A DNA stretch of 34,982 bases, taken from positions 1-34,982 of the forward strand of contig DAHVAR010000229.1 of NCBI GenBank assembly GCA_027314515.1, read 5' to 3'. A program made the position numbers and the translations under genes. The notes below the pieces were generated by a model that was not told where the DNA came from, searched no databases, and saw nothing but the letters and a program-made list of their open reading frames with translations. The DNA is from Actinomycetota bacterium. Its GTDB lineage: Bacteria > Actinomycetota > Actinomycetes > Streptosporangiales > Streptosporangiaceae. Below are positions 1-34,982 of the stretch, one piece after another (position 1 is the first letter of the stretch; every line of letters begins with the position of its first letter).

Positions 1-54
1 AGCGACAACCGCCGCGTCCTCGCCGTCCTGCGCTACCTCGGCTCCCCCGCCTGA
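1..54 (+). CDS. C-terminal tail of an upstream gene (partial)
   Basis: The first 17 codons read SDNRRVLAVLRYLGSPA and end in TGA at 52-54. Every codon in this stretch ends in G or C, which is the pattern of the real genes in this window. The gene starts outside the window. The tail is too short to identify a family, so no function is proposed. Confidence 0.5.
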   Translation, partial: SDNRRVLAVLRYLGSPA

Positions 55-90
55 CCGCCGCTCCCGGCCTGAACCAACCCGCTCTCGGGC

Positions 91-146
91 GCGTGTGGAT
101 GACTCATTGTGCTTGCTAGAGCTGGCGCGCTGAGTCATCCACACGC
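91..146. repeat. Perfect 16-bp inverted repeat (left flank of the DUF559 gene)
   Basis: The arms GCGTGTGGATGACTCA (91-106) and its exact reverse complement (131-146) are separated by 24 bp. The same core recurs with one mismatch at 1216-1231, on the other side of the DUF559 gene. The dyad lies 20 bp past the stop codon of that minus-strand gene, so it could act as a transcription terminator, although no T-run follows. Because the core is repeated on both flanks, a mobile-unit end or a protein-binding site is equally possible. Confidence 0.8.
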
Positions 147-166
147 AGGTCTGAGCCTTGCTCTGG

Positions 167-1132
167 TCAGGCCTGGGGCGGGATGGCTTTGCTGGGAAGC
201 GGGGGGCATTTGTTGCCTGCGGCGATGGCGGCCCGTAGGTCGGCGATGACCCGGCGCGGTGCGGTATTGATCGTGCTGGGCAGCCAGTGCAGGACATGGA
301 TCCCGGCCACTTCCATCCGGTTATGCCGCTCGGTGGTCTGCGCGTAGTGCGCGGCCCCGAGGTGGTATTCGCGCGAGTCCACCTCGGCCGCGACCCCGGC
401 GCGCCCGAACCAGGCGTCGGGGCGGCCTAGGAAGACGCCGTCCATGGTGTACAGGTCCGCGTTGTATACCGGCTGGTCCAGGTCTGAGCGGTCAATCACC
501 TGCTTGAGCTGGGCCTCCGCGGCGGACCGGATGCCGTCGCTGATCTCGGCCAGGGCCATGCGGTACCAGCGAGTACCCGCCGATGGGCCGTCGTTGAGTT
601 CAGCGACGAGGTCCTTCAGCGGGATGCGGCCGCGCTGCACGGCCTCGCAGACCAGGGCCTGCACGTCGCTGAACCGAGTCATCGTGCGAGCGGCGTCGGC
701 TACCGCTCGGACCGGAGCGGTATACCGGAGGGGACCGCTGGTGTAGAGCGTCTCCGGCATGCGGGTGGTCCGCTGGATCTGGACGAACCCGCTGCTCTGG
801 CGATGGACGTCGGCCGGGATCAGCACATCGACAAGGTTCAGGCCCGCACACCGAAGGTTGTGGCGCCGGACGGCGACGGGGCCGGTGATCGCGCTGCGCG
901 GCCCGGCGTATAGCAGGGCGGCCACCTCGCGCTGCACCGGGCTGGCCGTGCCCGTCACGGCGAGATACACGCCGGGCAGCAGCGGACGCCACGGGCCCGC
1001 CGGCTTGAGCCGGTGCTCGATCGCACCGCGCGTCATCCCACAGTTGAGCGCCTGGCTTCTCGAGACCACGTCAAACTGCGCCTGCGCGATACGCACAAGG
1101 CCGTCGCGGTCGTATCCGGAGAGAGTTGGCAT
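167..1132 (-). CDS. AbiEi-like / DUF559 protein (solitary)
   Basis: This 321-residue protein has the two-part layout seen in many solitary actinobacterial proteins annotated as type IV AbiEi-family antitoxins. An N-terminal winged-helix-like segment (about 10-60, VVSRSQALNCGMTRGAI then LLPGVYLA) is followed by a DUF559, Vsr-like PD-(D/E)XK fold at about 203-305. The putative catalytic residues are visible: E207 in SAAEAQL, D239 in GRPDAW, and E250/D252 in AAEVDSREYH. No AbiEii-like nucleotidyltransferase toxin lies beside it, so a classical toxin-antitoxin pair is not supported. The ATG at 1130-1132 has no clear Shine-Dalgarno, so the start is uncertain. The gene is bracketed by imperfect inverted repeats (91-126 and 1196-1231). 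DNA binding and nuclease activity are inferred from family, not shown. Confidence 0.75.
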   Translation of the reverse strand: MPTLSGYDRDGLVRIAQAQFDVVSRSQALNCGMTRGAIEHRLKPAGPWRPLLPGVYLAVTGTASPVQREVAALLYAGPRSAITGPVAVRRHNLRCAGLNLVDVLIPADVHRQSSGFVQIQRTTRMPETLYTSGPLRYTAPVRAVADAARTMTRFSDVQALVCEAVQRGRIPLKDLVAELNDGPSAGTRWYRMALAEISDGIRSAAEAQLKQVIDRSDLDQPVYNADLYTMDGVFLGRPDAWFGRAGVAAEVDSREYHLGAAHYAQTTERHNRMEVAGIHVLHWLPSTINTAPRRVIADLRAAIAAGNKCPPLPSKAIPPQA

Positions 1133-1195
1133 GCTTGCACTTTGTCACGAGGGTCCGACAAATCACCGGTTTCGTGCAGGTCGATGCGTCACCGT

Positions 1196-1231
1196 GCCAG
1201 TTAGAGCAAGCACGCTGAGTCATCGACACGC
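1196..1231. repeat. Right inverted-repeat copy flanking the DUF559 gene
   Basis: Read on the minus strand, this segment matches 91-126 at about 30 of 36 positions. The shared blocks are GATGACTCA, GTGCTTGCT and TGGC. It lies about 65 bp upstream of the DUF559 start codon, so besides being a possible element end it is placed where an operator for that gene would sit. Confidence 0.7.
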
Positions 1232-1363
1232 GGACCGCGGCAGGGCGGCGGATGCCGGGAGGCGTGAAGGGCGGGGCGGCGTGGCCGGCTGGGGATATCC
1301 GGAGTCAGAAGACGGGTGGTAACTGCGTTACCCGAGGCGCTGCGGGTCCGTAGCGTCACGAAT

Positions 1364-1642
1364 ATGGAAAAAACCTACCTAGCCCTTGAACGTCGCTCCC
1401 GTCACCCGGTAGCTCGCGCGCTCGGCCTCGGCATAGGCGCGGTGCTCGCCCTTTACCTGGTGGGCCGGGGTGTGGCCGAGTTCTTCATCATTCATTACAA
1501 CGACCCCGCCAGCTACGCCAACAGCTGGGGCGGGCCGAGCCTGGCCGGAGTGTTCGCGGTGCACAGCGGGCCCGCGGTGGCGATCGTGGCAGGCGCCGTG
1601 ATCTACGTGCGCCGCCACCGGCGGGCTCGGCACGCGTCCTGA
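1364..1642 (+). CDS. Small two-helix membrane protein, unknown function
   Basis: This 92-residue protein has a basic N-terminus (MEKTYLALERRSRHPVAR), a first hydrophobic helix at about 20-41, a loop with YNDPASYANSWGGPS, a second helix at about 62-80, and a basic tail. The topology suggests two membrane passes with both ends cytoplasmic. ATG 1364 is preferred over the in-frame GTG at 1316 because the conserved-looking sequence begins there. TAGCGT at 1351-1356, with TTACCC 17 bp upstream, would put a transcription start on or next to this ATG, so a leaderless message is possible. I do not recognise a named family. Confidence 0.65.
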   Translation: MEKTYLALERRSRHPVARALGLGIGAVLALYLVGRGVAEFFIIHYNDPASYANSWGGPSLAGVFAVHSGPAVAIVAGAVIYVRRHRRARHAS

Positions 1643-1672
1643 CCCGGAGGGCCGGTCGCTACGTCTGCCTGG

Positions 1673-1701
1673 TTGACATCCTTGGCTAATTAAATTAGCT
1701 T
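1673..1701 (+). promoter_or_regulatory. Promoter of the hydrolase-TetR operon
   Basis: A consensus -35 hexamer TTGACA (1673-1678) is followed after 17 bp by TAGCTT (1696-1701), an actinobacterial-style -10. The -10 lies inside the dyad 1681-1724, as expected for a repressor-controlled promoter. Confidence 0.6.
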
Positions 1702-1724
1702 TAAAGCTATACAGATTAGCCAAG
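1681..1724. promoter_or_regulatory. Nested palindromic operator, probably for the downstream TetR regulator
   Basis: The outer arms CTTGGCTAAT (1681-1690) and ATTAGCCAAG (1715-1724) are exact reverse complements. A perfect 14-bp palindrome, TAGCTTTAAAGCTA (1696-1709), shares exactly the same centre, between 1702 and 1703. The block is conspicuously AT-rich for this genome. It overlaps the -10 and ends at the ribosome-binding site (AAGGAGG, 1722-1728). TetR-family genes commonly autoregulate through such dyads; the binding itself is inferred. Confidence 0.7.
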
Positions 1725-1735
1725 GAGGAGTCACG

Positions 1736-2587
1736 ATGACTGAGTACCTGGACATCGAGGGCGGACGGATCGCGTACGACGAGATCGGGAGCGGATCGCT
1801 GGTCGTGCTGTCGCCCGGTATCGGCGACCGTCGGCAGGCCTACCGGTTCCTGGCCCCCAAGCTGGCCGCGGCCGGCTACCGGGTGGTCAGCGCCGACCTG
1901 CGCGGCCATGGCGACTCGAGCATGGGCTGGAAGTCAGTGACCGGTGCCGAAGCCATCACCCGCACCGACATCGCAGGCGACCTGCTCGCCCTGATCGAGC
2001 ACCTCGGTGGCCCGGCGGTCATCGTCGGGCACTCGATCTCTGGCGGGGCGGCCACCATCGCCGCGGCGCAGCGGCCGGACCTGGTCAGCGCCATCATCGA
2101 GCTCAACCCGTTCACCAAGACGCAGACGATCAGCCTGAGCGGCCTGGTCCGGATCCGCCGTTACCGGCAGGGCATGTTCCGCCTGATCGGCGCGCAGTAC
2201 CTGCACAGCCTGCGCAGCTGGCTGCGCTATCTCGACGTGGCCTACCCGACCAAGCCCGCTGACTACACCGAGTACATGGCGGCACTGGCCGCCAAGCTGC
2301 GCGAGCCCGGCCGGATGGCGGAGTTCAACAAGACCGGCAAGTCGACGCCCGCCGACGCCGGTGCGCAGCTACCCAACCTCACCGTCCCGGCGCTGGTTAT
2401 CATGGGCACGCTCGATCCAGACTTCGCCGACCCGCGGGCCGAGGGCGAGGCGGTCGTGGCGGCCATGCCGTCCGGCCTGGGTCAGGTCGCGCTGGTCGAG
2501 GGCGCCGGGCACTACCCGCACGCGCAGTCCCCGGACCGGGTGGCCGAGCTGGTGATCGGATTCCTCAAGGAGCACACAGGTGCCTAG
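1736..2587 (+). CDS. Alpha/beta-fold hydrolase
   Basis: This 283-residue alpha/beta hydrolase has the nucleophile elbow GHSISGG (Ser100), an oxyanion/HG region near LSPGIGD, a strand-6 acid in MGTLDPDF, and the catalytic histidine in GAGHYPH near the C-terminus. There is no signal peptide, so it is cytoplasmic. The substrate cannot be told from sequence; esterase, epoxide hydrolase-like and lactonase-like activities all occur in this fold. The start is fixed by AAGGAGG seven bases upstream. The stop overlaps the start of the TetR gene by 8 bp, so the two are co-translated. The TetR protein probably senses a compound that this enzyme degrades (inference). Confidence 0.88.
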   Translation: MTEYLDIEGGRIAYDEIGSGSLVVLSPGIGDRRQAYRFLAPKLAAAGYRVVSADLRGHGDSSMGWKSVTGAEAITRTDIAGDLLALIEHLGGPAVIVGHSISGGAATIAAAQRPDLVSAIIELNPFTKTQTISLSGLVRIRRYRQGMFRLIGAQYLHSLRSWLRYLDVAYPTKPADYTEYMAALAAKLREPGRMAEFNKTGKSTPADAGAQLPNLTVPALVIMGTLDPDFADPRAEGEAVVAAMPSGLGQVALVEGAGHYPHAQSPDRVAELVIGFLKEHTGA

Positions 2588-3140
2588 GGTCGGCCTGACC
2601 AGCAACGATGTAGTCACCTCGGCCGCCGGGCTGGCCGACGAGATCGGGTTCCAGGGCGTCACCATGGGCCTGCTCGCCGACCGGCTGGGCGTCCGGCCGC
2701 CGTCGCTGTACAAGCACGTGGACGGACTGGCCGACGTACAGCATCAGCTGGCCACCCTGGCCATGACCGAGGTGGGCGACGTGATCCGCGACGCGGTGCA
2801 GGGCTTGGCCGGACGCGACGCGCTGGCCGCGCTGCTGACCGCGCTACGCGGGTACGTAACCGCGCACCCGGGCCGTTATATGGCCACCACCGGTGCCGAG
2901 CTGACCGGCCCGGACGACCCGCTGCTGGCCGCGAGTAACCGGGTCATCGACTCGATCGCCGCCGTGCTGCGCGGCTACGGCATCGCCGAGACGCAGATGA
3001 CCCACGCCATCCGCACCATCCGCAGCACCATGCACGGCTTTGCCACCCTGGAGGCCTCGCGCGGCTTCCAGTGGGACACCGACCCGGACGAGAGCTTTGA
3101 GTGGATGATCGGCTTCATCGACCGCGGTCTGCGTGGCTGA
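2580..3140 (+). CDS. TetR-family transcriptional regulator
   Basis: This 186-residue protein has a TetR N-terminal HTH: VVTSAAGLADEIGFQGVTMG, then LADRLGVRPPSLYKHV. Its ligand-binding half resembles the TetR_C_33 (WHG) type. The start is GTG 2580, with AAGGAG seven bases upstream inside the 3' end of the hydrolase gene. It is the second gene of a two-gene operon whose promoter carries the nested dyad 1681-1724, so autorepression plus control of the hydrolase is the simplest model. Its last 26 bp overlap the 3' end of the convergent GIY-YIG pseudogene remnant. Confidence 0.88.
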   Translation: MPRVGLTSNDVVTSAAGLADEIGFQGVTMGLLADRLGVRPPSLYKHVDGLADVQHQLATLAMTEVGDVIRDAVQGLAGRDALAALLTALRGYVTAHPGRYMATTGAELTGPDDPLLAASNRVIDSIAAVLRGYGIAETQMTHAIRTIRSTMHGFATLEASRGFQWDTDPDESFEWMIGFIDRGLRG

Positions 3141-4043
3141 GGTCGGCGGCAAGTTCGGCGTTGCGCTGGGTGAAGTCGCGCCAGGCATCCGGAGTAGCGG
3201 TCAGCGCGTCCGTGGCGCCCAGGGACTGCATGACCGCTGTGACCAGCCGCACGGCCGTCCGCCGTGGATCTGGAACTGGACCAGTATGCCGCCGGACCAG
3301 CCTGCGATGATCAGGTTCGCCGGGTCCGTAGTGGTGACCCGTTGCGGGCAGGTGACCCAGGTCAGCGCGCCGATCTCGTCCTGGATCCGGGCGGCCAGCT
3401 CGTAGGCCAGCTTCTGGGCGGCGCGGTCGCGCAGCTGCTCCAGCTGGCGGTGCGCCCAGCTGACCGCGGCCGGCTGGCGTTCCAGGATCGCGGCCAGCGA
3501 GCCGGCCAGGGCCGTGCGATCACCGCCAGCGGCACCTCGCACCCGGGCCAGGTCACGCTCGGCTCCGTCCAGCCGGTCAGCGGCGTGCGGCAGCGGGAGG
3601 ATCCGGTGCAAGGCGGCGACCGCCCGCCGCACCCGCAGGCCGCCCAGGTAGGGGCCGAAATACCGGACCTGGCCAGCCGGCGCCGCCTGGTAGGCGACGG
3701 AAAGCCCCGGGCGCGCCGGCCCGGCATCCATCCGGATGTAGACGGCGTTTTCCTGGCCACCCGGCGTCCGGTTCCACGGCGGCAGCGATGCCTGCAGCAG
3801 GTTGCGTTCGAGCCAGGCGGCTTCATGGGCCGAGTCACAGCTGACCGCCTCGATCCGGGCCACCCGGGCCACCATCGGGGCCAGATGACCGCGATCACGC
3901 AGATCCGACCAGTACTACGCCGCCCGGCTGCGCAACGCGCTGGCCCGGCCGACATACAGCACCCGGTCACCAGCATCCCGGAACCGGTAGACGCCGGGCG
4001 AGACGGGCAGGCGTCCCACCGCGGGCGGCGCAGTGTCCCGCAT
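3115..4043 (-). pseudogene. GIY-YIG nuclease (UvrC N-terminal/Cho-like), disrupted
   Basis: Translating from ATG 4041-4043 gives a GIY-YIG domain start ([20 protein letters not shown]) that runs into an in-frame TAG at 3915-3917. The same frame then continues with family-like sequence (YWSDLRDRGHLAPMVAR, then WLERNLLQASLPPWNRTPGG, then a UVR-like ELAARIQDEI helix). A TGA at 3201-3203 ends this frame soon after CGWSQRSC. The expected C-terminal sequence (TATPDAWRDFTQRNAELAADL) appears in another frame down to a stop at 3115-3117, which implies a second lesion, a frameshift near 3200-3235. Intact relatives are thought to be DNA-repair-type endonucleases. A fragment could be re-initiated at ATG 3875, but it would lack the GIY-YIG motif. 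The AGGAGG at 4075-4080 overlaps the stop of the upstream acetyltransferase, so the gene was probably co-transcribed with it. Sequencing error cannot be excluded. Confidence 0.75.
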
Positions 4044-4079
4044 CAGGATGCACCGCCCGTCATCTGCACCCACGCCTCC

Positions 4080-5000
4080 TCATCGGGAGAGTTCGCCAAT
4101 GAGGGGGCCGACTAGGTAGATCCGCGCGATTCCGGGTCGGTAGCCGAGGCGGGCGTTCAGGCGCTTGATCGGCGCGTTCCGCTCCTCGTTGCTGGTGTGG
4201 AGTTCGGTGTAGCCGTTGGCGAGCGCCCAGTTGATTTCTGTCGCCTTCAGGGCACCCGCGATGCCGCGTCCGCGCCAGGCCCTCTTGACGGCGGTGATGG
4301 AGTGGCCCGCGGCCGTCGGCGCGGTCAGCGACAGTTTCGCGAAGCCGACGACATCCTCGCCGGCGAGCGCGATGAACGTCGCATCGGGAGAGTCGGTAGG
4401 CCGCTGCATAGTGTGCGCCATCCAGTCCTCGAACGGTTCGAGGGCGACGTCCTCGAAGCCGGGGATGTCAGGATGGGTCTCGAGGTCGACCTCGTACATC
4501 CCGCGGGCCAGCTCCGGCCGTTGCGCCCAGGTGACGATCTCGATCCCGGCCGGCGGCTGGACCTGCCGCGGTGAGACGCCGGCGAGGCTGAGCACGAGGC
4601 CCACTTGCCGCCGTTCCTCGGTGAAGCCGCGCCGCCGGGCAAAGGACAGGCTCTCCGGATCGTTACCCGAGACCGACACCTCCAGCTCGCGTGCCCCTCG
4701 CTCGCTGGCCCACCTGGAAATGGCCTCATACAGTGCCGTGCCGGCGCCGTGCCGGCGCCGCCCGGCAAGCACGGTGATGAGCGCAACGACACGGCGGGCG
4801 CGATAGGCGAAGATAGCCCCGGCCCCGGACCCCAGGACGGCGCCATCCTCGCGGACGAGGTAGTCGATGTAATCGCAGGCGCTGTCCCTGAACGAGTGCA
4901 CCGCCTCGATCGTCACCGCGTCATGCGGCCACACAGTGTTGTAGACCTCCAGCGAGGTCAGCTCGTCCGGCTCGCCCACGCAGGCTGTTACCTCAAGCAC
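4080..5000 (-). CDS. Tandem-domain GNAT N-acetyltransferase
   Basis: This 306-residue protein contains two GNAT folds. The first has the acetyl-CoA loop GRRRHGAGTALYE (80-92) and the NDPESLSFARRRGF motif. The second has VKRAWRGRGIAGALK and ends with NAPIKRLNARLGYRP. Both pyrophosphate-binding loops (R-x-x-G-x-G/A type) look intact. The acceptor is not predictable. The start is a GTG with no obvious Shine-Dalgarno; TAGTGT six bases upstream of it raises the possibility of a leaderless message. The UvrC-like pseudogene follows directly downstream. Confidence 0.85.
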   Translation of the reverse strand: MLEVTACVGEPDELTSLEVYNTVWPHDAVTIEAVHSFRDSACDYIDYLVREDGAVLGSGAGAIFAYRARRVVALITVLAGRRRHGAGTALYEAISRWASERGARELEVSVSGNDPESLSFARRRGFTEERRQVGLVLSLAGVSPRQVQPPAGIEIVTWAQRPELARGMYEVDLETHPDIPGFEDVALEPFEDWMAHTMQRPTDSPDATFIALAGEDVVGFAKLSLTAPTAAGHSITAVKRAWRGRGIAGALKATEINWALANGYTELHTSNEERNAPIKRLNARLGYRPGIARIYLVGPLIGELSR

Positions 5001-5091
5001 CGGGCAACACTACGCCGGCCCCTCAGACCTCAGCGACCTGATTTCGCCGCAGCGGCATCGCCTGCGTGGCACCCGACGACGTCTTCACCCC

Positions 5092-5109
5092 CCGCACATT
5101 ACGGTGCGG
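5092..5109. terminator. Small hairpin after the cox operon (weak candidate terminator)
   Basis: CCGCAC and GTGCGG form a 6-bp stem with a 6-nt loop, 20 bp past the coxG-like stop codon on the minus strand. No U-tract follows, only a G-run. It is the only compact hairpin seen in the 129-bp gap before the acetyltransferase gene. Confidence 0.25.
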
Positions 5110-5129
5110 CCGCCTGAGGCGCGGTCGCG

Positions 5130-6248
5130 CTAGCCGCGGCGGACGCGGCGGCGGCGCAGGCCGAAGACCACCAGCAGGACTGCGATAAGCGCCGCGGCAG
5201 CCGGGACGAGGCGCTTGAGCACCGGCAGCCCGGCCACGTCCAGCAGGTCAATCGCGTCGTTGTCGGGTGGCTGCCAGCCGGCCGGCTCCCGCTGGGCCGG
5301 TATCGGCGCGGCAGGCGACTCATGCCGTGCCGGGCGCAGGGGCGTCACCTCGGCCAGATCCCCGTCTGCGGTTTGGTCGGCAGCAGAGGCGTGCCGGCCG
5401 GCCGCCGGGGCAGCGCCGTTCAGATCCGCCTGGTCCGCGCCGGGCTGACCGGCAGCACTAGCCGGACCAGCGGATTGCGGGCTGATCGGGCTGACCGCCT
5501 CCAGCCGCGTGCTGCCGGCGGCTTCCGGCGGCGCCAGGGCCAGCCCGCGATCGGCAAGCCTGGCCTTGATGTCGGCCAGCGAAGCGGGACCAACTCCGTC
5601 GATGGCGAGCAGCTGCTGGCTAGTCCGCCGGGTCAGGTCACCGAGGGTCTGGATGCCGTCCTGGCGCAGACTGCTCCACGCCCTGGCGCTGAGGTTGAGC
5701 ACATCGATCGGCAGCGCCTCGTCTGGCGTGCTGTCGGGCAGGGCGATCACGTTCCCGCCGCCCGGAATTTCACCATCGTCAGGGACATCCGCGGCTAGCG
5801 CGGGCTCGGCCGCCAGCATCGCCGCCAGGTTGTCGGCGAAGATGCCGATCAGCTTCGTGCCAACCTCGACCATCACGCCCCGGCCGAACTGCGCTGGCTT
5901 GCCGGTGACATTCAGTGTCGTGTGCACAGTGACCGTGGTCTGGCCACCAGCGGCGATCAGGTGCGACCGCACGGACGCCGATGCGGTACCCGCGCCGCGG
6001 GTCTCCTTGCCGGACGCTTGCAGGGTGACCACGCGCGCGTCCTGGTCCCGCTCGGTGAACCTGGCAGTCCCGGCGTAGGTCATCGTGATCGGGCCGACCT
6101 TGACCTTGATCTTTCCGGCGATGCTGTCACCTTCGACGGAGTCGAGGGTGGCGCCCGGCATGCAAGGCGCCACCCGCTCGACGTCCAGGAGCACGTCCCA
6201 TGCTCGCTCCACCGGTACCGGGACCGAGAATGTGTGCTCGAGCTCCAT
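5130..6248 (-). CDS. CoxG-like SRPBCC protein fused to an RNAP alpha-CTD-like domain and membrane anchor
   Basis: This 372-residue protein has three parts. Residues 1-147 are a CoxG/SRPBCC domain (MELEHTFSVPVPVERAWDVL at the start, CMPGATL at 29-35, then TTLNVTGKPAQFGRGVM). Residues 179-238 closely resemble the C-terminal domain of the RNA polymerase alpha subunit (PIDVLNLSARAWSSLRQDGI, TLGDL, then DGVGPASLADIKARLADRGL). The position of the DNA-contacting Arg265 of E. coli alpha is an arginine here (R189). A low-complexity Ala/Pro linker follows, then a hydrophobic helix at about 346-363 and a terminal RRRRVRRG. CoxG proteins associate with CO-dehydrogenase-type enzymes at the membrane and are reported to handle menaquinone. 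The gene starts 3 bp after the coxM stop. Typical CoxG proteins are much shorter and lack the alpha-CTD-like part. Whether that domain binds DNA or protein is unknown. Confidence 0.85.
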   Translation of the reverse strand: MELEHTFSVPVPVERAWDVLLDVERVAPCMPGATLDSVEGDSIAGKIKVKVGPITMTYAGTARFTERDQDARVVTLQASGKETRGAGTASASVRSHLIAAGGQTTVTVHTTLNVTGKPAQFGRGVMVEVGTKLIGIFADNLAAMLAAEPALAADVPDDGEIPGGGNVIALPDSTPDEALPIDVLNLSARAWSSLRQDGIQTLGDLTRRTSQQLLAIDGVGPASLADIKARLADRGLALAPPEAAGSTRLEAVSPISPQSAGPASAAGQPGADQADLNGAAPAAGRHASAADQTADGDLAEVTPLRPARHESPAAPIPAQREPAGWQPPDNDAIDLLDVAGLPVLKRLVPAAAALIAVLLVVFGLRRRRVRRG

Positions 6249-6251
6249 GTA

Positions 6252-7109
6252 TCAGACTCCTGCCGCTGCCTCCAGAGCGCGCCCGGTCAGCACCCGCGCC
6301 AGATGGCGCCGGTAGTCCGGCGCTCCGTGCAGGTCCGCAGGCGGCTGCGTTCCCTCGTCCGCACCCGCGGCCGCTTCCCGCAGCGCCTCGGGGCTAGCCT
6401 GCGCCCCGGCAGCGGCCGTCTCGACGGCCGCCGCCCGGATCGGCACCGAGCCCATGTTGGTTAGGCCGACCCTTGCCTCGGCCACGTGGCCGTCGGAGCG
6501 CCGCACCAGCGCCGCGACGCCGACGATCGCCCACGCCTGCGCGGTCCGGTGGAACTTCTCATAACGATATCCCCAGTCGGCACCGAGCTTGGGCACCCGG
6601 ATGCCGGTGAGTATCTCGCCGGGCGCGAGCGCCGTGGTCAGGTAGTCGACAAAGAACTCGCCTGCCGGAATCTCCCTGCCGCCCGCAGGACCCGTGGCGA
6701 TCATGGTCGCGTCCAGCGCCAGCACCACCGCGGGCAGGTCACCGGCCGGGTCAGCATGCGCGATCGAGCCGCCGAGCGTGCCGCGATGCCGGACGGCCGG
6801 GTCGGCGACCGTGCCGGCCGCCTGTGCGAGCAGCCCGCAATGCTCGGTGATCAGCGGATCGTGCACGAGCTGGTAGTGCGTGGTCCGGGCGCCGATCAGC
6901 AGGTGGTCACCGTCATCGGTGACACCGCACAACTCGTCCAGGCCACCGATATCCACCAATAGCTCCGGGTACGCCAGCCGCAGCCGCAGCAGCGGCAGCA
7001 GGCTCTGCCCGCCCGCGATTACCTTGGCGTCCTCGCCACCGCCGGCCAGGGCGCTTACCGCATCGCCGACGGACGACGGACGGACATAGTCGAACTTGGC
7101 CGGGATCAT
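6252..7109 (-). CDS. coxM: CO dehydrogenase-type medium (FAD-binding) subunit
   Basis: This 285-residue FAD-binding subunit of a molybdenum hydroxylase begins [11 protein letters not shown]. It has both flavin-binding signatures: AGGQSLLP, and TLGGSIAHADP near the middle. It passes electrons from the 2Fe-2S subunit to FAD and on to an acceptor. The start ATG at 7107-7109 overlaps the coxL stop as ATGA, so the two are translationally coupled; an upstream in-frame extension to 7208 lies within coxL and was rejected. The gene order S-L-M fits form II (BMS-type) clusters. Confidence 0.9.
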   Translation of the reverse strand: MIPAKFDYVRPSSVGDAVSALAGGGEDAKVIAGGQSLLPLLRLRLAYPELLVDIGGLDELCGVTDDGDHLLIGARTTHYQLVHDPLITEHCGLLAQAAGTVADPAVRHRGTLGGSIAHADPAGDLPAVVLALDATMIATGPAGGREIPAGEFFVDYLTTALAPGEILTGIRVPKLGADWGYRYEKFHRTAQAWAIVGVAALVRRSDGHVAEARVGLTNMGSVPIRAAAVETAAAGAQASPEALREAAAGADEGTQPPADLHGAPDYRRHLARVLTGRALEAAAGV

Positions 7110-9511
7110 GCCATGCCTCCGCTCTGCTCGCTCCCCTGTGCTGGCTGACCCTGTGCTGGCTGACCATGGGCTGCCTGGATCGCCCGCCAGACTCGCTCCG
7201 GCGTGCACGGCATAGTGACGTCCTGGACGCCAAGCGGCCGGAGCGCGTCCACGATCGCGTTGACCACGGCCGGCGTCGACGCGATCGTGCCCGCCTCGCC
7301 GACGCCCTTGACGCCGAGCCGGTTGCTGGCAGGCGTCGTCGTGCGCTCGGTCCGGTACGACGGGAGGTCGGCGGCCGATGGCACCAGGTAGTCGGCCAGC
7401 GTCGTAGTGACGAGGTTGCCCGCCTCGTCGTAGACGCCCTCCTCGTAGAGCGCCTGGGCGATGCCCTGCGCGATGCCGCCGTGCACCTGCCCCTCCACGA
7501 TCAGCGGGTTCACCACCACGCCGACGTCATCGACGGCAACGTAGCTGCGGATGTGCACGAACCCGGTCTCGGTGTCGACCTCGGTCGCGCACAGGTGCGT
7601 ACCGTGCGGGAAGGAGAAGTTGTCCGGGTCATAGGTGGCGTCGGAGTCCAGCGAGGGCTCGACGCCCTCGGGCAGCGCGTGCGCCGCGAAGGTCGCTAGC
7701 GCGACCTCCTGGATCGTCTTGCTCGCCTCCGGGTCGCCCCTGACCGAGAACCGCCCGGCCGAGAACTCCAGGTCGTCAGCCGACGCTTCCAGCATGGCCG
7801 CGGCAATGATCTTGGCCTTCGCGACCACCTTGTCGCACGCGCTGACCAGGGCCAGGCCGCCAACCGCGAGTGAGCGGGAGCCGTAGGTGTCCATGCCCTT
7901 GGGCGAGACCTGAGTGTCGCCGTGCAGCACCCGGATGTCTTCGAACGGCACCCCGAGCTGGTCGGCCACTATCTGGCTCCAGGCCGTCTCGTGGCCCTGA
8001 CCATGCGCGCTGGACCCGGTGACCACCTCGACCTTGCCGGTGGGCAGCATCCGGATCGCCGCGTGCTCCCAGCCGCCCGCGCCGTAGGAGAGCGAGCCGA
8101 GCACCCGGGAGGGGGCCAGGCCGCACATCTCGGTGAAGGTGGAGATGCCGATCCCGAGCCGCACCTTGTCGCCGCGCTCGTTGCGCAGCCGCTGCTCCGC
8201 ACGCAGCCCGTCGTAGTCGAACAGCTCTCTGGCCTTGGCCGTGGCCGCCTCGTAGTTGCCCGAGTCGTAGGTCAGCCCGCAGATGGTCGTGTACGGGAAT
8301 TCCTCGTGCTTGATCCAGTTCCGCTCGCGCAACTCCAGCGGCTCGATGCCGAGCTCGGCCGCGAGTTCGTCCATGATGCGCTCGATCGCGAACGTCGCTT
8401 CCGGCCGGCCCGCGCCGCGATAGGCGTCGGTCGGCATCTTGGTGCTGAAGACCCCGGTGCACTTGAACGAGTACGCGTCCATCTTGTAGATGGCCGGGAA
8501 CATGAACGCGCCCAGGAGCGGCACGCCGGGCGTGACCAGCATCAGGTACGCGCCCATGTCGGCGAGCAGGTCAACGGACAGACCGCGGATCCGGCCGTCG
8601 GCTTCCGCGGCGATCTTGATCTGCTGCCACTGGTCCCGGCCGTGGTGCACGGTCAGGTTGCCCTCGGTGCGGGTCTCGGCCCACTTCACCGGCTTGCCGA
8701 TCTTGCGGCCGATCAGCACCGCGAGCACTTCCTCGGCGGTCACCTGGAGCTTGGAACCGAAGCCACCGCCCACGTCGGGGGCGATAACCCGCACGTTCTG
8801 CTCGGGTATGCCGAAGAACGCCGACAGCGCGAACCGCAGTACGTGCGGAATCTGCGTGGCCGACCACAGCGTGACCTCGTCGCCAACCCACTGCGCTACC
8901 ACCGCGCGCGGCTCCATCGCGCACGGGATCAGCCGCTGCTGCCGGTACGTCCGCTCCAGCACGACCGGCGCATCGCTGAAGGCCGCGTCCACGTCACCGT
9001 TGGCGAAGACCCATTCATAACTCTTGTTGCCGGCCTCGTGCACCTTCGGCGAGCCCGGATCGAGCGCTGTGCGGATATCCAGCACCGGGGGCAGCGGCTC
9101 GTAGTCCACGTCGATCGAGGCCAGTGCGTCAGCCGCGGCGTACCTGTCGCGCGCCACCACGACCGCGACTGCCTCGCCGACGTAGCGAACCTCGTCGACG
9201 GCCATCGGCGGGTGCGGCGGGATGACGATGTCCGGGGTCACCGGCCACGCGCATGGCAGGCTGCCCTGCTCGGCGGCGAAATCGGCACCGGAGAAAGCGG
9301 CGATCACGCCGGGCTGGCCGAGCGCACCGCTGACGTCCACCCTGGTGATCTTCGCGTGCGCGTACGGGCTGCGCAGGAACGCCAGGTGCAGCATTCCGGT
9401 CAGCTTGATGTTGTCCGTCCAGTTGGTCTGGCCGGTGAGCAGCTTGGCGTCTTCCTTGCGGAGCCTCGCCTTGCCGAGTTCGGCGGTCGGCGCGTCGACT
9501 GTCGCGGTCAC
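7106..9511 (-). CDS. coxL: CO dehydrogenase-type large subunit, form II signature (molybdopterin)
   Basis: This 801-residue molybdopterin-binding catalytic subunit of the xanthine oxidase family carries DVGGGFGSK (about 246-254), the active-site loop AYRGAGR (363-369), and the catalytic-glutamate region [10 protein letters not shown] near the C-terminus. AYRGAGR is the form II signature; proven form I CO dehydrogenases carry AYXCSFR. CO oxidation is therefore not established, and an aldehyde or other hydroxylase substrate is possible. The start is GTG 9511, overlapping the coxS stop as GTGA. A longer reading to 9574 would lie inside coxS. The C-terminal tail holds a duplicated GQPAQ encoded by a 15-bp direct repeat (about 7136-7165). 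Confidence 0.9.
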
Positions 9512-9975
9512 TGGGTCACCCCCGCCTCCGCCGCGCGCTTGACGGCGCGGACGATGTTCTCGTAGCCGGTGCACCGGCAGAGGTTGCCCTCCAGGCCGTC
9601 CCGGATCTCCTCCTCGGTCGGATGCGGGTTATCGCGGAGCAAGTCCGTGGTCGCCATGATCATGCCGGGCGTGCAGTACCCGCACTGCAGAGCGTGCTCC
9701 TCGTGGAAGGCTCGCTGCACCGGATGCAGCTCGCCGTTTGCCAGGCCTTCAATGGTCGTCACGTCGGACCCGTCTGCCTGCACCGCCAGAACTGAGCAGC
9801 TCTTGACCGATTGCCCGTCCATCAGGACCGTGCACGCACCACAGTTCGAGGTGTCGCAGCCAATCGGCGTACCGGTCTTGCCGATGACTTCCCTGAGATA
9901 ATGGACGAGCAGCAAGCGAGGTTCGACTTGGTCGACGTACTTAACGCCGTCAACCGTGACGGTGATGTGCGTCAT
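9508..9975 (-). CDS. coxS: CO dehydrogenase-type small (2Fe-2S) subunit
   Basis: This 155-residue iron-sulfur subunit carries two 2Fe-2S clusters. The plant-ferredoxin-type set is C40, C45, C48 and C60 (CDTSNCGAC, then SC). The C-terminal helical domain has C98, C101, C133 and C135 (CGYC, then NLCRCTGY). It relays electrons from molybdopterin to FAD. The start [10 protein letters not shown] at ATG 9973-9975 is chosen because GGAGGTG lies about 8-9 bases upstream; the upstream in-frame Met at 10017 has no support. It is the first gene of the S-L-M-G operon. The 9976-10184 leader should hold the promoter, but no clear -35/-10 pair was found. Confidence 0.92.
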
Positions 9976-10184
9976 TCGCTGACACCTCCGGGGACATGGC
10001 AGATGCGCCTTAGCCAAACCTAGGTCGGCGGAACGCGCCGCACCAGTCCCTCGTGTCGCAATTAACGAGTTACGTGATGCGAAGTCACCGATAACCGGCC
10101 CGCTTGGCGCTGCGAGGCTCCGCCGGAAGGAACTTTACCGCCGGGAACGCGCGGTCTCGGCTGCCGGCTTGCCGCCGCGCGGCG

Positions 10185-10916
10185 TTATCCGGTCTGCAGG
10201 ACCTGAAATGCCTCCGCAAGCCGGCCGTCGGGCAGCCCGGCTTGCGCTGCGGCCCGGCTCAGCCAGCCGCGCAGGAAATCCTCCAGCCCGTCCGGGTCGC
10301 TGATCTGGCTGACGTGACAGCGCAGCGCTGCTACCTTCCGCGCGAAGGTGTCGGTGATGTCGACGTAAGTCGTTGGCGCCGGGCTGCCGGCAATCCAGAC
10401 CTCGCGCACGGTCCACGGCTCGAGCTTCTCCTCGGCCAGCAGTTCCGGAAAGGCGAACGGGTTGCGGGAGTCCGGGTAGACAGCGTCCAGGGCAGCCGAG
10501 CCTGCGGCCCGGTGATCGGGGTGGCTAGCGCCCGTGCGGGCGTAATTGCGTTCCGGTGACTGGCATACGACCCGGTCCGGGCGCAGCAGCCTGATGACCC
10601 TTGCGAGGTCACGGCGCAGCCCCATCGTGGCCTCGACGCGGCCATCCGGGTAGCCAAGGAAGTGCAGGTCATGCACGCCCACCTGCTTGGCGGCCGCAGT
10701 CTGCTCTGCCTGCCTGACCGCCGCCATCTCGGTGCGGGACACTGCCGGGTCGCTGCCCCCGGCCTCGCCGTCGGTGACAATGCAGTAAGTCACCTCGAGC
10801 CCGGCGTCGGTCCACTGCGCGATCGTGCCCGCTGCGCCGAAGTCAACGTCGTCCGGGTGTGCCGTTATTACCAGGACGCGGGCAACCTTCTGATCCTCAG
10901 CCACCTTCTGCTCCAT
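10185..10916 (-). CDS. PIG-L family N-acetyl-sugar deacetylase-like protein
   Basis: This 243-residue member of the PIG-L/LmbE zinc-hydrolase family has the metal-binding AHPDD motif near the N-terminus (residues 19-23, then VDFGAAG) and a second histidine cluster, SHPDHRAAG. Relatives include MshB and Mca of mycothiol metabolism and other N-acetylglucosaminyl deacetylases. The sequence does not decide which; it is shorter than typical MshB or Mca (about 290-300 residues). It is divergent from kynureninase with a 111-bp gap. The start ATG has only a weak upstream GAAGAA. Confidence 0.85.
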   Translation of the reverse strand: MEQKVAEDQKVARVLVITAHPDDVDFGAAGTIAQWTDAGLEVTYCIVTDGEAGGSDPAVSRTEMAAVRQAEQTAAAKQVGVHDLHFLGYPDGRVEATMGLRRDLARVIRLLRPDRVVCQSPERNYARTGASHPDHRAAGSAALDAVYPDSRNPFAFPELLAEEKLEPWTVREVWIAGSPAPTTYVDITDTFARKVAALRCHVSQISDPDGLEDFLRGWLSRAAAQAGLPDGRLAEAFQVLQTG

Positions 10917-11027
10917 CTGTTCTTCGGATACGGTCCGATCCTAAGGTGGCCCTCCCGCCTGGCAGCGTGCTGGTGTTACCCGGAGGCTGAGCCGGGTACC
11001 GGGTGATCTGTCAGGCACTCAGTTAGG

Positions 11028-12299
11028 GTGGAAGCTGTGACGACTTTCTCGGCAGATCGGTCATATGCGCAGGTATTGGACGCCGCGGATCAGCTTGCGC
11101 CGTTCCGAGACAGGTTCGTCCGGCACGACCGGGAACTGATCTACCTGGACGGCAACTCCCTTGGTCCGCTGCCAGTGCGGACCCAGGCGCGGATCGCCGA
11201 GGTTGTCGACCAGGACTGGGGCGTTGGGCTGGTGCGGTCCTGGGACAAGTGGATCCAGCTGCCCCGCCAGGCTGGCGACATGCTGGGCGAGCACCTCGTC
11301 GGCGCCGCGCCCGGCCAGGTGATCGTCTGCGACTGCGTCACCGTCAACCTGTACAAGCTGGCGTGGGCCGCCGTGGACGCACGGCCGGGCCGGGACGTCG
11401 TCATCACCGACGACGACAATTTCCCGACGGACAGGTACGTGCTCCAGGGCATGGCCGCTCAGCGCGGCTGCGAGTTGCGCGTGATCCATACCGACATGGA
11501 TCACGGGATCAGCGAGGAGGCACTCGCCGAGGCCCTGGATGACCGCGTCGCCCTGGTCGCCCTGTCCCATGTCGCTTATCGCAGCGGCGGACTTGCCGAC
11601 ATGACCAAGCTCACCGATCTGATCCACCGGGCTGGCGCCCTGGTGCTCTGGGACTTGTGTCACTCGGTCGGTTCGGTCCCGGTCGAACTGGACGCATCCG
11701 GCGCTGACCTCGCCGTCGGCTGTACCTATAAGTACGTGAATGCCGGACCCGGCGCGCCCGGCTTTCTCTATGTGCGCGAGGACCTGCAGTCGCTGCTGCG
11801 CCAGCCCATCTGGGGCTGGTTCGGCCAGCATGACCAGTTCGCCATGGGCCCGCGCTATGACCCGGCGCCCGGCATCGACTCGTTCCTCACCGGCACTCCG
11901 AACATCATCGGGTCGGTGGCAGTCGAGGAAGGCGCCCGGTTGCTTGGCGAAGCCGGCCTTGCTGCCTTGCGGGCCAAGAGCATCGACCTGACCAGCTACC
12001 TGATCGCGCTTGCCGACGAATGGCTGATATCACTCGGGTTCATGATCGCCTCACCACGCGATGCGGCGCGGCGCGGCGGTCACGTCACCCTGCGCCACGA
12101 CGATGCCTGGCCCATCAGCCAGGCACTGATCAGGGCCGACGTGGTGGGCGATTACCGGACGCCCGACCGGCTGCGGCTCGCGCCCGTTCCCCTCACCACG
12201 AGCTTCACCGAAGTATTCGACGCCATGGACCGCCTGCGTGAGATCGCGGCCAGCAAGTCCTACGCCGACGTCCCGCTCGAGCAGCCCAGGGTCACCTGA
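11028..12299 (+). CDS. kynU: Kynureninase
   Basis: This PLP-dependent hydrolase of about 423 residues cleaves kynurenine to anthranilate and alanine in tryptophan catabolism. Recognisable segments are YLDGNSLGPLP near the N-terminus, the PLP-phosphate region DDDNFPTDRY, the Asp in LWDLCHSVGSVPV, the Schiff-base lysine in CTYKYVNAGPGAPGF (K235), and GTPNIIG. Two GTG starts are possible (11028 and 11037); GGGTGGA at 11026-11032 would suit 11037. No tryptophan dioxygenase or formamidase gene is adjacent, so its pathway partners lie elsewhere. It is followed by a 19-bp tandem repeat. Confidence 0.93.
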   Translation: MEAVTTFSADRSYAQVLDAADQLAPFRDRFVRHDRELIYLDGNSLGPLPVRTQARIAEVVDQDWGVGLVRSWDKWIQLPRQAGDMLGEHLVGAAPGQVIVCDCVTVNLYKLAWAAVDARPGRDVVITDDDNFPTDRYVLQGMAAQRGCELRVIHTDMDHGISEEALAEALDDRVALVALSHVAYRSGGLADMTKLTDLIHRAGALVLWDLCHSVGSVPVELDASGADLAVGCTYKYVNAGPGAPGFLYVREDLQSLLRQPIWGWFGQHDQFAMGPRYDPAPGIDSFLTGTPNIIGSVAVEEGARLLGEAGLAALRAKSIDLTSYLIALADEWLISLGFMIASPRDAARRGGHVTLRHDDAWPISQALIRADVVGDYRTPDRLRLAPVPLTTSFTEVFDAMDRLREIAASKSYADVPLEQPRVT

Positions 12300-12620
12300 C
12301 ACCAGGGTGCCTGACAACGGCCCGTGGCGGCCGACCTGAACCGGGTGCCTGACGGCGGGCCTGGTGCCTGACGGCGGGCCTGGTGCCTGACGGCGGGCCT
12401 GGTGCCTGACGGCGGGCCTGGTGCCTGACGGCGGGCCTGGTGCGTGCCCGCGCGGCAAGCTGACGCAGGCTGTGTCAGATCTTTAGGCTCCGGACGCTGC
12501 CGCGATAACCCCTCTTCCTCTCCCGCTGCTGGCGGCCACCGGAGCGGCACTGCGTTCCGCCGCCGCGTTCCGGCCCTACCTCGAGACGCGGGACTGGATC
12601 ACCATTCAGAAGGAGACCCC
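12300..12620. other. 321-bp intergenic region with minisatellite
   Basis: This gap between kynU and the isomerase-like gene holds a decayed repeat copy at about 12304-12325, five perfect 19-bp repeats (12344-12438), and the leader of the next gene with AAGGAG at 12610-12615. Open frames across it are repeat artefacts with PAVRHQ/ARRQAPG-like periodic translations. No convincing gene or clear promoter was seen. Confidence 0.7.
12344..12438. repeat. Five perfect 19-bp tandem repeats
   Basis: The unit GGTGCCTGACGGCGGGCCT repeats at 12344, 12363, 12382, 12401 and 12420 with no mismatch. A degenerate copy (GGTGCCTGACAACGGCC) lies upstream at about 12306, and a broken sixth copy begins at 12439. 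The period of 19 is not a multiple of three, which argues against selection as coding sequence. There are no spacers, so it is not CRISPR. It begins 44 bp after the kynU stop. Confidence 0.95.
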
Positions 12621-13409
12621 GTGACCGACCTGGCCACCATCGTGACCTCTCTCGGGCAGTGCTACGACGCCGTCGAGTCGCTGTCCGCGCGGCTGAGCAC
12701 TGACCAGTGGCGGGCGCGCTCGCTCTGCCCGGACTGGGACATGCGCGGCGTCGTCACGCACCTCGGCATGATGGAGCGTGTCATGACCGGCTGGCTGCCG
12801 GCCAGTGCCGGGGAAACTGCGCCGCTCGACCGGATCGGGCCGTATTTCGAGGAGGTCGCGGCGCTCGACGACAACGCCTTCGCGGCCCGGATCACTGACA
12901 TCTTCGCGGCCCGGCGCGCCGACTTGGCGGGCCTCACCGAGCACGATCTCCAGCTTCCGTCGTGGACGCCGATCGGGCCGCGCAGCTACGGCGGCTTCCT
13001 CGAGATACGGATCTTCGACTTCTGGGTGCACGAACGGGATATCACCACACCGCTCGGCTGGCCCACCGTCGACGGCGGCCCGCGCGCGGAGATCGCCCTG
13101 GGCCAAGTCGAGAGCTCGCTCGGTTACATCGTCGGCAAAAAGGTAGGGCTGCCGGACGGAGCCAGCATCGTCTTCCATCTGACCGGGCCCATCGTTCGCG
13201 ACTCGTTCGTCGTGGTGGACGGCCGGGCCGCGGTAGTTGATCATGTAGACCAGCCGGATGTCGAGTTGACCACCGACACCGTGACCTTCATCCAGCTCGC
13301 GGCCGGCCGCATCGACCCCCAGGCACAGATCGACGCGGGAAAGGTGAGCTGGACCGGCGACGACGAACTGGGCAATCTGGCAGCGCGCAACCTCAACTTC
13401 ACTATCTGA
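12621..13409 (+). CDS. Maleylpyruvate isomerase-family (mycothiol-dependent/DinB-like) protein
   Basis: This 262-residue protein has the MDMPI N-terminal (DinB-like) fold. Typical features are LCPDWDMRGVVTHLGMMERV and IFDFWVHERDI. H47, D133 and H137 are candidate metal ligands at the spacing seen in mycothiol-dependent maleylpyruvate isomerase. Family members use mycothiol as a thiol cofactor, but most remain of unknown substrate, and no gentisate-pathway genes are nearby. The start GTG 12621 has AAGGAG five bases upstream. A longer in-frame reading to 12444 would run into the tandem-repeat region and is rejected. Confidence 0.82.
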   Translation: MTDLATIVTSLGQCYDAVESLSARLSTDQWRARSLCPDWDMRGVVTHLGMMERVMTGWLPASAGETAPLDRIGPYFEEVAALDDNAFAARITDIFAARRADLAGLTEHDLQLPSWTPIGPRSYGGFLEIRIFDFWVHERDITTPLGWPTVDGGPRAEIALGQVESSLGYIVGKKVGLPDGASIVFHLTGPIVRDSFVVVDGRAAVVDHVDQPDVELTTDTVTFIQLAAGRIDPQAQIDAGKVSWTGDDELGNLAARNLNFTI

Positions 13410-13526
13410 CCGGCCGCTTCAGCGCGACTCACCCGGATCTGGCCGATCCGATGGGCGTGGCGACCCGCGAGCGCCGCCGCCGGTCCAGCGGCCTCCTGCC
13501 ACGCACCCGAGCCTGGGGTGATCGGC

Positions 13527-13552
13527 TAAACTTAGTTGCTGAGAAGCAAGCA
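13527..13552. promoter_or_regulatory. Candidate operator/promoter upstream of the MFS exporter
   Basis: TTGCT (13536-13540) and AGCAA (13545-13549) are inverted around GAGA. Extending the arms gives TTAGTTGCT against AGCAAGCAA, with 7 of 9 pairs complementary. It sits next to TAAACT (13527-13532), a possible -10. The layout suits a MarR- or TetR-type repressor site, but no regulator gene is adjacent. Confidence 0.3.
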
Positions 13553-13590
13553 AATGACCAGCGGTAACGGCACTGGAGGGCTCAGCAGGC

Positions 13591-14937
13591 GTGGCGCAGC
13601 CGATCAGCGGCGGCCCGGCCGCCCACGGTTTCTGGCGGTCCACCTTCTCATCCCTGAGAATCCCCAATTACCGGCTGTACTTCACTGGCCAGTCGATCTC
13701 CCTGGCCGGCACGTGGATGCAGATGACGGCCCAGTCCTGGCTGGTCCTCGTGCTCACCCGGTCCAGCACCGAACTGGGCCTCGTAGTGGCCCTGCAGACG
13801 GTGCCGGTGCTGCTGCTGGCTCCATACGGCGGCGTCGTCGCCGACCGCGCCGACAAGCGGCGGCTGATGATCGTGCTGCAGGTGGCCATGGGCTGCCAGG
13901 CTTTGGTGCTCGGCCTGCTGACCGTGCTCGGCGCGGTCAGGTTCTGGCAAGTCTGCCTGCTCGCGGTGATACTCGGGCTGAACAACGCCTTCGAGAACTC
14001 AGCCAGGCAAGCCTTCGTCCGCGAAATGGTCGGCCGGGATGAGTTGCGCAACGCGATCACGCTCAACTCGGTCACGGTGAACGCGGCTCGCGCGGTGGGT
14101 CCGGCCATCGGCGGGGTGCTGATCGCCACCGTCGGGGTAGGGGTGTGCTTCCTGGCCAATGCCGCCAGCTTCGCGGCGGTTGTCATCTCACTGCTCATCA
14201 TGAACACCGCAGCCCTCCAGCCCAGCCCGCCCGCGGTCCGGGCACGCGGGCAGTTGCGCGAAGGCCTCAGCTACGCGGCCAAGACGCCGGACATCGCCAT
14301 CCCGCTCGCCATGATGGGACTTGTCGGGATGCTGGCCTATGAATTCCAGGTATCGGTTCCGGTGCTGGCCAGGCAGAGCTTCCACGGCGGGTCGGAAGCC
14401 TACGGCTTCCTGACCGCTGCTATGGGGATAGGCGCGGTGGTCGGCGGCCTGTTCACCGCGGCGCGCGGGCGAACCGGGCTCCGTTCGATGATCATCGCCG
14501 GGGCCGGCTTCGGGCTGGCGATCATCGCCTGCGCGTTCGCTCCGGTGATCGGGCTCGCCTACGCCGCCATGCTGTTCGTCGGCTGGGCCAGCGTGTCGTT
14601 CATCGCGATCGGCAATTCGACGATCCAGCTTGCCTCCGCGCCGAGCATGCGCGGCCGCGCGCTCGCGCTCTGGCAAGTCGCCTTCCAGGGCACCACGCCG
14701 ATCGGCGGTCCGCTGATCGGATGGATCATCGCGATCGCCAGCCCCCGGATCGGGCTGGCGGTTGGCGGCGCGTCCTGCCTAGCCGCCGCGGCCGGCGGCT
14801 ACTGGCTGAGCCAGCGCTACCGGCGGCCGCCTGACGGCTCTAGCGCTGGCTGGCCCATTCAGAGCGCGACCGACGAGGACCCCGCCGACCAGTCCGCCAC
14901 CGCCCTCATCAGCCCAGCGGTCAATGCCCAGCCGTGA
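13591..14937 (+). CDS. MFS transporter (EntS/MFS_3-like exporter)
   Basis: This 448-residue protein has about 12 hydrophobic helices and the major-facilitator loop GGVVADRADKRRLM between helices 2 and 3. Other features are NSARQAFVREMV and NAITLNSVTVNAARAVGPAIGG, typical of the MFS_3 group that includes the enterobactin exporter EntS and many drug exporters. The last 45 or so residues form a polar tail with acidic and Ser/Ala stretches. The start GTG 13591 has GGAGGG ten bases upstream. The substrate is unknown. It is convergent with guaA. Confidence 0.87.
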   Translation: MAQPISGGPAAHGFWRSTFSSLRIPNYRLYFTGQSISLAGTWMQMTAQSWLVLVLTRSSTELGLVVALQTVPVLLLAPYGGVVADRADKRRLMIVLQVAMGCQALVLGLLTVLGAVRFWQVCLLAVILGLNNAFENSARQAFVREMVGRDELRNAITLNSVTVNAARAVGPAIGGVLIATVGVGVCFLANAASFAAVVISLLIMNTAALQPSPPAVRARGQLREGLSYAAKTPDIAIPLAMMGLVGMLAYEFQVSVPVLARQSFHGGSEAYGFLTAAMGIGAVVGGLFTAARGRTGLRSMIIAGAGFGLAIIACAFAPVIGLAYAAMLFVGWASVSFIAIGNSTIQLASAPSMRGRALALWQVAFQGTTPIGGPLIGWIIAIASPRIGLAVGGASCLAAAAGGYWLSQRYRRPPDGSSAGWPIQSATDEDPADQSATALISPAVNAQP

Positions 14938-15044
14938 CCCGCAGGCGGTTCTGCCAGCCTGGCGGCCAGAACTCAGTCCGGGCGTCGAGGCTGGGCGTGC
15001 GGAAGCGGGCGCTCGGCCCGTCGGCCGGGAGGCGAAGATTCCCG

Positions 15045-16628
15045 CTACTCCCATTCGATGGTGGCGGGCGGCTTGCTGGTGATGTCCAGGACCACCCGGT
15101 TGACCTGCGGCACCTCGTTGGTGATCCGGGTCGAGATCGTGGCCAGCACCTGCTCGGGCAGCCGCGCCCAGTCCGCGGTCATCGCGTCTTCGCTAGTGAC
15201 CGGCCTGAGCACGACGGGATAGCCGTAGCTGCGGCCGTCCCCCTGCACGCCGACGGAGCGGACGTCAGCCAGCAGCACCACCGGGCACTGCCAGATCTGC
15301 CGGTCCAGGCCCGCCGCGGACAGTTCGGCGCGAGCGATCGCGTCCGCCGCCGACACGATCGCCAGCCGGTCGGCCGTCACCTCGCCGACGATCCTGATCG
15401 CCAGGCCGGGGCCGGGGAAGGGCTGCCGCCAGACGATCTCGGCGGGCAGCCCGAGTTCGGTGCCGACCTGGCGCACCTCATCCTTGAACAGGTCGCGGAG
15501 CGGTTCGACGAGCTCGAAATTCAGGTCATCAGGCAGCCCGCCGACATTGTGGTGCGATTTGATGTTGGCGGTACCGGCACCGCCGCCAGATTCGACCACG
15601 TCCGGGTAGAGCGTCCCCTGGACCAGGAACGTGGCGGCATCGCTCTCGCCCGCTATCTCGCGCGCTGCCTGCTCGAACGCCCGGATGAACTGGCGGCCGA
15701 TGATCTTGCGCTTCCGCTCGGGATCGGCGACTCCGCTCAGCGCGGCCAGGAAGTCGCGAGCCGCGTCCACCACCTTGAGCTCGACGCCGGTCGCAGCCAC
15801 GAAATCCTTCTCGACCTGCTCGGCTTCGCCAGATCGCAGCAGCCCGTGGTCGACGAAGACGCACGTCAGCCGGGAGCCGATGGCGCGCTGGACGAGGGCC
15901 GCGGCGACCGCCGAGTCCACGCCGCCGGATAGCCCGCAGATCGCACGACCGTCGCCCACCTGGGCCGCGATCCGCTCGGTCTGCTCCTCGATGACACCGC
16001 GCATGGTCCAGGTCGGCGCGCAGCCGGCCGCTGCCAGGAAGCCCCGCAGCATCGCCATGCCGTGCTCGGTGTGCAGGACCTCGGGATGGAACTGCATGCC
16101 GTAGAGCCCGCGGTCTGGCGCCTCGGCTGCCGCTACCGGGGTCCCTGCCGTGGCGGCAGTGACACGGAAACCTGGCGGCGCGACAGCGCAGGTGTCCCCA
16201 TGCGACATCCAGACGCGCTGGGTGGCTGGCAGGCCGGCCAGCAGGACCCCGGCGTCAGCGGCGGCGCGAAGCTCGGTTGCCCCGTACTCCCCCGTTCCGG
16301 TATGCACGACCTTGCCGCCGAGATCGCGGACCATGAGCTGGAACCCGTAGCAGATGCCGAGGACCGGGACCCCGGCGGTGAGCAGGCCCGCCGGGGCAGG
16401 CGGAGCGCCAGCCGCATAGACCGAGGACGGGCCGCCGGACAGGATGATGGCGGACGGGCGGAGGGCCAGCATGTCCTGCGCGCTCATGGAATGCGGCACG
16501 ACCCGCGAGTAGACGTGGCACTCGCGGACTCGCCGGGCGATCAGCTGGGCGTACTGGGCGCCGAAGTCCACGACCAGAACAGGGCCGGCTTCCAGGTTCC
16601 CCGCACCGCCTTGATCGCCGTTCGCCAT
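15045..16628 (-). CDS. guaA: GMP synthase (glutamine-hydrolysing)
   Basis: This 527-residue enzyme converts XMP to GMP using glutamine and ATP. It has an N-terminal class I glutamine amidotransferase domain (SGGPSSVY, nucleophile C93 in [15 protein letters not shown]), an ATP-pyrophosphatase domain with the P-loop [10 protein letters not shown], and the C-terminal dimerisation domain ending [18 protein letters not shown]. The ATG at 16628 is nine bases after the stop of the upstream CNNM-type gene, so the two form an operon. The length is normal for the family. Confidence 0.97.
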
Positions 16629-16637
16629 GCGAGGAGT

Positions 16638-17954
16638 CTAGTTGGCGCTCGCGGCCGCGCCCGGCTCCTCGTCTATGGCCGGGGCTGCCGGGCTGACCAG
16701 GACCCTGGAGATCCGCCGGCCGTCAAGCTGGGTCACCGTCAGCTTCCGGCCGTCTACCTCGGCCGACTCGCCGTTCTCCGGCAAGTGGCCGAGCGCGGCG
16801 AGCAGGTAGCCGGCCACCGTCTCATAGGGCCCTTCCGGCAGTTCCAGGCCGGTCTGTTCGGCGAACTCGTCGAGGTTCAGCAAGCCGTCAACCTCGACTT
16901 CGCCGCCGTGAAGCTGCCGCGGATGGCTGGCTTCCTCGTCGTACTCGTCCTGGATTTCGCCAATCAGCTCCTCTACCAGGTCCTCCAGCGTGATGATCCC
17001 GGCGGTACCGCCGTACTCGTCCACCACGATCGCCAGGTGCGCGCGGTCCCTGCGCATCTCCGACAATGCGGACAGCACCATCTTGCTGATCGGCAGGAAC
17101 TTGACCGGCCGGCACACCTCACCGACCTGTCGCGAGCCCACCGCGGCCCGGCTGTCCAGCAGGTCCCGGGAGTGCACGAAGCCGATAACGTCGTCGTAGG
17201 ACTCCTGGTAAACCGGAAACCGGGAGTAACGGGCGTGCTCAGTGGCGGCGATTGCCTCGGACAACGGCATGGTGGCGGGCAGGAACTCCACCTCAGTGCG
17301 CGGCACCAGCACTTCCCGGATCTGGCGCTTGCCGGCATCGAACACCTCGCCGACTATGTGCCGTTCGTCCGGGCTGAGCGCCTGGTGGCCGGCAACGAGA
17401 TCGCGGAGTTCCTCGTCGGTCATCACGCCACGGGCCTCGGCGGGGTCGCCGCCGAGCAGCCTGACGACCAGGTTCGTCGACCTGGACAGCAGCCAGACCA
17501 GCGGCCTGGCTAGCATCGCCAGCCGGTCAACGACCGGCGCGACCACCAGCGAGACCCGCTCGTTCCGCTGCAGTGCCAGCCGCTTCGGCGCGAGTTCGCC
17601 GAAGACCAGGGTGAAGAACGAGATGATCAGCGTCACCGCGATCAGGGCCACGGGGCCGGCCACGCCGCGCGGCATGAGCCCGGCGAGCTTGGCGCTGAGC
17701 CGGTCGGAGAGCAACGCCGCGCCGAATGCCCCGGACAGCAGCGTCGCCACGGTGACGCCGATCTGCACCGAGGACAGGAACCTGTTCGGATCCTGAGCCA
17801 GCCGTGCCGTGCGCTGCCCGCGCTTGCCGCGTCTGCCGAGCGAGCGGACTTGCCCTTCCCGCAGCGACACCAGCGCCATCTCGGCTGCCGCGAAGAACCC
17901 GCCGATCAAGATCACGGCGAGGACGAGGAGAATATCCCAGCCGACGCCATTCAC
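16638..17954 (-). CDS. CNNM/CorC-type membrane protein (DUF21, CBS pair, CorC_HlyC)
   Basis: This protein of about 438 residues has an N-terminal DUF21 domain with several membrane helices (starting VGWDILLVLAVILIGGFFAA). A pair of CBS domains follows (REVLVPRTEV, YSRFPVYQES, VVDEYGGTAGIITLEDLVEE) and then a C-terminal transporter-associated domain. The family includes Mg2+ and other divalent-cation exporters of the CNNM/CorC group and proteins labelled haemolysin-like. The GTG start at 17954 is preferred because the first membrane helix follows directly; an extension to 18047 adds Arg/Ala-rich sequence without membrane character. It is the first gene of an operon with guaA. Confidence 0.88.
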   Translation of the reverse strand: MNGVGWDILLVLAVILIGGFFAAAEMALVSLREGQVRSLGRRGKRGQRTARLAQDPNRFLSSVQIGVTVATLLSGAFGAALLSDRLSAKLAGLMPRGVAGPVALIAVTLIISFFTLVFGELAPKRLALQRNERVSLVVAPVVDRLAMLARPLVWLLSRSTNLVVRLLGGDPAEARGVMTDEELRDLVAGHQALSPDERHIVGEVFDAGKRQIREVLVPRTEVEFLPATMPLSEAIAATEHARYSRFPVYQESYDDVIGFVHSRDLLDSRAAVGSRQVGEVCRPVKFLPISKMVLSALSEMRRDRAHLAIVVDEYGGTAGIITLEDLVEELIGEIQDEYDEEASHPRQLHGGEVEVDGLLNLDEFAEQTGLELPEGPYETVAGYLLAALGHLPENGESAEVDGRKLTVTQLDGRRISRVLVSPAAPAIDEEPGAAASAN

Positions 17955-18196
17955 GTCCGGATCCCCGACCCTCGTCCATGCGGCCCGCGCAGCTGCCGTC
18001 CCCCGCCGCTGGCAGCAGCCGTAACTCGGCCGCGCGGTAGTTTGCAACAGTCTATGCAGTCTGCCCGCTGCCGCGGGCCGTACTCACCTAGCCTGTCCAG
18101 GCTAGGCTGGCCCGCCCTCGCCTCAACGGGTACTTTCCGGCCTGTCTCAGTATCGTGACCTATGACCAGTCATCGGGTGAAAGGACGGGTGGGCAC

Positions 18197-19402
18197 GTGG
18201 CAGATGTACATGACGAGGCCGTCGCCATCGCGGCCGAGCTGGCCGAACTGCGCCGGGCCATCCACGCCGAGCCGGAGATCGGCCTCGACTTGCCGCGCAC
18301 CCAGCGCAAGGTGCTGGATTTCCTGGCCGGGCTGCCGCTGGAGATCAGCCTGGGCACGAGCCTGACCTCGGTCACTGCCGTGCTGCGCGGCGGCATGCCC
18401 GGCAAGACCGTCCTGCTGCGAGCCGATATGGACGCCCTGCCGGTCACCGAGCGGTCCGGCGTACCGTTCTCCTCCAGGATTGACGGCGCGATGCACGCCT
18501 GCGGGCATGATCTGCACACCGCCATGCTGTGCGGTGCAGCGCGGTTGCTGTCGGCGCGCGCGGGCGACCTGGCCGGAAACGTCATCTTCATGTTCCAGCC
18601 GGGCGAAGAGGGACCGGGCGGCGGCCAGATCATGGTGTCCGAAGGCGTGCTCGACGCGGCCGGCGACCGACCGGTCGCGGCCTACGCCCTGCACGTGGCC
18701 TCCGGCTTGCTGCCCTTCGGGCTGTTCGCCAGCCGCGCTGGTACCGTCATGGCGGCCGCCGACACGCTGCACGTCACGGTGCACGGCCGCGGCGGGCACG
18801 GCTCGCAGCCGCACCGCGCGGCCGACCCGGTACCGGTCGCCTGCGAGATCGTGCTGGCACTGCAGACGATGGTGACCCGGCAGTTCGACGTGTTCGATCC
18901 GGTCGTGCTGACCGTCGGCGCGTTCCACGCCGGCACGACCGACAATGTGATCCCCGATGACGCCACCTTCGTGGCCACGGTTCGGTCGTTCTCCCCGGAC
19001 GCCAGGGCGGCCATCCAGGCGGCAGCTCCGAAGGTGGCACTGCAGATCGCGGCCGCGCACGGCCTGACGGCGACGGCTGAGTTCCGCGACGGATATCCGG
19101 TGACCGTCAACGACGCCGCCGAACTGGCCTTCGCCGAGGAGACCGTGGCTGACCTTCTCGGCGACGGCCGGTATCTGGCCGCGCCTAACCCGCTGACCGG
19201 TTCTGAGGACTTTTCGTACGTGCTTGAGCAGGTGCCCGGTGCGTTCCTGATGCTCGGCGCGTGCCCGGCGGGCACCGATCCCGGCACTGCCCCGTTCAAT
19301 CACTCCGCCGAGGCCGTGTTCGACGATGCGGTGCTGCCGGCCGGCACGGCGCTCTACGCGGAACTGGCCCTCGGGCGCCTAGCCCGAGCCGCTGAGGCCT
19401 AG
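18197..19402 (+). CDS. M20-family amidohydrolase/peptidase
   Basis: This metal-dependent amidohydrolase of about 401 residues belongs to the M20D group (hippurate hydrolase, IAA-amino-acid hydrolase, N-acyl amino acid amidase). Family motifs are RRAIHAEPEIGLDLPRTQ, LLRADMDALPVTE, MHACGHDLHTAML, the catalytic FQPGEEGPGGG, GRGGHGSQPHRAADPV in the lid domain, and LTGSEDFSYVLEQVPGAF. GTG 18197 is preferred, with AAGGA upstream; GTG 18155 is an alternative start without a ribosome-binding site. It is a single gene, convergent with mdh. The substrate is not determined by sequence. Confidence 0.88.
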   Translation: MADVHDEAVAIAAELAELRRAIHAEPEIGLDLPRTQRKVLDFLAGLPLEISLGTSLTSVTAVLRGGMPGKTVLLRADMDALPVTERSGVPFSSRIDGAMHACGHDLHTAMLCGAARLLSARAGDLAGNVIFMFQPGEEGPGGGQIMVSEGVLDAAGDRPVAAYALHVASGLLPFGLFASRAGTVMAAADTLHVTVHGRGGHGSQPHRAADPVPVACEIVLALQTMVTRQFDVFDPVVLTVGAFHAGTTDNVIPDDATFVATVRSFSPDARAAIQAAAPKVALQIAAAHGLTATAEFRDGYPVTVNDAAELAFAEETVADLLGDGRYLAAPNPLTGSEDFSYVLEQVPGAFLMLGACPAGTDPGTAPFNHSAEAVFDDAVLPAGTALYAELALGRLARAAEA

Positions 19403-19407
19403 CAGGC

Positions 19408-19539
19408 GCGCGGAGGTGCCGGGTGCTCTGCGGGCTGGCACCGGTCGCCGGCAGCGGACGGTATCCGGCCCGTAACAGGCTCACCGCCACCAACCTGGGC
19501 CACGATTACGCCCGCTGCCGCACCCCGGCACCTCCGCGC
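19408..19539. repeat. Long inverted repeat between convergent genes
   Basis: GCGCGGAGGTGCCGGG (19408-19423) and its exact reverse complement (19524-19539) are separated by 100 bp. A 16-bp direct repeat, CCCGCTGCCGCACCCC, occurs at 19511-19526 and 19551-19566 and overlaps the right arm. The segment lies between the convergent amidohydrolase and mdh stop codons, where it could serve as a bidirectional terminator. The long loop makes that uncertain. Confidence 0.7.
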
Positions 19540-19591
19540 TCAGCCTCGCTCCCGCTGCCGCACCCCCGGCCCCGCGCGCGACAGGTTGCAG

Positions 19592-20548
19592 CTAGAGGCT
19601 GGCGACGTCGGCCTGCTTGGCACGGACGGCGTCGGCGGCCTCGCGCAGCGAGGCACGCTCGGAGTCGGTCAGGTCACGCTCCACGACGCGCTTGACGCCG
19701 CCAGCCCCTAGCTCGGCCTCGACGCCGAGGTAGACGCCGGAGATGCCGTACTGACCATCGACCCAGGCACAGACTGGCATTATCGTGCCAGAGTCCTCGG
19801 CTACTGCCCTGGCCATCCGGGCGGCGGCGGCGGACGGCGCGTAGTAGGCAGAGCCGGTCTTCAGCAGCGCGACGATCTCGGCTCCGCCAGCCCTGGTGCG
19901 CTCGACCAGTTGATCGATGTCCGCGGCCGGCATCAGTTCCGTGAGCGGCTTGCCGTTGACCGAGCAAGCCGATGGCACTGGCACCATCGTGTCGCCATGC
20001 GAGCCGAGCGTGAGCGTCTGCACGGACCCGACCGGAACACCGAGCCGGTCCGCCACGAAATAGCTGAACCGGGCGGTGTCGAGCATGCCGGCCTGGCCTA
20101 TGACGCGGTGCGGCGGGAATCCGGACACCTTTGCCGCTAGCGCCGTCATCTCGTCCAGCGGGTTGGAGACGACGATGAGGACGGCATCGGGCGCGTGCTT
20201 CAGGACCTGCTCGGTAACGTTGCGGACGATCTTCGCGTTGACCCCGATCAGGTCCATGCGGCTCATGCCGGGCTTTCGGGGCAGGCCAGCGCTGATCACG
20301 ACGATCCCGGAGCCGGCGATGGCCTCGTAGCCCTCGCCGGCCGGCCCGGTGGTCTGACCGGTGACCTTCGTCTCAAAGCCCTCGATCGGCCGCGACTGGC
20401 TTATGTCGAGGGCCAGGCCCTCCGGCTTGCCGTCGACGATGTCGGTCAGTACGACCTCATCGAAGAGGTCGTACTCAGCCAGTCGCTGCGCGGTCGTCGA
20501 GCCGTAGAAGCCGGCGCCGACGACCGTTACCTTCCCTGTGCGGGCCAT
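19592..20548 (-). CDS. mdh: Malate dehydrogenase (LDH-like type)
   Basis: This 318-residue NAD-dependent enzyme interconverts malate and oxaloacetate. The Rossmann motif VGAGFYG (10-16) and acidic D36 indicate NAD. The mobile loop GLPRKPGMSRMD (89-99) has an arginine where lactate dehydrogenases have glutamine, which supports malate specificity. R160 and the catalytic histidine in GSHGDTMVP (H184) are present. It is of the lactate-dehydrogenase-like MDH type. It lies 66 bp downstream of icd on the same strand, the last gene of the TCA cluster. Confidence 0.95.
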   Translation of the reverse strand: MARTGKVTVVGAGFYGSTTAQRLAEYDLFDEVVLTDIVDGKPEGLALDISQSRPIEGFETKVTGQTTGPAGEGYEAIAGSGIVVISAGLPRKPGMSRMDLIGVNAKIVRNVTEQVLKHAPDAVLIVVSNPLDEMTALAAKVSGFPPHRVIGQAGMLDTARFSYFVADRLGVPVGSVQTLTLGSHGDTMVPVPSACSVNGKPLTELMPAADIDQLVERTRAGGAEIVALLKTGSAYYAPSAAAARMARAVAEDSGTIMPVCAWVDGQYGISGVYLGVEAELGAGGVKRVVERDLTDSERASLREAADAVRAKQADVASL

Positions 20549-20614
20549 TGAAGTTATCTCCTTGCAGACTGCGTTCGCGGATAGTGGGTCGTGCCGGAGC
20601 GTCCGGCCCCATGG

Positions 20615-21838
20615 TCAGGACGCAGCCATCGCGACGCGGAGGTTCTCGTCCAGGGCAGCGAGAAACTCCTCGGTCGTCAGGAACGGCGTGCCCTCACCGA
20701 CCAGCAACGCCAGGTCCTTGGTCATCTTGCCGCTCTCCACGGTCTCCACGCAGACCCGCTCCAGCGTTTCGGCGAACCGGGTTACCTCGGGCGTGCCGTC
20801 GAGCTTGCCGCGGTGCGACAGCCCTCTGGTCCAGGCGAAGATCGACGCGATCGGGTTCGTCGAGGTTGGCTTACCCTGCTGGTGCTGCCGGTAATGCCTG
20901 GTCACGGTGCCGTGCGCGGCCTCCGCCTCGACCGTCCTGCCGTCCGGTGTCATCAGCACGCTCGTCATCAGGCCAAGCGAGCCGAAGCCCTGGGCAACGA
21001 TGTCGGACTCGACGTCGCCGTCGTAGTTCTTGCAGGCCCAGACGATGCCGCCGTGGCCCTTGATGACCTGGGCGACCATGTCGTCGATCAGCCGGTGCTC
21101 GTAGGTAATGCCGGCCGCCTCGAAGTCAGCCTTGAACTCGGTCTCGAAGACCTCGGCAAACACGTCCTTGAACCGGCCGTCGTAGGCCTTCAGGATCGTG
21201 TTCTTGGTGGACAGGTAGAGCGGGAATCCGCGGTCGAGCGCGAACCGCATCGTCGCCCTGGCGAAATCCCGGATCGAATCGTCGAAGTTGTACATCCCCA
21301 TTGCCACGCCGCTGCCGCTGAACTCGGCGATGTCGAAGTTCAGCGGTGCGGTGCTGCCATCGGCCGGCACGAACGAGATCTTGACTGAGCCGGGGCCCGG
21401 CACCACGAAATCGGTCGCCCGGTACTGGTCCCCATGGGCGTGCCTGCCGATCACGATCGGATCGGTCCAGCCAGGCACGAACCGCGGGACGGTGGACACC
21501 ACGATCGGCTCGCGGAACACCACGCCACCGAGGATGTTCCTGATCGTGCCGTTCGGCGACCGCCACATTTGCTTGAGGCCGAACTCGCTGACCCGCCCCT
21601 CGTCGGGCGTGATCGTTGCGCACTTGACGCCCACGCCGTGCCGCTTAATGGCATTCGCCGCGTCAATGGTGACCTGGTCATCGGTCGCGTCGCGATGCTG
21701 AACGGACAGGTCGTAATACTCCAGATTGATATCCAGGTAAGGCAGGATCAGTCGATCCTTGATGAACTTCCAGATGATCCGGGTCATCTCATCGCCGTCG
21801 AGCTCAACGACGGGGTTTAGCACCTTGATCTTTGACAT
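20615..21838 (-). CDS. icd: NADP-dependent isocitrate dehydrogenase (homodimeric, eukaryote-like subfamily)
   Basis: This 407-residue enzyme decarboxylates isocitrate to 2-oxoglutarate. It starts [19 protein letters not shown] and carries [14 protein letters not shown] (substrate-binding Ser/Asn/Arg), [13 protein letters not shown], the metal-binding DDMVAQ followed later by YDGDVESD, and the NADP-region [15 protein letters not shown]. These place it in the dimeric subfamily also found in eukaryotes, not the monomeric type of about 740 residues used by Streptomyces. It sits between the DUF3017 gene (124 bp upstream) and mdh (66 bp downstream), all on the minus strand. Confidence 0.95.
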
Positions 21839-21962
21839 GCAGCTGCGTTCCCTTCATCGCGCCGGCTTCATTACCGGCACGAACCCTGGCCGGGCCCTAA
21901 CTCGCCCGGTTTTCCGTCCTGCCTGGCATCCCGTCTTCGCTGGTGCCTGATCGCCGCGATCA

Positions 21963-22436
21963 TCAGCTGGTGACCACCGCAAACAACCCCGCGACCAGCA
22001 GGCCGGCGCCGAGCGCGCCCAGCACGGCGACGTCGGCTAGCCGCCGCCGGGACGCAAGCATTCCTGCCCTGCCGTCCGGTAGCACCAGCCTCATCAACGA
22101 CCCTGCCAGCAGGGCGCCGGCTATTACCAAGGTACCGCCCTTCACTGCCTGCCCACCGCCGCGAGCGGTTGCCAGGCCGGCCACCAGGCCGGCCAGCACA
22201 AGGAGGTAAGGAAGCTGCATCAGCCAGCGCCGGCCGCCGGCGGGCTGATCTGCGCCGGGCTGATCTGCGCCGGGCTGCACTGCGCCGGGCTGCACTGCGC
22301 CGGGATGCACTGCGCCGGGCTGCGCTGCGGCATCCGCTTCCCTGGCCGGGCCGGCGCCTGCCTTGAGGCGGCGAGCGGCACCCCTGGCCTTACGGGCGCC
22401 CGCCCTGGCCGAATGCTTCACGGCAGCGTGCTTCAC
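21963..22436 (-). CDS. DUF3017-like membrane protein with PGAxQ repeats
   Basis: This 157-residue protein has a basic N-terminus (KHAAVKHSARAGARKARGAARR), a low-complexity stretch at about 38-65 of five-residue units (PGAVH, PGAVQ, PGADQ), and then three hydrophobic helices (about 74-92, 100-120, 133-154). The segment VKGGTLVIAGALLAGSLMRL and RAGMLASRRRLADVAVLGAL matches my recollection of DUF3017, which often lies beside mdh and icd in actinobacteria. The GTG start (22436) overlaps the citrate synthase stop as GTGA. A longer reading to 22541 lies inside the citrate synthase gene and was rejected. Function is unknown. Confidence 0.75.
   Translation of the reverse strand: MKHAAVKHSARAGARKARGAARRLKAGAGPAREADAAAQPGAVHPGAVQPGAVQPGADQPGADQPAGGRRWLMQLPYLLVLAGLVAGLATARGGGQAVKGGTLVIAGALLAGSLMRLVLPDGRAGMLASRRRLADVAVLGALGAGLLVAGLFAVVTS
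22251..22325. repeat. 15-bp in-frame tandem repeat in the DUF3017 gene
   Basis: Five consecutive 15-bp units of the form TGCGCCGGGCTGNNN run from 22251 to 22325. Their variation is mostly confined to the last bases of each unit. The period is a multiple of three and encodes the PGAxQ five-residue repeat on the minus strand. Confidence 0.9.
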
Positions 22437-23572
22437 CGGGCATCGAGCGGTGCCCAGTGCAGGCCACGCTCCCCGATGTACTCGCTGTCCGGCCGGATAA
22501 GCCGGTTGTCGGCATGCTGCTCGATCACGTGCGCCGTCCACCCGGCCATCCGGCTTGCGGAGAAGACCGGCGTGAACAAGTCTGTCGGAATGCCGAGGTA
22601 GTGATAGACCGTAGCGGCGAAGAAGTCGACGTTCGGGAACAGCCCCCGCTCCGCGAGCACGACCTCTTCCATCCGGCGGGACATCCGGTAATAGGTGTCG
22701 TCCCCGCTCGCGGCCGCCAGCTCAGCCGACATGCTGCGCAAATGGGTGGCCCGCGGGTCCTCGGTCTTGTACACCCGGTGCCCGAAGCCCATGATCTTCT
22801 CACCCTGCGCTAGCCGCCGGCTGACCTCGCTGCTCACCGCGTCCAGCGGATCGCCGCCTGCCTGCCTGATGGCCTCGAGCCCGCGCATCACCTGCTCGTT
22901 CGCTCCGCCGTGCAGCGGCCCGGACAAGGTCCCGAGGGCAGCGACCACAGCCGAGTGCATGTCGGCCAGCGTTGCCGCGCACACCCGGGCGGCGAAGGTC
23001 GATGCGTTCATGGTGTGGTCAGCGTGCAGCACCAGGCAGGTGTCGAGTATCTCGGCTGCCCTCGGCTCCGGCTGCTCGCCGGTCAGCTGGAGCAGGAAGT
23101 TGGCAGCAGTGCCCAGGCTCGGATCGGCCGGCCTCAGGTCCTGGCCGCGGCGAGCCGCGTGGTAGGCGGCGATCAGCACCGGCTGCTGCGCGGTCAGGCG
23201 GGCCGCCTTGCGCAGGTTCGCGGCGGGCTGGTTGGACTCGGCGTCCGGATCGTCAGAGCTCGCCAGCGAAACGAGGCTGCGGAGCGCTTCCATGGGCCGC
23301 TGGTGGCGGGCGATCACCGGCAGGTCAGCGGCGGCCAGCGGGCCAATCGGCCGGCCAGCGACCAGCTCGGCGCGATAACCGTCCACTTCGCCGCGATCCG
23401 GGGGATGGCCGCGCTGGAGCAAGAAGGCGATCTCTTCGAAGGAGGCGCTGCCGGCCAGCTCGTGAATGTCGTAGCCGCGATAGAACAGCAGCCCGCCGCG
23501 ACCGTCGATCTCACTCACCGCGGTAGCAGCGGCGACAACGTCTGCCAGGCCCCGAGACGGCGCCTCAGCCAT
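22433..23572 (-). CDS. Citrate synthase family protein
   Basis: This 379-residue enzyme of the citrate/2-methylcitrate synthase family condenses acetyl-CoA (or propionyl-CoA) with oxaloacetate. Motifs include LLFYRGYDIHEL, LHADHTMNASTFAAR, GPLHGGANEQVM, MGFGHRVYKTEDPR, FPNVDFFAATVYH and PVFSASRMAGW, covering the catalytic His/His/Asp set. The length fits the short single-domain type. ATG 23572 has GGAGGAC just upstream. No 2-methylcitrate-cycle genes are adjacent, and the TCA neighbours favour citrate synthase. It is the first gene of a minus-strand run with DUF3017, icd and mdh, and its stop overlaps the next start by 4 bp. Confidence 0.92.
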   Translation of the reverse strand: MAEAPSRGLADVVAAATAVSEIDGRGGLLFYRGYDIHELAGSASFEEIAFLLQRGHPPDRGEVDGYRAELVAGRPIGPLAAADLPVIARHQRPMEALRSLVSLASSDDPDAESNQPAANLRKAARLTAQQPVLIAAYHAARRGQDLRPADPSLGTAANFLLQLTGEQPEPRAAEILDTCLVLHADHTMNASTFAARVCAATLADMHSAVVAALGTLSGPLHGGANEQVMRGLEAIRQAGGDPLDAVSSEVSRRLAQGEKIMGFGHRVYKTEDPRATHLRSMSAELAAASGDDTYYRMSRRMEEVVLAERGLFPNVDFFAATVYHYLGIPTDLFTPVFSASRMAGWTAHVIEQHADNRLIRPDSEYIGERGLHWAPLDAR

Positions 23573-23739
23573 GTGTCCTCCTCACACACTGCCCGCTGGG
23601 CAGTTTACTTGCGTGCCCCGGCTTCTCCCGACTTGCCCTAAGGCCGGCCGGCTTCACCATCGCCGGCATAGATATGGCAAGAGCTGGGTAACCCTCGGGT
23701 GACACCTCACTAGCTGCCCGGACACGCCGGAGGAACGTC

Positions 23740-24396
23740 ATGGAGACCCCCCACATCCGGATCGAGCGCACGGGCGCCGTCATCAGGCTGCGACCGGACG
23801 TGACCACGATCGGGCGAGGCAAGTCTGTCGACATTCACCTCGATGACCCCAGCGTCTCGAAGCTGCACGCCGAGATCGTCCGGCGCGGGCCCTATGCCTA
23901 CGTGAGCGACCTGGGATTATCACGGCACGGCACCAGGGTCAACGGAAAGGTGGTGGCTCAGCGCCTGCTCGAGAACGGTGACGTGCTGTCGTTCGGGTCG
24001 CAGCGGTGCCGCGTCCTCGGGCTGGCCGCCGAGGAGCCGCTCCCGGAGGCCGAGCCGCACCGCTCCGCGACGCCCGAGCTAACCCGCCGAGAGCTCGACG
24101 TCGTCGCGGCGCTCTGCAAGCCCGCTCTGTCCGACGACGCATTCGTGACCCCGGCCACAGCCAGGGACATCGCTGCCGATCTCGTCGTGACCGAGGCCGC
24201 GGTGAAGCAGCACCTGCTGCGGCTGTACCAGAAACTCAAGATCGCGGAAGGGCCGAACCGCCGGGTCAGGCTGGCAAACGAGGTGGTGGCGCGCGGCCTG
24301 GTCCGGCCGCTGCCGACGGCCGGGCAGGCCCCGGCGCAGCAGACCGGGCCTGCCTGGGCACCCGGCGCAGCCGCCCCGTCCCAGCTGGCGAGCTGA
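23740..24396 (+). CDS. FHA domain protein with C-terminal HTH-like region
   Basis: This 218-residue protein has an N-terminal FHA domain (about 1-95) with the phosphothreonine-binding residues in place: G25-R26, S40 and H43 in SVSKLHAE, and N68-G69. A C-terminal region (about 112-190: LTRRELDVVAALCKPAL, then TARDIAADLVVTEAAVKQHL and LRLYQKLKI) looks like a LuxR/winged HTH. It would bind phosphorylated partners and may bind DNA. GGAGGAA lies just before ATG 23740. It is convergent with a Ser/Thr kinase gene, an obvious candidate partner (inference). Confidence 0.87.
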   Translation: METPHIRIERTGAVIRLRPDVTTIGRGKSVDIHLDDPSVSKLHAEIVRRGPYAYVSDLGLSRHGTRVNGKVVAQRLLENGDVLSFGSQRCRVLGLAAEEPLPEAEPHRSATPELTRRELDVVAALCKPALSDDAFVTPATARDIAADLVVTEAAVKQHLLRLYQKLKIAEGPNRRVRLANEVVARGLVRPLPTAGQAPAQQTGPAWAPGAAAPSQLAS

Positions 24397-24405
24397 TCTC
24401 ACCGC

Positions 24406-24448
24406 GCCGCCGGCGCTTCCAGGCGCTGACCGCCTCCTAGCCGGCGGC
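24406..24448. terminator. Hairpin between convergent FHA and kinase genes
   Basis: GCCGCCGGC (24406-24414) and GCCGGCGGC (24440-24448) form a 9-bp GC stem with a 25-nt loop that fills most of the 52-bp gap between the two stop codons. A bidirectional terminator is likely. No T-run is present, as is common in actinomycetes. Confidence 0.4.
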
Positions 24449-26278
24449 TTAGAGCCGCTGTCCGAGCCAGTGGGCGAACTGCCTGCCCAGCCGCGTCACA
24501 TTACCGGACAGCTGGTTCAGGGCCGGATGGGTGACCGACAGCGTCTGCAACTGGTTGCCCAGGTGCCCGGCGGGCCAGTAGGCCGGCGTCATCGTCGCCG
24601 CCGCTACCGCTACGCCGGCCACGATGGCCGCCAGGCCAAGCGAGCCGAGAAGCACCGCCGGGGTGGACGAGGCCACCCGCCCGTAGAACCTGCTGAGCGG
24701 GCGGCGGCAAGCGCCCGAGCCTGGCCCGATGCAGTAGCAGGCGACGAGTGCGCCAGCCGCATAGCCGACAGCTTTCGGCAGCTCCGCCGGGCCTGCTGCC
24801 AGCACGGAAAGGATCAGCACAACTGCCGCGCACAGCAACGCCAGCGGCGCCAGCAGCAGGAAGCTCAGCGCCGACCGGCAGACCGCCCACGGGTAGAACG
24901 CGGTCGCCGAGACCGTATCGGTAGGCCGCCGCCCCTGCCGCGACCGGCGCCGGGTCAGCCACCTCGCGGTCAGGTCCGTCGCGCGCAACAGGACGAGCAC
25001 CGCGAGTGCCGCGGCCGCTCCGGCGACCGGCAGCAGGACGCTGACGGCCACCAGCGCGGCGAGCGTCGCTAGCACCAGTGGCAGCCGGGCCGACCGGCTC
25101 GGCCGGCCGGCGGCTAGCTCCTGGCCGGCCGCCGTAGCTGCCTCGCGGCCAGGCGCCTGGCCGGGCGGAAACTGGCTGGGCCCGCCAGCCGGCGGACGGG
25201 CGGCCCAGGGCGGCACCGGCCCAGCGGGAACTGTCCCCGGCGGCACAGTCGGGGTTCCGGTGAGCTGGCCGGGAGCAGCGGCCGGCGGCGGGCTGTAGCG
25301 AACGGGCGTCAGCAGGTCGGCGAAGTTGTCCGGCGACCGGACCGCGATCGGCCTGGTCCCCGGCCACCGCGGCGGTGCGTCGAGCGCCGTGTATGCGGCC
25401 TGGCCGGCAATCGCCAGCGGATCGACCTGGCCAGCCGCCGACGCGCCAGCCGGGGCTCTGGTCGGCGCGGGCAGCAGCGTCTGCGGGTTCAGCCCGGCCG
25501 CGAACTCGGCGACCTCGGCTGCCGATGGCCGCCGGCTCGGGTCCCTGGCCAGCGCGGCCAGCACGATCGGCAGCAGCGGCGGCGGCATCCGGTCCAGGTC
25601 GGGCTCGCCGTGCACGATACGGTAAAAAATCGACTCGAACTGGCCGGTGCCGAACGGCGCCCGGCCGCACGCGGCGTACGCGATCGTGGCGGCCCAGGAG
25701 TGCATGTCCGCCGCGGGACCACTCGCCTTGCCCTCGATGACCTCCGGGGCGAGGTAGCCGGGCGTGCCCATGAACATTCCGGTCATGGTCAGCCGGGTCG
25801 AGTCCGGGGCCTGGGCGATACCGAAGTCGATCACGACCGGCTGACCATCGACCATCATCACATTGCCGGGCTTGAGATCCCGGTGCACGACGCCCGCCGC
25901 ATGCACTGCTACCAGCGCGGACGCCAGCCCGCGGGCCAGGTCGGCCAGGGCGGCACCGGTGAGCGCCCCCTCGGCCGCCACCACGTCTTCCAGCGTCCGG
26001 CCAGCCACGTATCTTGTCACGATATACGGCGGATCGTTCTCAACGTCCGCGTCGACAACCTCGGCCACGAACGGGCTGTGCACGCGGCGCATCGTCGCCA
26101 CCTCGCGGGCAAGCCGGCGCCGCGCGGTAGCCTCGGCCGGCACGCCCTGGCGCAGGACCTTGACCGCGACGAGGCTGCCGCCGGCGTCGCTGGCCAGGTA
26201 GACCACGCCCATGCCACCCTCGCCCAGCTGCTCGCGCAGTAGGTAAGGACCCAGTCGCTCCCCCGAGTGGGCACTCAT
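24449..26278 (-). CDS. Ser/Thr protein kinase with multi-pass C-terminal membrane region
   Basis: This 609-residue protein begins with a Hanks-type kinase domain (about 10-268): glycine loop LGEGGMGVVY (18-27), K40 in VAVKVL, HRDLKPGN (132-139), DFG (151-153), the activation loop with several threonines (TRLTMTGMFMGTPGYLAPE), and DMHSWAATIAYAACGR in place of the commoner DVYSLG. A Pro/Ala-rich linker of about 120 residues follows, then four or five hydrophobic helices from about 398 to 570 and a short C-terminal tail. There are no PASTA repeats, so it does not look like a cell-wall-sensing PknB. Its natural partner may be the convergent FHA protein. Confidence 0.92.
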   Translation of the reverse strand: MSAHSGERLGPYLLREQLGEGGMGVVYLASDAGGSLVAVKVLRQGVPAEATARRRLAREVATMRRVHSPFVAEVVDADVENDPPYIVTRYVAGRTLEDVVAAEGALTGAALADLARGLASALVAVHAAGVVHRDLKPGNVMMVDGQPVVIDFGIAQAPDSTRLTMTGMFMGTPGYLAPEVIEGKASGPAADMHSWAATIAYAACGRAPFGTGQFESIFYRIVHGEPDLDRMPPPLLPIVLAALARDPSRRPSAAEVAEFAAGLNPQTLLPAPTRAPAGASAAGQVDPLAIAGQAAYTALDAPPRWPGTRPIAVRSPDNFADLLTPVRYSPPPAAAPGQLTGTPTVPPGTVPAGPVPPWAARPPAGGPSQFPPGQAPGREAATAAGQELAAGRPSRSARLPLVLATLAALVAVSVLLPVAGAAAALAVLVLLRATDLTARWLTRRRSRQGRRPTDTVSATAFYPWAVCRSALSFLLLAPLALLCAAVVLILSVLAAGPAELPKAVGYAAGALVACYCIGPGSGACRRPLSRFYGRVASSTPAVLLGSLGLAAIVAGVAVAAATMTPAYWPAGHLGNQLQTLSVTHPALNQLSGNVTRLGRQFAHWLGQRL

Positions 26279-26333
26279 AGCGTTACAGCCTACGGCTCAC
26301 GCCTCGTGCGCGAGGGCCCGAGCTTCCCGGCGG

Positions 26334-26789
26334 CTAGCTCCCCGCAACCAGCCGGCGCAGCGCCTCAGCCGTCTGCGCGTTCTGCTCCGCATGACTGAGC
26401 AGGGCCTTTGCTAGCTCCGCCGCCCACTGGCCGACCTGAACCGGCTGCCTGGACAGCACCACTCCGCGCACCTCACGGCAGACCTCGGCGACCGGGGCGC
26501 CACCGGTCAGCCGGAGAGTCATGACCTGATCGCCCAGCCGGACCGTGATCTTCGATACTGTCCCCGGACGGCCTTTCATCCGGTCCGACATCGACCGGTC
26601 GCGGTCGATTGTCACGCAGTTGGCCGGCAGCGCGTCGCCCAGCGACTCGGTCAGGACCTTGGCGTAGATCGCGATATCAGTGCTGTCGGCGCGCAGCGCC
26701 GCCGTCACCATGTCCAGCGACGGGCTGTCGGCGGGCTCCATCATCGCTGCCGCGTCCTCGCTCTCGGTCGATTGCTGCTTCTCGGACAT
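26334..26789 (-). CDS. Conserved-looking protein of unknown function
   Basis: This 151-residue soluble protein begins at ATG 26789, with GGAG 11-14 bases upstream; an in-frame Met at 26825 is less likely. The N-terminus is Ser/Glu-rich (MSEKQQSTESEDAAAM). The middle (about 34-105) alternates helix and strand with VTIDRDRSMSDRMKGRPG and ITVRLGDQVMTLRL. The C-terminus is helical (QWAAELAKALLSHAEQ). It lies 55 bp upstream of the kinase gene on the same strand and could be co-transcribed with it; a substrate or regulatory role is speculation. I do not recognise the family. Confidence 0.7.
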   Translation of the reverse strand: MSEKQQSTESEDAAAMMEPADSPSLDMVTAALRADSTDIAIYAKVLTESLGDALPANCVTIDRDRSMSDRMKGRPGTVSKITVRLGDQVMTLRLTGGAPVAEVCREVRGVVLSRQPVQVGQWAAELAKALLSHAEQNAQTAEALRRLVAGS

Positions 26790-26867
26790 GCTGATTATCG
26801 CTCCGTTGCCGGGCCGCATGATCACGCCAGTGTTCCGGCGGGCTGGCTGCTCGCCCTGGCAAGCCGG

Positions 26868-27647
26868 TCACCGGCCGCTGAAGGTTGCTTTTCCAGGTCC
26901 GTTCTCCAAGAAACTGCGCATTCCCGTTCGCGCGTCATCAGTGGCAAACAACCCGGCAAAGCTGGCTTGCTCGAATTCGAGCCCGGTGCCGAGATCGGTG
27001 TCCAGGCTGAGGTCAACGGCTCGCTTCGCCGCGGCAATCGCGATCGCCGGGCCGCTGGCGAACTCGGCAGCCATTTCCCGCGCCGCAACGTACACCTGAT
27101 CATCGGGCACGACCTTGTCGGCAAGCCCGATAGCCAGGGCTTGCGCCGCGTCGATGAACCGGCCGGTGAAGATCAGGTCCTTGGCTTTCGCCGGGCCGAT
27201 GAGCCTCGGCAGCCGCTGCGTGCCGCCCCCGCCCGGGATCAGGCCCAGCAGGATCTCCGGCTGGCCGACCTTGGCGCTCTCGCCGAGCACCCGGAAGTCA
27301 GCGCATAGTGCCAGCTCAAGGCCGCCGCCGAGGGCGTAGCCGGTGACCGCGGCAATAACCGGCTTGCCGATCGCGGCGACGGCGCTGAGTGCATCTTGCA
27401 GCCGGCGGATGTTCGCGGTCATCTGCGCGTAGCTGGCGTCGGCCATCTCCTTGATATCGGCGCCTGCCGCGAACAGCTTCTCGCCGCCATAGATCATGAC
27501 GGCGCGGACCGCATCGTCCGCGCCGACCCGGCCAGCTGCGGCAGCCAGATCGGCCTGCAACGCGGCGTTAAGCGCATTCATGGGCGGCCGGTTCAGCCGG
27601 ATGGTGGCAACCGCCCGTTCCGTCTCGACGAGCACCAGCTCGCTCAT
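26868..27647 (-). CDS. Enoyl-CoA hydratase/isomerase family protein
   Basis: This crotonase-fold enzyme of 259 residues hydrates trans-2-enoyl-CoA in fatty-acid or related acyl-CoA breakdown. Both catalytic glutamates of enoyl-CoA hydratase are present: E111 in ALGGGLELALC and E131 in VGQPEILLG. The oxyanion-hole regions are FAAGADIKE (59-67) and IPGGGGTQRL. ATG 27647 has GGAGGT six bases upstream, which decides the start over the GTG at 27653. It is the best-supported enzyme in an otherwise regulatory stretch. Confidence 0.93.
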   Translation of the reverse strand: MSELVLVETERAVATIRLNRPPMNALNAALQADLAAAAGRVGADDAVRAVMIYGGEKLFAAGADIKEMADASYAQMTANIRRLQDALSAVAAIGKPVIAAVTGYALGGGLELALCADFRVLGESAKVGQPEILLGLIPGGGGTQRLPRLIGPAKAKDLIFTGRFIDAAQALAIGLADKVVPDDQVYVAAREMAAEFASGPAIAIAAAKRAVDLSLDTDLGTGLEFEQASFAGLFATDDARTGMRSFLENGPGKATFSGR

Positions 27648-27698
27648 CCGCACCTCCAGTACCGAGCCTTGATCCTACGCAGCCCGGACTCCCGGCGG

Positions 27699-28127
27699 CT
27701 AGCCAGAGCGGGGCCGCTGCCCGGGGAGGTGACCAGCCGGCCCGCTGTCGTCGGCTGCCGGTTGCGAATGGCAGAAATGCTGGCAATTCGGCGAGGCGCA
27801 CGGGCTGGCGACCGCGCTAGCGCACAGGCCAAGCAAGCAGGAAGGCGACAGCACGAAATCGGGCTCTGCGCTGTCGATGGCCGACGGATCGCTTGCGAGC
27901 ACCAGATCGGCGGCTCGCGCCAGCGCCCGGGCGGCCGGCAGCAGCCTGGACGCGAGGTGGGTCCTGGACACCTTGCTCAAGCACCGGCCGGCGCCCTCCG
28001 CATCGGACCGCAGGAAGGCTGCGAGCGCATCGAGGCACGCCTGCTCCTCCGCGGTGCGCGTGTGCTGGCCGCCGCGACTTCGGCTGCGGCCGGCCCGCGA
28101 CCCGTCCAGGGACAGCGACACTCCCAT
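27699..28127 (-). CDS. Cys-rich protein of unknown function
   Basis: This 142-residue protein has a basic N-terminus, an Ala-rich helical middle (about 26-80, EEQACLDALAAFLRSDAEG and SRLLPAARALARAADLVLA), and a C-terminal cysteine/histidine cluster at C97, C102, C110, C115, H117, C119 and H120 that could bind zinc or an iron-sulfur cluster. Third codon positions are strongly G/C, and GGGGGGA precedes the ATG, both supporting a real gene. It is divergent from an XRE-type regulator across a 201-bp region with repeated TGCGAAG motifs. I do not recognise a named family. Confidence 0.6.
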   Translation of the reverse strand: MGVSLSLDGSRAGRSRSRGGQHTRTAEEQACLDALAAFLRSDAEGAGRCLSKVSRTHLASRLLPAARALARAADLVLASDPSAIDSAEPDFVLSPSCLLGLCASAVASPCASPNCQHFCHSQPAADDSGPAGHLPGQRPRSG

Positions 28128-28193
28128 CTGTTCCCCCCTACCTGACCTGCCGCAAACGACCCGTGCCGACCGTGCATCACGCTACGCGGCCGA

Positions 28194-28320
28194 TTGCGAA
28201 GGGTCAAGACTTCGCGCGAAGTCCATTGCGTTATGCAATTCGCACGTAATGCCTTTGAGCTGCGCATATGACGACCCTAGAAGGGCTATCAGTTGGACAG
28301 GGTGCGAAGTTTGTGCGAAG
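28194..28320. promoter_or_regulatory. Repeated TGCGAAG-type motif in a divergent promoter region
   Basis: The region between the Cys-rich gene and the XRE gene contains TTGCGAAGG (28194-28202), the perfect 16-bp palindrome GACTTCGCGCGAAGTC (28208-28223), TTCGCAC (28239-28245), and two direct copies of GTGCGAAG (28302-28309 and 28313-28320) exactly 11 bp apart, one helical turn. The last copy merges with the ribosome-binding site of the XRE gene. A small dyad, ATTGC-N5-GCAAT, lies at 28225-28239. These look like binding sites for the XRE regulator, which would then autoregulate. Confidence 0.6.
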
Positions 28321-28328
28321 GTACCAGA

Positions 28329-28763
28329 ATGGTCGACCGACCCGAGCCGCCCCTGTGGGGAACGCTCATCGCTGCCGCGCTGCGCTCCGCGGGGCTGTCG
28401 GCCCGGGAGGCCGCGCGCCGCGCCGGCATCAGCGAGGGCAGGTGGCGGCAGATCGCCGGCGGTTACCAGGTCGTCAGGCCTAATGTTTACGCACAGGTGC
28501 GGGGTCCGGCCGCGACGCTTGCCAAGATGGCAACGGCGGCCGGAGTGACGCCGGACCAGCTGGCCGCGGCAGGCCGCGAAGATGCCGCCCTGGCCATGCT
28601 GCGCCAGCAGAAGGATCGGTCGGCGGGCGAGGAGATGCTCGCGCGCGTCCGGGCCATGGATACCGATCAGGCCCGTGAGCTGCTCGCCACGCTCGCTCGC
28701 CAGCTAGGCGTCAGCCTCACCGGTGCTGAGCGCGGCGACAGCGAGCGCAGGTACGGCGCGTGA
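28329..28763 (+). CDS. XRE-type helix-turn-helix regulator
   Basis: This 144-residue protein has a Cro/C1-type HTH at about 8-40 (TLIAAALRSAGLSAREAAR, then RAGISEGRWRQIAGGYQ). A segment with YAQVRGPAATLAKMATAAGV and TPDQLAAAGRED follows, then a helical tail. The start ATG 28329 is chosen because GAAGG lies about seven bases upstream. The DNA target is probably the TGCGAAG array just upstream. The gene is divergent from the Cys-rich unknown and convergent with bldC. No phage genes are nearby. Confidence 0.82.
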   Translation: MVDRPEPPLWGTLIAAALRSAGLSAREAARRAGISEGRWRQIAGGYQVVRPNVYAQVRGPAATLAKMATAAGVTPDQLAAAGREDAALAMLRQQKDRSAGEEMLARVRAMDTDQARELLATLARQLGVSLTGAERGDSERRYGA

Positions 28764-28769
28764 CGGCCG

Positions 28770-28819
28770 ACCGGGAGAACCTGCCCCAGGACCACCGCTG
28801 GGGCAGGTACCTGCCCGGT
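28770..28819. terminator. Bidirectional terminator between XRE regulator and bldC
   Basis: ACCTGCCCCA (28779-28788) and TGGGGCAGGT (28799-28808) form a perfect 10-bp stem with a 10-nt loop. An outer ACCGGG/CCCGGT pair (28770-28775, 28814-28819) extends it with small internal bulges. It fills the 55-bp gap between the two convergent stop codons. Confidence 0.65.
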
Positions 28820-29037
28820 CACTCGCCGGACGCGCGCTGCAGTGAAACCCCCTGCCAGCCATTCAGGAAACCACGGACTTCGCTCTCGCTGTACCGGCGG
28901 TGACCACCGGGGGTACGGATCGATGAGAGCTTTCCGCCGCGCGCCCAGCGGGTGACGGTCTTCGGGTCGACCCGAAGCATCGCTGCGACCTCGGCCGGGG
29001 TCAGAAGGCGGTTGTCCGGCTTGATCTGAGTTCTCAC
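28819..29037 (-). CDS. bldC: BldC-type MerR-like DNA-binding protein
   Basis: This 72-residue single-domain winged-HTH protein contains LLTPAEVAAMLRVDPKTVTR, WARGGKLSSIRT and GGHRRYSESEVRGFL. It is nearly superimposable on Streptomyces BldC as I remember it, a developmental regulator that binds AT-rich direct repeats as cooperative multimers. The short length and lack of an effector domain are normal for BldC. It stands alone on the minus strand with about 174 bp of upstream sequence. That leader holds no clear consensus promoter. Confidence 0.9.
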   Translation of the reverse strand: MRTQIKPDNRLLTPAEVAAMLRVDPKTVTRWARGGKLSSIRTPGGHRRYSESEVRGFLNGWQGVSLQRASGE

Positions 29038-29211
29038 GAGAAGGATCCTCTCGCACTCGGGGGTAATGGTCGGGTGACAGAACGTGACGAACCATGACCG
29101 TCACTTACTGACATCGCTCTATCACAGGATGTCACATCGACTCTGGCTTTGCTGGCGTTCTCACTAGCACGAGGCGAAATTCCCCGACCGGTCGATGAAA
29201 GGCCGCCGCCG

Positions 29212-31914
29212 TTATCGGAGGTCGCCGTTGACCATTCCGGCAGGGGCGTCGGGCACGGCCACGAGGCCGAGTTCGGCCAGCCCGGCCAGTAGCCGGTGCC
29301 TGGGCAATACCCGGACGGTATAGCCGAAGGGGCCGGGCTCGCCGAGCTCGGCGTCACCGGTGTATCTCGCTACGCCGCCCGGCACCGCCTCGTCCAGCGC
29401 CAGAGCCGACCTGGCGGGATCGATGATCTCGTCGGACTCTCCGGCGCGGCCGCACACCACCTCAACCATGACGTCATCGGGCGTCAGCGTGCCGAGCGCC
29501 ACGCTGGCCCGGACGGTCAGCCGCCCGCCGGGGCTGAGGTCACCGTCGTCGGCCTCGACGTGCTCGATCCGGACCGCCGGCCAGGCGGCGATGACCCGCT
29601 GCTTCCAGGCGGCGAGCTCGCGCGCGCCTTCGAATGGCGCTCCGCCGTGGCTGACCGGATCGGCCAGCGCGCGGGATGACCGGGCGGCAGGCGCATACAG
29701 GTCGGTGACGTACTGCCGGACCATCCGGGTCGCCAGCGCCCGCGGCCCGAGCCCGCGCATGGCATGCGACACCATCTCCAGCCACCGCTCCGGCCGCCCG
29801 TCGCCGCCGGTGTCGTAGAACAGCGGCGCGACCGACTTGCCGATCAGGTCGTACAGCGCTGCCGCCTCGACCTCGTCGCGGCGAGCTGGATCAGGCACTC
29901 CGTCCGCCGACGGGATGGCCCAGCCGTTGTGGCCGTCGAACCACTCATCCCACCAGCCGTCCAGCACCGAAAGGTTCAGGCTGCCGTTGAGCGCGGCCTT
30001 CATCCCGGAAGTACCGCACGCTTCCAGCGGCCGCAGCGGATTGTTCAGCCAGACGTCGCAGCCCTGCACCAGGGTGCGCGCCAGCGCCATGTCGTAGTCG
30101 GGCAGGAAGACGATCCGGTGTCGCACTTGTGGCTGATCCGCGAACCTGACGAGCTGCGCGATGAGCTGCTTGCCGCCGTCGTCGGCCGGGTGCGCCTTGC
30201 CGGCGACCACGATCTGGACCGGACGGTCGGGATCCAGCAGCAGCGCGGAGAGCCTGGCCGGATCGTGCAGCATCATCGTCAGGCGCTTGTAGGACGGCAC
30301 CCGGCGGGCGAACCCGATCGTGAGGACATCCTCGTCAAGCACCCCGTCGATCCAGATCAGCTCGGCCTCCGAGGCGCCGCGCTGCCGCCAGGACGCCCGC
30401 AGCCGGTGCCGCGCCTCGGCCACCAGGCTGGCGCGCAACTGGCGCCGCAGTGCCCAGATCCGGCGGGCGTCGCCAGCCGCCCGGTCCCAGAACACCGGGT
30501 CGTCAGCCGGGTCGGCCACCAAGCTCAGCCCGGCCGAGCCAGCCGAGCCAGCCGAGCGGCCGCCAGCGGCCGGGCCGCTCGCGGCCGCGTCCGCCGGGCC
30601 GGCGACAAGCTGCACGAGCTCCGGCGCCACCCAGGTGGGTGCGTGCACGCCGTTGGTCACTGAGGTGATAGGAACCTCGGCCACGTCAAAGCCCGGCCAC
30701 AGGCCGGCGAACATCTGCCTCGAGACCGAGCCGTGCAGCTTGCTCACTCCGTTGACCCGCTGCGCGAGCCGCATCCCCATGACGGCCATGTTGAACACGC
30801 CAGGGTCGCCGTCGGCGAAGGTTTCCGCGCCGAGCGCCAGGATGTCAGCCAGCGGCAGCCCACCCGCCGCGCCCCAATCCGGGCCGTCGAACTGACGTGC
30901 GACGAGATCCCGCGGGAACCGGTCGATCCCAGCGGGGACCGGCGTGTGGGTAGTGAAGACCGTGCCCGCGCGGCAGAGTTCCAGCGCCTCGCCGAAGGCG
31001 AGCCCGCGCGCGACGTACTCGCGGATCCGCTCCACGCCGAGGAAACCGGCATGGCCCTCGTTGGTGTGGAAGACCTCCGGCTCCGGGTGGCCAGTGCTCG
31101 CGCAGTAGGCCCTTACGGCGCGGACCCCCCCGATGCCCAGCAGCAGTTCCTGCCGCAGCCGGTGGTCGGTGCCGCCGCCGTACAGGCGGTCGGTGATCTC
31201 CCGCAGTTCCGGGTCGTTTTCCTCGACATAGGAGTCGAGCAGCAGCAGCGGCACCCGGCCGACCTGCGCCACCCAGATCTGGGCCGACAGCGCCGCCGAG
31301 CCGGCCAGCGTCACGCTCACCCGGATCGCGTTGCCCGCGGCGTCTCGAAGCAGCGTCAGCGGCAGCCCGTTGGGGTCGGACGCCGGGTAGCGCTCGGCCT
31401 GCCAGCCCTCTACGGACAGTGACTGAGTGAAGTACCCGTGCCGGTACAGCAGCCCGACGCCGATCAGCGGCACGCCGAGGTCGCTGGCGGCCTTCAGGTG
31501 GTCTCCCGCGAGGATGCCGAGGCCACCGGAATACTGCGGGAGTGCCGCGGTGATCCCGTACTCAGGCGAAAAATAGGCGATCGCTGACGGCCACGGGGCG
31601 CCGCCCGATGCAGCCTGCTCCAGCTGATACCAGCGCGGCTGGACAAGGTAGTCCTGCAGGTCGGCGCTGGCTTCGGCGAGCCGCCGCAGGAAGCCGGGAT
31701 CGGCAGCCAGCGCTGCCAGCCTGTCCTGCGGCACCTTGCCGAGCAGCGCGACCGGGTCCTGTTCGGCCAGCTCACGGCTGGCAGGATCGATCGAGGCGAA
31801 CAGCTCCCGCGTCCCGGCATGCCATGACCAGCGGAGGTTCAGCATCAGCGCGCCCAGCGGATCAAGCGCGGCGGGCAGGACCGGATGGATGGTGAAGCGG
31901 CGGATAGCTCTCAC
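29212..31914 (-). CDS. glgP: Alpha-glucan (glycogen) phosphorylase
   Basis: This enzyme of about 900 residues releases glucose-1-phosphate from alpha-1,4-glucans. The N-terminal DUF3417 region starts RAIRRFTIHPVLPAALDPLG with LNLRWSWH. The phosphorylase core includes AYFSPEYGI, YSGGLGILAGDHLKAASDLG, VFHTNEGHAGFL, TVFTTHTPVPAGIDRF, SVTNGVHAPTW, and the PLP-lysine region CGTSGMKAALNGSLNLSVLD. The GTG at 31914 is preferred because homologues start here; the frame could extend to 32139 but with non-family sequence. An Ala/Gly/Ser-rich insert (near 30530-30610) is encoded by short direct repeats. It is divergent from glgE with 148 bp between. Confidence 0.93.
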   Translation of the reverse strand: MRAIRRFTIHPVLPAALDPLGALMLNLRWSWHAGTRELFASIDPASRELAEQDPVALLGKVPQDRLAALAADPGFLRRLAEASADLQDYLVQPRWYQLEQAASGGAPWPSAIAYFSPEYGITAALPQYSGGLGILAGDHLKAASDLGVPLIGVGLLYRHGYFTQSLSVEGWQAERYPASDPNGLPLTLLRDAAGNAIRVSVTLAGSAALSAQIWVAQVGRVPLLLLDSYVEENDPELREITDRLYGGGTDHRLRQELLLGIGGVRAVRAYCASTGHPEPEVFHTNEGHAGFLGVERIREYVARGLAFGEALELCRAGTVFTTHTPVPAGIDRFPRDLVARQFDGPDWGAAGGLPLADILALGAETFADGDPGVFNMAVMGMRLAQRVNGVSKLHGSVSRQMFAGLWPGFDVAEVPITSVTNGVHAPTWVAPELVQLVAGPADAAASGPAAGGRSAGSAGSAGLSLVADPADDPVFWDRAAGDARRIWALRRQLRASLVAEARHRLRASWRQRGASEAELIWIDGVLDEDVLTIGFARRVPSYKRLTMMLHDPARLSALLLDPDRPVQIVVAGKAHPADDGGKQLIAQLVRFADQPQVRHRIVFLPDYDMALARTLVQGCDVWLNNPLRPLEACGTSGMKAALNGSLNLSVLDGWWDEWFDGHNGWAIPSADGVPDPARRDEVEAAALYDLIGKSVAPLFYDTGGDGRPERWLEMVSHAMRGLGPRALATRMVRQYVTDLYAPAARSSRALADPVSHGGAPFEGARELAAWKQRVIAAWPAVRIEHVEADDGDLSPGGRLTVRASVALGTLTPDDVMVEVVCGRAGESDEIIDPARSALALDEAVPGGVARYTGDAELGEPGPFGYTVRVLPRHRLLAGLAELGLVAVPDAPAGMVNGDLR

Positions 31915-32062
31915 GCACAGTGACCTTAATGCCTGCGGCGGACGCACCACGCCACGGCTCCCCGGCAGTCCGGGGACCGTGAGGAAGGCCTGCGCCGCGG
32001 CGGCAATGCCTTCGGGGCACCCGGTTCGGCATTGGCTGCGCTTAGATGGGTAGCTTTCATCC
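31915..32062. promoter_or_regulatory. Divergent glgP-glgE intergenic region
   Basis: This 148-bp region must drive both genes. CAATGCC (32004-32010) and GGCATTG (32028-32034) form a 7-bp inverted repeat with a 17-bp spacer, and AATGCC recurs at 31927-31932 near glgP. These are weak candidates for a shared regulator site. No convincing -35/-10 pair was identified. Confidence 0.35.
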
Positions 32063-34084
32063 GTGATCGGCAGGATCCCCATACTCGACGTGCAGCCGGT
32101 CGTCAGGGTGGCCGGGCTGCCAGCAGACACCCCGGCCAAGGCGGTGCCGGGAGAGAGCTTCCTGGTCAGCGCTACGGTGTTTCGCGAAGGTCACGAGATG
32201 CTCGGGGCCGGCGTGGTGCTGACCGATCCTGACGGAGTGCCACAGCCGCTGGTCCGGATGCGTGAGCTAGCCGAGGGCACCGACCGTTACGACGCTGAGG
32301 TGACCCCGGCCAGCGAGGGACTCTGGCACTTCACCGTCGAGGCCTGGGGCGATCCGATTGCCCGCTGGCAGCACGACGCCGCGATCAAGATACCGATCGG
32401 CCAGGACACCGAGTTGATGCTGGCCGAGGGCGCGCTCCTGCTGCGCCGGGCAGCCGGACAGATCACCCCCGCCACGACGCCGCCGGCGCAGGACGCCAGG
32501 ACTGCCAGGGCGGCTCTCACCAGCGCGGCCAGGGAACTCGCCGATCCGCAGATCGCCCCGCTGGACCGGCTGGCCGCGGCCGGGCGGCCCGACGTGATTG
32601 CCGCCCTCACCGCGTTCCCGCTGCGGCACCTGCTCACCAGATCGGACAGTTTCCCGCTCATCGTGCACCGCCAGCGGGCTCTTTTCGGCTCGTGGTATGA
32701 ATTCTTCCCGCGCTCGGAGGGCGCGGTGCTCGACCCGACGCACCGGCGCAAGCCGCGGTCAGGCACCCTGCGGACGGCGGCCAAGCGGCTGGACGCGATC
32801 GCCGACATGGGCTTCGACGTGGTGTACCTGCCACCGGTGCACCCGATCGGCACCACCGCGCGGAAGGGCCAGAACAACACGCTGGTCGCCGGGCCTGGCG
32901 ATCCCGGCTCGCCGTGGGCCATCGGCTCGCCCGACGGCGGCCACGACGCCATTCACCCGGGCCTCGGCACGCTCGAGGACTTCGACGCGTTCGTTGCCAG
33001 GGCGCGCGAACTAGGCCTCGAGGTGGCCATGGACCTGGCGCTGCAGGCCTCCCCCGATCACCCGTGGGTCGCCAGCCACCCGGAGTGGTTCACCACGAGG
33101 GCCGACGGGTCCATCGCCTACGCCGAGAACCCGCCGAAGAAGTACCAGGACATCTACCCGCTCAACTTCGACAACGACCCCGAGGGCATCTACGCCGAGG
33201 TGAGCGGGCTGGTCCGGCACTGGATGAGGCACGGCATCCGGATCTTCCGGGTGGACAACCCGCACACCAAGCCACTGCCGTTCTGGCAGCGGCTGCTCGC
33301 CGATGTCGCGGCGACCGATCCGGACGTGATCTTCCTGGCCGAGGCATTCACCCGGCCGGCCATGATGCACGCCCTGGCGGCCATCGGCTTCCACCAGTCG
33401 TATACCTACTTCACCTGGCGGAATACCGCGGGCGAGCTCACCGGGTACGGAACCGAGCTGGCCGGGCCGACCGCGCACTTCATGCGGCCCAACTTCTTTG
33501 TCAACACCCCGGACATCTTGTGTCAGTACCTGCAGCATGCGGGCCCGCCCGCATTCGCCGTCCGGGCAGTGCTCGCCGCCCTGCTGTCCCCGTCCTGGGG
33601 CGTCTACTCCGGCTATGAGCTCTGCGAGAACGTCCCGCTGGTGCCGGGCAGCGAAGAGTACCTGGACTCGGAGAAATACGCCTACCGGCCCAGGGACTGG
33701 CTGAGCGCGGAGCGGCTGGGCCTCACCATTGCCCCGCTGCTGCGCCGGCTGAACGAGATCCGCCGGGCCCACCCGGCTCTGCACTGGCTGCGCAATCTGC
33801 GGTTTCATTGCAGCGATCAGCCGGACATCCTGTGCTTCTCCAAGCGCACTGGCCCCGATCATCCAGGCCCGCCCGACGTCGTGCTGGTAGTGGTAAACCT
33901 GAACCCCAGCCAGACGCGTGAGGCCACTGTCTGGCTGGACAGTGCGGCGCTCGGGCTGGATGCGGCAGCCGGGTTCAGGGTCGCCGACCAGCTCACCGGG
34001 CAGCAGTTCAGCTGGGGACTGGGCAACTACGTGCGGCTAGATCCGGGTGTCGCGCCCGCGCACATCCTGACCGTCGTGCAGTGA
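32063..34084 (+). CDS. glgE: Alpha-1,4-glucan:maltose-1-phosphate maltosyltransferase
   Basis: This 673-residue GH13 enzyme extends alpha-glucan with maltose units from maltose-1-phosphate. It begins with an N-terminal beta domain (GRIPILDVQPVV). The catalytic barrel contains GSWYEFFPRSEGA, YLPPVHPIGTTARKG, the nucleophile Asp in GIRIFRVDNPHTKP, the acid Glu in VIFLAEAFTRP, and NFFVNTPDIL. The length is normal. The start GTG 32063 has only a weak ribosome-binding site. It is followed 107 bp later by treS, the gene that supplies the trehalose-maltose step of the same pathway. Confidence 0.95.
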   Translation: MIGRIPILDVQPVVRVAGLPADTPAKAVPGESFLVSATVFREGHEMLGAGVVLTDPDGVPQPLVRMRELAEGTDRYDAEVTPASEGLWHFTVEAWGDPIARWQHDAAIKIPIGQDTELMLAEGALLLRRAAGQITPATTPPAQDARTARAALTSAARELADPQIAPLDRLAAAGRPDVIAALTAFPLRHLLTRSDSFPLIVHRQRALFGSWYEFFPRSEGAVLDPTHRRKPRSGTLRTAAKRLDAIADMGFDVVYLPPVHPIGTTARKGQNNTLVAGPGDPGSPWAIGSPDGGHDAIHPGLGTLEDFDAFVARARELGLEVAMDLALQASPDHPWVASHPEWFTTRADGSIAYAENPPKKYQDIYPLNFDNDPEGIYAEVSGLVRHWMRHGIRIFRVDNPHTKPLPFWQRLLADVAATDPDVIFLAEAFTRPAMMHALAAIGFHQSYTYFTWRNTAGELTGYGTELAGPTAHFMRPNFFVNTPDILCQYLQHAGPPAFAVRAVLAALLSPSWGVYSGYELCENVPLVPGSEEYLDSEKYAYRPRDWLSAERLGLTIAPLLRRLNEIRRAHPALHWLRNLRFHCSDQPDILCFSKRTGPDHPGPPDVVLVVVNLNPSQTREATVWLDSAALGLDAAAGFRVADQLTGQQFSWGLGNYVRLDPGVAPAHILTVVQ

Positions 34085-34191
34085 TGCTGGTCACGCAATG
34101 ATTACCGCGTGCATGGTCGTTAAGTACGAAGAGGCGGCAGCCGTCGGCAGTGCTGTCATTCGCCCACCTAGAGCACTAAGCGGGAGCGGGA

Positions 34192-34982
34192 GTGGAGCAG
34201 GCCGGGCACGCGGGCGGGCATGACGCGATGGCGGGCGGGCACGGCCCGGTCGCGGAGGTCCCCGTCCAGGAGTTCAGGACGGCCGCCGGCGAGCCCGTGC
34301 CGGATTCGTTCTCCTTCGAGAAGCCGCGCGACCCGCACTGGTACAAGCGCGCGGTCTTCTACGAGGTGCTCATCCGCGGCTTCTCCGACTCCAACGGCGA
34401 CGGTACGGGCGATATCCGGGGCCTGATCGACCGGCTTGACTACCTGCAGTGGCTGGGCATCGACTGCATCTGGCTGCTGCCCATCTACGCCTCACCGCTG
34501 AAGGACGGCGGCTACGACATCTCTGACTTCACCGCGATCCTGCCCGAGTTCGGCACCATCGGTGACTTCGTCGACCTGGTGGAGAAGGCGCATGAACGGG
34601 GCATCCGCGTCGTCGCCGACCTGGTCATGAACCACACCAGTGATCAGCACCCGTGGTTCCAGGCATCCCGCTCCGACCCGGGCGGGCCGTACGGCGACTT
34701 CTACGTCTGGTCCGACACCGACGACGGATACGCCGACGCGCGAGTGATCTTCGTCGACACCGAGCGCTCGAACTGGACCTACGACGAACTGCGCGGCCAG
34801 TACTACTGGCACCGGTTCTTCGCCCACCAGCCCGACCTGAACTACGAGAACCCGCTCGTGCAGGACTCCATGCTCGAGGTCCTGCGGTTCTGGCTGGATC
34901 TCGGCATCGACGGCTTCCGCCTCGACGCGGTGCCCTACCTGTACGAGCGTGAGGGCACCAACTGCGAGAACCTCAAGGAGAC
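34192..34982 (+). CDS. treS: Trehalose synthase (maltose alpha-D-glucosyltransferase), 5' part
   Basis: The first 263 codons of a GH13 trehalose synthase, cut off by the end of the window. Recognisable segments are [95 protein letters not shown] and the nucleophile region [15 protein letters not shown]. TreS interconverts maltose and trehalose; with maltokinase and GlgE it forms the GlgE pathway. The start GTG 34192 has GGAG at 34183-34186 (ATG 34228 is an in-frame alternative). A maltokinase domain or gene is expected beyond the window. Confidence 0.92.

Follow-up and report, generated by a model that had tools for sequence, protein, structure and literature searches.

A CoxG protein with an additional domain

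Does the CoxG protein encoded in the window, i.e., the whole stretch of 34,982 nucleotides analysed here, really contain a domain of RNA polymerase, and what could such a domain be doing in a protein of energy metabolism? The open reading frame lies on the minus strand, with its ATG at 6248 and its stop codon at 5132-5130, and starts three bases past the frame of coxM (Table 1).

Table 1. Features of the fused coxG gene, its product and the neighbouring genes in the window.
Feature	Positions	Strand	Basis or remark
coxG-alphaCTD gene, 372 aa	5130..6248	minus	Open reading frame; COXG and RNA_pol_A_CTD both above Pfam cut-offs
CoxG SRPBCC (START/Bet v 1-like) domain, residues 1-147	5808..6248	minus	Pfam COXG; PDB 8uds match
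Variable linker 1, residues 148-179	5712..5807	minus	pLDDT <50 at 150-173; 16-56 residues in fused proteins (n=18)
RNA polymerase alpha-CTD domain, residues 180-238	5535..5711	minus	Pfam, PDB sequence search, alignment, domain model
Codon of R189 (E. coli alpha R265)	5682..5684	minus	Kept in 18/18 fused proteins
Hairpin loop G220-P221-A222-S223 (G296-K297-K298-S299)	5580..5591	minus	K298 replaced in 17/18
Variable linker 2, residues 239-330	5259..5534	minus	pLDDT <50 at 243-302 and 304-329; 52-111 residues in the 17/18 fused proteins measurable
Conserved juxtamembrane motif DAIDLLDVAGLPVLKR, residues 331-346	5211..5258	minus	Like the motif in unfused CoxG
Hydrophobic helix 347-364 and arginine-rich tail 365-372	5133..5210	minus	Sequence; model helix 342-371, moderate confidence
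coxM, FAD subunit (listed frame; true start maybe further downstream)	6252..7208	minus	Pfam FAD_binding_5, CO_deh_flav_C
coxL, molybdenum subunit, form II motif AYRGAGR (listed frame)	7106..9574	minus	Pfam; motif
coxS, 2Fe-2S subunit	9508..10017	minus	Pfam Fer2_2
PIG-L family deacetylase, next gene upstream, found repeatedly at such loci	10185..10916	minus	Pfam; locus comparison

The N-terminal part is a CoxG SRPBCC domain, as the earlier note had read residues 1-147. Pfam COXG (PF06240) matches residues 7-144 with 56.4 bits (cut-off 22.2), and the best PDB match is CoxG of Mycobacterium smegmatis (8uds, E 3.8e-40). In Foldseek, the predicted SRPBCC domain aligns to 8uds with a TM-score of 0.90 of the target and an rmsd of 1.8 Å.

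In unfused actinobacterial CoxG proteins the same SRPBCC part is followed by a linker, a DAIDLLDVAGLPVLKR-like motif, a hydrophobic helix and a basic tail. The motif was present in 17 of the 18 measured CoxG without an alpha-CTD and was not found in the remaining one, L011. As these proteins show all the other parts, the alpha-CTD sits inside the linker of what is otherwise a standard actinobacterial CoxG. The C-terminal hydrophobic helix of the earlier note is present, only one residue further on than the positions 346-363 given there, and the predicted helix at 347-364 together with the motif common to unfused CoxG points to a C-terminal membrane anchor. Such an anchor is ordinary in actinobacterial CoxG and has to be taken out of what is new about the protein, where the earlier note had placed it. 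The linker of unfused CoxG measures 20-91 residues in 16 proteins and 205 in one (17 measurable). The longest, in L046 (G187), is repetitive and rich in proline and alanine, and no alpha-CTD was found in it.

The CoxG proteins of M. smegmatis (8uds) and Oligotropha carboxidovorans resemble that of the window in their SRPBCC domain, their C-terminal anchor (8uds title) and a gene beside coxSLM-type genes, but no alpha-CTD is reported for them. The CoxG-like anchors of an archaeal glycerol-3-phosphate dehydrogenase likewise recruit a dehydrogenase, and the available portion of their description (PMC11962113) mentions no extra domain.

Identity of the second domain

The RNA polymerase alpha-CTD in the window protein is genuine. 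Pfam RNA_pol_A_CTD (PF03118) matches residues 176-232 with 46.0 bits (cut-off 23.8), and helix-hairpin-helix families gave no Pfam match to the window protein at E values up to 1. Both Pfam domains exceed their cut-offs in all 11 fused proteins scanned, with alpha-CTD scores in the ten relatives ranging from 41.3 bits (L026) to 79.6 bits (L036). Some members do show weak generic helix-hairpin-helix matches, the best being HHH_5 in L034 (E 0.00067, 20.5 bits, cut-off 27), but PF03118 is ahead of the best such family listed by at least 25 bits in 11/11, and a generic helix-hairpin-helix repeat was therefore rejected. In NCBIfam the second part comes closest to RpoA models, with scores far short of cut-offs that are set for whole RpoA. 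In the PDB, the segment matches actinobacterial RNA polymerase alpha subunits by sequence, best of all the alpha subunit of Streptomyces RNA polymerase (E 5e-10).

In the full-length model the SRPBCC domain and the alpha-CTD are confident, and pLDDT falls below 50 across most of both linkers. As a Foldseek search with this model showed SRPBCC-type folds in its best 50 matches, the alpha-CTD was modelled separately (residues 172-243, mean pLDDT 90). With the domain model, E. coli alpha-CTD structures rank first in Foldseek, and VIA-align superimposes it on 1lb2_E with an rmsd of 0.9 Å over 66 residues, 39% identity and a Z of 12.7, although helical domains can often give Z values of less than about 13, and 9.1 was reached by an unrelated Dmc1 chain. 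For a small helical domain Z alone is insufficient, and the assignment is firm because the sequence match joins the fold. The earlier note's reading of residues 179-238 as an alpha-CTD is thus borne out by the Pfam scores as well as by the structural overlay.

The alignment also agrees with the note on single residues: R189, G220 and S223 occupy the positions of E. coli R265, G296 and S299, while N268 and K298 are replaced by S192 and A222. The window protein has no Pfam match to the alpha-NTD family. A separate RpoA with its own CTD is encoded in the same genome, where PF03118 has two matches, RpoA (96.7 bits) and the fused CoxG (49.8 bits). The window protein shares with RpoA the whole fold, 59 residues without a gap, and the equivalents of R265, G296 and S299. 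Unlike in RpoA, the domain belongs to a putatively membrane-anchored metabolic protein without an alpha-NTD, and N268, R293, N294 and K298 are changed in the window protein and in most members.

Distribution of the fusion

A profile search found the fusion in at least 18 of the 200 sampled genomes of the window's family and in at least 7 of the 68 genera among them; all nine sampled genomes of the window's own genus have it. The 18 fused matches comprise 15 that run end to end and three that reach a point past the alpha-CTD, and the domain was confirmed in every one. Besides the window, the architecture thus occurs in at least 17 genomes; the frame is complete in 16 of these and truncated by a contig end in one. 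Scanning one genome per species gave 16 CoxG relatives, eight of them fused. The eight fused named records are metagenome-assembled genomes labelled as Streptosporangiaceae (6), Actinomycetes (1) and Actinobacteria bacterium (1). The proteins of their loci are identical to eight of the 18, so the set consists of 18 distinct proteins and not of 26.

The survey of the class used a single-sequence query and a profile check of 40 long frames obtained with it. CoxG matches were found in 90 of 197 genomes, and past residue 195 of 372 there was no match in these genomes except the window's own. A sensitive profile applied to 82 CoxG loci detected the alpha-CTD in one, the window itself, and in none of the other 81, which are the best-scoring unfused loci and those with long frames, at least two repeating the same place and a few being cut by contig ends where an alpha-CTD could be missed. 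With no fusion in these 81 loci, the idea of a widespread and already annotated CoxG feature was rejected within the sample. In a plasmid collection, 50 records had CoxG matches and none covered 80% of the query. Among the sampled genomes the fusion is seen in one family only. We found no published description of a CoxG/alpha-CTD fusion in searches of open-access PMC papers, and the earlier note had not seen the architecture described either.

Enzyme and gene neighborhood

In 17 of the 18 cases coxM is followed immediately by the fused coxG, the exception being genome G244. In the unfused loci L037-L048 of the same family, which are short stretches, coxG is beside coxM in 8 of 12. AYRGAGR, the motif of form II, is present in the CoxL of the window and of all seven fused loci among eight loci examined; in the CoxL of the unfused L011, neither motif form was matched by the pattern used. 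Form I CO dehydrogenases have the motif (A/S)YRCS(F/L)R, and CO oxidation by form II enzymes is described as unsettled in the part of PMC13240472 available. The form I motif is not found in the window CoxL; the O. carboxidovorans enzyme, by comparison, is a true CO dehydrogenase. The partner of the CO-dehydrogenase type expected in the earlier note does adjoin in the form of coxSLM, but CO dehydrogenase proper is not supported as its identity. In NCBIfam, coxS, coxL and coxM score highest against subunits of glyceraldehyde dehydrogenase, below the cut-offs.

A PIG-L gene is found upstream of coxS in the window, in four of the eight loci L003-L010 and in L151, L152 and L153. In L149 it lies directly upstream of coxG, and the L150 stretch ends in coxL. 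There is a kynureninase gene no more than several kilobases away in the window, L004, L008, L010, L149, L150, L152 and L153, and was not seen in the L151 stretch. The recurrence of both genes (window 10185-12299) is a hint of a possible role for the form II enzyme in the breakdown of amino acids or kynurenine.

In G244 the locus is split. The fused coxG (L149, contig C190) is located between the PIG-L and kynureninase genes without coxSLM, and orthologous coxSLM genes, with a coxL 81-82% identical, are found on another contig (L169, C189) with no coxG in the 16 kb there.

Among the neighbors of fused coxG identified by Pfam there is no clear transcription factor. Directly behind the fused coxG of L008 (L008:7240-9339) we observed a gene for a 700-aa AAA/STAND-type protein, with AAA_16 as its best match just below the cut-off, which could be regulatory. 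In the window, a 321-aa frame (167-1132) has a weak match, below the cut-off, to the REase_MTES_1575 family.

Conservation of the domain and of its DNA face

The alpha-CTD is ungapped over its 59 residues in all 18 fused proteins, between linkers of varying length (Table 1). Across 11 pairs, which are not independent and for which the linker alignments are poor, dN/dS of the domain ranged from 0.07 to 0.52, below 1 in 11/11 and below the value of linker 2 in 10/11. In the closest pair, the window protein and L019, the domain is not lower (0.24, and 0.19 for linker 2). The fusion is real, it is confined to one family among the genomes sampled, and selection maintains the alpha-CTD in CoxG.

Thirteen alignment columns are invariant in the 18 proteins. 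Twelve of them are L, I, G, P, or T, and the equivalent of R265 is the only charged one. The positions that contact DNA are kept to very different degrees, R265 and G296 in all 18, S299 in 17, N268 in 8, N294 in 7, and K298 and R293 in one each; position 302 is acidic in 18/18. R293 is the residue of the local RpoA, and E. coli has P at this position. The DNA-contact set, which as a whole we take to be R265, N268, N294, G296, K298, S299, and E302, reads R, S, G, G, A, S, and D in the window protein, with three of seven residues identical to E. coli. L036, the most RpoA-like member, has all seven as well as R293. Summed over twelve positions that we selected as DNA-facing on the basis of E. coli data, the charge is +3 in 13/13 RpoA and 0 to +2 in the 18 CoxG proteins (0 in the window, +2 in L036). 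Judged by these substitutions, the DNA face of the CoxG alpha-CTD is eroded. For the E. coli domain, an excerpt of PMC7822876 places R265 and N294 in the minor groove and assigns the backbone contacts to K291 and K298, and R265 and N268 are called critical for DNA binding in an excerpt of PMC11434276.

Probable origin of the domain

The alpha-CTD was most likely captured from RpoA. Compared with the RpoA-CTD of the window genome, the 18 CoxG domains show 38-62% identity, with L036 highest. In a tree of alpha-CTDs a single change accounts for the split between CoxG and RpoA (support 69/89; seen in 74% of bootstrap trees). A tree of SRPBCC domains needs two, as L037, L039 and L043, which are unfused, are placed among the fused ones; both trees have many weak branches. 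On these trees a single capture is favoured but not proved. Most CoxG domains have T285, I303, and R310 in common with the E. coli domain, and these residues occur in none of the 13 local RpoA. For this reason the donor is not pinned.

PF03118 also occurs outside RpoA in other small or repeated alpha-CTD-like proteins of the same family of bacteria (L062/L073, L064/L075, L065 and L066), which unlike the window have no SRPBCC frame and no coxS, coxL, coxM or coxG match within their 3.2-kb stretches. L062 and L073 (G279:C8:1132703-1134324) are two frames of 85 and 87 aa with an alpha-CTD only, about 1.4 kb apart; each is 67% identical to the RpoA-CTD of the window genome, and one has glycine at the R265 position. 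L064/L075 (G033:C52:96838-97278) is a 552-aa frame with two alpha-CTD-like repeats and the arginine in both, and in L065 (G007:C7:251722-251883) a frame of 225 aa matches PF03118 with 46.6 bits.

Possible roles of the domain

We propose, and give it about an even chance, that a tail-anchored CoxG acquired an RpoA alpha-CTD within its flexible linker and that the domain now works as a docking module in a membrane tether. There would have been one such capture or a few, all in a single lineage of the Streptosporangiaceae-type family. By analogy with other CoxG proteins, the fused protein would keep the molybdenum hydroxylase CoxSLM at the membrane, on the cytoplasmic side, and may help electrons into the quinone pool. 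The alpha-CTD would hang on the cytosolic side between two flexible arms, in a geometry like that in RNA polymerase, and its R189 face would grip a partner in the cytosol, for which the enzyme or a second CoxG would be the simplest candidates. Most members would have lost DNA binding or would show it in weakened form. We suggest reuse of this face for docking because the backbone contacts are lost while one exposed arginine stays under selection.

The available passages of PMC4240915 and PMC11962113 describe CoxG as recruiting its dehydrogenase to the membrane. Menaquinone binding and a mediating role in electron transfer are also reported for CoxG (Kropp et al., 2025, cited by PMC13240472 in its accessible part), but for the archaeal dehydrogenase the text available from PMC11962113 has it needed for anchoring only and not for electron transfer, which counts against the electron-transfer step. 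Against docking as such, the invariant arginine corresponds to the key DNA-binding residue R265, the complete contact set of L036 is not predicted by pure docking, and it is L036 that is encoded apart from coxSLM in G244. The erosion of the DNA face could also reflect relaxed constraint. The earlier note had offered either docking or a link between substrate oxidation and gene expression; docking fits the eroded face better, and the kept arginine is the single argument left to the expression link as it was put there.

In a broader form, such a link would have the domain bind an activator, sigma region 4, or DNA, and thereby either pass the state of the enzyme's quinone or substrate on to gene expression or tie a membrane patch to the nucleoid. 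We consider this unlikely. It would account for the retention of R265, G296, S299 and the acidic position 302, for the full set of L036, and for the weak helix-hairpin-helix matches such as HHH_5 in L034, but R293 is lost in 17/18, as is K298, which in E. coli is one of the residues at the DNA backbone (PMC7822876, in part), and the DNA-facing charge of the window protein is 0 against +3 in RpoA. The neighbors identified by Pfam, with one AAA/STAND-type protein behind the L008 coxG, do not speak for it either. The specific version, in which the SRPBCC domain senses electron flow into the quinone pool and the CoxG-borne alpha-CTD, as a part of RNA polymerase fixed at the membrane, changes gene expression by binding DNA, sigma or an activator, is to our minds decidedly unlikely. 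Binding of this kind is possible above all for L036.

It is also doubtful that the domain merely lengthens or stiffens the linker as a folded bead, selected for solubility and fold. The host linker varies in length without the domain too, and all but one of the invariant columns are L, I, G, P, or T. The same fold is kept in 18/18 while the linkers vary freely, however, and one of the invariant residues is an arginine that is not known to be needed for folding of the alpha-CTD. That R189 binds RNA or anionic lipid near the membrane, unrelated to transcription, would suit an invariant arginine on a face that probably lies near the bilayer, but this seems very improbable for a face with a net charge of only 0 to +2, and nothing else indicates lipid. 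An artefact of assembly or gene calling, to which the metagenomic source of all eight named fused records might lead, has negligible probability given a single frame free of internal stop codons in 18 genomes from 7 genera (one cut by a contig end) and a dN/dS of the domain below 1 in every pair.

Implications

The fusion is a novel variant of CoxG and not a novel kind of system. In it, a domain of RNA polymerase that is nearly frozen in RpoA has been captured by a membrane protein of energy metabolism and then altered residue by residue. The family holds a graded series, from the full DNA-contact set to little beyond the arginine, which lets the loss or change of DNA binding be tested, and the fusion provides a handle on the docking partners of the poorly understood form II enzymes.
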